From contig NC_092806.1 in assembly GCF_040954645.1 (NCBI RefSeq), positions 73,286,141 to 73,350,140 of the forward strand: a stretch of 64,000 bases of DNA, in the 5' to 3' direction. Position 1 is the stretch's first letter. Each line of letters starts with the position of its first letter. The notes beneath the pieces are model-generated. The model searched no databases, was not told where the DNA came from, and saw nothing but the letters and a program-made list of their open reading frames with translations. This DNA comes from Diabrotica undecimpunctata (taxonomy: Eukaryota; Arthropoda; Insecta; Coleoptera; Chrysomelidae). This document shows positions 1 to 64,000 of the stretch, piece after piece. A program made the translations under genes and the position numbers.

Positions 1-147
1 GCGTCACAAGATGGGGTCATCACAGGTAGCTTCATAGAATAGAGGTTCTTGATATCAATTCACTACTCATCGATCAATTCGTTTCTAGTTATTATATATT
101 TACTTTAAAAAGGAGGTTTACATTAAAAACTGCATGAAAAATAATTA

Positions 148-172
148 CCGTAGAATGGGGATACATTGATCA
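148..172 (+). repeat. left terminal inverted repeat of the pogo-like element
   Basis: CCGTAGAATGGGGATACATTGATCA follows TA. It pairs with the right end at 3557-3580, and shorter versions recur inside the element, as expected for transposase binding sites. Confidence 0.88.
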
Positions 173-582
173 TTTTTAAATTTTAATGTTAAACAAAACT
201 TTTATCTAAGAGTTAAAATCGACTAAAAAAATCAGTAATAATCGGGTTTCATTTATCAAGACACACAATAAATATTAACACTAAATGTTTGATATTTTTC
301 AAGAAAAAAAATTAAAGGACCTGATCAAAGATATACTGTAGATGGGGATATTTTGATCACACATGTAATTTTAATTTAATATGAAAGTATCCCCAATGTT
401 ATTCACTTTGAAAACATATTTTGATAAATCTTATTTTATTATGACTTTTTAGGGTAAAAAAAAATTATGAAACTTACAGAAAATAATGTATTTGATGATA
501 ATGAAATGAAACTGCACTTCAACAACTTAAGAACTACGAATTTTACAGAAAAATAAGGTATGTTAAAGTGTTTCAAATTAAA

Positions 583-2424
583 CTAAACTTCAACTACTTT
601 AATGTCTTTTTTAAAAATGCATTTGGTGCTTCCATCTAAACACTCTATAGATGCGGGATTTGGTAAAAATTCAACTATGCCCTCCTTACTAATTTGGGAT
701 ATGTCGGCATCAATCATCTTAAATTCTGTCTTGCTGGGTTTTATGGATTTATAGCCTATGACTATTACTTCCGGCTCGACCTCCAAATTTTTACAGACAT
801 AGATATAAGTTTTTTTTCCTCTCTGAGATAAGAATTTTGCTAAAATATATCTACCTGCTTGAACCTTATCTACTTCAGACTGCACTTCGTAGTTTTCTTC
901 ATTTTCTAACAAGTCTGATTCATTTTCGGACTCGGATTCATCTGACATCTGTGATATGTGGCTTTCTTTATCTGAACTATCTTCTGATTGCTGCTCAATT
1001 ATTGCTGTTGACACACTAGCTCCGGGAGCTACATCTAGTTTCTTTTTTCTTGTTTTTGGTCTCTCTGGTCCTCCAAATCTTTGCTCCTTTAGAAGTGCAG
1101 TTAATGCATTTTCAACAGCGTCCGTGGGATCTTGTGGAGCGTCATCTGTTGGCAATTTCTTATAAACTTCACCCGGGCAAAACGGATAAATACCAGTAAA
1201 ACGAAAGGAGCTAATTAAGTTTCGCTTTACTGCTGACGCAATTTTATCCGTTTGTTGGGATGGACCACCTTTCGAAACTCGAGGAGTGACTTCGTCAAGA
1301 GTTTTTAATGTTTTCCTTAAAAGAGATGAAAACATATCTTTTGGAACTGTACTTAATCGCAAATTTTGTAATTTCCAATCCGTTAACGTCGTCCTCCAAG
1401 CCTGTTTCATTGGCCTGAAAAAGCCCACGTCCAGTGGTTGGCACAAATGGGTAGAATTTGGAACTAAGCATATGAAGTCAATTTCATGTTCAGCACACAT
1501 CTTAAGAACTTCAACATCCATGTGTGACGACAAATTATCTCCTATCAAAGCTTTTCTTCCTTCTAAACGTCGTGCATGGGGTAAAAAGCAAGTTGTGAAC
1601 CAGTCTCTAAAAGTTACGCCACCTATCCATCCACTTTGAGTACGATTATACCTCGTCCCTTGGTTGCAGCATGGTTTATCGCAGCAAGGTAAACCACGCG
1701 GTCCATTTTCCTTCCACGTATCATACAGGTGAATGCTTTTATAAATGACGTAGGGAGGGAGAAGAGTTCCGTCTGCAGCAGCACATACCATAATAGTGGT
1801 ACAACTTTTGGAGTGATTCATCACTTTTTCGGGGTACTTAATGCCTCTTTTGTATATGCAACGTTTTCTCCCTGGATCGTCTGACAAATTAGATTCGTCA
1901 TAGTTGAAAATGTTGGAACTGGGCAAATCTTTAATTACTGGCTCCAAGTTATAAAACTCTTCTAGTGTAACTCTTGAAACAGCAGCTCTAGCACGTTTAA
2001 TATTTGTTGCTAGTCGTTGCCCAAACGAATCCTTATGCCTATTAAGTAGGCTGTATGCCCAGTCAATACCAGGCAGATTATTTTGAAATATAGCCACGTT
2101 TTTTCCTTGTTGATCCAAATACCATTTTGCCATCATTCGTAGGTCCTGAATAGATCAAGGAAAGCCCCAGTCAGCACATTTAGCGGCTGCTTTTAAAATT
2201 GCTACCTCCTCTCCTTTGGTGAAAATAGTAGGACGTCCGGGGGTGCCAATATGTTTTCCTTTATATCTGTTATACAGGGTACCAAAGGGAATTTTATATT
2301 GTCTTGATGCTTCTCTAATAGATAGTGTACCTTCAACTACCCGTTCGATGGCTCTTTCTAAATTTGCTGGAGGGTAATCAGCGTAACTTCTGCTGCCCAG
2401 TAATCTTTTATGCTTACGGGGCAT
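583..2424 (-). pseudogene. pogo/Tigger-type DDD transposase with one in-frame stop
   Basis: The first 89 codons (2424 down to 2158) encode a Psq-type helix-turn-helix DNA-binding domain (REASRQYKIPFGTLYNRYKG). A TGA at 2157-2155 interrupts the frame. The same frame then continues, through seven codons and an ATG at 2136, into a 517-residue DDE-1 transposase. Counting from that ATG, the acidic residues are D80 in NYDES, D200 in IGDNLSSH and D236 in QPLDVGFF, which gives a DD35D spacing. A cysteine cluster (CCDKPCC, about 151) and an SGW motif precede the second D, and an acidic, serine-rich stretch and a C-terminal domain follow. Known for the family: it cuts and pastes its own element into TA sites in the nucleus. 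The lesion is a single stop, so either the copy is young or the TGA is read through; the first is much more likely. Confidence 0.9.
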
Positions 2425-2507
2425 TTTCCTGCAAGAAAGAATACGTTTAAATAATATTTATTTGATTAATATTTTCATCTGTTCGAAAAAACGATTATAC
2501 GGATCGT

Positions 2508-2568
2508 CTGGGGTAACATTGATCACACGATCAATGTTGCCCATTGTATTGATCAATGTTTCCCCCAG
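2508..2568. promoter_or_regulatory. foldback of TIR-like motifs just upstream of the transposase start
   Basis: CTGGGGTAACATTGATCA at 2508-2525 is opposed by its near reverse complement at 2550-2568, with another ATCAATGTTGCCC between them. The arms resemble the element's terminal repeat (GGGGATACATTGATCA). The block lies 84 bp upstream of the transposase ATG at 2424. Inference: transposase binding or autoregulation at its own promoter. Alternatively it is the scar of an internal copy of the termini. Confidence 0.6.
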
Positions 2569-3277
2569 TAATTTCACGCCGTACTCTTAATCACTCCCAT
2601 AACCTGCTTACGTTATTTTCAGTGAGATACATGATCAAAGTACTTCTAATCACTACATGAAAGAATACGTTGTATAAACAATATTCGCTCCGTGCGTGAC
2701 CATGGTAGGGGTACCTTGAAACGATGCCAGCGTGCGTAGCGGCGAAATATGACACAATTGGAGTCTTTATACGCATAAATTTTATCAAAAATGTGTGCAA
2801 ATACATATTGCGTATTTAATTGTGCTAATAATAGCAAAAATAGCAAGTGTAGTTTTTTTGGGTTTCCAAAGATTACATATAAATTAGAGAAAAGAAAAAG
2901 ATGGACCCGTGCGATTAATATGAAAAAGTAAATATCACATAACATCATTTTTATGCAATTAAAATAGGAAATATTTAAATAATTTACCTTAAATTTTATA
3001 AGGCTTCAAGCTAACTGCAGAGTGCCTGATGACTTTAGCTTTTATATCATAACTTTTACTATTACTGTTTTTAATTATATGCTCTTTCACGTGAAAAACT
3101 TGATTTGCCAGTACTAGATTTTTAACTTTTCTTTTCCGTTTGGGCTTAAAAAGATATATTATGATGAATTTTGAGAAACTCAGTTTTTAATACTACATTT
3201 ATTTTGAACATAAACTGAAAAAATATAGTTAAAAAGTTAATTATTAATAATTGTCAATTTCGCCTGTATTTAACAAT

Positions 3278-3311
3278 GTCAAACATATGTCATTAATGTC
3301 ATATGTTTAAC
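3278..3311. repeat. 34-bp near-perfect palindrome
   Basis: GTCAAACATATG at 3278-3289 is matched by CATATGTTTAAC at 3300-3311 with one mismatch, and the centre CATTAATG is itself palindromic. It lies in the non-coding right part of the pogo-like element. Role unknown. Confidence 0.7.
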
Positions 3312-3556
3312 CTGAAAATTGGTAGACTCCAAAACTGTCAGATGAAGGCGGTAGGTGTCGCGTCAGTTACGCACAGAGCGAATACTTACCGTGATATGTA
3401 CGAAGTTTTTCACGTAACAAAATTGTCATAGTCATAAATACTAAATCACAGTAACATTGCTGCCGACTAGGCAAAATTCGGTTATCGGCAGTGGCTAAGC
3501 GCACACGCCTGAGGCATATAATTAATTTTTAAAGTTTTGATCAAAATACCCCCCGA

Positions 3557-3580
3557 GTTCAAAGTATCCCCAATCTACGG
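3557..3580 (-). repeat. right terminal inverted repeat of the pogo-like element
   Basis: Read on the minus strand it starts CCGTAGATTGGGGATACTTT, matching the left TIR except at one of the first 17 positions. TA follows at 3581-3582. Confidence 0.88.
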
Positions 3581-3582
3581 TA

Positions 3583-4395
3583 ACAAAATATACACATTAA
3601 ATGAGAAGTGAAAAATTAAAAAAATATCTGTCAATAATAGATTCGATTCGTAACGATTGTCAAAATTTATTAAAAGTCATAAATTCATCCGATTAATAAC
3701 AATTGAATCATCTGTTTAAATTTTTATAATAATTCTCGTTCTAAAATAATTTCATATAAATACAATTATTTAGTTTATATAATAATTAAATTTACTATCA
3801 AATGATATTTATTTATATTTTATTATTAACATTTGGTCTGAATTTGACCAGTTTGTCATAAGTAAACAACGTATGCTTCGTTAATACGTTAACAGCTGGC
3901 GTTAGGACCAAACATAATCATTAAATAAATAAATAAATAAACAAAATTTATTTAATTTTAAATAGGTATATTATTTAAACTTTAAAAACACAGAAAACAG
4001 AATGAAGATTCGCGCTAGTCTACAGTACCGCCTAATGTACCACTTTTTTTTTTAAATTCTATTTATTACTAATTTTTCGGTTAATTTTAAGCATTTCTTA
4101 TTTTTATTATTTTGCACTTCTAATCATTCTCATTGTTCTTATCCCTGTGCAGAGTCGGCGTTCCTAATTAAATAAATTTCTGCATACATATGCGGACATT
4201 TTGTATAATTTTCTTCAACATATTATATATTTTTCTAGATGAGATAAGACCTATGGAAAAGAGAATTGGCTTTCTCTCCTATTCCTTGCAGGAACTTGCA
4301 ACTTAGTAATTCTTCATATCGGGTAATTTTATGTTTAACGACATTAAACCTTCTATTACCATCTTCAGCTATGGTTCTTTCTCATTTATGGTGTC
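3583..4395. other. AT-rich stretch without a recognisable gene
   Basis: Contains short AAAT runs near 3920 and T-rich segments. Open frames are short and have no motif that I know. The last part, from about 4266, may be decayed antisense LINE sequence continuing LINE-D, but it is too eroded to claim. Confidence 0.6.
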
Positions 4396-4410
4396 ATATC
4401 CAACCTTGCC

Positions 4411-4532
4411 CTTCTTCTTCTTCTTCTTCTTCTAATGGCGCTACAACCCTTTGTGAGTCTTGGCCTGCTTAACAATGTTCTTCCATTCTGCCCTGTCGGA
4501 TACTTTCCTTCGCCACTGCCTGATGTTCATGG
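4411..4532 (-). mobile_element. very short 5'-truncated RTE-type LINE end with target duplication
   Basis: On the minus strand the piece encodes the last residues of an RTE-type protein, ...AEWKNIVKQAKTHKGL, then a stop and a (GAA)n tail, visible on the plus strand as CTT repeats at 4411-4432. It is bracketed by TATCCAACCTTGCC (4397-4410) and TATCCAACCTTCCC (4533-4546), a 14-bp duplication with one mismatch. This is the signature of target-primed reverse transcription with extreme 5' truncation. The surrounding sequence is older antisense LINE. Confidence 0.75.
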
Positions 4533-4559
4533 TATCCAACCTTCCCGTATTATATTTAT

Positions 4560-5346
4560 TTTTCATCTTATCCTTTTTGCCACGCCTCTCATTCATCCAA
4601 GCATTTTAATATCCGCCACATACCTGGGTTCTTTCGTGTTTTTTTAACAGCTCAACATTCAGTGCCGTACATTATAGCTGATCTTATGATAATTATAGAA
4701 TTTGCCTTTTAGTATTCGTGGAATATTCCTGTGACTCAAAATATCACTTGCCTTGATCCAATTCTTCCTTTCTGCTACTGCATGCATTTATATATAATTC
4801 TCATTACTGTGTTATAACAAGCTCTATTACTTTTCAGATTTATTTTATAATCAAAAATTATTATCTTATTTGCAGCAGTTACTCAAACTTTAAATAAACA
4901 TTTTGTATACTAAGTATTGTCTTACTAAGCTTTAAACTTCTTCTTCAAGCCCTTTTCTTCATTGCTCCAGTTTTTGGTCTAATTCCCTTTTATTATTTTC
5001 TACAAATAACACCTTAACAGCATATACTAAACAACAAAGACTGTCACTTTGAAATTTCCTGTTATCTGATCCAACACTAATGAGAATTAACATTTACTAA
5101 TCTTAAAACCCTAATTTAATACTGCTTTTATATGAAATTTATCAGTATCTTCACAAATTTCCCGTTAACTCCTTTTTTATTGAGCGGCTTTCCCAGAACC
5201 TCTCGAGGTCCTCTACCATACGCTTTCTCATGAAAAATGAGTACCATACGAGCTTTTGTTCTTTTACTCCTATATTTTTTCATCAGCTGTCTTCTATAAG
5301 AAAATTGCATTTGTTGTTCATCTGCCTTGCATAAATCCAAACTCAT
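4560..5346 (-). pseudogene. LINE-D (RTE-like) reverse transcriptase remnant
   Basis: On the minus strand 5346-5128 encodes a block like KAYGRGPREVLGKPLNKKGV, matching the RT segment EKAYDRVPREVLWxALxKKGV common to RTE-like LINEs. It is followed by an eroded xKLEQWRKGLEEE segment near 4930-4980 and by KMLGWMRGVAK near 4575-4620, which corresponds to the conserved MLRWMxGVT block of the C-terminal region. The order and spacing fit one decayed copy. Frames are broken throughout and no product is possible. A second copy of this family is at 48.9-49.66 kb. Confidence 0.65.
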
Positions 5347-5364
5347 ATTCGGATAGTTCGGTCT

Positions 5365-7135
5365 CTTTGTATACTTCTATGTGTCATCTCTGTTTAGGTT
5401 GGCGACCATTACAGCAAATTCGTTTCTACCCTGGGTTATGTGTGTTAGGTTATTTCCGTTGGTTTTCGTCCAATCAATATTTCTCAGCCACGATTTCTTC
5501 TTTCGACCTATACCTCTTCTTCCAACTATCTTTCCCTCAATCGGTAAATCGTTTTTCTGGCCTTAATAGTTCAGACTAGTTGTCACTGGATATTCATTTT
5601 CCATAAGACTTTTGCGTTAGAGCCACATTTAAAATACTTGCAGCTTTTTTAAATCTTCCTGATTCATCTACCACGTTTCACATCCATATAGCAAGCAGTA
5701 AGGACCAAACGTAGCACTTTAGTGTCCGAAACTTCGGGCCAACTTTGGGTGGCATAGAATTTTTTTATATTATCAAAACAAGTCCTGGTGATTTCAATGC
5801 GTTCTCTAATTTCTTTTGAGTAGTCCAGCTAAATGTTTATTTATCTTCTTAGATATAGGTAGCTGTGAACGTTTTGAATGTTAGTATTGTCGATAACTAT
5901 TTTCGCACTTTTTTGCATGCAGGTTTCACATTCAAAAACTAGGGTTTTGAGGAGTCTATCTCTAGTCCCATCCTGGCACTCGATTCCGAGAGAATATTCA
6001 TTAGTTGCTGTAGATGTTTTTCCGATTCAGTTTCGATCAGGATATTGATCACAATTCTGTTGATTTTCGCACCCTCAGGCCTTTCTTTCAAAGATTCCTT
6101 AATAATATGTTCCGCATAGACGTTAAATAGAAGCGGAGTTAGGTTAAATTTCCTCGTTTTAGGCTGACATAATTGCTGTGCCATTTGCAGTACGAACACA
6201 CTTATTATGATTCCAGTATACCTATATTGCATATAATAAATTTATCCCATCCATCGAGCCCGATCTCTTGTAGGATTTGAATCATTTTGTCGTGCTTTAT
6301 ACGGTCGAATGACTTCCGTTAATCATTCAAATATGTTTCCGCCAACAGCGTAAACCTCAAAATTGCTTCCTAGTGCCTGTTCTCTTTCGAAAACCATATT
6401 GGGATCGGCTTAAAAATGCGTCGCATTTATTATCAAGTATGTTGTGAATGATCCGCATAAATATTTTTGCAGCGTGACTCATTAGGCTTATCATTCTATA
6501 GTCCTTACATTTTCTTGCCTTATTTCGTTTGGCTATGTATGTTTTATGTAGAAGTTAGCCAGCCCTGTAAGAGCATTCCTTTTTCATATATGTCATTGAA
6601 GAAGTACGTTAATTTCTTAGCGGATGCTTCGCTGCACTTTGTCTCTTTTATAGCTCATACAATTCCTGGTGTCAATACGAGACTTGGATGTCATCTATTC
6701 TATTATCTGCAAATAATTCTAGGAGTCCAAATTTGATTTGGTTTTTAGGGTCTATTATCATTTCTTTATTTTTGTCTTCCATTAGATTTATTCCATTCTA
6801 GTATTATTATTCGTCTTCCACTATAGATACTTTTTGGGGCTTCTAGAGACCTGCAACTTTTTAAATTTTTTTATGTAGTTCTCAGTTTTCTACCCGTAAG
6901 TGTTTCTTTATTTCTTTGTTGAGGCTTAGATATATGACTGGCGCTTGTTGTTTTTTTTTTCTTAGCCTCTTTCTTCCATTAATTTCAAGATATTCTGTAA
7001 TTCAGGGCTCTCTTTTTATGGAATTTTGCCTCACTATTTTTGCTTCTTCTGCTTCTATAAACGTTTCTTTGAGACTTGTCGATCTCTTTTTATTTCTCTT
7101 GTGGCTTCATCTTCTCTTCTCTAATAATATTATCC
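5365..7135 (-). pseudogene. decayed LINE-C copy, antisense
   Basis: Reading the minus strand from 7135 downwards, the EN-RT linker (ISxNxWKKEAKKK, broken) appears first. An RT core follows near 6230-5940 (FNVYAEHIIKESLKERPEGAKIN, then ESEKHLQQLMNILSESSARMGLEID). The copy ends with the C-terminal tail near 5560-5365 ending in VANLN. Reading frames are interrupted by many stops and shifts. The copy ends at 7135, where the RTE insertion at 7148-8636 begins with a target duplication. Any continuation beyond 8648 is not convincing. Family parallels are at 37.3-39.6 kb and 44.2-45.7 kb. Confidence 0.7.
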
Positions 7136-7147
7136 ATAATTTGTATT
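7136..7147. repeat. target-site duplication, left copy
   Basis: ATAATTTGTATT, identical to 8637-8648, immediately precedes the 5' end of the RTE-type insertion. Confidence 0.85.
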
Positions 7148-8636
7148 CCCAGAAAAACAATAAAGCCCCGGAAGCTAACGAAATACCAGCAGAATTGTAT
7201 ACGGTAGGTGGCGGCCACCTAGCAAGTCCCATGTACGCGCTAATCAAAGACATATGGCAAGAAGAGAAAATAGCCGACGACTGGAAGAAAAGTATAATAT
7301 GCCCGATCTATAAAAAAGGAGACAAACTCCAGTGCAAAAACTACCGTGCAATTTCTCTACTATGTATAGCATATAGAGTCCTCACGTATATTATAAACCA
7401 GCGGCTCCAACCACTAGCAGAAAATATTATTGGAAAGTATCAGACGGGCTTCCGACAAGGAAGATCGACACTGGATCAAATATTTACAGTCAAACAGATC
7501 TTGAGTAAATCATGGGAACATGGCATTGATGTTCACAACGTGTTTGAAGACTTCAATTAGGCATACGACTCAGTCAAAAGGAACAAACTTTACAATATAT
7601 TGACTTAATTGGCAATACCACACAAGCTAATTAGACTTATTAAAGCCACAATAGATGAAACTCAGGCATGTGTACGAATACAAAACCACCGTACAGACTT
7701 TTTCAAAATTTCGCAGCGACTAAAGTAGGGAGATGGCTGGCCCCTACTTTGTTTAACGTGGCACTGGAGTATGCAGTTCGACAAATGCATACTGGACGAG
7801 GAAACCTAGTGACTAACAGAACGGTTCAACTGGCCCCTTATGAAGATAATATTAATATTATTAGTAGAACATTAACAGGAAACATACACATAGTTAAAAA
7901 CGCAAACAAAAAGGCTAGGTCTGGAAATTAACGCAGAAAAAACAAAAATAATGATACAGACCAGAAGAAATATAGTCCCACAAAACATTGTACATGAAGA
8001 TGACAATGAAACGGTTGGAAAGTTTACATACCTGGGAGTAGAAATATACGCCGACGGATCAGAAAATGGAGAAATACGGAAGAGAATAACGCAGCAAACA
8101 AAGCTTATTTTGCCCTCTCCCATATATTTCGGTCTAACAATGTCCACCGAAATACAAAGATCAGAATCTATAAAACCCTAATTCGACCAATAGCACGGCT
8201 ATGGCAGTGAAGCATGGGTCTGAAAGAAACATCCAAAAGCAAACTCGGCACATTCGAAAGGAAAGTACTGAGGAGAATACTAGGACCTGTGAGGGAAAAC
8301 GGAATCTTCATAAGTCGATACAACAACGAGCTTTATCAACTTTATAAGGAAGCACCACTATCAGACTTCATTAGAATACAAAGATTGCAATTGGCCGGAC
8401 ATGTGATAAGAATAAGAGAGGATAGGCTACCAAAAAAAAAACTGAATGCTAGAATGCAGAGAAAGAGACCTGTTGGAAAGCCAAGAAAGTGCTGGGAAGA
8501 CACAGTAAACAGCGAAGCACAAGGCCTTTTAGGAGTACGTGTATGGAGAAGATCAGCCACAGACAAGCAAGGGTGGAGGCAAAAAATAAAGGAGGCCAAG
8601 GCTCAATTTGGGCTGTAGTGCCGTAGAAGAGGAAGA
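7148..8636 (+). mobile_element. 5'-truncated RTE-type LINE, broken ORF, 12-bp TSD
   Basis: Plus-strand frames give a continuous but broken RT: NNKAPEANEIPAELY, then WKKSIICPIYKKGDK, NYRAISLL, and a fingers motif GKYQTGFRQGRSTLDQIF. EDFN follows with a stop where the family has DFxxAYDSV. The catalytic YADD region near 7840 reads as PYEDN, so the active site is lost. The C-terminal block (8214-8618) includes ERKVLRRILGPVRENG, LAGHVIRI, KRPVGKPRKCWED and ends AQFGL before a stop. A short purine-rich tail precedes the target duplication at 8637. Endonuclease is absent because of 5' truncation. Confidence 0.85.
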
Positions 8637-8648
8637 ATAATTTGTATT
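8637..8648. repeat. target-site duplication, right copy
   Basis: ATAATTTGTATT, an exact 12-base match to 7136-7147. The neighbouring bases differ, so the duplication is exactly 12 bp. Confidence 0.85.
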
Positions 8649-9575
8649 AGGATTTTCTTCCAAGTTCCTACTCATTCATTCGCTACAGTAAAAATACAAT
8701 TTAAAAAAAAATGTAATCAATTTATACAAGCTTTTTAATTAATTTTCCGATACATTATTTTGTTATTTGAGTAACAAACCATTTTATTATTTAAAACTAA
8801 TACTTTACACAATAATTGCAAATCATTACATCAAGTACAAAAATAGTACTTACAACATCAACTAATTTAGATTGTTATAAACAATTAATTTAATTCAACT
8901 TAATCTATTTAGAGTGGTTGTTAAAAATTTCGATAATTTCAACGTAGTTTAGCAAAATAACGTGAATACGTAGAATATTTATGTACAAAAAAATGTATTA
9001 TAAAGTTTTACAAAATTATTTTAAATGCGTGAAGGATTTCGTAAACCGGCACCACCATAAATTTATAAAAAACAAAAATAATTTACATACACAATTACCG
9101 AAAGTTGCAAAAAAACAACACATTTGTTTGATTTTGTCAGTTTTTATTTACGATTCATCCAAGAAACACAAAACTACAGTTAACATCCTATATAAAGAAC
9201 TGGCCCACATTATGTTTTTTATATCGCTCAATATATCTAAACAGTCTCTTCACTTGAGGTTTCTTGGTTAATATGGATCAATAATAATTTGTTTGTTATA
9301 TTATTATTACAGATGGTAAATTAATTAATTCGAATTAATTGGAATTCTATTCAGAAGAAACTTTTTAGACAAGTTAAAAAAATTACTGTTGGTTTTTTTT
9401 TAAATTATGTACAAGCGTGTACAAGTTAATTCTCTATTTAATTACATTTAAATGTTGAGGTATGTCGTCATCGGTTCTATACCACTAATCGCTAAATATA
9501 AGTGTCCAGAAAATACTACATTACAATCTGGCAAGGGTAATATTTCTAATTTAAATTACAGTTATAAAAGAAAAT
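8649..9575. other. AT-rich non-coding stretch
   Basis: No recognisable gene. A 96-codon frame near 8981-9271 is lysine/asparagine-rich and looks random. Short TTAATTAATTCGAATTAATT palindromic runs occur near 9320. Confidence 0.6.
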
Positions 9576-9576
9576 A

Positions 9577-10996
9577 CTACTACTACTACTTGTCGGTTTA
9601 TAACGGTTGTTCCATAGATCTTCTTCTATGGCCCTCTCTCTCAGTTCTTTATTTATTCCTTCGCTCCAACTTTTTCTCGGTCTACCTCGTTTTCTCTTTC
9701 CTTCGGGTTGCCACTTTAGTATTTCTTTTGGCATTCGTTGGTCGTCCATTCTTTAAATGTGTCCGAACCAGATAGGTTGTTTTGTTGTTAGGTCATCTGT
9801 GATTGTTCGTTTGATTCCCATTATTTCTCTAATGCGTTCGTTTTTAATCCTTTCTCTTCTAGATCTTCCTGCGGCTCTTCTCCAAAAATCCATTTCCGTC
9901 GCTTTCAGCGTTGACAGTGTTCTTTCTTTCAGTGGCCATACCTCACAGCTGTATAAAGCGATACTTTTTACTATAGTCTTATATATCCTCTTTTTATTTT
10001 CTTTGCTGATGGATTGGTCCCATAAAATGGTGTTTAACATTGTGATGGCTTTTCTCCCTGACGTATTTCTCTCTCTTATGGTTGTGTCTAATGTTCCATC
10101 TTGTGAAATAGTGATACCTAGGTATTTGTAGTCACAGCAGTGCTTTATCGTAGTGTTATCGTCTAATATGAGATCTTTTTGTTCTGCTCCAATGCACAGG
10201 TATTCGGTTTTCTTTTTATTTACTTCTAGACCCCATATATCATACTCTTCAATTAATTTTCGTCCATATAGTTTAAATCGTCATAATCTTGAGCCATTAT
10301 TACTTGATCGTCTGCAAAGTTAAGCGTATATACCATAGTATTGGTGAGCGGTATCCCCATTGTCCTGCATTTTTGTTTCCATCTTTTTAAAGCACTTTCG
10401 AGGTATATTTTATATAAAGTGGGAGACAAGCAACATCCTTGCTTTAATCCTTTTGATGTTATAAATCCTGTTGTTATTTGTGTCCCTGCTTTTATCTTTG
10501 TTATTGGTTGGTTGTATAGCACTTTGACGGCTTTTATTAATTCTATATTAATATTCGTGCTTTCCATTGATTGCCACAGCTTCTTTAGTGGAACGCTGTC
10601 GTAGGCTTTCCGTAGGTCGACGAACAACATATGAATCTCTTGATTCCTTGCCACCTTTTTTTCTATTATCTGGGTTAAGGAGAAAATGTGGTCAATAGTG
10701 GATCGACCCTTACGAAATCCTGCTTGTTCTTCTGCTTCATAATCTAAGTATTCTCTCTCGATTCGGTTCTTTAACACCTGTTCATATATTTGACTCATAG
10801 ATCCGGTTACAGCTATTCCTCGGTAATTTTCACAATTATTTTTATCACCCTTTTTATGTATAGTGCTGAGGTATGATATCTTCCATTCCGTAGGGATTTC
10901 GCTTGTGTTTATGCATTCTTGAAAAAGTTGTCGAAGACATTCGTATAATTTGTTTCGTTGGCAGTTTCTTTCCCAAGACTCGTTCTTGAGTAACAA
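9577..10996 (-). mobile_element. LINE-E (RTE-like), 5'-truncated, one frameshift
   Basis: The minus strand from 10996 to 10253 encodes RT fingers and palm: IPTEWKISYLSTIHKKGDK, ENYRGIAV, EEQAGFRKGRSTIDHIF, FVDLRKAYDSVP, GLKQGCCLSPTLYKIYLE and the catalytic box FADDQVIMAQD (FADD in place of YADD, usual for this family). A frameshift near 10253 moves the frame. It resumes with WGLEVNKKKTEYLCIG, YKYLGITIS and, at 10040-9753 and 9749-9590, KATEMDFWRRAAGRSRRERI, IWFGHI and KRKRGRPRKSW. The ORF ends near 9595 and is followed by (TAG)n, seen as TACTACTAC at 9579-9591. EN is missing. This is the best-preserved RT in the window apart from the shift. Confidence 0.85.
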
Positions 10997-10999
10997 CCT

Positions 11000-12120
11000 G
11001 ATAAAGGTGAGTGTTTATTTGAATTAATCTGCAATCGAACATTTTATCATCAAATAACGTAATAAGAAGAGGTTTTTCAAAATAATGCCCAGAATATTTT
11101 TTAAAAGTATTTAATAAGAGCTTTAAAATGTTCTAAGATAAAAGTGATTCGGATGGAAAACACCCGAATTATTAAGAAAGCAAAACGATTATCTCATTAA
11201 AACAAGAAATTAAATTAATGACTTTTCCACAAAAAAAATCTTATTCCACCAACAATTAGTTTTATTTATCAACAACGTGTCCTACAATTTTAACTAGTTT
11301 AAAATGACTATATTTGAAAAAAAAAACATTTTTTTCCATTTTTTTTTTCAAAATTGCTCTTAAAATAACAGAGATGTGGAAAATATGCACGAGTACAATA
11401 ATGTAATATTTGTTTTGCTGAAAAAGTTCCATTTTTTTATTTATTTACATAACGAAAAACATAACGAAAAGATGAAAGAGAACAATCAAATTTTGGAACA
11501 AATTTTATAAGTTACTTTTCTGTTTGGAGTACGGAGCTTTTATTATACGTCACAATGAAATTGACTTATTTAAATATAAATAGAAATTTGTAAATAAAAT
11601 AGACAAAAACGATAATGAGAATGAAATTGATTTAAATAATTATTTCGTGGTTATTCAGATGATCTACAAGGTAGTCTAGTAACCAGGGTGGATTGAGTAT
11701 GCACTTTTATGTCCACTCAGCCCTTGGCGCTTTTTATGGTTTTTTGGTACGTAGAATCGACTTTTCGAGGGTACCAGGCTGAAGACTCCTTAAATAATTT
11801 GTTATTAACAATTTAATTGTTTAAATGATTCTATTTCTTTAACTATTAGACATATTTAATTTTGCCAAAATGAAAATTGTTCCTTTTGAAGAAATGAACA
11901 GAATGGCACTTGGTAAACTTTGATCCGATTGTTAAAATCCGAGTTATAAAAAATTTCGTAAAAAACAATAGCAAAATAGGCATTCGATGTGGCTTTTCCG
12001 GATGTAACTCAGGTTTCATATGTGCCAATAACTTTCAGAACCCCCTTATTTTAAAGGTAATTGTTTAAGCTTTACAATACACTTTGGAAAATTAATTATC
12101 TTTATTAATAAAAAAATTAA
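11000..12120. other. AT-rich non-coding stretch
   Basis: No gene recognised. A GC-richer patch at about 11680-11785 (CACTCAGCCCTTGGCGC, then GGTACCAGGCTGAAGAC) stands out in base composition. It may be an end of an unidentified element, but I found no partner. Confidence 0.55.
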
Positions 12121-12750
12121 AACTATTAAACCTTAAAATTTTCACTAACAAGTTGCGAACTTATTTGTTTATAAGATATTTAAACAAAATTAAACTATAA
12201 ACTTTAAAAATCTGGCTATTGGAAGTTATAGAATAACTCAAAACGAATAGTTTAATATTTGGTAAATGCTTCTATGTTAATTTTTGACCAAGATATTAAA
12301 CTTTTAATAAGGCGCTCTGAAGCGTACGGTCAGCTTGCAAGAAATGCGGACGCGCGTGAACCGCGCGTAAATCAATTTTTGATATCTCGGCAAAAAATTA
12401 ACATAAAAACATTCATTAAAACTTAAAATGTTCGTTTTGAATTATTCTATAAATTTCATTAATCAAATGCCAAGGTATATGGCTCAATTTTGTTTAAAAC
12501 TCTTATAAACAAATCAATTCTCCACGTTTTAACAAAAATTTACCTAGAACTTTTTTATTTATAATGATAAAGTAATATGCATCTCTGAATTTATGGATTT
12601 TACTATTGGTTTTTATTTGCTGCGAACTGAATGTGCGCATCAGAGCGCGTTATTGAAAGTTCCATATCTTGGTGAAAAATTAACCTAGAAGCATTTACCA
12701 AAGCTTAAAATGTTCGTTTTGAGTTGTCTTATAATTTCCACCCCAAATCA
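12120..12750. repeat. local repeat cluster, one copy inverted
   Basis: Three copies of a unit with AAAATTAACATA/CTAGAAGCATT, then TTAAAATGTTCGTTTTGA and TATTCTATAA, lie at about 12120-12300 (minus strand), 12375-12545 (plus) and 12655-12750 (plus, truncated by the Penelope segment). The first two face each other across a 70-bp spacer that contains the GC-rich GCGGACGCGCGTGAACCGCG, and the third is preceded by GCGCATCAGAGCGCG. This looks like an inverted pair derived from a satellite-like or MITE-like repeat family. Confidence 0.65.
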
Positions 12751-12751
12751 T

Positions 12752-13298
12752 TCTACCTTTCATCAAAGGTATCACGGACAAGATCAGTAGAACTCTTAAC
12801 CCTCTTAATATCAAAACAATCTTTACTACTTGATTACTCACTCAAAGTTGTTTGATCTCGTCAGATCCGTAAAAGACCAACTACCAAATAAATACCAAGG
12901 TGTTTACGAGATACCTTGTTTCAGTTGCCCATGTACATACATAGGACAGACAAACCGACGAATCCACAACCGTATTTACGAACATTCTATATCTGTAAAA
13001 CATTCCGATACTACTTCAACTCTAGCCCAATATCATATTCAGACAGGTCACAAAATAGATTACGAAAAAGCAAAAACTATCGCTCCTCCAAAACGCCCTA
13101 AACGCTTAAACACATGCGATGACGCTAAAAAACTTCCGGCAACATGGCGACTGCTGCTTCACCAAATCCCTCCCTCCCAAGCGATCACGCTTAGACCGTA
13201 TCCGCGCATACGGTAGCAGCTACGCAGGGTAAGACCGGTCGTCATCGACACTGATGAGTATGCAGATTGATACTTCAGTACCGTTTAACGGTATATAA

Positions 13299-13300
<2 letters not shown>
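12752..13300 (+). pseudogene. Penelope-like element 3' segment with GIY-YIG domain
   Basis: PFIKGITDKISRTL at about 12756 matches the connector between Penelope RT and endonuclease. After a frameshift near 12830 the frame 12830-13216 reads FDLVRSVKDQLPNKYQGVYEIPC, then CPCTYIGQTNRRIHNRIYEH, ending in KLPATWRLLL. This is the GIY-YIG endonuclease characteristic of canonical Penelope-like elements: GVYEI and TYIGQT hold the two motif tyrosines, and RI..R.YEH is the conserved arginine/histidine region. The domain normally nicks DNA for target-primed retrotransposition. The RT is absent. Downstream lies a hammerhead-like motif and then an (AT)n tract. Confidence 0.88.
13245..13295 (+). ncRNA. possible degenerate hammerhead ribozyme
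   Basis: CTGATGA at 13251-13257 is an intact hammerhead core box. GTAT/ATAC (13258-13261 with 13270-13273) can form stem II around an 8-nt loop. TACCGT/ACGGTA (13279-13284 with 13288-13293) can form stem III. The GAAA box expected between the stems is replaced by TTCA. Established: Penelope-like elements carry hammerhead ribozymes near their terminal repeats, and this lies just 3' of a Penelope endonuclease. I infer a mutated, inactive ribozyme. Confidence 0.4.

Positions 13301-13302
<2 letters not shown>

Positions 13303-13364
<62 letters not shown>
13303..13364. repeat. (AT)n microsatellite
   Basis: About 62 bp of alternating AT. It forms the junction between the Penelope 3' end and the truncated gag of the next element. 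Confidence 0.97.
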
Positions 13365-13365
<1 letters not shown>

Positions 13366-13367
<2 letters not shown>

Positions 13368-14491
13368 GATGATGTATTGTTTGAATATTTTGTACAGTTA
13401 CTGTTTGCACAACATCAGCATCAAAATGTCTAGATACATTTAAGACTGTTTCATCCTCTCTAAGTGGTGGTTCTAAATATTTTGTAACCGTTATCAGTTT
13501 TAATGCATAATCTACCATATTTGATTTTAAATTGTGATTATACTTTCCAAAATATAGAATTTCTCTAAACTTGGCTTGCTCTAATTCACCCCAATAATAA
13601 TTTAAAAATTTATTTTCAAATGTTTGAAAATTATCTAAATCATTTTCAATACTAGCAAACCAAGTTGCTGCATTGTCATTTAATGTCATTCTAATATAAT
13701 CTTTAATATCATTAATATTATTCACTAATCTTAATTTATGTTTTAAACTATTTATGTATACTCTAGGATGCAGATTTTTTATATTACCAGAGAATTTAAT
13801 CCCAGTCTCATTTGTTAAATTTAAGTAAGGTCTCCCTATGTCTCTCATTTGTGAAATATCATCTATTCTCTGTTCCACATTTCTTATTTGATTTATTTAT
13901 TTGGATATTTTGTTGCATATCGTCTAATTTTTCTTCTGTCTTTCTCCTGTCTTCGTTAATTTTTACTTCCAAGTTACATTTCTGCAACTCTATTTTCTGT
14001 TCTATATCTATCTTATTATCTTGAATAATCCTATTTAATTCTGTCCTCTCATTTTCTATCCTTTTCTTGTAGTCATGCCGTATATTTTTTATTTCATTTG
14101 CTACTCTTTTCTCTGCAGCTTCTAGTTTTTTATCTATTTGTTTTTCTATTTGTTTTACAATTTTATTATTATTATCTTCTATTTTCTTTTCTAATTTTCT
14201 ATAATTCTCTTCCATTTTTTTCGTATTCTCTTCCATTTTCTTCGTATTCTCTTCCATTTTCTGTTCCATTTTTTTCATGTCTTCTTTGACTTCTTTTGAA
14301 TTCTCTTCCATTGTCTTGTTCATCGGCATCATTAATGACATCAAAGCTGCCATATTGACATTTTCCTCTTTTTCTGGATTCATTTCTGCAGTATCTTGTG
14401 GAACTAAAATCTCCTCTTGTAGAGGTTGTATTTCTACTTCCACATCTTCTTCATTCTTTTTGCTTCTTGTACCTTTTTTTCCTTGAGACAT
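13366..14491 (-). pseudogene. gypsy-type (Ty3) Gag, frameshifted and 3'-truncated
   Basis: The N-terminal part (14491-13862, minus strand) starts MSQGKKGTRSKKNEEDVEVE. It holds a long coiled coil, with repeats of KKMEENTKKMEEN at about residues 70-110, then lysine/glutamate heptads. After a one-base shift near 13870 the frame continues as the capsid-like part. This includes IKFSGN, then ATWFASIENDLDNFQTFENKFLNYYWG, FREILYFG and LEPPLREDETVLNVSRHF, the pattern of Ty3/gypsy Gag capsids. The sequence stops at the (AT)n tract, so nucleocapsid and Pol are missing. Upstream on the same strand are the PBS and LTR at the proper spacing. Established role: particle assembly in the cytoplasm. Confidence 0.82.
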
Positions 14492-14609
14492 TTTGAGACT
14501 TTACTTGTTCAAATATAATTAAACTAAAATCTATTTTTTTTTCTAATCAAAATTAATTTAATTATATGAGAGCACTTATCTTCCCAAACTAATTCTTTTA
14601 AATAGAGAG

Positions 14610-14628
14610 CCACTGCGGTGGGCGCCAA
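14610..14628 (-). promoter_or_regulatory. tRNA primer-binding site of the gypsy-type element
   Basis: Minus strand TGGCGCCCACCGCAGTGGC lies two to three bases after the LTR end CATAACA. TGG is the complement of the tRNA CCA end and TGGCGCC is a frequent LTR-retrotransposon primer site. I do not assign the tRNA species. Confidence 0.72.
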
Positions 14629-14681
14629 ATTGTTATGATGTATTATTTGTGAATGATGAGCAATGAGTGTTTTTTAATAAT

Positions 14682-14685
<4 letters not shown>

Positions 14686-14757
<72 letters not shown>
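14686..14757. repeat. (AT)n microsatellite within the LTR
   Basis: About 70 bp of alternating AT preceded by AATAATAAT. Confidence 0.97.
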
Positions 14758-14760
<3 letters not shown>

Positions 14761-15390
14761 AGATATTTAAAGTCTTGGTGCGCCAAGCAATAATTAGCTA
14801 ATTAATTTTTTTGATTAATTAAAATTATTTAAATGATATGATTATGACTCTATCACAATTTTTAATTCTTTTATCTCAGGGTTAAATTCGTGCTTCAATA
14901 TCTATGCTATTACATGTGAAAGGTAAGGTCCAGAGAATACCGGAATAATAAAAAACACATATGATCTAACACTATATATTGAAATAAAAATAATGAAATA
15001 ATTCACACTCAAAAGTTTTCAATAAACAAATCTCATATAAGGATTCTCAAAATTTTGTTCTCCATACGTGAACAATCAAAATTAATGGTACAAACAATAT
15101 TAATTGAAATCTCAAAATCCCAAACTATTCTAACTCTCCTAATCAAAATATTTATATCCTTTCTCAATTACGTGTAAAAATTTTGTTGTCAATAAAAGAA
15201 AAAAAACTGCAGAAACAAAAATATCTCTCTCTGATGATGAGTGGTCCAAATCCTTGTTCCTTGTAGACTATATTATCTCCTCTCAACCGCTCCCGATGTA
15301 AACAGCAATCTTACACAGATTGTTGCAAGTATATCGTCCTTAATGATCTCCTTCAAAAGCACAAATCATTCAAATTATGATAGCCTTTCT

Positions 15391-15512
15391 CCTCTCGATA
15401 AACTGAATCTCTCGTTGGCCCGAGTGAAAAATGACTCTTGGAATATCTTCTCTTTACGATAAACTGAATCTCTCGTTGGCCTGAACAGTGACTCTAGGAA
15501 TATAAGTAGAGA
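15391..15512. repeat. 61-bp tandem duplication inside the LTR
   Basis: CGATAAACTGAATCTCTCGT occurs at 15396 and again at 15457. Flanking GTGAAAAATGACTCTTGGAATAT and CAGTGACTCTAGGAATATA also correspond, giving two imperfect 61-bp units in the U3-like half. Enhancer-like duplications are common in LTRs; function here is inferred only. Confidence 0.75.
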
Positions 15513-15753
15513 AATATGACTTACAATATTTTGCTGCTTCAGCTTCTGTCAGATATACTAACTCCACAAAAACTCACTAACATTCAACACTACTGCTTGC
15601 TACATTTCAGGAACCGCCAGAGAACAATCCCTGTTCCTCTTACAGAATTGGAAAATCAACTGATTGTCTTTTCTCTCTCCTCAATCTCGCTAAACTTTTT
15701 CCTACATACTTATCCCACCTTTTTTCAATCTCCGCCAATCAAAACTCGTCACA

Positions 15754-15768
15754 ATTCCCCCATTTTTT
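15754..15768 (-). promoter_or_regulatory. polypurine tract
   Basis: Minus strand AAAAAATGGGGGAAT directly abuts the LTR start TGTGACGAG. This is the usual primer site for plus-strand DNA synthesis and marks the 3' end of an LTR-element internal region, although the LTR on its other side continues into a PBS and gag. Confidence 0.72.
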
Positions 15769-16160
15769 CATTCGATAACAAACAAATTTTTACCTATAAT
15801 TATAAAATTTCCTAAAACTTATTTACAAATAATATTTTCTATAATTCTTAAAAACTAACAAAAACCTCTTTCTAAAATCTCTTCTATTTGTCTCTAATCA
15901 CTGCATTAATGTATTTTGGAAAACCCCGTTCAATTGTCTTTTTGTTTTCACTTAAAATTATGCGGGTCACTCAAGTATAACAAAGAAATAATTTATGCAA
16001 AGCTTACATTTTGTTTAGTACAGGTAATTCAAGAAATTAATAACTCTCCTTCTTCGAAATGTTTGTTGGATATTATCCTACTTATCTGAATTATTTTAAT
16101 GTTATTGAATTTTGAAATATTTTTAAACAAACCAATATTTTTCTCGATTTTACATATCAT

Positions 16161-16164
<4 letters not shown>
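15769..16164 (-). other. probable 3' end of an LTR-element internal region
   Basis: The stretch lies upstream (minus strand) of the PPT and LTR, where the end of pol and 3' UTR would be. I see no conserved protein motif, only a broken frame, and it is cut off by an (AT)n tract. Confidence 0.4.

Positions 16165-16225
<61 letters not shown>
16165..16225. repeat. (AT)n microsatellite
   Basis: About 61 bp of alternating AT. Confidence 0.97.
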
Positions 16226-16229
<4 letters not shown>

Positions 16230-17175
16230 TTTTATCGCGGTTCTCAAAGAATTAGTTTGTAAGCACTTTTTGAAATTATCTTTATTGTATCTATTATGAA
16301 ACACACATATATATCTAACATAACCAATGTAAAATTTAAAATAAACTATCTTTAAATTAAAATTCTTATGAATCTAATTAAATTATATAGACAATGTAAA
16401 TTTTAAACAAACTATCTTTAAAATTGAAATTCTTATGACACTAACTAAATTATATTAACAAATTTTGTACCTTTCTGTCACTGAATGCCTAAATGAACTG
16501 TTTTCCACTATATAGATTTTAATCACCACTCAATGTCTTCGTTCTCAGCTTCGGTTATCCTTGTTTTTGTGAAATTCCTTTTTCCTATTATCAGCTTCCA
16601 CCAATTTAAAATATTTTTCTTCTTAATAGTATTTATATTTATTCTTCTTTTCAATATACCAATTTCCAATCACCAAATATATTATATAATTTTAATTTTC
16701 AATTAATACTTCTTCCATTATCCAATCACCATTTATACATAACATAATTTTTAATTTTCAATAATATTTTCTTTATACTGTTTCTTAATCTTCATTTAAC
16801 TCACTATATTGAACATCTGTACCTTCTGACTGACTATCTTGAAACTTACTGAACAACTAACTGTAACTAACTTTCTTACTAACTCTAACTAACTTTCTTA
16901 CTAACTGGACTGGCCATTTTGAATTCAAATAACCGAGTATTTATATCTTTTCAATCTTCCAGAACCATCTGGCAAGAAATCATATTCGATTTGTTCCATT
17001 TCCTACATATCTGAATCTTCTGGAATAGTCCATTTTGCAAACAGGCCATATTCTGTGATCTAGAGAATTCTTTACTTTTCTATCGAGAATTTTATCGACA
17101 TTTAGGCCTTTCAGATCAGAATATAAACTTAAATCAGTAACTATATGTAAACTAAACATTTTAAACTAACACATA
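16226..17175 (-). other. promoter-bearing, LTR-like region
   Basis: On the minus strand GAAAAGATATAAATACTCGG (16952-16933) is a good TATA box with a following start-like context. A 22-bp tandem repeat (TAACTAACTTTCTTACTAAC, 16864-16907) lies just downstream, and an ACAATAAAG polyadenylation-like signal near 16280. TGTGAAATAGGG near 17190 could be a TG start. No PBS or partner copy is visible, so an LTR of another family is only a guess. There is no gene. Confidence 0.35.
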
Positions 17176-17491
17176 ACCCTATTTCACATTCGCAATTATT
17201 ATTTTTCTGTCTGTCACTTAAATGTATAGTTGGTTGCCTATGAACATGGCTCACTTAAATATATTTACAATATTATAATTATTAAAATAAAACTTTTTAC
17301 ACTTATTATATGCTAATTTCTTAAGAATACCCTCATATAAATAATTTTTATAAAATTCTCTAGTATATAACTTATTAAAACAATCAAACACCCCCTACAT
17401 CCAATATTATCTACTATATAACTTATAAATTATTTTTTCTCCCTTTTACATTTAAACACTATTTTTCCTTCTCCCATGTTCAATATCATTT

Positions 17492-17493
<2 letters not shown>

Positions 17494-17555
<62 letters not shown>
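17494..17555. repeat. (AT)n microsatellite
   Basis: About 62 bp of alternating AT, lying at the 3' end of the next LINE-C copy. Confidence 0.97.
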
Positions 17556-17557
<2 letters not shown>

Positions 17558-18660
17558 GCTTCTTATGGTGCCTATCCGTTACGGATGTTGGACACTAACA
17601 TGGCTATTCTGACTTTGTTGATTGCTGCCCTGAAAAGTCCGGTAGTGGTTAAGTTAAACCATTTTTGCATGTTTTGCAGCCAGGATATTCTTCTTCGTCC
17701 TGGACCTCTTTTCCCATGCACTTTACCTTGAAGTATAGTCCGAAGTAGGTTGTATCGTTGTTCATTGCGCATTATATGGCCTAGGTATTCTAGTTTGCGA
17801 CGTTTTATGGTTATGACTAGTTCGCGCTCTTTACCCATTCTATGTAGTACTTCCTCGTTGGTAACTCTGTCTATCCAAGAAATCCTCAACATGCGTCGAT
17901 AGCACCACATCTCAAATGCTTCGAGTCTCTTCAGTGATGCTTCAGTTAAGGTCCATGATTCCACGCCATATAAAAGAACGGAGAATACGTAGCATTTTAG
18001 TAAACGAACTTTTATTTCCAATTTTATATCGTGGCTGTTAAAGATTTTTTTCATTTTGACGAAAGCTGACCTTACCTTCTCGATCCTTATCTTAATTTCC
18101 GTCGATTGGTCCCACTGTTCATTTAAGTTTGCACCCAGATAACAAAAGTTGGTGATTTCTGTTATAGGTTGTTGGTTAACTAGTAATTAACCAGGTGGTA
18201 TCCTATTTTTGCTTATAACCATGTATTTGGTTTTTTTGATGTTAAAATCAAGCCCAAACCTGCTACTTACTTCTGCCACCCTGGAGACAATTGTCTACAG
18301 ACCTTTAAGACTGTCTGCAAAAATGACAGTATCATCAGCGTATCTTATGTTGTTCAATCGTTCTCCGTTTATCAGTATTCCCTCGTTTATGTCCGTTAGC
18401 GCTAGGTTCATAATGTGCTCTGAATATGTATTGAACAATATTGGGGACACTATACATCCCTGTCGCACACCTCTTTTTATCTTTATGTCGTCTGTTAACT
18501 GATCCCCAACTCTAACAGCTGCAGTTTGTTCGTAATAGATATTGTGTATTATACGGCGATCTCTGCTGTCTAGACCAATTGAATATAATATTTTCATCAG
18601 TACGTCATGTTTTATTCTATCGAACGCTTTCTGGTAATCAACAAAACAGAAATATATATC
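17556..18660 (-). mobile_element. LINE-C copy, 5'-truncated within the RT domain
   Basis: On the minus strand the copy starts at NCDIYFCFVDYQKAFDRIKHD (18665-18610). It continues with GVRQGCIVSPILFNTYSEHIM, the catalytic box YADDTVIFAD near 18330, FGLDFNIKKTKYMVIS and FCYLGANL. The thumb/C-terminal part (18054-17572) includes VLLYGVESWTL, FEMWCYRRMLRI, LEYLGHIMRNEQRYNLL and GKRGPGRRRISWLQN, ending SNIRNG and a stop. Two breaks occur: a stop between L(KGL) and the following TIV near 18295, and a stop near 18185. The YADD active site is intact. Its 5' end abuts the tail of the next copy. Confidence 0.85.
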
Positions 18661-19405
18661 ACAATTCTTCTTCTTCCTATGCCGTCCCCATTAACGGAGG
18701 TTGGCGACCACATTTTTAAAAGCTTCTCTGTCTTTTGCAACGTGGAATAATTCGTCTACAGTCATGTTTGTCCAGTCTCGAATATTTCGCAGCCATCACT
18801 TCCTCTTTCTACCTATTCCCTTTTTGCCATCTACTCTACCCTGCATGATGACCTGCAGAAGACTATATTTATTATTTCTTAGTATGTGTCCAAGGTATGC
18901 AGTCTTGCGTACTTTTATCGTTCTCAACAATTTTTTGTCTCGACCCATCCTTCTCAGCACTTCCTCATTGGTGACCCTGGCAGTCCATGGAACTCTCAAC
19001 ATTCTCTGGTATATCCAAAGTTCAAAGGCTTCAATATTTTTAACTATTTGCGCTTTTAGTGTCCATGTTTCTACCCCGTACAATAGTTGCGACCAGACGT
19101 AACATTCAACAAACCTCAGTCTCAGCGCAGTATTCAGATTTTTGTCACAGAACACAATGTCACAATTCACGTCTCTACATCTTTGAAAGAGAACTTGTAT
19201 TGCGAAATGTGCCTTTCGAGTGCCCAATGCATCCCTGAAGCCGAATTTTGTGTTTGTCATGTGTTCTTCACGCTTTTTATATATTCTTTTATGTATAATT
19301 TTTAAAAAAGTTTTCAGGAAATGGCTCATAAGGCTTATTATTCGATAATCTTCACATTTTTTGGCATTGGGTACATTGGGGCAAGCCGGTACAACATGGC
19401 ACAGA
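18661..19405 (-). mobile_element. LINE-C copy with the RT catalytic core deleted
   Basis: On the minus strand it opens with AKKCEDYRIISLMSHFLKTF (broken by a stop at 19330), KIIHKRIYKKREEH and TKFGFRDALGTRKAHFAIQVL. After RCRDVNCDI it jumps directly to VFCDKNLNTALRLRFVECYV, skipping the whole palm with the two catalytic aspartates. The frame stays open across the join (19329-18796). It then runs through LLYGVETWTLKAQ, YQRMLRVPWTARVTNEEVLRRMG and YLGHILRNNKYSLLQ to the NLR-type tail and a GAAGAAGAA end at 18661. Such a protein could not reverse transcribe. Copies with the intact region are at 17.56-18.66 and 44.2-45.7 kb. Confidence 0.82.
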
Positions 19406-20100
19406 TATATAACTATATGTTAAAAACTATACATACATAATATTTTCTATTCGATGAATATAGTGTATAAAATATTGCTATTTAATAAATACTTCGATAC
19501 AAGAGACACTCGTACGCCTTAGTCAATCGTATTTGGTCAGATTCTTTTGCTCCCCGTAAACGCATTTTTTTACCTTAACCGTGTAATATATGGTTTACTT
19601 GTTTGGTAGTACAAGAGATCGACGTACCATAAATAGAAAATCCAATCTAGATCCGATTTTTACTAAAAATGTACACGAGGAGCGAAGTGAGATCTCAAAA
19701 CGGACACAATTGAAACATATTCATGGTTAAGTGGTGAAAGTCATTGCTGTAACGATAATGAATCTAAGGATGTACATCTTTACAAGAATTCTGTAGTAAT
19801 ATAATAAACATCCTTTATCTGAATAAAAAGTCGCATGTAAGAAGTTAGATGTAAATACAGTAAATACTTTGTTACAATGAAAGATCAGATCAGATATAAT
19901 GCCAAAAAAATTTCAAGCATTAAAACTGGTTGACAAATATTTGACAATATTTATATATAAATTAGCTGACTCGGCAAACTTCTGTTCTGCATGTTCTGTT
20001 AAATTATTAGTTAAATTGTATTAACTTTTTTATATTTAGATTAAATTAAAATTTACCAATGCATTACTGCTAGTGGTTAGTGATCAGTGTAGTAGTATCT
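19406..20100. other. AT-rich non-coding stretch
   Basis: No motif recognised on either strand. Confidence 0.6.
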
Positions 20101-20124
20101 GGGGGCTCGGGAGACGGAGACCTC

Positions 20125-20165
20125 GGAAGCCCTGAAGAAGACATCAAAGAGGATGTAAAATGCCT
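20125..20165 (+). ncRNA. possible hammerhead-like remnant
   Basis: CTGAAGA (20132-20138) fits the core CUGANGA. ACATC/GATGT (20141-20145 with 20152-20156) forms a 5-bp stem II, and AAAA follows where GAAA is expected, one base off. It lies in GC-richer DNA (GGGCTCGGGAGACGGAGACC) without a Penelope ORF nearby. Chance or a solo Penelope terminal repeat are both possible. Confidence 0.3.
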
Positions 20166-20255
20166 TCTTTCTGCTATATTGTATCTTCTGTGCCTGTCAG
20201 TTTTTCAGATTTAAACTATTCAAACCAAACTACCCTTAACGCATTTCGTCGTTGT

Positions 20256-20348
20256 CTTCTCAAATAGAAGCAAGCAAGTAAGACTCCATTTTTAGCTTCT
20301 CAAATAGAACAAGTAATAATAGTTCATCTCGGGCTTCTCAAATAGAAG
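20256..20348. repeat. three spaced copies of CTTCTCAAATAGAA
   Basis: The 14-mer occurs exactly at 20256, 20296 and 20334, i.e. with 40- and 38-bp spacing and partly similar flanks. It is a short decayed tandem array of unknown role, about 100 bp downstream of the hammerhead-like motif. Confidence 0.8.
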
Positions 20349-20351
20349 CAG

Positions 20352-21060
20352 ATTTCAAGTATAACTTTTTTTTATTAAATAGTTGTAATTAAATTCAGTG
20401 TCAGTACTTAAAATATGTAAGTACCTGCTATTCCAATTTATACAAAAAAGTTGACAGTTTTTGTGCCAATATTGCGTAAATGCCGGTCTGACAAATTACA
20501 GGGTTGCCGGATATACTACTAAACTTTGTTGCTCTAGAAACCGGATTTTTTTAATTTTAAGAACATTTAATATGTAATAATAATAATATGTGTGTTTTAA
20601 GAACATTTTATATGAACATTATGTTTTTTATTATCATTTAAAAGGGTGATTTGTTAGCAATTCCGCTACTTCTATTTATTTATGAAAATAATAAAATAAA
20701 AATATTTCTACCGGAAATGTTATTTAAACTATTCTCTTTTAAATTTTATCATTTATTTCACTATTAATAATCCGCAATTTTGCGACGTATGGGTATGGGT
20801 CGCTGGTTCTTCGAGATTTATATTTATTTTTATCTACCAAATGTAGAAAAGTGAGAATATAGTTTTAAATATTTACTTTTAATTCGGCAAAAAAGTTTAT
20901 GATAGATACTCTCTCCAAACTTTGGATATCGCATCATTAGACCGAGTCTGACACTGGTGTCTGAGTTCTCTCGGCGATTTTTTTTTGTTCGAGGGCGTTT
21001 TTCCTCTAATTTTCCCAAAATTGTTTACCCGTCAAACAGGAAAATCGGCTATGAAATGAA
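20352..21060. other. AT-rich non-coding stretch
   Basis: No recognisable gene. A 62-codon frame near 20830-21018 shows no family motif. Confidence 0.55.
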
Positions 21061-21074
21061 TTTAAAAACCAAGT

Positions 21075-21935
21075 AAACGAAATCTTCACAAACCATGATT
21101 ATATATAGAAACTTAATCAAGAAAAATAAATGGATGGCAGAAGAAATCTTGAAATTGATGGAACAATCTTGACTTATTAAATCGAATGAAACAGAATATA
21201 GACATCTACAAAGAAGAATTAAAAGGTAGATAAAATTAGCAGCCAAAAAAGTCACGACTTATTCAATGTGCACAAAAAAGTAAAAGAAATAAGCAACATA
21301 TTTAAAAAACGAGTTCAACTGTATATATCAGACTTTTTTTGAAGATGACAGAAATAATATTACCGAATTCGACCAAAATTTTACTGACAGCCCAGAAATG
21401 ATGAAATCAGAAGCAGAACACGCTATAAAAAATGCGAAAACCAGGAAATCTTGTGGTCCAGTAAATACAGCAACTGAATTGCTGAAGCTAATAGATTAAA
21501 TTAACATAGAAGTAGCAGTAAAACTTTTTAATGCAATATATAACACTTGAGTAATTCCCATAGACTGGCTTAACACATTTTTAAAGCAATACAAAACAAA
21601 AACACAAAAAACATAATGCTAGAAAATGCTTAGAATATCGATTAATCACCCTATTGTGCCAGACTCTTGAGATTTTCCTAAGAATACTCCACAACAGAAT
21701 AGACGCAAATGCGAAGAAAACCTCGAAGATACCCAATTTGGTTTTAAATATTGGGAAGAAGGAAGGTACTTTTTGCAATAAATATCGTATTAAAAAAATG
21801 CCGTGATGAAAGATCGTGAACTTCGCATATAAAATGCAGATGCTAAAAAATATAGGAATAGATGACAAAGATATTTGTGTCATTAAAAATCTGTACTGGG
21901 ATCAAACTGCCATACGAAATATTCAAACAACGAAG
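21075..21935 (+). pseudogene. heavily decayed LINE-C, linker to RT fingers
   Basis: Plus-strand frames retain KKWMAEEILKLME, YRHLQRRIKR, SEAEHAIKNAKTRKSCGP, TELLKLID, IDWLNTFLK, LEDTQFGF, and then NIGIDDKDICVIKNLYWDQTA at 21846-21915. These correspond in order to the EN-RT linker and RT fingers of LINE-C, with many stops and a deletion around the palm. The copy ends near an (AT)n tract at 21962. Confidence 0.7.
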
Positions 21936-21960
21936 AGTAAGACTATGTTGCATTTTGTCC

Positions 21961-21961
<1 letters not shown>

Positions 21962-22020
<59 letters not shown>
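21962..22020. repeat. (AT)n microsatellite
   Basis: About 59 bp of alternating AT abutting the left end of the following MITE. Confidence 0.97.
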
Positions 22021-22025
<5 letters not shown>

Positions 22026-22730
22026 TAGACTCCCTCTATAACGAGAACTGAAATGACAGACTAATTACCTCGTTATAAGCCGATCTCGTTATATCAGACA
22101 ATAATAATACTGTGCATACATATGAATCTGTATTTTTGTAAACCATTAACTTCCTATAGTGAAGCCATTCGGAGCAATATAAGATGCTAATAAATATTGT
22201 TTAAATGGCGTTTTTGAAAAAAAGTTATTTACTTTTATTGTCAATGAAATATATTAAAACATAAAAGAGTTGTTTACTTTTATTATCAATGATATACGTT
22301 AAAACAAAAAATCTGTACTTATATTTTTTTCCAACTACATAATGTATAAAGCGTATTTTCAAGGATAACATAAACTATTGCTTCTGCAATTTTAAGAACT
22401 CTGTCATTTTAACTGCTTTAAATGGTCCACTATCATTCTATCATATTTTCTAAAGATGTGAAACAGTTGTATTTATTCATTGTAAAGAAGTTTATTGCGG
22501 GCTGCAGTTAAGTTTATTGAGGGGCTGTTTAAAAAGGTATTTATTTATAGCCACGACCCGACCAAAAACGTAAAAAACACGTTTTTGGATCTTATTTTCT
22601 CTCGTTATAACCAAATTTGCCTCGCTATAGACGGTTATAGTTCAATAAAAATTTCACGGGACATCTAATGTATCTCGTTATAAGCGAAACCTCGTAATAA
22701 CCGTGTTCGTTATAGAGGGAGTATACTGTA
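22021..22730. mobile_element. Tigger-like non-autonomous transposon (MITE), TA-flanked
   Basis: The left end CAGTAGACTCCCTCTATAAC and the right end (minus strand) CAGTATACTCCCTCTATAAC are inverted repeats with one mismatch over 22 bases, each preceded by TA. CTCGTTATA and its reverse complement recur many times beside both ends, as subterminal motifs. The 706 bp inside carries no ORF of note. TIR type and TA target suggest mobilisation by a pogo/Tigger-family transposase, but not by the 146-3582 element, whose ends differ. It lies between (AT)n tracts. Confidence 0.85.
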
Positions 22731-22737
22731 TATATAT

Positions 22738-22800
<63 letters not shown>

Positions 22801-22959
22801 ATATATATATGTATATATGTATACATTAATGTATATATATATATAAATGTTTTGGATGTATAAAGTCATGGAGTCAATATCATTGACTCCAACCCATCCA
22901 AAACATTTATATATTTTTTCCAAACGAGTCACAAGTACTTCTTTTTTCTTACTCTTATT

Positions 22960-23020
<61 letters not shown>
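22731..23020. repeat. (AT)n tracts around a perfect hairpin
   Basis: Alternating AT at 22731-22840 and 22962-23020 flank a hairpin. ATATAAATGTTTTGGATG (22841-22858) pairs exactly with 22895-22912, and inside it GGAGTCAAT (22870-22878) pairs with ATTGACTCC (22882-22890). This is a miniature foldback element or an inverted duplication in a microsatellite. Confidence 0.85.
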
Positions 23021-23023
<3 letters not shown>

Positions 23024-25731
23024 ATATCTCTCAACATCTGATTATAATTAATTTGTAATTAAATTTAAGCAACTTGCTCGTTGGAAATGGTATGGAAAAG
23101 TTTTAAATCCGTCCAATTAATCATTAAATTATATTATTTGTAATTTAAATGAGTTTAACAGACCATTTAACGAAATCAACTCGTTAATCTGCTGATATTT
23201 TGTGTTACTTTGTATTAATTAAATAATTTTCGTTTTTTTAAATTATCATATAACAGTTAAAAAATGTAAAAAACATTTGTATAAAACTTTCACAACTTGG
23301 ACATCTGCGCGATATATAAAAGAAAAGAAAAGAAAATGCTATTTATAACAAGATCGAAGAAAATGCGAAAACATTTTTAATAAGTTTTCTATGCGGATAT
23401 ACGTTGTCTAAATTAAAAATAGAGTTATAAATGTAGCGAGAGGTAATAGCCAAAAAAGAATGTGCTCTAAACTAATATTAGAAGGCACATGTTAGAACAC
23501 ACACATAAGATATATCTGTAGTGTTAGGGCAAAAGGACTTAAGTCAGTAAATGGAATATTGCAGAAATTTTTTTTAAAGATTTGATGAAACATGCTAAAT
23601 CTATTTTTATCCTAATTAAATATTTTGTCAGCACATATGGGTCAAAAATAGCTTATTTACAATACATACTAGGGTTTAATATGAAATATTGTAAAATAAT
23701 AAAGTTTGATCTGACTTAAGTCCTTTGGATCACAGAATAAAATACTTAAGTTTTTTTGACCAGATATTTTAATCATATTAAATACACAAGTTTACATTTT
23801 AATAACAGTAATATTTAGTTTTTAAATTATAATATAACTATGATGGAGTTATTCGTTATCAGAAACAAACTGCTCTAAATCTGGGTCCTTATCGTTCATA
23901 CTTGTAGTTGGCAGTTTTTGATAAAAATTTTTGTATACTTCTGGTACGAGCGGTAAAAGATCTAGAAGATGTTGCTTTTTTTCTAGAGCTATAGGTATTA
24001 ACCCATCATACTTATTCTTTAGTTCTATTGCACTTTGTCGACCTCTCCTAGTAAAATTAATTTTCATAAAATTTTCTGACTCTTCCAGAAAACTCTTATA
24101 AAATATTGTAGCATATTTTTTCTGTATTGCAGCCAACGACATTTCTGCAATTTGAACAACTCTCCATCAACATTTTTTTGCTTCTTTACAAACGTTGTCC
24201 TTAATAAAGCAGCAAAATCATAGAAGTCATCTGAAGTTAATTCATTGATCTTAAATGGACGTTTTTTGTTTGTGCATCTAATTGCCGAATCATGAGGATG
24301 GGCAATTTTTATTCCCGATTTTTTTTTCTGTTTTTCAATAAGGGAATGGTCAACATCGCATTCCATGTGTGAATGCCCAGAGATCATAAATTTATGATTG
24401 ATCTCATTTATTGAGCTTTTCATTTGCATGACTGACATGAACATGGCAGCTACGTGGAAATTTTTATTCTGCCCTGCACATGTATCTGAGTAAAAGGTTA
24501 TTTTAGTGACTTCAGGTGACAGGTTCATTATTTCCTTGAAAAGACAAGAAGCAATCTCATTTGCACCACGGTGAGCGATTGATTCATGCCAGATATAACA
24601 GGAAGCTGCTCCTGAAGCACAGTTATGTACCGTTAAATTGTAAGTCCAGTACTTTCTCTTATAAAAAGAAACAGAAGTTTCCAAAAACGGCGTTGGCAGG
24701 CACTGCTGAAGATCAAAAGTGTAACAGCCAAATGAGGTATCTTGCTTGGCCTTCTCTTTATCCAACTTCTTACATTTATAAGCTAAGTCTGCATCAAGTT
24801 GGTGTGTTGTTTGAGAGATCATCAACTGGCTCATTTCTTCCGTATCTTTAGTAACAGCGATTCTCATGCTAAATTCTTCACAGGTATGACAGACGTCTGT
24901 TTCAAAAACCTTAAACTTAAGATTAAGTTTATGAAATTCTCTTTCATATATACTTCTTCCTACTGGGTTTTGACACATCTCTAAGTAAAGTTGGTACATT
25001 TTTGTCAAATTGAGATCTGAGTTTAGATACTGTTTATTATTGACCCGCCTCGTGTAATGGCTCTCATATTTAGGAAATGAATTTATATGAGCAATAACTT
25101 CTTGTAACCTGGCGTCAGAAGTTTTGTTAGTAGGTGTGTGTTTTCCTCTTTTATCTTGCATGTACATTCCGGTTACACTATTCGATTTATTTCTCAGGGT
25201 ACTTTGTATAAATTTATCAGTTTCATCCAAAGTTAATTGAAAACATTGTTTACAGGTCCTACACCGCTGTCCATTTATTTGGAAAAAATAGGTGAAAGTT
25301 ATGTTTCTTTCCTTTGAACTTCCTTTTTTTTTCTACGTGTTTCAACTTCGCCTGACGTGATGCAGTTTGCTATAAAATATTGCCTCTTTTCATAACTTCC
25401 TAGTCCCCAATATTCTTTAAAAATGTCACTTCTCAGTTCTTCAGATAACCATTGCTTGCATTTTAATCTGCAGTTTTTTAAGTCTTTCATTACGCGCTTT
25501 CTTCATTGTGGATGTTATTTACTTCAGAAGAGTTTAGTTCACACGTCTTTATCTGTATACTTTCAGCGGTTATATGATCCGATGAACTACGTGGTAGCAA
25601 ATTTTGAGTTGTTATGAGAGTTTCGTCGCTATCCGAGTCATTTTCTGAATTAACGTAAGGCGGATCTTTTTTAGAATCATAACCATCCCAATAATATTCA
25701 TCATCTAGTTCACTTCTCTCAGTGTTTTCTT

Positions 25732-26416
25732 CTAAAAATAAAATAATCATGGATTAGTCAAAAGTTTTTTCTATGAAAGCTATATTTTATATAATGTATT
25801 GACAAGCTAATTATTTAATTTAAGGGCAAAGGCGCAAAATGTCACCTGTCAAAATGTTCAATGTGTTTTAAAAATATTTTTGAAAAAATTAAACGCAAAA
25901 TAAAAGATTGCATTATGACCGAGGACCAAAAGTCCCTTAGAATAACCAAAAAGTTTCTTTGGAATGAGATACTTGAAATTAAAGTCACTAAATTTTCTCT
26001 TTTTTTTTCGCCCCTGTAACTTACTAATAAACACTATAGAAGTTTTTAGGGACTTTTGGCCCTTGGTAATAACATAATCTTTCATTCGACGTTTACATTG
26101 TTTAAAAATATTTATTAGTTTTCTCAGGATTTGAAAAAAAAAATGAATACATTTAAAACACATTGAAAATTTTGACAGGCGACATTTACCGACTAAGTAT
26201 TCCCTTAATAATTGTGATAAATTTAATATTTAAAGGATTACTTATGCGTTAAACTTGTTTATAAATTATATTATTATTACGTATATTTTGCTTTTGATAT
26301 GTTTAAAATCAATAAAACTAATAATTTTTGAAGATGCACTCTTAATAGATAACCTCAAAACGTGTATTTAATTATAATGTATGTACTTAGGTATATTTGT
26401 ATTATAATTTACTTAC
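25732..26416 (-). other. intron of the transposase-like gene
   Basis: GTAAGT at 26416-26411 and a T-rich tract ending TAG at 25732 form standard splice sites. Joining exons keeps the frame (phase 1) and keeps the glutamate codon. The intron is 685 bp, of which 381 bp is a TTAA-flanked MITE. Confidence 0.7.
25824..26204. mobile_element. foldback MITE with TTAA flanks, in the intron
   Basis: TTAA at 25820-25823 and 26205-26208 flank a 381-bp segment whose ends are inverted: GGGCAAAGGCGCAAAATGTC versus (minus strand) GGGAATACTTAGTCGGTAAA. Both then continue into a shared CCTGTCAAAATxTTCAATG and, further in, ACCAAAAGTCCC versus GCCAAAAGTCCC. The arms thus pair over most of the element. A TTAA target is typical of piggyBac-mobilised elements. 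Confidence 0.78.
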
Positions 26417-26826
26417 CATATACGTTATTTTTTCTACATAAATCCAAAATCTTTGCACTTCGTTTAGACATTATTGAAGTTATACTTCTATACGCGCGCT
26501 CCACGTTGGAAATTTGTATGGGAGTGAATCTGTGAAATCATTACATATGTAAGATAATGAGTAAGAGAGAGACGGAAGATATATTTTCTCTCTCTTCCTG
26601 TCTCGAATATAAAAATGTTCCTTTTGTATATATAATTTAATATTATATATATTATATAAAGATATATATATACATATAATATTATACATATAATAAAATA
26701 TTTATTAATATTATTATTTATGTGATATGTTTTGTATTATTTATTAAATGTTCATAATTATATTAGTATTTTGTATTTCAAAATAATAATCTCAATAAAT
26801 CACTGTATGATCCAGAACTATCAATG

Positions 26827-26870
26827 TATGTCACGCGGGAGACCGGGGTTCGATTCTCAGTCGTGGAGCA
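26827..26870 (+). pseudogene. tRNA-Asp(GTC) 3' half
   Basis: TGTCACGCGGGAGACCGGGG followed by TTCGATTCTCAGTCGTGGAG matches the anticodon arm (GTC at 26830-26832), variable loop, T arm with a B box (GGTTCGATTCT) and acceptor 3' strand of animal tRNA-Asp. GCA and a run of seven T follow. The D arm and 5' acceptor strand are missing: the bases upstream do not pair. It cannot make a functional tRNA. It may be a captured tRNA fragment or a relic of a tRNA-derived SINE. Confidence 0.82.
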
Positions 26871-26892
26871 TTTTTTTAATAATATTATTACA

Positions 26893-27060
26893 TTATTGTC
26901 ATTTTTAAATACTTATCGATATTGCATTTTAATTTGTATTGTATTATTATATGGAATTATGTTGCACTGTATTGTAGTGTATTTTTTTATGTATATTATT
27001 GTCATTTTTAAATACTTATGCTTATTGCAGTTTAATTTGTATTGTATTATTATAATAATA
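26893..27060. repeat. 103-bp-period direct duplication
   Basis: TATTGTCATTTTTAAATACT starts at 26895 and again at 26998, and the match continues over about 57 bp (TATTGCAxTTTAATTTGTATTGTATTATTAT). It lies inside the nested TIR element, next to the tRNA half. Confidence 0.8.
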
Positions 27061-27763
27061 ACAAAATAAACAATGAATTTTACTGCAGAGTATGTGTAAA
27101 AAATTTTGCATTCAACTCCTTTCATACATATATGAAAATAAAAATATACATTTTCATCAAAATATTGATTCAATCCTTCATTGTTAGTAAGTTGTTATTA
27201 ATTCTGTTTCTCTTTCTGCTATGTCTTACCTATAGAATTACATATGTAATGATTGTGCAGATTGACTCCCAAATAAATTTGTAGCGGCGAATGCGTGTAT
27301 AGAAGTGTAACTTCCACCGGCAGTTCCACTGGACTACCACACCCGTTTTTTTAATAATAAACAAGCCTAGAAATCGATATTATACTCAGGCACTTTACTT
27401 TTAGCGTTTATCAATCAGGTGAATGTTTTAGCACGATCAGTAAGATTTATTTCATATACACTTACACCGCCACCTACGCATGGACTATTGATACAGAGGA
27501 CTTAAGTTACATAAGTCGTTTATATCGGACAAAACTACAAAATAGCATTCGGTAAAAAGGATTTAAGTTACATATGTTCGTTTGCTCAAACAAAAATAGT
27601 GTGATGTAACTTAAGTTCGTTGAACCAGTCTTAATAAAAACCTTATATTTTAAGATAGACTTAATTCTTTTTTACCGAAACAAACTTCTTCACAATTTAC
27701 AACCAAATGTGTAGATAACTCATTTTGGCCAAAAATGGACTTAAGTCCTTTTGCCCTAACACT

Positions 27764-27766
<3 letters not shown>

Positions 27767-27845
<79 letters not shown>

Positions 27846-27859
27846 TAATATATATAATA

Positions 27860-27912
<53 letters not shown>
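27767..27912. repeat. (AT)n tracts
   Basis: Two long alternating AT runs separated by ATAATATATAAT-type interruptions, abutting the right end of the TIR transposon. Confidence 0.97.
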
Positions 27913-27915
<3 letters not shown>

Positions 27916-28195
27916 AAAAATCATTGGAAAAAATTGCAACTCAGTAGAAAAGAAAATATATGAAGGTGAAAGCCAACAGTAAATACGTATTTCTATTTGG
28001 CCGTCCTCAGTACGGTGCAGCCAAGTTAGAAAATGAAAAAATTAACTTGAGAAAGGATCTACAGGAGCCATGCGACCAATTTTGGCAGTACTGTCAGAAG
28101 ACCCTGCATTCCAGCCTGGTGACTCTGCAACACACCTATGGAGGAAGCTACAGCTACCTCGCTGACCTGTCAGTTATTTTTTGTTGCACCAGCTG
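27913..28195. other. no recognised gene
   Basis: A 78-codon plus-strand frame (27960-28196) shows no family motif. On the minus strand it follows the R1/LOA-like EN fragment, but the similarity to that domain is lost here. Confidence 0.5.
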
Positions 28196-28569
28196 AGGGG
28201 GTTTTTATTTTCTTCTTGTGGAAGGTTATCGTTGTCACCGAGAAAGTAAGCAGAAGCTATTATAATATGTCTGTTATCTCATTCGGTGGGAATTTCCACT
28301 ACAGATGTTAAGAGCATAAGTAAATTTAATTAAGTTTGAAATAAGCAGACATGCTTTTTTTTGTGTCATGCATTTATGAATAAATTAACTTACATGAGTT
28401 CTTTGGGAGGCTTTTAAAAGTCCTTTGTAAGCCCATGGCTCTTTAATTAGTCTACTATCACTTTAGGTTTTGTCTGAAGCTTCTACTAAGCACGTTGGAG
28501 GCAGCTTTTGAGTGGTGCGCATTAAGTTGCAGAAACCTAATAGGAAACCATTTTATATAGATTGAACTG
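28196..28569 (-). pseudogene. R1/LOA-like LINE copy 1: endonuclease start (downstream part)
   Basis: The minus strand near 28310-28200 encodes RHIIIASAYFLGDNDNLPQEE, which fits the (V)xASAYFPGD motif of APE-type endonucleases in R1/LOA-group LINEs. The rest of the piece up to 28560 is homologous, in opposite orientation, to 36990-37283 (shared AATTAAGTTTGAAATAAGCA, GAAGCTTCTACTAAG, and TTTTGAGTGGTG). The copy is split: its upstream continuation lies at 30493-30690, beyond the inserted I-like LINE. Confidence 0.7.
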
Positions 28570-30484
28570 ATACTTATGATAGACGCTTTTTGATCGATCA
28601 TGACAAATTATGAAATTTACATAGTAATAACAATCATAAAATTCTTATACTGCACCATCGTACAGTGTTATAGTGTTAGTTCATTCTGCATCGAAGAAAT
28701 CAGATCTGTGAGTACAAATTTTATTATTAATAAAGTAATCCGTGATCACAGTATCTTAGAAACACAATACATAAATTATACCAGCCATTTATCGACACCA
28801 GTTTTTATCATCAAAGGTAATTACCAAAATCTGAAGCGGAATAGGTCCGTATTTAGGATAATCAAATGGTAATTAAAAATGGAATTTGATGTTACTGAGA
28901 ATAACGATGAATTATCTCAATCTACTTCACAACCACCTTTATCTTACTTAGCTGCAGCCAGTAAACAACAAGAACCAATATATCCATCCAAACTACAATA
29001 CGTTTTTAATTCGCTCAATAATGTCAAATTAGAAGAATACTTGTTAGCGATAGGCACTCTAGTTAGTCCAAAACATATTCTTTTTTCATCAAAAATCACC
29101 AACAGTCGTATCTGTACTTATTTTTCAAGCAAACAAGTTGTAGATGAATTTTGTTCAAACAATGGAGGTTTCATCACTGTAAACAATATACAAATTCAAG
29201 TCAGTAAACTAATTACACCAAGTGAAAGACTCTTAATATCCAATGTATCTCCCACTATCCCGCATAAGATATTAGAGGAAGAACTTTTTTCTCTAGGGCT
29301 AAAACTAGCTTCATCAATGTTATATCTGCGAATAGGAACCACCAATTATTACAGTTAATGCAATATCAGTACTATCTAAAACAAATATATCCACTTCACC
29401 AACCACATCATCTCACACAAGTATTACTAAACAGTATCGATCCGGTCTACATAGTAATTCTAGCTCTCTTAATGAAAATAAAGACTGTCTGACACCATAA
29501 GAATTTAGCATATCTAACGAGAAATATACATCAAAATCATCCTCACAACGAACTATATCTGAAGCAATAACACCCCCCATTGAGACATCAGCTAGTGGCA
29601 ATGTATTTTTAAAGCCAACCCAGAAACAAAAAAGAATAAAAACAAAAACATCGCAAGTGTCTTTAAAAACCCTAATACAACCAATTAAAGAATTGTTCGA
29701 TTCCGAAAAACAAATATTAACCTTCGAAGAAACAGTTGATTTTTTTGAAAACATTCAAAAGCTAAAGATGTTATCAGTGTTACAAATAAATATACCTCAG
29801 ACACTCAAGCATTTATACAGCTTTCATCCAAAATCCATTCATGTACATCCGAGCGTCCACTAAATTTGAAATGTACAAAGTTAAAAAAGAAGAACTCCGC
29901 ATTGTCCAACAAGCAAAAAACAGTGAAACCGCGAGTTATATAAGTGAGAAATGTAGTGCTAAATGACTTAAAATCATTTGTTAAAGTGAAAGTTGAAAAT
30001 TTGTGGCAAAACCAGTGGGACAGTTCAACTTCAAATCTTCGCGAAGTGAAAACATATGTAAAACCGTGGAAATATCAAATTTCCAACAGTACTCATCAAG
30101 TCGTTCTTACTCAACTTCGTCTAGGGCATACCCGACTCTCCCCTTGGGTATATAATTGGCCACACTAATCCTACTTTATGCAACAATTGTAATCATGGTA
30201 CAATGAACACATTGTAATGTTCCACTCAGTGTTACGCATATCCTTGTCGAGTGTCTAAGATACCAGTTGCAAAGACAGACCAATCACAACATCGGATTAA
30301 CAAGTGAAATCTTAGTAAAAAAATGTAAAATTGAGCAATTGGTAAAATTTCTTAAAGACATTAATATACATTAATATACTTAACAAAATTTAATATTTAT
30401 AAGTCAATTATCTCATGTATATGTTTATATGTCGCTAATAACCTCAGAGGTTGATGCGACAATGCTAGTAAATAAAAAAAACTA
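28570..30484 (+). mobile_element. I-like LINE with most of ORF2 deleted, inserted in an older LINE
   Basis: It carries ORF1 (from 28879), then jumps near 29880-29950 to the last part of ORF2: KVKVENLWQNQWDSSTSNLREVK, LTQLRLGHTRLS (30110) and CNNCNHG, then the 3' UTR TGATGCGAC and an A-rich end at 30470-30482. Endonuclease, RT and RNase H are gone. Short direct repeats ATACTTAT at 28570-28577 and 30485-30492 may be the target duplication. The outer sequences on both sides are two parts of one R1/LOA-like copy, which supports insertion. Confidence 0.78.
28879..29870 (+). pseudogene. ORF1 protein of the I-like LINE, broken
   Basis: Frame 28879-29358 reads SYLAAASKQQEPIYPSKLQY, then LEEYLLAIGTLVSPKHILFS, NSRICTYFSSKQVVDEF and RLLISNVSPTIPHKILEEEL. 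This order is typical of ORF1 nucleic-acid-binding proteins of insect I/Jockey-group LINEs (NRICxYL and ITPxxRxIISNVxPxIPH blocks). A stop follows GTTNYYS. Downstream frames (29530-29870) retain SLKTLIQPIKELFDSEKQ and LKHLYSFHPKS from the C-terminal part. Known role of such proteins: RNA binding in the retrotransposition particle. Confidence 0.7.
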
Positions 30485-30492
30485 ATACTTAT

Positions 30493-30690
30493 AGATTTAC
30501 TGAAATGATCATTTCTATCGTAATGCCTTTTTTGACACTGCTTCATTCTATGCATCTAAGAATTTAAGAATTTTGTGTATTGGCCTGTTCAGACTATCAG
30601 GAAAATAAGTCACAAAGATCTCGTTATGGTGAATATTATTGTCCTTTGAGAATCTGAATAAGATACCTTCACATGATATATTGTTTCTGT
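30493..30690 (-). pseudogene. R1/LOA-like LINE copy 1: part upstream of the insertion
   Basis: TTCAGACTATCAGGAAAATA (30588) and flanking sequence match, in opposite orientation, 36690-36890 of copy 2. Reading out from both sides of the I-like LINE, copy 1 is continuous with copy 2. It is non-coding now, and in copy 2 the equivalent region has a broken frame. Confidence 0.68.
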
Positions 30691-31470
30691 ATCGTAGTGT
30701 AGATGATATAATTATTGTCCGTTTATCTACTTTAATTTAAAGTCTAATTCCTGGTTACATTTTAATTTTTAGATGAAGAAAACGTCTTGTATTACGTGGT
30801 TGAAAACTTTGTGGAATAAAATATACTTAACTAACTTCTCCTTATTATATGTTCTGATAATTCTGATTCTGATTCGCTGTTAATACATGATCACTTGTAC
30901 TAAAAAATTGTGCATTAAATATGGACTGTTTCGCACTTTTGTGAATATCCTTAATTTAAATGTTATTTACTGAATTAATTAAATTTAAAATAGTTTCTTT
31001 TTTCTCACATCCAACGAAGGAAGGTTATTTATTATACTAAAACAGATAACTCACATTGGCTCGTTCTCAATTTGTTGATTTTTACATGATTTTGGTAAAT
31101 TTTTAAAGAACCACAGAGTTGTACATTATTGAATATTAATATTAATAGAATTCTCAGAAGCTAGAATGTATTTGAGGCCTAGTATATTACTTGACTTCCG
31201 GAAACCTTATCTAAAAGGATACTAAGTGTGGTGATAAGATAAACCAAAATCCCAATTTACTCAACTTATAGGAAATTCCCCAAAAAATTGGTATCTTTTG
31301 GTAGATAAACTGTGATACAACGAAATTAAAAAAACTTTCAATTTAAATTTCCCTGAAAATGTGTTAAAGTTTATGTTATTATTTTAATTAATGGAACAAT
31401 TTCAATTAAAAATTCGTTATATTTGACTTTTTGATTTCCACTTCCAAAATTATTTTGACAGTGACTACAT
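30691..31470. other. AT-rich non-coding stretch
   Basis: No recognisable coding or structural signal on either strand. Confidence 0.55.
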
Positions 31471-31479
31471 ATGGTACTT

Positions 31480-32190
31480 TTTTAATAATGATTTCTATAA
31501 GCAAAATTTTGGATTAGCCATGGGCTGATTCTTATCTCCATTATTAACAGATATATTCATCGAGGATTTCGAACAATACATTGTACATAAATAAGACAAG
31601 CAACCCACAGTATGGTGGAGATGTTTAGATGATGTGCTCTCCATTTGGCTTCAAGGTCCAGAACCAATGAATACATTTCTGATGGACGTCAACAATAAAG
31701 AAGAATCAATCAAATTCAGCATGGATAAAGAAATCAACAACGTCGTTTTTTTGGATGTGCTAATCACAAAAGAAGACACAGTATATGTGTCACCGAAAGT
31801 TTACAAAAAACCAACCCACACCAACAGATATTTAAATTACTACTCGAACCACAAAGTAAACATCAAAAAACGAATTATCAAATCATTATATGATAAAGCC
31901 TGAAGCACCAGTTCCAAAGAAAATGCATTTCAGGAAGAAAAAAACTGCTAACAAAGGTTTTGACAAAAAATTAATATCCATTGTCATTTATAAACAAGTA
32001 ATTCCATAAGATTGACGAAAGAAAACAACAATATGCAAAGGCCTTATCAGAAATGTTTAAAAGGATAAAAAACAAATACAACATCACAACAACATTCAAA
32101 ACAACCAACGCACTGAGATCTATCTTATTATTCAAAACCAAACCCAACAACACACAAGAAAGATAAAAAAACTACATCTATAAAATAATC
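31480..32190 (+). pseudogene. Penelope-like reverse transcriptase fragment
   Basis: Plus-strand frames read QNFGLAMG, a stop, FLSPLLTDIFIEDFE, WWRCLDDVLSIWLQGPE and then (31634-31903) SIKFSMDKEINNVVFLDVLI, VYKKPTHTNRYLNYYSNHKV. The GLPMGSPLSP, RYVDDxFxxW and FLDVLVxR..VYRKPTHTDRYLxxxSxH motifs identify Penelope RT; here the catalytic YVDD is CLDD. The connector (32040-32140) has KRIKNKYNITTTFKTTNALR. GIY-YIG is missing and a later (AT)n tract begins at 32243. Confidence 0.86.
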
Positions 32191-32239
32191 AGTGAGAGCT
32201 ACTAATTTCAAATTTTGGAAAAATCCATTTATTGACATA

Positions 32240-32242
<3 letters not shown>

Positions 32243-32302
<60 letters not shown>
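32243..32302. repeat. (AT)n microsatellite
   Basis: About 60 bp of alternating AT. Confidence 0.97.
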
Positions 32303-32304
<2 letters not shown>

Positions 32305-32669
32305 TCCATCTACTAAAGAAATAAAATATGACCTGGCAACCCCTCTGGTACCGGTTTAGGCATCCGTCAATTCCAAACGATTACACATCCTCTCTCTTGC
32401 CTTGTGTAGGCCACCTATGCACATATGCAACACACAATAAACAATCATATAATCCAATTCCATAACCTACGTTACACGTAACACAACTACTATACACATT
32501 AGACAAACACAAAAAAATACACAAAACAGTCAGAATTTGATATTCCGAGGAAAAAACACCACGCTCATATTTTTTCAATCATAACATACAAGATCGAGGC
32601 CAAGTGGGTCAACCATCAATTTTGAAGAACATAACCTACTAATAACAATTTGTGGGTTATACAATTTGG
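32303..32669. other. non-coding, C/A-rich stretch
   Basis: No gene. The base composition differs from the surroundings on the plus strand (many CA dinucleotides at 32400-32560). It may be Penelope 3' sequence. Confidence 0.45.
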
Positions 32670-32850
32670 CAGAATTTTTAAAATAATCTTTGTTGAAAAC
32701 TATAACCCGAGTGGAAATCGAAACGTACAAGTTAGTTAAAATGTAATTTTCATTACAATTATTTATGGCTTAATCCCGTATGAACATAATATTTAAATTA
32801 GAAATGTCACAAGAAAGCAATTTTAGAACCTTTTTACTTATGATACGTTT
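32670..32850 (+). repeat. Penelope-associated end repeat, copy 1
   Basis: GAGTGGAAATCGAAACGTAC, followed by TATGGCTTAATCCC and then TCACAAGAAAGCAATTTTAG, corresponds in order to GTGGAAATCGATACGTCAA, TGTGGCTTATTCCC and CCACAAGAAAATAGCTTCAG at 40714-40840. ATCGAAAC resembles the 3' core of hammerhead ribozymes found in Penelope terminal repeats. Identification as a Penelope terminal repeat is inferred from position 480 bp after the RT fragment. Confidence 0.5.
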
Positions 32851-33149
32851 AGCTCGTTGGATTTCATCTTTAAAAAAAGAAACCTTTAAGTCGTGGTCAA
32901 GAGTCCGTTTCGTTCAAGGTGTCAATACATTTACCGAAATTTGTAGTCGAGCTGTCTTCTTTTGGTCTAAATATGTTTTAAAATTAAGGCGTTGGCCAAG
33001 ATGGAGGCAAAGGTATTTTGCATCTGTTACTATTGTATGTGTATATTATTATGTTATTACTGTTATTGGTATGCGCATCGCAAAGGAGGCGATTGTGGTA
33101 TTATTAGTTTCTGGGTATATCGGATGTGTGGAGTTATAAAAATAGGGGC
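32851..33149. other. no recognised gene
   Basis: A frame at 32780-33139 is open but shows no family motif. Confidence 0.5.
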
Positions 33150-33420
33150 CCATAAAAACTACCCTGCGAACTCCGAAATTGTATAGTGTATATTGACCAT
33201 AAGGGACAAGCTAAGGACTGCTCAAAGATGAGTTGAGCGAGAGTGAAATCCGGAGATAAGTGCCGCATTTGGCTGTCGAACAATCACCTCAAAATCGTTC
33301 TAATAGCCCCTCCGCCATTTGTCGTATTAAAGGAGCTTTTCAAGGTTCGTTGTCGTCACTGGTCATTGAGTCATTCAATGACCTGCTGTGATTTTCCTCG
33401 ATGTGAGGGCTTTGCAAGTG
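33150..33420 (+). pseudogene. R1/LOA-like LINE copy 2: 5' part before the RTE insertion
   Basis: A GC-richer stretch with no stable frame, resembling a 5' UTR. It is contiguous with 35877 onwards once the RTE insertion (33421-35860) and one copy of its target duplication are removed. No protein motif is seen here. Confidence 0.55.
33405..33420. repeat. target-site duplication, left copy
   Basis: GAGGGCTTTGCAAGTG, identical to 35861-35876. Confidence 0.9.
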
Positions 33421-35860
33421 TGTAAGGCGCAATACATGATGCCGTATCCTGTTGGCATCACTTAGCCTATCCTACTCAATTCCTATCTTCACCTTTAAGT
33501 TGGTACACGCCGGTAACCTGAGCAACCCCACTGGAGATTGGGTAACCAAACCCAAGTGGAAGGTGGGGTCAGGGCTGACGAAGAAGGGAGTCTTGGTCCT
33601 CCGAAGAATAGGGGGTTGGGCTGAAGGTTAACTACCTTCTCCTAGAAAAACTATGAGTTATGAACGTTCAAGGAAGAAAAGCCGGAATGATCAAACGACG
33701 ACAACTGTGCGAGAAAAAGGAACACGATTTGAGGTTGCGATATGGAATATTCGAACCTTATATAGATTGGGAGCTCTCCAAAATCTCCTAAATAAACTAG
33801 ACAGATACAAAATAGACATAACTGATATTCAAGAAATGAGGTGGGTTGGAAACAATGTAATGGAAAAAAGAAGCCATACGATTTTCTACAGCTGCGACCC
33901 TAAAGATCACGTCTTGGGCACAGGATTCATAGTAAACAAGAGAGTAAAGCATACTATAAGAGATTTTAGAGCCATTAGTCCAAGAATGTGTATTTTAAGA
34001 GTTAAAGGTCGTTTCTTTAACTACAGTCTAAGCGCATGCCCCGACAGAAGAAAAAGAAGAGGAAATTAAAGAAGAGTTTTATGACGAATTATAGTCCGCA
34101 TATCAGTTATGCCCAAAAAATGATATAAAAAATAATCTATGGAGACCTAAACGCCAAAGTTGGAAAAGAACAGCAATTCCAACCCACAATAGGTAGGCAC
34201 AGTCTCCATGAGCAATCAAATGACAATGGCAATAGGTTAATAAACCTAGCAAGATCACTTAACATGGTGATTGCCAGCACGTACTTCGCTCTCAAAGATA
34301 TACACAAAGGTACCTGGAAATCCCCAGATGGACTTACAGTAAATATGATAGATCATGTCATTGTAGACTCGAGACACCAATCGAATATAATAAACGTCCG
34401 CACCAGAAGAGGGACAAATGTCGATTCTAATCACTACCTGGTCGAAAGTAGGGTAAGGGCTAGAATTTCAAACATCAAGCTACCAGCGGAGTGGAATAGT
34501 GGTATTATTGTACCATTACATAAAAAGTAAATCGATTAGAATGTAGAAACTATTGTGGAATCACGCTGCTGAATGCATCATACAAAATAATGTTCAACGT
34601 CATTTATGAAAGAATTAGACCACACGCTGAAAAAATAGTTGGCAAATACCAAAGTGGCTTCTGTAGATAGAAGTCAACAATAGACCAGATATTTGTTCTG
34701 CGACAGATCCTCGAAAAAACAAGTGAATATAACATCGACACACATCATTTCTTCATAGACTTTGAAAGCGCATATGACAATATAAACCCAGAATTCTTAA
34801 TAAAAGCAATGAAAGAATTTAATATACCAACACAACTAATAGAATTGATAAAAGAATCTCTAAAAGTAGAAAGTAGAATCCGGATACAAAATGAATTAAC
34901 GGAAACAATAGATGTGAAAAAGGGACTACGCCAGGGAGACGCTCTATCATGCATCTTGTTCAACATCGTACTCGAGAAAATATTGAGGGACACAACAGTC
35001 AATATACGAGGAACAATCCTTAATAAAAGCGTGCAAATACTAGCATTTGTAGATGATATTGACATAATCGCAAGATCAAGAAGAGAAATGATAGAGGCAT
35101 ACAACCAAATAGAACGAGATGAACAAAATAGTGGTCTTAAAATCAATCAGACCAAAACAAAATATATGCAAGTAAGTAAAAACGCAGAAATAAGGCAGCC
35201 ATAAAGTATATCAATAGGAGAATACAACATTGAGGGGGTAAGAAACTTTATATACTTGGGATCCCTAGTCACGTCTGATAATAACGTTGCGGATGAAGTG
35301 AAGGGGCGAATATTTATTGCAAATAAATGTTAACATGGCTTAATTAGGCAACTAAGATCAGATAACGTCGCAAGAAAAATAAAATGTCAAATATATAAAA
35401 CCTTAATAAGACCGGTACTCACATACGGCTCAGAAACCTGGACACTCACTAAAAGAGAGGAAACGTTGTTAGCCACCTTTGAAAGAAAAATATTACAACA
35501 CATATATAAGGGCACAAAATAAAATGGAATATGGCGAAGAAGATTCAATTCTGAACTATACAAAATATACCAGGATCCGGATATTATAACATTTATTAAA
35601 ATAGGACGGCTGCATTGGATAGGACATATAGAAAGAATGGAAGAAGGCGAAATACCAAACAAAATATTCAAACAGATGCCAGTAGGAAAAAGAACAAGAG
35701 GAAGACCGAAGCTGAGATACTTAGAACAAATAGAAAATGATATAACAACTTTAAAAATAAAAAACTGGAGAAAAAAAAGCACGAAACAGATCAGAATGGA
35801 GAAGAATCCTGGAACAGGCCAAAACCCAAAAAGGGTTGTCGAGCCAGTGATGATGATGAT
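33421..35860 (+). mobile_element. nearly full-length RTE-type LINE with internal deletion, 16-bp TSD
   Basis: It is bracketed by exact 16-bp repeats. A G-rich 5' UTR (GTGGAAGGTGGGGTCAGGGC near 33555) precedes an endonuclease ORF from 33653: VAIWNIRTLYRLGALQNLL, IDITDIQEMRWVGNN and later GTWKSPDGLTVNMIDHVIVD and the catalytic DSNHYLVES (34420). Right after RARISNIK the RT begins (LPAEWNSGIIVPLHKK, 34480), so the usual EN-RT linker of about 200 residues is missing. The RT has GKYQSGF, STIDQIFVLRQILE, FIDFESAYDN, GLRQGDALSCILFN and FVDDIDI (YADD altered). The C-terminus has YLGSLVTS, TYGSETWTL, WRRRFNSELYKIYQD, RLHWIGHIERM and RGRPKLRYLE, then a TGATGATGATGATGA tail. Stops occur at about 34530, 34668, 35204 and 35519. 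Confidence 0.9.
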
Positions 35861-35876
35861 GAGGGCTTTGCAAGTG
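35861..35876. repeat. target-site duplication, right copy
   Basis: GAGGGCTTTGCAAGTG directly after the (TGA)n tail. The ambiguity of one to two bases comes from the TGA tail itself. Confidence 0.9.
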
Positions 35877-37283
35877 GATGGCAACCACATAAAACATCCC
35901 CGTTAAACCAGTGATGATACAGCATAAGCCGGCGGCTTCACCTAGGTTTCATTAGCCTTCTTCTGTCATGCAAGGCTCTGTCGGGAGTGACCGTTCATTC
36001 CCTAACTAACACGTGGGAGAAAAATGGACAAATAATAATTAAATCAAAAATACAAGGAATAGTAACACCGTAGCATCACTCATAAACCAGGAAACTACCT
36101 TGTCCCAGGCCATAGTACCGGTGACAGAGAGCAAATACTAAAAAGTAGTTCCCCTAGCTACAAAAATAATAAACTCAACAAGGACCTAAAGAGGTCAAAT
36201 AAACAAGTTTAAGTAGCGTAATGAGCAAGAGTTTAAGTAACTATTGAAGTAAGGGCTGAATCAAAATAAAGCTCGACACTAGGCTTTAAAGCCATCCAAA
36301 AGACACAAAATTGGAAATGGTTGAAACGAAAGGCAAAGGATCGAAAAAGGTCCATTCTAAGAAAAACACCCCAGAAGCTCAACTTGGAAAGAACGGCACT
36401 GGAACCAGCGAAACATTCGCAGGTGAGCATAACCAGTATGGACAGTCAGTACAATCCATAAGGATATAAATACTGCCTCAAAACTCTCCAGATACTTCTG
36501 TTTCAATGCAACACTAGATAGCCATAAAAGAAATGATTCTGGACAAAATTGTGGAGATTGATTCTAATACAAACACGAAGCCTAAATTTTGGAACCTACA
36601 GCTCAGACCAGGCTTGATGCTATCTTGTGGTAATAAAGCCAGAGTTAAATGCCTAAAAACCGCAATTTAGGGGATGCAGTCACAGGAGGTTATCTTACTC
36701 AGACTCGTACTGAACAATAATATTTCTCATATTGACATATTTGTGGCTTATCTTCCTGATAGTCTGAATAATTCAACATCCAAGATTCTTAAATACTTTG
36801 ATGTACAGAATGATACTTTTGATATTAAGAACTGTAACAGGAGTCGGCAAAGACACTAGGATAGAAATTATCCTTTCAGTGCACCTTACATTTGCAGGAG
36901 CTGTAAGGAAAAAATGGCCACCAGCAAAGAACCAAATTAATAAGGAGACTTACATGAGATCAAAAAAAATCTTAAGAGTCCGTAATAAAATGGTTTCCTA
37001 TGAGGTTTCTGCAACTTAATGCACACCACTCAAAAGCTTAACCTAGTGGACTTAGTAGAAGCTTCAGAAAAAGCCTAAGTGGTATTGGACTAATTCACGA
37101 GCCATGAGCTTACAAAGGACTTTTAAAGGACTGTCGAAAAACTCATGTTAGTTGATTTATTTTCAAATGCTTGACACACCAAAAGCATGTCTGCTTATTT
37201 CAAACTTAATTAAATTTATTTTTGTTCCTAAGCTCTCCATTAGAGATCTTTCAACAGCGGTAGAGGAAATTCTCACTATAATA
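35877..37283 (+). pseudogene. R1/LOA-like LINE copy 2: ORF1-like region and endonuclease start
   Basis: Broken frames include EMVETKGKGSKKVHSKKNTP (36320, lysine-rich ORF1-like) and, from 36674, EVILLRLVLNNNISHIDIFV and LPDSLNNSTSKILKYFD. From about 37085 the start of an APE-type endonuclease can be read: GIGLIHEP, a stop where W is expected, AYKGLLKGLSKN, then ACLLISNLIKFIFVP and IRDLSTAVEEI. This matches the EPW.YKG...GL / RACIL.SN.I / RDL.AV order of R1/LOA-group LINEs. It breaks off at 37283, 30 bp before the tail of LINE-C. Copy 1 (28196-28569 plus 30493-30690) supplies the adjacent VIASAYFPGD block. Confidence 0.7.
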
Positions 37284-37311
37284 AAATATGACTAGGTACA
37301 ATGCATATTAT

Positions 37312-39560
37312 AATCTTCTTCTTCAAGTGCCCTCTCCGCTACGGAGTTTAGATATCATCATTGCTATTCGTATCTTTGAAGCTGTTGCTCTAAATAATTG
37401 GTTAGATGTACACTGGAACCAGTCTCTTAAATTGCGCAGCCAAGATATACGTCGTCTCCCCACGCTTCGTTTGCCCTGAATCTTTCCTTGCAATCGGTAC
37501 TTTTTCTTTCTCATCACATGACCAAGATATTCCAACTTTCTTCTGTTGATGGTGATCAACAGCTACCGTTTTTTGTTCATTCTTCGAAGAACTACACTAT
37601 TTGTTATTTTGTCTGTCCAAGTTATTTTCAAAATTCTTCTGTATATCCACATTTCGAAGGCCTCTAGTTTATCGGTATTGCTCTTGTTTAAAGTCCAAGT
37701 ATCTACTCCGTACAGCAGTATCGAGAAGATGTAGCATCTAACCAATCTCATTTTCAGGTTTAAGTTAATGTCATGACTTCCCAGAATGTCCTTCATATTA
37801 ACAAAAGCAGCTCGAGCCTTTCCAATTCTAGTTTTTATTTCTTCTGTGATGTCATTGTTGTTATTAACGCTTGTTCCCAAATATTTATATTTGTGCACCC
37901 GTTCGATTTCGTTATTGTGAATGTACAGGTTTGCATTAAATCTTTGTTTTTTTGAAATAATCATGAATTTCGTCTTCTTGACGTTCATTGTTAACCCTTT
38001 CTCTTCACTAGCAGTGACTACCTTGTTTAAAATGGCTTGCAGGTCTTCTACTGTCTCCGCCATTAAAACCGTATCATCTGCGTATCTAATATTATTAATT
38101 GGTTAGCCGTTAACTTTTATCCCAATCTCGTCTTCCTCCAATGCTTTCTTCATAATTTCTTCCGAATAGAGATTAAATAGCATTGGTGACAGCACACATC
38201 CTTGTCTTACTCCTTTTTTAATTTGAATTTCATTTGTTGTGCTATTTTCGATGCGTGCGACTACCTTCTGATTATAATACAGAGTAGATATTATGCTTAT
38301 ATCGCGAGTGTCTAACTGTTTAGCTTCCAAGATCTCTAAAAGTTGGTCATGCTTGACGTTATCAAACGCCTTGTTGTAATCAATGAAACAAGCAAATACA
38401 TCTTGATTCACATCCAAACACCTCTGTGTCAAGATGTTAAAGGCAAATAATGCTTCGCGAGTTCCATATCCCTCCCGGAATCCAAACTGAGTTTTTCCGA
38501 TATCTTCTTCCAATTTTCTGTAAATTCTTTTGTGAATTATTTTGAACAATATTTTTAAGGTATGGCTCATCAGACTGATCGTGCGATGATCACTGCACTG
38601 CTTAGCATGTACCTTCTTGGGAAGAGGGACAAAGGTTGATCTTAGCCATTCTTCAGGAATTATACTATTTACATAAATCTTGTTAAATAAGTCTACTAAC
38701 AAATGGATTCGATCTTCGTCTATCAACTTTAGTATATCCGCTGGTAGCTCGTCTGGTCCTGGAGCTTTGCCTTACTTCTTCTTTGCTTATTTCTGGACCT
38801 GTCTCCTCTGGAAAATTATCACAAGGAGGCTGCCTTTGATCGTCAAACAGTTCTTCTATGTATGTCTGCCACTGTTTTAGTTTCTCCTCTGTTTCCATTA
38901 TCATGTTCCCTTGTTGGTCTATAAATACTGTCTGCTTCCTGTTTCTATTGTTGATCATTTCTTTAACTTTCTTGTGAAGATAGAACGAATCATATTTGGC
39001 TTCCAAGTTTTCAATCTCCTTACATTTGTCTTGTAACCATTGTTTTTTAGCGTCGCGGATTTTTCTTTTTATCTCTGTGTTAATTTGCTTATACTGTTCT
39101 TCATTTTTGCCTTTCGATAGTCTTCGAGAATTCATCAATAACGAAATTTCGTCAATCATCCATTCTCCAGTTTCTTTGGTTTTTCTCTCTTCAGAATATT
39201 TTTAGCGGGCTCCAGCACGTTCTTTTTAATAATGGCCCAGTGTTTATTAATGTCTAGTTCTGGTATCTCCTCTGTCTTTTCAAGTTTTTCAAGATTTGCC
39301 TGAATGCTTGTTTCTACCTGATGTTTAATTGTTTCATCATTTAAACGATTGATATCTATTACTTGTTTGGGCTTAGGTGTTTGTACTCTTTTAAGTTTTA
39401 TTCGGAATTGTGTCACTACTGGATTGTGGTCTGACCCTATATCTGCTCTTGGATACGTTATCACAGATTCAATTGTGTTTTTTTTATAGCTATATTGAAT
39501 ATATCTGGGTCTGAAAGTTACAAACAACATTAATAAAGAAATCATTAACTTCGTCGGGTA
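37312..39560 (-). mobile_element. long LINE-C copy, 5'-truncated in the endonuclease
   Basis: On the minus strand it begins with the end of an APE endonuclease, RADIGSDHNPVVTQFRIK (39440-39390, catalytic SDH). The linker (WMIDEISLLMNSRRLSKGK, YKQINTEIKRKIRDAKKQW) and a frameshift near 38770 follow. The RT (38726-38103) contains EDRIHLLVDLFNKIYV, EWLRSTFVPLPKK, LMSHTLKILFKIIHKRIY, TQFGFREGYGTREALFA and CFIDYNKAFDNVKHDQLLE, then GVRQGCVLSPMLFNLYSEEI. A TAG at 38102 precedes PINNIRYADDTVLMAETVED (catalytic YADD intact). The C-terminal part is 38063-37323, shifted near 37560, ending GEGT and a GAAGAAGAAG tail at 37316-37326. This is the most complete LINE-C in the window. Confidence 0.88.
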
Positions 39561-40560
39561 AAATTTGTGCCTCTAGTTAACTTAAACTTATTTCGATGTT
39601 CATTGATAATATCCAACGTAAACTTAGAGGCAGTTCTAATAAGGTTTAGAACCATTGATTGCTAGTTTGTAAGTTTTTTTGTAGTTTTTATTAAATTTTT
39701 TGAACAAATGTAGGAAACTGATCTTATTATTCCATCAGCAAGCGCATAAAGTTTTCCTCATGCTAGTAAATCATTTAACAAAATGAATCGACTTTGATGC
39801 GTTTTCTGTAGGATTTTTTAGGAGTCTTGGGCCCTAGTAAGTGTGAGACTATAAATATGTTGAAGAGCCATAGTGTTGCATTCAGTTAAGATATAAGCCA
39901 TGGTGTTTGCTTAGATATGTCTTCGTTACTTCGAGATTTAATTGAGATACACTTGCTGATGATTACTGCCGAGCAGCCATAGTATAAATTTCAGATCACT
40001 GTTACCGAAGACATTCCCTTAAGATTAAAAGTTCATTAGGGTGATATACAAAAGAGAAAAAAATAAAAGTTGTTTTTTTAGCTAGAGATTTAATTCTCTG
40101 ATTATTTACAATTAAACAAAATAACAAAAGTTTCCGAATCTGTCACTTTTACAAAGAAATATTTTATCTATTATTTTGTAGAATGAATCGAATAGTTTGA
40201 AGAATAATGTATCAATAAAATTCACTTATTTATTAAAATATGATAAGTTTTTCTATAAAATATCAAATTCCCCTTTTCGTAATAATTCGAAAGTAGATAA
40301 ATAAGATATCGTCACCTGTATACTTTCCAAAATATTTTAGATAAGATTATCTGTACTACAAGTATTGAATTTTTAAATTAAACTTTTTCTTATTAAAAAC
40401 AGATGGTATTTAGCAGACCGATTCTTAAAGTTTAAAAGTACCATATGGAATCCATGCATACATATTTATAATTCCAATTCGTTGTCTAATATTACCATTT
40501 AGATACCAACTAGTATCAAATGACTATATTTGGTTGTACATTTTATATTTGGCATATGAA
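39561..40560. other. AT-rich non-coding stretch
   Basis: No gene or repeat recognised. Confidence 0.55.
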
Positions 40561-40584
40561 ATCTCATAATGCATAGTTTTGAAG

Positions 40585-40815
40585 CATTTTACTATTTTTT
40601 CTGGTACTAAGTCACAATTTTACTTTAAAATAAAATAAAATAAATTTATTTGACGTTTCTATTTGCACTTTGGAACGATTTTAGTAAAGGTATTTTGAGA
40701 ACAATTTCCGATGTGGAAATCGATACGTCAAATAAACTTATTTTAATTAACTTTTTTGCTTAAAGTAAAATTGTGGCTTATTCCCAAGAAAAATAGTAAA
40801 TTGCATTAAGACGCC
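40585..40815. repeat. inverted repeat of Penelope-associated ends
   Basis: TTTTACTATTTTTTCTGGTA, then CACAATTTTACTTTAA and AATAAATTTATTTGACGTTT (40588-40658), is matched in inverse orientation by ACGTCAAATAAACTTATTTT, TTAAAGTAAAATTGTG and CCAAGAAAAATAGTAAA (40724-40800). The 65-bp centre contains TTTCCGATGTGGAAATCGATA. The right arm resembles the end repeat at 32670-32850. I read it as two element ends joined tail to tail or one foldback unit. Confidence 0.7.
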
Positions 40816-40859
40816 ACAAGAAAATAGCTTCAGAACAACATAGTTTTGACGTCAAACTT

Positions 40860-41784
40860 CAGATATACATAATAAATAGGTAGATTAAAAAAGTGTTCTA
40901 AGTAGTCAATGCGGCTCTAAATTTTTATAATTTGCTGTCACAGCAATTGTACAACCAGTTCAAAATAGCATACATAATACGCAAATTTGGTTTTAACTTT
41001 GCTGGTTAAAACGGTTGTTTGACTCATTATCTAGTATCTTTATCACCTATTTTACCCTTGAATTTTTGTATCTATTTTATTATACTAACTAGGACTTGGT
41101 TTTCCAGTCTGGCTTGTTTTGTTAAGGAGCTGTTTTGTTGAAAAATATTGTCGTCTTGGTTCTTTACACGCTTAGTAGTGGTTTAATAGGTTCAAGTCCT
41201 ATACTCCCCATCACATCCATGGATGGGTGTAAACTCAATATTGTTGTCAGCAGTACAGTTTAGAATCCAGGGTTATTTGTAATACAGAGTTATCCAATCA
41301 GGTGTGATCATTTGCTTGTACAAGAATAGCAAATTCTTGCGAACAAATAACGAATATTTTTGTATTTCAGTTTACTTTCCAATCTTTTCTCATCTATATG
41401 CCTCGCATCTAAGTCTAACGTCAAGTGTGATGTGTATATTTTGTAACGGATTCGATTCTACTGACTTTGTGGTGTGACGAGGAGTCTGACGAAAATTGAG
41501 TCTGAACAGTAGATTAGTAATAAATAATATAAAATATTATTTATTACTTACTTGGATCAAATGCATTTTATGATATTGTATAAACATTTAATAATTTCTT
41601 ACATGTTTTCGTAGCTTTTAACACAAATTCTTGAGATATTTCATCAAATTAGAATAATTCAGATTCAAAAACGCAAAGGTATATTTTTTTAAAATTGCAT
41701 ATTTTGTCATTTCCATAATCTATTAAATTATAAATATAATCTGCTTAGACCTAACTACATTTGTTTCATATTTATTGAAAGAGG
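40860..41784. other. AT-rich non-coding stretch
   Basis: No gene recognised. A palindromic CATCACATCCATGGATGGGTG lies near 41208-41230. Confidence 0.55.
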
Positions 41785-42020
41785 TTAAGTACGTTTTTAT
41801 TATTAAAATAATTAACAAGAACACGATGACTTACTCATTTTATTTAATTAAATGTTCAAAGTATCTGCTGTATTTTATTTGGCAGTATATAAGAAGATGA
41901 TACGACATTTAACAATTGCTCATGCACATGCTGTTTTTGAGATATATCCAAAAAAATATCCTAATTAATGATAATAAATCTTGCTGGCTACTAAATTGTC
42001 CCCTTCTTCCTATTCATCTG
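41785..42020 (+). repeat. 240-bp direct repeat, copy 1
   Basis: Starts GTTAAGTACGTTTTTATTAT and ends TCCTATTCATCTG. It is about 90% identical by eye to 42652-42899, with a 12-base gap. The 13 bases after each copy differ. Confidence 0.9.
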
Positions 42021-42089
42021 ACTTTATACCTTCTTTAAAAAAATAATGATGCATTTTCTAGTATCAGGACACAGTTTTATGCTCAATGA

Positions 42090-42637
42090 CTAATAATTTG
42101 GGGGCCTAGAGTCAGCACTAAAGCTCCAAAATCATTTGTATACTCCAGATGATTATATAAACGTTATCAAATATTGCAGAAAACGAAACAAATTAATGGT
42201 TCAAATGGTAAAAAAAGAGAGGTAAAAAAAGTTAAAGGAGTTTGTGATATTTTAAAACATATTATAAATAGAAAGAAAGATATAAATTGGAATTCGATTA
42301 ACTGGCTTCAAACTAAAGAAATACTGCTCATGAAAGAAAATCCTTTTAAAATATATTTTAGCAAAAATCACGGCGGAAATTTGCAAGAAGTAGACATAAG
42401 TGAATGAGTCAGAATAAATGCAATCAGGACTACAGAATTTTTATATTCCTCCAAACTGCCAATTTTGTGGCCTAATGGGAAACCTATCTCTATTCCGAAA
42501 CTTAATGACATAATGTCGTTAATGGAGCTTATTCCATTGGATGCCAAACAATTCTACGAAAATATCGTAGGGAATGAAGGTATTCAAGATGATATTGACG
42601 GCTCATTGGATTTCGATATTAAAGACCTATCATAGTA
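42090..42637 (+). pseudogene. C-terminal fragment of a DUF7869/Sola-like transposase
   Basis: Plus-strand frames read LQNHLYTPDDYINVIKYC (42125-42180), INWNSINWLQTKEILL, NPFKIYFSKNHGG, a stop at 42405, then LPILWPNGKPIS and KLNDIMSLMELIPLDAKQFY, and end DIDGSLDFDIKDLS. The last block corresponds to IPIALEKKQHLLDLLPLVPEVYKNFY of the 23.8-26.5 kb gene, in the same relative place. It is thus a second, distantly related member of that protein type, truncated upstream and lying between 240-bp direct repeats. Confidence 0.62.
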
Positions 42638-42651
42638 ATCTGCTTATCTGC

Positions 42652-42899
42652 GTTAAGTACGTTTTTATTATTAAAATAATGAACAAGAACACGATGACTT
42701 ACTCATTTTATTTAACTATATGTTCAAAGTATCTACCGTATTCTATTTGGCAGTATTTAAGTCTATCATAAGAAGATGATACAGCATTGCACAATTGCTC
42801 ATGCACATACTGTTTTTGAGATTTACCCAAAAACATATCCTAATTAATGATAATAAATCTTGCTGGCTACTAAATTGTCCCCTTCTTCCTATTCATCTG
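42652..42899 (+). repeat. 240-bp direct repeat, copy 2
   Basis: Matches 41785-42020 with an inserted TTAAGTCTATCA-like block. Its last bases overlap the end of the mariner-like frame on the other strand. Confidence 0.9.
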
Positions 42900-43149
42900 G
42901 CTTGGAAAACTTAATTTTGAACATCAATACTAAAGTCTGATCATGCACCATACTAAAATTGTTCCAGACAATATTCATTATTGCAGAAATTACATGATTT
43001 ATCAAAATATCTAAATATTTTTGCTCATATAAATTACCCTCTATAAAAAGGGGACCAATAATAGTAGCAATTCTATTCACTACATTTAGTCCCAACTGAC
43101 CAGTAAATTTAGTAATTAAATTTGTGTTATACTGTTCAAATGTTGACAT
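42889..43149 (-). pseudogene. mariner/Tc1-like transposase fragment
   Basis: The 86-residue frame includes GLNVVNRIATIIGPLFIEGN, LYEQKYLDILINHVISAIMN and IVWNNFSMVHDQ. It matches the region VWxGIxGxxIIGPxFFEGxLxxxxYLxxLxxxxxPxI..... of insect Tc1/mariner-type transposases, just before the QQDGAPxH motif with a catalytic D, which is missing. Both ends are truncated. Confidence 0.65.
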
Positions 43150-44230
43150 CGATTGGAACTGGTTGGAAGTTACTTTAGGTGTATTATAATAAAGAGTATT
43201 ATTTCAAAGCTTACATAATATTGAGAAAAATTTAGTAAATAGTAGACATATAACTAATGGTTTTTTCAAATCATTGCGTTTAGTTTCAAATCATTGCATT
43301 TAGTGCCTCCATAATATTTGCGAAGATATCAGAGATTATAATTTTTTAGTAGTATATGCGTAGTAAACGCAGTAAACTTACGGAAAAGCCTAAATAATTT
43401 TACAGATGAAAGGATTGATCACTCATTCATCATTTAATTATTAAGAGTTCTATGTGATAGTGTTGAATTCAAAACACTAGCTAAAAAGATGGCGAAATCT
43501 AGAAAACATATATTTATTTGTTTATAGATTTGTTATAGATTTATAGACAAAATAAAATGTATAGAATAATGAAGAAGATAAGACAATTTGTTAGATTAAA
43601 TAAACCTCGATCAGAGTTCACTATACGAGTATTGCAGAGAGCCTTGATTAAATTATATGCACGAATAAATTGTTAGGTACATAAAATCATTAAAGAATCA
43701 GCCTTTTTAGCAGTTTATTACCAAAATAAAACTGAATTAATTAAAATAATATGACAAGAGTTTAAATGTTTATTTTCGAAATTGTATAATCATATACTAT
43801 AGATATGTATTTAGAAATGGAAAGTGTTTAATCCAAAGTAGTAAACTTTCGTTTTTGTGCCTTCAATATTTGTTTAATTTATATATGGCGGTCGTACTGG
43901 TAAGAAAATTAACAAAAAACTTTATAACTAATTACCGAACAACTAATATTTTTGTCATTTAAAACAATTTTTTGTTCTTAATAAAGGTTTGCTATTTGAA
44001 GAACTTCTTTTAATGTAATGTTCTTTAAATATACCAATATAGTGTATTCATTTATAAATTTATTAACAGATTTTGCGGCACAATAAAATAAAATTATCTA
44101 ACATTAACCATTCAAACTTGACTTATAGAATAAACTTTTTATATTTATATAAATTAAGAATTTTATGTGACATGTAAGTACCGAATTTAAAAGTTGGTCA
44201 AATAAAGGCTTTTTATGTCATATCATGTCA
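43150..44230. other. AT-rich non-coding stretch
   Basis: No gene. It contains a two-copy 20-bp tandem repeat TTTCAAATCATTGCxTTTAG at 43264-43303. Confidence 0.6.
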
Positions 44231-44234
44231 TTCA

Positions 44235-44718
44235 CTACCGATAATATACCAATTGCGAGAGAGGTCAGGCAAGGATGCGTCTTGTCTCGGACGCTTTTCA
44301 ACGTGTACTCACAGGTCATATTCAGAAAAGCCTTATGAGAAACACCATGAGATTTGCAGATGATACAGTAATTATGGCTGAGAGTATAGAAGAACTACAA
44401 ACTTTACTAGATGCAATAAATAGTGAATGCATTCAAATCGGACTTGACATCAACACAGATAAGACCAAATTTATGATAGTATCAAGGAGTCCGATAAATA
44501 ATGAACAACTACCTCTTGGTGGACAGCAAATAGAGAGAGTGACAAAATATAAATATTTGGGAGCTTACATCAACACAGAATTAGATCCAGACCAAGAGAT
44601 CAGGGTACGAATAGAAATGGCAAGGGCAGCGTTCTTAAAATTCAAGCAATTGTTCTGTGACAAAAATCTGAATACTGAGCTGAGACTGAAGTTTGTTGAA
44701 TGTTACGTCTGGTCCCAA
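44235..44718 (+). pseudogene. LINE-C copy, first part (RT palm) before an RTE insertion
   Basis: REVRQGCVLSRTLFNVYSQV, a frame break, then RFADDTVIMAESIEELQTLL (catalytic FADD near 44350), IGLDINTDKTKFMIVS, KYKYLGAYIN and FCDKNLNTELRLKFVECYVW. The copy is split by the RTE at 44719-45345 and resumes at 45346. Confidence 0.85.
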
Positions 44719-45345
44719 GGAGAACGTCATGACGGAAGAAATCGAATCGAAGAAGAAAGCGAAGAATAATCCTAGCAAACAAATGCTATTTTGGACTGAG
44801 TAGACATATGAGAAGCAGAAACTTAAGCCAAAAAACAAAAACAACATATACAAAACCCTTATACAACCAGTGTTGACATATGGGTCGGAGACATGGACCA
44901 TTTCCAAGGCAGATGACAATCTCCTGCTTATAGTTGAACGAAGGATCCTGAGAAGAATATTTGGTGGCTTTCACCATCTGTGAAAATGGTGTTTGGAGAA
45001 GGAGGTACAACTACAAAATATATCACAGATATAAACATATATTTGGTGGTAAAGACTTAGTATCCTTTATAAAAATAGGAAGACTAAGATGGGCAGCACA
45101 TCTGGCAAGATCACAGCAGAACAACCCTCCTAGAAGAATCCTTATGTCACAACCTGTGGGAAGTAGAAATAGGGGTAGACCAAAACGCAGATGGAGGGAT
45201 GGTGTAGATGAGGATGGTAGACAAATAGGCGCAGCAAACTGGCAACAGTTGGCAATGGATAGAACTGACTGGCGTAATAGACTTGGGAAGGTCGAGGCTC
45301 TTTTATAGGGCTGTACCACCAATGATGATGATGATGATGATGATG
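44719..45345 (+). mobile_element. 5'-truncated RTE insertion in LINE-C with 14-bp TSD
   Basis: ACGTCTGGTCCCAA at 44705-44718 is repeated exactly at 45346-45359. Between them lies an RTE C-terminal region: NIYKTLIQPVLTYGSETWTI, VERRILRRIFGG, a shift, then GVWRRRYNYKIYHRYKH, LVSFIKIGRLRWAAHLARS and NRGRPKRRWRDGVDEDGRQI (44961-45308) ending VEALL. A (TGA)n tail (ATGATGATGATGATGATGATG) follows. The 5' end is an irregular stretch GGAGAACGTCATGACGG. Confidence 0.92.
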
Positions 45346-45745
45346 ACGTCTGGTCCCAACTATTGTACGGGGTAAAAACATGGACGTTAAAAGCACAAAT
45401 AGTTAAGAAGCTTGAAGCTTTTGAACTTTCGATATACCGGAGAATGTTGAGAATTCCATGGACTGCCAGGGTCACCAATGAGGAAGTGCTGAGAAAGATG
45501 GGTCGAGACAAAAAATTGTTGAGAACAATAAAAGTACGCAAGACTGCATACCTTGGACACATACTGGGGAATGATAAATATAGTCTTCTGCAGGTCATCA
45601 TGCAGGTTAGAGCTGCGAAATATTCGGGACTGGACAAACATGACTGTAGACGAATTATTCCACGTTGCAAAAGACAGAAAACTTTTAGAAATGTGGTCGC
45701 CAACCTCCGTTAATGGGGATGGCATAGGAAGAAAATGTCATTCAC
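45346..45745 (+). pseudogene. LINE-C copy, C-terminal part after the RTE insertion
   Basis: Continues exactly where the first part stopped: VWSQLLYGVKTWTLKAQIVK, FELSIYRRMLRIPWTARVTN, EEVLRKMGRDKKLLRTIKV and KTAYLGHILGNDKYSLLQVI. A deletion of about 16 codons near 45605 removes the GKRGxGRKRxSW block and shifts the frame. The end (NIRDWTNMTVDELFHVAKD, in another frame) can still be read. Confidence 0.85.
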
Positions 45746-45911
45746 ACATGAAAGAAGCTCATATTTTGAAAATCGATAAATAAATATCGATTCTTTTAAA
45801 AATATACATATATACGTATAAAAATACACTAATCAGCACAAATAATACAAATGTTTACAAAATCGCGTCCAATTATATTGGTAATAAATGTTATGAGTTT
45901 AGTATATACTC

Positions 45912-46330
45912 CCATTCTTCTTCTTGAAGCGTCCCCTCCTCAAAGAAGGTTGGCTACCACAACTGCAAATGTTTTTGTCTTTGGTCGTTCTTATTATCTG
46001 TTCAATATTTAGCCCTGTTTATTGTCAGATGTTTCTCAGCCACGATGGTCTTTTCCTGCCTAGTCCTCCCTTTCTCTCGATCTTTCCTTTCACTATAAGT
46101 GGAGCATTTTTCTAGAACTATTCTACTTATTATTTCACACTATGTGGTCTAAGTATGATGTTTTGCTAACTTTCACTGTGTTAAAAAGTTCTCGTTTTTT
46201 GCCTCTTCTATGAAGAACTTCTTCGTCTGAGGTATGCGATGTCCATGAAATCTTGAAGACTTTTTTCTGGTAGATCCACATTTCAACTGCATAGACGAGA
46301 GTCGACCAGATGTAGCATCTTTATAAACAT
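45912..46330 (-). pseudogene. decayed LINE-C 3' fragment, antisense
   Basis: The minus strand includes CYIWSTLVYAVEMWIYQKK, FKISWTSHTSDEEVLHRRGK and KRELFNTVKVSKTSYLDHIV, followed by a GAAGAAG tail at 45914-45923 (CTTCTTCTTG on the plus strand). It is similar in decay state to 5365-5760. Confidence 0.7.
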
Positions 46331-47739
46331 AGTCGAGTTTCGAGTTTTATTCGAGCTTTTCACATAGGAGTCTTTTGAGATTTTTTAAGCCTTTCTACTC
46401 CCATTATTCAAATTATTGTTATTTTTTAAATTACAAAGTAGACTCGAGTTGATTTATTTCAACTATTAATTAATGATAAGTGGTAGTAATTTTTAATTTG
46501 TATATTGCCGATGATACTTGCCTAAACATTAACTTTTAAAGGCCTTTGCGTTCGATTCATTTCCGCATCCAACTGGGATTGGTATCATTGGAATATCTGC
46601 AGTTATGGCAATTAGCATTACCATTTAACATATGTGCGGCTTCATCGGAAGAAAGTATCTTTTGTGTAAAATGTTGGTTCATTTTTATCTTTTGCATTAT
46701 AGTTTCAGAACATTCCATTCATTACTTCCAAACAATCCATCGAAAATAATATATTGTCCGCTTTATTTTGTTAGAGTCTCCAAAAAATACTCTCCATTTG
46801 TCCGTCAACCATACACCGCCACTTTTTAATGCTGTTCATGAAATATTCCCTATAAAATTAGACGGCTGTTAATAATTTAAAATTGGTCGTAATTTTTCGT
46901 AACATTAAGGCTTTTGACAGCGTTTCAAAGAAATGCGCCTCAGGTTCAAATTTTTCAACCTTACATTCCTTTTTTAGATTTTTTAGGCTGATTTAATGTA
47001 GACTAATAGTATCTTAAATGTATTTTAAGAAATTTAAATTCTAAAAATTATGTTGCATTAAATTATGACGCACAGGTTTAACTTATTCATAATTAGTAGT
47101 TATATCAATTTTCTATAATTCTAATTATAAAATATGACCCGTTTCAAGACAAGACTAAAAATGCAGGTGAATTGCTTGTAATTATGTAATATATTACACC
47201 TACTGTTAAGATTTAAAAATAGGTGGTACCTACTACAAAAAAAATCGCCAAATATTTACGCACGTGGGTTTACTTTTATTGGAAATTTCATCAATAATCA
47301 CGCACGCATGAAGAATGTCAAACCATTGGCGTTCCTATTTTAGAAATGTAATGTAAATTATACAAATTTGAAATTTAAAAAATTGAGACAGCCAAAAAGT
47401 TTTGTCATGTGTTTTTTTTATCATCAAAACGCAAACGAATGGTATAAGAAGTTCTAGTCAACAAGGCACTCGGAAGTTCACTTATGCCATTGCCTAATCG
47501 TGTTTGACAATGTCTGCGCACTAACGGGCTAAAAGTTAAGAGGCAAGAATTTCACACCAACGCCTAATTAACCCAGTATTTAAAATATTACAATAGTTTA
47601 AAAGAGAACATTGTAATATATAGAAATACTATTATTAATAGAAGATTAAATGGAGATTCAAAATTATGGATTGGCCATTAATCAAGTTTATTTAACTTTT
47701 GATTCAAAAATCTGTGCCTCTACTGCTTCCTTTCTCAAT

Positions 47740-47777
<38 letters not shown>

Positions 47778-48125
47778 CTTTGTCGATCCCTCCTATTTGA
47801 GTTTATACTAAAAAAGTATGGAAATTTATCTATCGATTACCACTGCTGTTCTTCACGTTCCTCTTTTACTTATTTTCATAATACTTACATAACATGCTAT
47901 AATACTTATATATAACACGCTATTATAGCGATTTAAGTAAGAAGAGGTGACCCAATGTTGTGTGTATGATAAAATGTCTCTTTTTCGTTATAAAACCTTT
48001 TCGACATTTTTAAAAAAGTATTTCTGGTCAAGCTGCAATTAGCATCTTCTGCATCCTTTACATATATGATATAATTTATTATTAAATATATATGATATAA
48101 TTATTATTAGTACGATATAATTTTA
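46331..48125. other. AT-rich non-coding stretch
   Basis: No gene recognised on either strand. A pyrimidine microsatellite lies at 47743-47774. Confidence 0.55.
47743..47774. repeat. (CT)n microsatellite
   Basis: About 16 CT units; the only clear non-AT dinucleotide repeat of this size in the window. Confidence 0.95.
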
Positions 48126-48129
48126 TTTT

Positions 48130-48660
48130 TTAATGTCTTGCTAATCTCCTTCTGAAAGTCTCTTTATCATGTGCCGTTTTATCTTCAAGATCTCTGATTC
48201 GCATTACCTATCTAAATCCCTTGTTTGAGGATCATCTCGTCTCATTTTAGAGCTCTTCTTTTGATCTGGTATAGTTCAGTAAAGCATCCTTATTGGCCAT
48301 ATTCCTTTTGACATTAATTATAGGTGATCAATCCAACTTGTTCATCTAATCTCTATCTATTAAATCCAAAACTATTTTCGTTGCTCTCGTTTGAATCTCA
48401 ATTATCGCATTGCATCTCAAATAGTTAATTAAATAGTTCAAAATTTCATTAGTTTTAAGTCTAAACATTTCTTATTTTCATTTGAGATGTTTGTTTTTAT
48501 TCCATCAAGAATTATTCAGGGAACCTACATTTTTTTTTCTGTCCTCTTGAATCCAGTGTTTTATTTTCTTTTCTCCGATTCCGCTCTTATCTACTGATAC
48601 ACCGAACTATTTGAACTGGTGTATCTATGTAACCAATTTATCTACTCCAAGCAGTACGTT
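48130..48660 (-). pseudogene. decayed LINE C-terminal region, antisense
   Basis: The minus strand includes KxFGVSVDKSGIGEKKIKHW, which resembles the YLGxxxxxxGxxxxEIxxRI block. ATKIVLDLIDRD, SPIINVKRNMANKDALLNY and RIRDLEDKTAHDKETFRRRL follow, an order like the I..R..NxxIR / GH..RM..... / A.DR..WR end of RTE-like LINEs. Many stops; family not assigned. Confidence 0.5.
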
Positions 48661-48889
48661 AAATCTATTGTCACGATTCACTACCAAAGATTATCTTTTA
48701 CTAGAAGTACTTGTAATCACTACTTGTCATATTGGTATGATATAGTATTTTAATCATAAATTCTACATCGAATGCGTCTTACGCCGTAACAACTTTGTGA
48801 TCCACTAAAGTTAAAGTAAATAGTCGGTGTTCTATCACAATTCTTTTGTTTACTAGGTTTATTAGAATAGCCGTAGTGTCAGTAGGAAA

Positions 48890-49141
48890 TACTAATAGGG
48901 ATTTAGAATAAAAACTGGAAGAGTGTAGACAAGCTCTTGAGGAAGAAGAAAGTAATGGTTTTAAGGATCTAGGATCGGTATTATAGAGTAGTGTGGAAAT
49001 AGATTGAGATGCAAGCAGTAGAATTAGGATGGGATGAATGAAGTGTAAGTAAGAGAATCGTGTGTTGTGTGACAGAAACATTCAAATTACACTGAAGGGG
49101 AAATTCTATAAAACTGCATTAAGACCACCTATGATGTACAG
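48890..49141 (+). pseudogene. LINE-D fragment before a nested LINE-C insertion
   Basis: The eroded frames give KLEECRQALEEEESNGFKDL and, near 49005-49130, ASSRIRMGWxKWxVSKRIVC and GKFYKTALRPPMMY (with shifts). This corresponds to the HRIKAGWxKWRxxxGVLCDRxxPxKLKGKFYKTxVRPxMLYG block of LINE-D-type elements. Confidence 0.62.
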
Positions 49142-49571
49142 TATAGTGTACTATTACACGGCGTGGAAGCTTGGACGTTAACAGTCAGCTCGTTACGACG
49201 TTTAGAGTGCTTTGAGATGTGGATATTTCGTCGTATGCTGAAAATTCCATGGACCGACCGCGTTAGAAATGAAGAAGTTTTAAGGCGTATGAATAGAGAA
49301 CGTAAACTCACAGAAATTGTCAAGAAGCGTAAAACGTCTTATCTTGGACACATATTTAGATACGACAGGTGTAACTTTCTTCAGCTTATTATAAAAGGGA
49401 AAATAGAAGGCAGGCGCGGCCCGGGTAGACGACAAATGACCTGGCTGCGCAACATCAAAGATTGGACAGGATTAGACTTTCAAAGTTTAATAAGGAAAGC
49501 CCAAAATAGGGAAGACTTTGCAGAGGTCATCGTCAACCTTCGCTAAAAAGACGGCACCTAAAGAAGAGAAG
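49142..49571 (+). mobile_element. 430-bp LINE-C 3' fragment inserted with an 11-bp TSD
   Basis: The open frame 49163-49546 reads EAWTLTVSSLRRLECFEMWI, FRRMLKIPWTDRVRNEEVLR, KRKTSYLGHIFRYDRCNFLQ and EGRRGPGRRQMTWLRNIKDW, ends VNLR and is followed by a short AAGAAGAGAAG tail. It is unbroken over all 127 codons, suggesting a young insertion. ATGATGTACAG occurs at 49131-49141 and 49572-49582. Confidence 0.88.
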
Positions 49572-49665
49572 ATGATGTACAGAATGCTTAGATGGATGAG
49601 AGGAGTGACAAAAAAGGATACAATTAAGAATGAGTAGTATAGGGGAAGTTTGGGTGTGGTTAAGC
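49572..49665 (+). pseudogene. LINE-D fragment after the nested insertion
   Basis: MMYRMLRWMRGVTKKDTIKN, a stop, then YRGSLGV. This is the MLRWMxGVTRxDxIRNEYIRGSLxV block, which normally follows RPxMLYG by about 20 residues. The short connecting piece is missing, so either the host had a deletion or the direct repeat at the insertion borders is partly homologous sequence. Confidence 0.7.
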
Positions 49666-49695
49666 ACCCAAAGTTTAAAAGTTTATATTTGTGTA

Positions 49696-49739
49696 AAAAA
49701 CAATAGGATATAGTAAACATACTATATCCTATTGTTTTT
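49696..49739. repeat. perfect 20-bp-arm hairpin
   Basis: AAAAACAATAGGATATAGTA (49696-49715) and its exact reverse complement (49720-49739) surround the loop AACA. No T-run terminator context or gene. It directly follows the LINE-D remnant. Confidence 0.9.
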
Positions 49740-50142
49740 AGTTCGATTAAATAAATGTGAACTGTTTGTATAACAGATATTATTTTTTTTTTCCGCTAAT
49801 TGTTGCAATATGAACAGGTTATCAGTGCATAATAGCTCTGTAATAAAACGCTTGTTTTGTTACCCATTTCATTATTTAATTTGTTCTATAGAATTGTGCC
49901 GTATAATATTTTTTAAACTGTTTGCTTATCAATACTTAATTTTATCACGTTTACCAGCAGATACCTCAAGCAAAGCAGAAAGGGAAACATTCATACACGA
50001 TACAAGCACAGGTCGGAATATCCCAATGAAGCATACAATATAAATTTACTGACGATATTGCCTTTATTAACAAAGAAATACTAGAAAGAGTAACGATATA
50101 ATAAGACACTGACCAATTTACCCATTGGAAAAATAATCTTTG

Positions 50143-50745
50143 TCTTCAAGTTCCTTCTCCTATCGGAGGTCATTATGATGATTCTAACTTTATTCACAGC
50201 TACCCTGAAGCATTAAGTGGAACTTTTAATTATTAACCACTCTCTTAAAGTTTTAAGCCACAAAATTCTCCTTCTTCCAATACTGCGCTTGGCCTTTACC
50301 TTTCCTTCCATTATTCGTCGGAGTATTACATATTGGATCTCCCTCATTATATGAGCAAAGTACTCCAATTTTCTCTTTTTCACTCTTCGCATTATTTCCT
50401 TTCTTTTATTCATGCTTCGCAATACTTCTTTATTTGTAATACGGCCTATTCCTGTTATACGTAATATTTTACAGTAGCACTACCTTTCGAATACTTCTAA
50501 TTTATGTAGGCATGATTTTTTCAACGCCTGATCTTATATCTCTATCGGCTACTAACTTTTTAATTTTCAAGAAGATGGCTCATGCTATTGTTATACATCT
50601 TATGCTTTTGCTTGCTCTGCATCTTTCGTTAACCGTACGTCAAGATACTTATACTGTCCTACTTTTTCTATTATTGAATTAGACAAGATTAACACTTCAT
50701 CATTTTTGTTTATAGGATTTTTGTGAGATTCGTAAAGTTTATTTT
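50143..50745 (-). pseudogene. decayed LINE-C 3' fragment, antisense
   Basis: The minus strand reads IIEKVGQYKYLDVRLTKD (50690-50640), a block of stops, KLEVFERWCYCKILRI, IGRITNKEVLRSMNKRKEIM (50460-50400), KKRKLEYFAHIMREIQYVIL and AKRSIGRRRILWLKTLREWL, then a tail. Confidence 0.75.
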
Positions 50746-51470
50746 CTTGAAAATAATAGAGACTAAAACTCAATGAATTTTAGTAGGCAACGTTTTCTCA
50801 AATAAAAATAAACCAAATAATACTCATATGTTGATCTAAAATACACCAAAACTTAAAGAAAGAGCCAAATATTTTAGCTTAAACTTGATGTAAAATTAAA
50901 AAACAAAGCATTAAAAAAAATAAAGGAATATGATCCACAAATAAATTCAGGAAGAACACATTTCAATCTTATTACATCCTTTTTCTTAACCAAAGAAAAT
51001 GATACAAGGTAGGTAGTAAAGTCGATCGAAATCTTCGAATTTGCAGTCTGACCACTAAAAATTTATAAAATAGAAAGGAACGTCACTGCCTACAGAGATA
51101 TGTTTTTGCCCAATGACACTACACTGTTAGTTTAAAATCATATGAACCAACTTTCCTTTCCATAAACGGGTGTTCAATGGAATTTTAAGACATTGACTTG
51201 ATAGATCAACATCCATTTACAAAATGAGTCTAATTTGGCTACTCCATTCATGCAGGGTCGAAAAATTTTACAATGCCATAAATAATCTCCTAGTATTTGT
51301 TGAGAGGTTATCTGTTCTTTAAAAAATGGTTTTATTTTATTTTGTTAAGTTTTATTTAATTAATAAGTTTGTTATTATTTAATATGTAATCATCTAAAAA
51401 CATTTCGATTTAGCAATAAAATATCAGATAAAGTATCTGATAGCGAAAAAAAAACCCCTTATGAATTTTT
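50746..51470. other. AT-rich non-coding stretch
   Basis: No gene recognised. Confidence 0.55.
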
Positions 51471-51474
51471 TTTT

Positions 51475-54400
51475 TATTTCGAAAAATATGTGTCTCGACA
51501 GCTAATGGTTTGACACAGGTACAATTTACATTCATGTTTACATGGTTAATACTTTACATTGGGTACAAATTAGTTACAATACATTTTTTATAATACATTT
51601 TGTTTTATATTAAATTGTATAACTTAGTGTTTTTTAAAAAGTTTAATACATTTTCATAGTTGCTGCTGTTTGAGATAAGTATGTCTTTTAGGTTGTTACC
51701 AAGATTGTATTTTCTTCTGGCCGCTAGGTAGTGTTGACAGTCAAGAAGTACATGTGTTACGGAAGTCGTGCTGTTGCAGTACTGGCACAAAATCTGATTA
51801 CTTCAATTCATTAGGTGTCCATGTGTAAGGCGTGTGTGCCCTATTCTCAATCTTCGAATGATAGATTTGTCCTTTCTTTTCATTGGTGGGAGCTGGTGGT
51901 AGAAAATGTTTGGTTGTAGAACGCTTAACTTGGTATTGCTTCTTTTCCAATGATCATTCCAAAGGTCCATTATTTTATGTTTGATTATTCTTTTAAATCT
52001 GATTATGTTTGAATGTCTGTTGTTACGTTAAGAGAACATGCTTGTTTTGCTGCTTGATCGGCTTTTTCGTTACCTGGAATACCAACGTGTGATAGGACCC
52101 ACAATACTGTTACTGTAATTCCATTAGTTTGAAGGCGATTACATATACTCTGGATTTCTTGAACTATTGGGTGGATATAATGTACGTTTCTTATGGGCTG
52201 CATGGAGGACAGAGAGTCCGTAAAGATTGCTATAGTTTTATCATCGTTGAGTGGAGTTTTCACCGCTTGTAGTATTCCATATAGTTCAGCAGTATAAATA
52301 CTGCAATTGCTGGAGAGTCGAAACAAGTTGACGGTGGTTGTAGTCGTTGTAACAGCATAGCCACACCTTCTTCAGTCTTAGATGCATCTGAGTAAAGGAT
52401 CTTATCGAAGTTGCATTGATGTAGTATTTCATAGAATCTTTATTTGATAACGGAAGGTGATATTTCATTCTTATTATATTTGGATAATTCGATATTGAAA
52501 TTTGGAAGTTTACATATCCATGGAGGAGTTTGAGGGACCGTGAAAGGACTGGTCGACAACAGATTGATATCTAAATAAGGAATTAACATTGTATAGTGGA
52601 CGGTACCATTCTAGGATTATTAGTAACTGGTAATTGTCTATTACAGATGAGGTTTCTTGTGGAATTTGTGGGATTTGCTGAAACTCTAGCGAAATAGAGC
52701 AGTAGAAGTTGTTGTCGTCTTAGATGAAGCGAGGGTTCGAAACATTCTACATGAATGCTTTCCACCGGACTGGATTGGAATGCTCCTAAACAGAGTCGAA
52801 GGGAAGTATTTTAGACTACATTTAGTAAACGTAGTAGTGAGTTACTTGATGACATGTAGAGAACACTACCATAGTCAAGTTTGGAGCGAATAAGAGCTCG
52901 ATATATTTTTAGTAGCGTTTCCTCATCGGCTCCCCAACTATAATCAGCTAGTGATTCATTCTTTGAAGGCAGCTACCCTTAAGTTCTCGAATGTGTGGTC
53001 TCCAGGAAAGTTTTTTATCGAAAATAATGCCAAGAAGCTTCATTTGATCTACTACTTGGAGAAAATTTCCATTCAGAGTAATGGTTGGAGATTGCGTGTT
53101 TTGTCTTCTGGTAAAATGAATAGGTAACTTTGGATTTGGATGTGGAGAAGTTAAGGCCGGATTGACTGGCCCAGTTGTTTATTTTACTTAGCGTGTTTTG
53201 TAGTAAAGTAATTGTGCTGGATGTGACCTTTCCGTGACAGAATAATATTATATCGTCAGCATATATTCCGTATTGTACAGGGTCGTTTATGAATGAACTA
53301 ATATCGTTAATACTAAGGAGAAATAGTGTGCTGCTTAGGACAGACCCTTGTGGGACACCGTTTGTGGTTGTGTGCTGTGAGGAAGTTTTGCCATTAGTAA
53401 TTACTTTAAAGGATCGCTCTGTGAGAAAAATTTTTATAAACGAATATATATTACCGGATAGCTTGTTCTGGTTTAGTTTGTTTAGTATTACAGAAATCGG
53501 TATGGAGTCAAAAGCGCTTTCTATGTCAAGGAAAATTGCAATGACTTCATTTTTGTTAGATAGCGCAGTCACAATTATTGATTGCAGAAGTATAAGATTG
53601 TCCATGGTGCATCGTTTTGGTCTGAAGCCTGATTGAAATTGGTCAAGAATTTTATTTTGTTCAAGGTAATCTTTTATTAACCATTTTTTCTAGAAGTTTA
53701 CATAATGTACAGGTGAGAGAGATTTGCCTGTATGAGTTTAGCGTGTCTAGTTATTGATCGCCTTTTTTGATAGGAATCGTTATGGATTGTTTCTATAGTG
53801 ATGGGAATTTTTGGGAAGACCAAATGTTGTTGAACAGTTGGAGTATTTTCTCGTATGTATTTTGGTGAAGGTTTTTTAAAAAGATAGAGGGAATATCGTC
53901 AGGGCCTGCAGCTGAACTTTTTGTCGAAAAAATAGCATCATTTAGTTCTTGGAAACTGAAAGGTATATTAATGGGATGATTAGTATTGCAAGTTTTGTGA
54001 GTAGCATCAATTTCGTTATGTGGATTAGTAGGATTATTTGATTTATTGAGAAAGTGTTGGGAAAGCATTTCACTGATTTGTTGGTCATCTGTAATTATTT
54101 TGTCTTGAATGGAGAGAGCTGGAATTTTGTATGATGTGTAATGTCCTTTCATTCTCTTTATTTTTGACCATACTTTAGTAGGTGGGGTATCTTTTGTAAT
54201 AGAGCTGGTAAAATGATTCCATGAATTGTGTTTACTGTTTTTTATTATGCGTTTTGTTTTTGCTCTGAGCTTTTTAAAATCTATTAAGTCAGCTAGAGTG
54301 CGCGATTTTCGGAATCTGTTTAAAGCTCTTTGGCTTTCTTGAATTGCTGTTTTGCATGAGTCATTCCACCAGGGAACGTGTTTTTTATTGGGTTAATTTT

Positions 54401-54545
54401 GTATTTTGTATTTTGAGTCGTTGTATTATTAAAAATCTCTGTTCTTTTCTGAGATATTTTGTGTAATTTTTTTAAAAATTCCAGTTTTTTTGCTTTGAAG
54501 TCTTCATCTGACAACTGAACTAACTCTTCTGCATTTGAGCCATAG
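51475..54545 (-). mobile_element. I-like LINE ORF2 (linker, RT, RNase H), 5'-truncated
   Basis: On the minus strand: a linker with NTFPGGMTHAKQQFKKAKE (54395-54340, where the family has PWWNxxC); MKGHYTSYKIPALSI and SFQELNDAIFSTKSSAAGPD (53930); then the RT (53605-53015) with IAIFLDIESAFDSIP, FKVITNGKTSSQHTTTNGVP, GVPQGSVLSSTLF and catalytic YADDIILFC near 53250. Past a shift comes an RNase H domain (52326-52003) with IYTAELYGILQAV, IAIFTDSLSSMQPI (D-E-D residues) and HVGIPGNEKADQAAK. The zinc-knuckle-like end CQYCNSTTSVTHVLLDC (51785) precedes NLI and a stop. The 3' end AATAAAAAAAAA is at about 51477-51465. The endonuclease is missing. Confidence 0.87.
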
Positions 54546-55527
54546 TCTTTATCAGGTTAATTATTACTTTGTTTTTTAATATATTTTTTTTGTCTTTTTG
54601 TTTGTTGGACGCATTTTTTAATTTTTTTTGAGCAAATAAATTTGTTTAAACAAACTAGACTATTTATTAAATAATTAATATATAAACAAATTACATATTT
54701 GTAATGTACATAGAAATAACATACAAATTAAAAAAAGAATGATCAAAATCCATTGAGAAGATTCGGAGATATAGAAAATTCTATTAGTTTGAAATTGTTT
54801 GTTCGGTATTTAAACTCCTTGGATTTGTAGGTTCTTCCTAGTCATAATTTGAACTATATTTTTGAAAATTCGTAGAGGGTCCTGCAAAGGTACGATGTTT
54901 GTGCAAATTGTTTAACAAAAAATACAAATCACATTCTTAAACACAGCGTCAATGAGGTTCCTTAATTATTATAATCAAATTAGCTGTGAATTAACAAAAA
55001 AACATGGCTAACTTTGGCCCAAATTAACCTAGGCCAAATTTTTAATTTAAAAATTCGGGTGAAAATACTAGCTTTTCGAATGTAAAAAAAGATTTTTTTA
55101 AGGACAATGTTTTTAAAGTTATTCTAAATGTTTATAAACTACATAATTTCAAAAATTTGGCATCAGGATTTTTGACTACATATAATCATTAGTATAAATT
55201 ACTATAAATCATTATAAATCACTATAAATCATTTTTTTTTATCTTTTTTTAATACATATTGATGGTATAAGTCTTTTGCTTTCACTTGTCACCCACAGCA
55301 TTATCTATCTTTATTATTTTCTGTCTTATGTTATTGTAAAAAATAAGGTCTCTGGTATAAACAAATACAATAACTTTTAAACTAATTAATATTTCGGTGC
55401 CAAATTTCGAGGGTTTGTTAAGTACCCCAATACCCAACTTTTGGTGGAACTCTAAAGTTTAAAGTTTAAGTTTACTAAAAGTTTTTAACAAATATCAATT
55501 GTCATTTATTTTGCAGTTTGCGAAGCA
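54546..55527. other. AT-rich non-coding stretch
   Basis: No gene. Short repeats of TATAAATCA occur at 55193-55230. Confidence 0.55.
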
Positions 55528-55540
55528 ACAAATGGACTTT

Positions 55541-55827
55541 CATCATCAGTTGGCGCTACAGCCCTTCGTGAGCCTTTTCCTGCTTCAAAACATTCTTCCA
55601 TCCTTCCCTATCGAGTGTCTGTCTTCTCCAGCCCCTCACTCCAATCTCCCTTAGATCTTCCTGTACATCGTCCAGATATCTGAGTTTAGGTCGCCCCCTT
55701 CTTCTTCTTCCGACCGGCCTGTTTAGCATAGTTATTTTAGTGGGATCACTCTCATCCGTCCGCATAACGTGGCCCACCCACCTTAGGCGGTTTATTTTAT
55801 AGAGTTCAAAGTTATATAGCCTTCTCC
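55541..55827 (-). mobile_element. 287-bp RTE 3' fragment with 13-bp TSD
   Basis: ACAAATGGACTTT at 55528-55540 and 55828-55840 bracket the piece. On the minus strand it encodes LWRRLYNFELYKINRLRWVG, HVMRTDESDPTK, RRRRGRPKLRYLDDVQEDLR and GWRRQTLDREGWKNVLKQEK, ending KAHEGL and a stop, with a short TGATGA tail at the 55541 side. The frame is open from the 5' junction to the stop, suggesting recent insertion. Confidence 0.92.
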
Positions 55828-55840
55828 ACAAATGGACTTT

Positions 55841-57080
55841 ACAACTTTCAAAAATTGACATTTTAAAGCATTGTCAATATTCTAAAAAATAAAATTAAAA
55901 TTGTAATTTTATGTCAAGTATTTAGCTTTCTAATAGAGTGCAAAAAACCGAAAAAATCGCGTTTTTTGCATTAAATTGTTAATCATTAAAAAACGGCTCC
56001 GAACTTTGACAGAAAACAGGTAGGTTTTCTTCTTATAGGTCTACAATAACTAAAAAAAGTTGTCAGCTACCTGGAATATTGAGTGTCACGAGAAGCTCCT
56101 TATTACCCTGGACTAATATGAGTGGACAAGCAAGTGACGAAACAAACTTTATATATTATGTAAACGTTATTAACAAAAACTTTCAAAATAAATAATCTAA
56201 TAAATATAAATAATCAAATTCCATATTCAAATACTGCAAAATATTTGGGTATTACTCTGAGCTCATGTAAAGAAAAGAAAATAATAATTCTGATTGAAAT
56301 ACAAAAAAATGTACTGGCTGATTGACCAAAATTTTACGCTGTTTCTACATAATAAATTATTATTATATAAGCAAATACTGAAACAATAGTATTATTATAA
56401 AAACAGTATAAACATTTAAAAGGAAAATGTCACAAATCAACAGAAAATATTGCTATTCATATAAAAATTTAATCAAATTATAAGTACTTACTGCTTATTT
56501 ATATAAAATATCCTCAATCATCGTCGACTTTTTCGTCCGGAACATAAACGTCTTCGTGAATTACCCATTTTAAAAACAATAAACACACTGGTTTTTCAAA
56601 AGTCGCAATAAGCCCTAATAATGTTATTCAACATTATTTATAACCCTCCCCCGAGAGGGTGTATACTTCTTACCTACCTGTCGGCGAGAATCCAGAAGCT
56701 ATCGACAAGGGCCCTGTGCTGACCCAAAGAGAGTTACATTTAGCAGAACTTTGAGATTTTTTAAAAAGTTTATACCAAATAGCTGCTTTGTGTTACACTT
56801 TATGTTAAGAATAAAAAAAGATTCGGAAAGTGGGTCAAATTCTGTAGTGCCCTATTTAAAAAAAAAATTTACGTTTATTTTAACCAACAATATTTGAAAA
56901 AAAATATTGTTTAAACAATTTATTAATTTACAACTAAATAGTGTATTAGAACTTTTTAAGGCCTTTCATATAAAAAAAGAATCATCTCAATATCTGCCAT
57001 AGTTTTTGCGTTATTTGATATAAACTTTTACATTGGAATTTTTAATTGGATTTTTTTTTTACATTAAATATAGAAGTTAT
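55841..57080. other. AT-rich non-coding stretch
   Basis: No gene. A GC-rich patch CCCTCCCCCGAGAGGG near 56646-56661 is a short inverted repeat. Confidence 0.5.
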
Positions 57081-57082
57081 AA

Positions 57083-57130
57083 AAATGCCACAAGAAAATA
57101 GTTTCAGAACCACATTATTTTAGAGTTATC
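57083..57130 (+). repeat. third copy of the Penelope-associated CCACAAGAAAATAG block
   Basis: TGCCACAAGAAAATAGTTTC, then AGAACCACAT, matches 40811-40842 (CGCCACAAGAAAATAGCTTC) closely, and 32806-32830 more weakly. It is isolated here. Confidence 0.55.
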
Positions 57131-57784
57131 TTGTTGACTTTTGACAGGTTCTTAAGATATTGTTTACAGTTCGAAACCAGCTTTAATTTACAAGAAAAAA
57201 ATTCAATGATTTTAAAGTTGTTGACTGCCTCATAAAATATAGATTTTAGCCTTAGAGATAGCTTTGCTGATGTACCACTAGGCATTGACGTTTATGGCGT
57301 ATTTTTTGTGTCTGAGAAATAGTTGGGTTGCTTACAAGAAATTTTTAAAAAATTTAAAATTTGGCTTCGTTACCCACAGTCCAGCTATTTCGTCCATATT
57401 GGATGTATCCATATTATATCATACAAATTAATGTACATCTAGTTCTTAATTGCCGCCGTGTCTGTTGGTTAATTCAAACTTTTCAATGGAACTGTTTCCA
57501 GAATAGAATACTTAACCAACCAAGTCATCCAATTGTACTTTGTGCAAAAAGGGGAGGCTCGTACAGTCTCTGCTGTGGAACATGTTTGCATTTCTACCGT
57601 ACAGGAAATATTTCGGTTTCCGTACCGTACAGAAAACAGCGACCAAAGACCACAAAGGAGCAACATAACACATTTTTGAATCAGTCTCAAAGTCTCAGCA
57701 ATGTTTCTGCTCCATACGTTAGAACTGGACATTGATCAAAGATCTTCCTTTTCAAGCACATGAGAATATCTGCTATAAAGACTT
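57131..57784. other. no recognised gene
   Basis: A 124-codon plus-strand frame (57361-57735) and an 87-codon minus-strand frame overlap. Neither has a family motif. Short CCGTAC repeats occur near 57597-57630. Confidence 0.5.
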
Positions 57785-57859
57785 CAAAGCACGTGGTGTT
57801 CGTGTGTATTAAGGTATAAAAAATGCTTATTAAAAGCTTAAAATTTTTATTTTAAAGAA

Positions 57860-57897
57860 GATCTTTTCGGAATTGAATTATTCCATCATCAGTTTAA
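57860..57897 (-). ncRNA. hammerhead-like core, left arm
   Basis: The same core on the minus strand (CTGATGA at 57892-57886, GAAA at 57868-57865), with one base changed in the stem II loop. The core is thus kept in both arms. Confidence 0.42.
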
Positions 57898-58194
57898 TAA
57901 AAAGTTGTTAAAAACATTGTATGGCCACATAAAAACATTGGAAGGACATCCGTATTAAAAAACAATCCTTATGGTATTTATAAAGGTAAATGCAATAGAC
58001 TGTTAACTTGTTGATTAATAAAAACTGAAAATGGGGGCATCTTACATGACCCCCTGTAGCTGGTGAGGTTTTATCGACTTACATTACCTCTGATCTGTGC
58101 TGGAGTCTTGGGCTAAATACCATAAGGATTGTTTTTTAATACGGATGTCCTTCCAATGTTTTTATGTGGCCATACAATGTTTTTAACAACTTTT

Positions 58195-58235
58195 TATTAA
58201 ACTGATGATGGAATGATTCAATTCCGAAAAGATCT
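58195..58235 (+). ncRNA. hammerhead-like core, right arm
   Basis: CTGATGA (58202-58208), one extra T, a 5-bp stem GGAAT/ATTCC (58210-58214 with 58221-58225), then GAAA (58226-58229). Both invariant boxes are present and the stem is perfect. The extra T at the start of stem II and the lack of an obvious stem III/cleavage site are against full activity. Confidence 0.42.
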
Positions 58236-58308
58236 TCTTTAAAATAAAAATTTTAAGCTTTTAATAAGCATTTTTATACCTTAATACACACGAACAACAC
58301 GTGCTTTG

Positions 58309-59784
58309 TATTCAACAGGTATACTAGCCACTCCTGGATATCTCCACTTCATGGTTTGTTCCAGTTTCACTTTTAATAAAGATTTCCCTCAGTTTTTCGT
58401 AAGCTGCACATGTTATATGCGCTTAGTTTTATCACCAGTAGGTTATTACATAGGTATTTTCAGTAGGTCTTTAAAGTATATCTGTATATTCTTCCTGTAT
58501 TTCCTATCTTTTCAATTATTTGTTTTTAATTAAATATATGATATATGCACATTCGTCCTGATCTAAACGCTCACATTTCTTTTATAACTTTTACGTACAT
58601 TCTGCTAAACCTTGGTATTACGTATATCTTTTAGTTATTGCAAATTTTCCGATCTTTTTTATGGATTTATTTAAAAAATATTATTTTTCGATCTTCCGGT
58701 GTTTTGACTTTTTTATGAAAACGGTCTGTTACAAACTGGTCGTACTCTAATCGGTTACCTTATTATACATCTTTCATTCGTTCCTGATATAATTTTCAGG
58801 ATTCTGTAACCCTGTACCAGTTTATACAGGTCTTTTAATGAATGGGTACCATATATTTTTGAGTCACTTGGTAGTCTCCAAAAAGTGTTTTCCGCCTGAG
58901 ATCTAATGCCTCGCAGTCACGTAAGTTATGGTTGACTGTTTTAGGTTCTCTATGCAAGGCTGTATGCAAGGATTCCTTGATTGGCCCATGTACAATAAGG
59001 AAGCATGTTATGACTCAGCTGATTCGTGCTTGTTTTTCGCACTACTTTAACCCTATTAGGACATATCCGTTCAATATACATTTTGTCATGTGTTTGGCCG
59101 AGTATATTTTCCCAGCGAGAGTTAAGTTGTCGTTTTTTCCGGTTGCTGACGATGTTTTTTAGCACTCCCACGGCCGGCTTTGGACCGATGAATTTTGAAG
59201 CTGATACTCTTCTGGTCTGATCACGATATCATCTGCCAAACCTGTCCGTGTTTTTAATCCCTGGCTACTAAGACCGTAGATTAAATCATCAACAATTATG
59301 TTTCGAAGAGTAAGTGATAGTATTCTTCATTGAGTGCATCCCTTAAATGTTCTTAAATCATGCATTTATCGGATATGACTCTGCCTTGAAGTATTTGAGC
59401 TATACACCTGTTTTCTTACTTATCAATTATCTCTGACATGATAGAAGTAAAACACGTTTGATGCATCAATGGCTATTTCTTTCTGGTGTAAAGATGAAGA
59501 CTTCCCATACCTTCTATGCTTGACAAGCGTATTACTTGAGATAAAAAAAAAATTTTACTCCAAGATTTTTATCCTCTATCCTAACAAAAACACAAAAAAA
59601 ACAAACAATAACAGATTCAAACAGTTGTTTGCATAAAAACAAAAACACAATATTTTTAGGTAGTTATTATTTTCGGTTAAAGGTATATTTGAGTATAAGG
59701 AAGTCCATGAAAATTATTTTCCACTAATTTAATTTATTCCCTTCATTTTTTATCTAGATTAATATATACAAACCTTATTAAATA
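58309..59784. other. mostly unrecognised; possible antisense LINE remnant at 58.8-59.3 kb
   Basis: The minus strand near 58940-58860 reads NHNLRDCEALDLRRKTLF, which resembles the HVLxxCPALxxxR end of LINE ORF2. Frames just upstream (59171-58950) have no clear motif. I consider an R1-like remnant possible but not shown. The remainder holds no signal. Confidence 0.3.
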
Positions 59785-59835
59785 TTAACCCCTTGGAAGC
59801 TGGACTATTATTTACTAGCAGTTAAGCTGGACTTT

Positions 59836-59846
59836 CGTCATGTCTT
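59836..59846. repeat. target-site duplication, left copy
   Basis: CGTCATGTCTT, identical to 60507-60517. Confidence 0.88.
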
Positions 59847-60506
59847 CTTCTTCTTAAAGTTCCATCTCCTATCGGAGGTTGGATATCATAACGGCTATGG
59901 TCACTTTGTTGGCTGCTGCTCTGAAAAGTTGTAGTGAACTACAGTTAAACCACTCTCTAAGGTTCTTCAGCCAGGAGATGCGTCTTCTTCCTATGCTTCT
60001 TCTTCCTTGGATCCTTCCTTCCATAATAATTCTCAGCAGCTCATATTTTTCTCCTCTGGTTATGTGACTCAAATATTCTAGTTCTCTTCTATTTATGCTG
60101 TTCATAATTTCTAACTCCTTATTTAGACGTCGTAGTACCTCAGCATTGGTAATCCTTTGAACCCACTGAATTTTTAATATTCTTCTGTAACACCACATTT
60201 CGAACGCTTCTATTTTTCTTATGTGTTGTTTCTTCAATGTCCAAGCTTCCATTCCGTATCGTAAGATAGAAAATATGTAACATCTTAGAGCCCTCAATCT
60301 GAGATGCAACTGAAGGTCTCTGTTGGTAAGCATTGTCTTCATTTTCACAAATGCTTGCCTTGCAGTTTCAATTCGGACTTTGATTTCTCTGCTTTGGTCA
60401 TTTTTGTCATCAACCCAGGTTCCCAGATATTTATATGTCTCTACTTTTTCTATTTGGATTTGTTCTATCATTAATCTGTTATTAATCTCTATCTCTATCA
60501 TTAATC
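59847..60506 (-). mobile_element. 660-bp LINE-C 3' fragment inserted in the piggyBac-like element
   Basis: The minus-strand frame (to 59869) runs RLMIEQIQIEKVETYKYLGT, WVDDKNDQSREIKVRIETAR, RCYIFSILRYGMEAWTLKKQ, FEMWCYRRILKIQWVQRITN, RRELEYLSHITRGEKYELLR and GRRSIGRRRISWLKNLREWF, ending SNLR and a stop, with a GAAGAAGAAG tail. The element's part of the frame is unbroken, and it is bounded by an exact 11-bp duplication. It entered after the piggyBac-like element was in place. Confidence 0.92.
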
Positions 60507-60517
60507 CGTCATGTCTT
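60507..60517. repeat. target-site duplication, right copy
   Basis: CGTCATGTCTT. The piggyBac-like sequence resumes at 60518. Confidence 0.88.
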
Positions 60518-60553
60518 AGTAAGTGGTAATAATATAAATAGAGGCGATGTACA

Positions 60554-62346
60554 CTATTTTTTTGCACATATTGTATATATACTTCCTCTGTCTTCGCCAC
60601 ATATAGCGTGATGGCATTGGTTGCAATATGTCATAGTGATCCGCCTCTTTTTATTCAGACAATAGATACGCACTTTTCGTTTCTTTTCTTCAGATAACGA
60701 ACGTTCAACTTCTTCCGAAATTTTGAGAACATTTTTAATATTTTGCTTAAGATTTAGACGTAAAGTTGTAATACCCAATCGTTCTTTCAGACAGGGTTTT
60801 CCGAGATAATGAGCCAATTCAACTATATATTCGTATCGGGATGTAACTTTTCTATTTGATTTTAATGTGTTTGTGGTGTAAATAACATACGAGTTAATAC
60901 TTGCGATATTTATCATATTATAGAAGATACACAAAGGCCATCTCCTCGTTTTACGACCCGCATTCATATTCAAACACATCTAGTCAAATGTAGCCACTCA
61001 TTCCTTCGTTCCATTATAATTATTTAAAGTAAAACTCTTCTTTTTCTTTGGCATACATGATACCATTATCTTTCTTTTATCAAAACAAAGCATATACGTA
61101 TTGGGGTCTCTGTTCTTTTCGTTTAACAATTCCTGGGGAATTTCTCATTTATTCTTGCGAAGAGTTCGGATATTTGTCAGTTTGTACTAATCTTTTAATA
61201 ACTCATCTGCTAAGCTAACTGATGTAAACCAGTTGTCCATGGTAATATTTCTATTACTACTATGGACTGATTATGTAAGTTCCTTTACAAAATATGTACT
61301 CGACGGCAAAGCATTTGTATTGGTGTTCTTGCCTATATAAAGGATAGCATCGATCATATATTTCGAAGATCTGTTACATATCATTACGTTTTTGACACCT
61401 TACGAATGAGGCTTATCAGGTAAATACATTCGAAATGGCAACGTCCTCGAAATGCTACTAACTGTTCATCAATGGTCAGATGGGATGAATGTTCTCTGTA
61501 GATGGTAATAAAAATATCCCAAATATTTCGCGTATATACGCAAAAGGTTCATCTTGCTATCTTTCTTTTCGTCTTTTCTTTTAATCAAATCTAAGACAGT
61601 TTATGAGATATACGAAATGCTGAACACTCATGTAGGTCTGATAAAATTTTCCTGATATATTACTTTCAAACATATATTTCATAGATGATGACTGTTTTTA
61701 TTTGTTGCAGAATAAACTGCCAATAATGCTTTTAGCTCATTTCTACTCATGTCAGAAATATTGGTACGACTGGCATATTTTTTAGATAGTCTTGTAATTT
61801 CAGCTTTTTGAGTGTAACAGAGTATGACAAAATATATCATCTGAAAAAAATTGTAAGAAATATTTTTCAACTTTTGTGTAGTTTTTGGCATTTCCTTTGG
61901 GACCAGCTATAAAATGAATAATATCTCTAGCTGCCGTTCTTTTTGACAATGAAGGCGTTTTGTTTGAGAACTTATGCCCATTTTTACCTTTTAGAACCTT
62001 TCCCAGATTTACAATAAACTAAGAAACAGTGGAGTTTTTACTCAATGTTCCAGGTAGTTCCTCTGTAGATTTTTCGCTTTCCATCACTATTGCTTTTATA
62101 TCTGAATCCATTAAATTTACAGATGAACTGCTTAAAGTGGATGGCTAGAAAAATTTCTGAATTACCAATATTTTAAGAGTAATCTTGTTCATCTGAATCG
62201 TCCGATTTAAACTCCAAAATATCTTCTTCTAACTCCCAGTCACTTCCAGTATCTTCAAAAGGTTCCTGCACACTATCTTCACCATTCATTATCCGCTGTA
62301 TTTCATCGTTTAGTTCCTTTGCTGTTAAAGGTTTTCTTGATGACAT
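60554..62346 (-). pseudogene. piggyBac-type transposase, degenerate
   Basis: Start: ATG at 62346, MSSRKPLTAKELNDEIQRIM and an acidic stretch (SDWELEEDILEFKSDDSDEQ), then a stop at 62173. Later blocks, in several frames: NGHKFSNKTPSLSKRTAARD (61985-61920), MSRNELKALLAVYSATN (61750), LPFRMYLPDKPHS (61450-61400), NRNITMDNWFTSVSLADELL (61240-61190), NKxEIPQELLNEKNRDPNTY, and finally RKTRRWPLCIFYNMINIASI with the cysteine-rich tail CxxCHHAICGED (60979-60554). These are in the order of piggyBac transposases (RMYLPxKP, TxDNWFTS, RKTxRWPxxxFYxxxxxAxxNA). Several shifts and stops abolish function. Confidence 0.85.
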
Positions 62347-62560
62347 AGTGCTACAATTAAATAAATAATAGAGCCTCAAACAATCTAATACATCAATACA
62401 GTAATAAAGAAACAAACCCACAAGCCGTTATCAAGACTAAAGAAACAGCTAAATACTGAGGAGTATAATGGGCATATTATGTTACTCGGTTGCACCCGAA
62501 CTGCGACGAAAACAGAGGAGCGTTGTCAAATTTACGAGTGTCATCCTTTCTAGGGTTAAG

Positions 62561-63575
62561 TAAATGTTGTTTAATAAATCACGTGACTTTTGTAATGGTT
62601 TGTAAACTAATGGAAATTATTTTTAGCAGTTTACCTTAATAAAGCAGCAATCAATGCAATAAACGTCTTTTAGTATATCAATCATATTTTGAACTCGAAT
62701 TCCAGAAACCTTTCTTTAACCATTCTATTTAAATCGTTGGTTGTTAATCTTGTAGGAAATTGTAACATGTAACTAACTCTTTATTATTTTTATTGGAAAT
62801 TAATTAATTAATTAGTATTTAATAATTAATAATTAATTAATTCTGTTGACATTATTAGGGGAATATTATACTATAATTTCCAATAAATTTATTCTTGGAT
62901 AGCTCTGTTAATTCCATATATTGAATTTAATTTTAGTACTAATTTTTAATGGTTATTATTGAATGATAAATTGCATCTTACGGTTAGACAAATTTCATTT
63001 GTAAAAGGACATAAACTTCTTCAAAACACCAATATATTTATATTTATCATAAATGAACAAATATAAGAGTAGGTATTCTCATTTTTTTATTTTACGCAGT
63101 TATTATAGATTTTAATTAAATACATAAAAGCAACCATAAAGATATATCATACGGAAGACAGCGGTTTCCGAGATTTACCTTTATCTTGTTCCGTATGGAA
63201 TTGTGGTTTAAATTATATTTAAAATGCATATTTAACCATTGTATTGTAGAGTGGTCGCAACTGATTTATTTCTGTAATAAAATAAATAAACTTCATCATA
63301 ATGGAATTAGAAGGAAGCTGATGATAAGCTGCGGTACCCAATTTTTAGGACACTTCCCGTGTTTTGGATTTTTTTAGTTTATCTTGCCATTTTTTACTGT
63401 CACTGTATTAATAGTTTCATAAAATATAGATTTCTTAGAAATCTGACCCTACTTTAGAAATGGCACAGTCCAGTTAATTATGATCTAAATATTTGCCTAA
63501 TTATACAACCTACTCACGTGGTCTTAAAGTTTTTAGATATATCACTAATTAGCCTATATAAGGAATACGGAATAC
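62561..63575. other. AT-rich non-coding stretch
   Basis: No gene. TTTATTGGAAATTA (62789) and TAATTTCCAATAAAT (62875) form an inverted pair around TTAATTAA repeats. This could be a small foldback unit. Confidence 0.5.
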
Positions 63576-63576
63576 T

Positions 63577-64000
63577 TGATTTATGTCTTGACATAAATCA
63601 AGATGTATTCATGTGTTTCATAGATTACAACAAGGCCTTTGATAAAGTGCGGCATGATCACCTAATCAGACTCCTGACAGAAAAGAATTTAGATAAACGA
63701 GACATCTGACTAATAGCAAATATGTACTACAATCAGAAAGCAGTAGTGAGAGTAGAGAATAATACCACTGAAGAAATTGAAATAAAGCGAGGTGTGAGAC
63801 AAGGGTGTATACTGTCACCAACCCTGTTTAATCTCTATTCCGAAGACGTAATGAATAGAACACTCTCTGAGCAATCCGTAGGTATTAAAATAAATGGTGT
63901 TAGATTAAACAATCTGAGATTTGCCGACGACACCGTTCTGATCGCAGAAACACTTGAAGAGCTACAGACATTGGTGAATAAGATAGCAGACTGCAGCGAA
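63577..64000 (+). mobile_element. LINE-C RT, 5'-truncated, running off the window
   Basis: CLDINQDVFMCFIDYNKAFD, KVRHDHLIRLLTEKNLDKRD, a stop at 63707, LIANMYYNQKAVVRVENNTT, GVRQGCILSPTLFNLYSEDV, IKINGVRLNNLRFADDTVLI (63905, catalytic FADD intact) and AETLEELQTLV. Apart from the stop the frame is open to the end of the window. The 5' junction coincides with a 28-bp near-palindrome at 63575-63602. Confidence 0.87.

Follow-up and report, generated by a model that had tools for sequence, protein, structure and literature searches.

Within the Sola superfamily, the Sola2 group reportedly goes back to Bao et al. in 2009. In the accessible part of its sources, Sola2 is reported in an insect and an ostracod and is given AT-rich 4-bp target-site duplications (TSDs) of the AWWT type (PMC3627910), while Sola elements are described, again in the accessible text, as 2–9 kb long with a 4-bp TSD and a DDD transposase (PMC10741241). 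Membership in Repbase is decided by sequence comparison, according to the accessible part of PMC4455052. Sola was unmentioned in PMC5718144, and the whole word was absent from PMC8982398, where the single string 'sola' was part of a word. The locus described here lies in a 64-kb window (the whole stretch of Diabrotica DNA that was analysed) and is, with a probability of about 0.9, a dead copy of a DUF7869 cut-and-paste transposon whose transposase has a predicted RNase H-like DDE core; placement in the Sola2 group is the most likely classification and only reasonably probable.

Ends, genomic copies and target-site duplications

The TIR DNA transposon spans positions 23516–27767 of the window (4,252 bp; Table 1). 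The earlier note had recognised a TIR transposon with inverted ends sharing at least 25 bases and with repeated subterminal motifs, and was right in all of this. Its ends at 23519 and 27766 were three bases short on the left and one base short on the right according to the sister copies, and it had neither the flanking 4-bp ATAT duplication nor the 870-bp insertion inside the element at 26476 to ~27345. With the corrected boundaries, 29 of the first 30 positions of both ends match. Exact inverted matches between the 400-bp ends reached 27 bases, compared to at most 13 bases in 60 first-order Markov shuffles. Judged by the sister copies, the element starts with CTCTAGTG and ends with CACTAGAG; the third base of the terminal inverted repeat is C at most other ends, unlike the left end in the window. 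Six exact copies of ACTTAAGT were found in the element, three near each end and none in the interior. The GACTTAAG motif also adjoins the ends of sister family B, and the CTCT...AGAG termini are constant across three families (A, the window's own, B, and C).

Table 1. Positions of the element, its gene and the flanking duplications in the window.
Feature	Position	Strand	Details
Left target-site duplication ATAT	23512–23515		Inside a short AT run; register from sister copies
Left terminal inverted repeat	23516–23545	+	30 bp, CTGTAGTGTTAGGGCAAAAGGACTTAAGTC in the window copy
Left subterminal region	23516–23770		ACTTAAGT at 23537, 23714, 23744 (within 230 bp of the left end)
C-terminal transposase pseudogene part	23852–24121	-	Frame differs from the main piece; 52–54% identity to P0138/P0001
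Main transposase piece with catalytic core	24118–25332	-	D173, D249, E290 in the 388-aa ORF
N-terminal transposase part	25305–25502	-	Another frame
Deletion scar	25498–25503		~124 bp lost between 6-bp direct repeats
Acidic N-terminal exon-2 segment	25511–25741	-	32% identity to P0138
Proposed 5' intron	25742–26414	-	GTAAGT donor, TTTTTAG acceptor
Proposed 55-nt first exon	26415–26469	-	ATGTCTAAACGAAG...
Nested 870-bp insertion	26476–27345		104-nt imperfect inverted arms 26476–26579 / 27211–27314
Right subterminal region	27492–27767		ACTTAAGT at 27500, 27609, 27739 (within 270 bp of the right end)
Right terminal inverted repeat	27738–27767	-	30 bp, ending CACTAGAG
Right target-site duplication ATAT	27768–27771		Start of a (TA)n run

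A search of the 1.74-Gb genome with the left 601 bases yielded 40 scored matches from 51 candidates, some of them pieces of one copy. Fifteen matches, the window included, had at least 94% identity over the left-end query or over all but its first two bases. Twenty stretches with other copies were extracted. The copy numbers given here are based on left-end and protein matches. Both ends were shared by other copies, as the TIR reading implied: 13 family-A copies had paired ends. Four copies without the nested insertion (L009, L011, L012, and L020) are 3,463 to 3,521 bp long. Stops or frame breaks were present in 17 of the 17 family-A copies checked; family A therefore looks non-autonomous now, and unfetched copies could differ. 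The protein of family B is 56–58% identical to that of family A, and its copies are ~96–99% alike. Stop-to-stop frames of 658 codons were found in family B (L040, L041) and a frame of 804 codons in family C (L055); frames of the other members of both families were shorter or interrupted. Seven more genomic matches tie at 357.4 bits with 44% identity, which suggests a young family.

Flanks were paired for 23 copies, 13 of family A, 8 of family B, and 2 of family C, including L025, a rearranged composite with ends 7.9 kb apart. Sequences without paired ends were L043 and L053 of family B, L056 and L058 of family C (left end not found in the fetched stretch), and 8 of the 21 family-A sequences. 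Twelve of the paired copies sit in (TA)n runs, where the duplication cannot be judged; ten of them agree at 4 bp, and the flanks of L020 and L044 are unequal. Derivation of the TSD from genomic copies, proposed earlier, gave an identical flanking 4-mer in 10 of the 11 informative copies outside (TA)n runs, with no longer match in any of the ten; the exception, L055, had unequal flanks. Mispaired flanks among these 11 copies agreed in 24 of 110 cases, and the observed agreement is thus far above chance despite the AT-rich sites. The duplications were ATAT (four copies), AATT (three), AAAT (two), and ATGT (one), so that 9 of the 10 fit the AWWT pattern and ATGT does not. AAAT and ATGT are non-palindromic and therefore represent a true direct duplication, not longer inverted ends. 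A 2-bp TA duplication, the initial reading from the window ends alone, was rejected since the sister copies give 4 bp. At least one side adjoins a (TA)n run in 10 of the 13 family-A copies, suggesting a preference of this family for (TA)n targets; alternatively, the run may have grown later.

Transposase gene of the window copy

Comparison with P0138 (690 aa) and P0137 (717 aa), two relatives from the database, splits the gene in the window into four pieces in three frames, with frame changes near 25.50, 25.31, and 24.12 kb. The internal gene proposed earlier is thus present, and it is a pseudogene rather than an intact gene. The catalytic residues lie in a 388-aa ORF at 24064–25230. The ~124 bp missing at the deletion scar were retained in 11 of the 11 spanning copies (13 copies compared). 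The nested insertion is located upstream of the gene, 6 bp from the proposed start codon; it was absent from six copies with both flanks (L009, L011, L012, L020, L022, and L023) and present in L025. Its TIR-like arms start with GAAGTTAYACTTCTATAC, it contains a 63-nt internal duplication (26889/26992), and ~30 bp past the right arm are also extra. The deletion, the frame breaks, and the nested insertion make the window copy a dead one.

The 55-nt first exon in front of the proposed 5' intron is a prediction from sequence. The donor ATG/GTAAGT was retained in all 9 family-A sequences aligned across the site (window included; 21 searched), and exon 1 together with the donor was deleted in 6 further family-A sequences. 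The acceptor TTTTTAG/AAG was retained in 7 of the 14 family-A sequences aligned there and deleted in the other 7. A predicted Diabrotica virgifera protein, P0136, which is a family-B relative, passes over short segments of L041 towards its 5' end; at one of these, flanked by ISK and GNIVYSQL, the L041 DNA reads AAG/GTATGA and TTTTAG/GAAAC. These gaps support 5' introns in such genes without proving the 55-nt exon.

Other features of the window were surveyed by a Pfam scan of 10 of its 17 ORFs of at least 150 aa, with the 388-aa ORF scanned separately. A 517-aa ORF on the minus strand (583–2136) carries a DDE_1 transposase domain (74 bits). Reverse transcriptase domains were detected in four ORF fragments (6916–7560, 10253–10996, 38103–38726, and 53015–53605), which are retroelement debris. 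No Rfam or tRNA match was found in the window.

Protein family and predicted fold

Residues 207–363 of the 388-aa ORF match the Pfam family PF25273 (DUF7869) with 37.4 bits, above the curated cut-off of 26, in agreement with the DUF7869-like protein named in the earlier note. The FDLQ, YSDxCxGQN, and GHSxxECDxDH motifs listed there were found as well and are near-invariant in 80 aligned proteins. In AlphaFold models, the core is RNase H-like, of the order β1-β2-β3-α1-β4-α2-β5-α3, and its catalytic positions are occupied by D, D, and E. The acidic triad is located on β1 (D253, conserved in 79 of 79 proteins), after β4 (D329, 80/80), and on the last helix (E370, 78/79). D372, conserved in 79 of 79, is an alternative third residue to E370, which sits at the start of the helix. 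The predicted fold and the conserved D-D-E support the suggested DDE/RNase H-type active site. In P0001, the Pfam match sets in near residue 290 (profile position 25), beyond the strand that carries D253, the first catalytic Asp; the DUF7869 model therefore seems to span no more than a part of the catalytic core.

The closest folds were retroviral integrases followed by mariner-type transposases. Plain Foldseek search against PDB gave no match below an E-value of 0.001 (best 5.9e-3), and a sequence search of solved structures with P0006 gave no match at E-values up to 1. The two Foldseek matches in BFVD at E ≤ 0.001 had low TM-scores; one was an IS4-type transposase (7.1e-4), the other a fragment of a mismatch-repair ATPase (8.9e-4). 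DUF7869 was the sole Pfam family above its cut-off in the scanned proteins, and no other transposase domain was found in them.

The mariner-type domains among the closest folds, below the integrases, could point to one of the textbook superfamilies (Tc1/mariner, piggyBac/Kolobok, hAT, MULE, or CACTA). Such a placement is extremely unlikely given the 4-bp TSD of varied sequence in 10 of the 11 informative copies, not TA, TTAA, or 8, 9, or 3 bp, and the lack of any other transposase Pfam domain in the scanned proteins. Tc1/mariner was rejected on its TA duplication. PiggyBac and Kolobok elements duplicate TTAA, which differs from the AATT, ATAT, AAAT, and ATGT observed here. CACTA/EnSpm elements mostly have a 3-bp TSD and ends starting with CACTA; this candidate, suggested by terminal TAGTG/CACTA, was rejected as the ends start with CTCT, the TSD is 4 bp, and the CACTA letters are reversed inside the end.

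Since DUF7869 is annotated as of unknown function and most named relatives among the matches listed bear the label 'uncharacterized protein' or 'unnamed protein product', the protein might instead come from a host gene that an unrelated TIR element has picked up. This is very unlikely, as the same protein recurs in three families between like termini flanked by a 4-bp TSD, has the RNase H-like predicted fold with the conserved D-D-E, and is repeated in the genome: in a profile search of the Diabrotica genome, all 150 scored matches passed the Pfam cut-off among 8,786 first-look candidates. The best genomic matches (71 bits) score well above the window ORF and are probably other subfamilies. 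Some matches form groups with equal open-frame length (539, 578, and 619 codons), which look like young families.

A viral or prokaryotic source of the relatives was considered and rejected: none of the 10 pattern matches in viral_contigs and none of the 47 in genome_contigs encode one, and the DUF7869 profile found nothing in 14 control genomes. Frankliniella fusca protein P0181, named Proline--tRNA ligase, matches the transposase profile over 98% of P0001; it is probably a misannotation or a fused gene model.

Classification and comparison with known systems

We consider the families most likely to be new ones of a known superfamily, with DUF7869 forming part of its catalytic domain. Membership in Sola2 itself is reasonably probable, judging from the TSD and the architecture, Sola2 being compared by description; on the same basis, the 'Sola-like' label of the earlier note holds for TSD and architecture only. 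It is possible, if doubtful, that DUF7869 elements are a separate DDE superfamily convergent on Sola2-like 4-bp AT-rich duplications. No sequence link to any named transposase was found in Pfam, in PDB with P0006, or in the papers searched, none of which mentions DUF7869, and the CTCT...AGAG termini are constant over three families. Against separation, the element agrees with Sola2 and Sola, as printed in the accessible sources, in the length and composition of its TSD, in its TIRs, and in its size; these sources also place Sola2 in an insect and an ostracod. We regard as rather unlikely that DUF7869 marks a distinct, very numerous, unnamed insect DDE superfamily apart from Sola2, with CTCT...AGAG ends, AWNT TSDs, a taste for (TA)n, and several families active or recently active in Diabrotica.

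The predicted fold suggests how an intact relative would move. Its transposase would bind the ends, perhaps via the repeated subterminal (G)ACTTAAGT motifs, and would cut at the CTCT...AGAG termini; joining of the ends at positions staggered by 4 bp in an AT-rich target would then give AWNT duplications. The window copy, without a whole protein, could be mobile only in trans. These data give DUF7869, which is found in many 'uncharacterized' insect proteins, a likely function: in a DDE transposase it would account for much of the catalytic half. Gene sets that count DUF7869 proteins among the host genes can be corrected accordingly. Those sister families in which long open frames and near-identical copies occur offer candidates for direct transposition tests.

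The element protein is predicted to share the RNase H-like core and the D-D-E order with Mos1/SETMAR mariner transposases and retroviral integrases. It differs from them by the 4-bp AT-rich TSD instead of TA, a cysteine-containing N-terminal half, and the absence of a PDB sequence match. Sola is given a DDD transposase in the accessible text of PMC10741241, whereas E370 is favoured in our model, with D372 as an equally conserved alternative. Compared to Sola2 as described in the accessible sources, the element is distinguished by 30-bp CTCT...AGAG ends, repeated ACTTAAGT, and one TSD (ATGT) outside AWWT; it agrees with Sola2, on the same partial description, in the 4-bp AWWT-type TSD, TIRs, a single large transposase, kilobase size, and arthropod hosts. 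The element adds a well-supported member to a known kind; its mechanism is not new.
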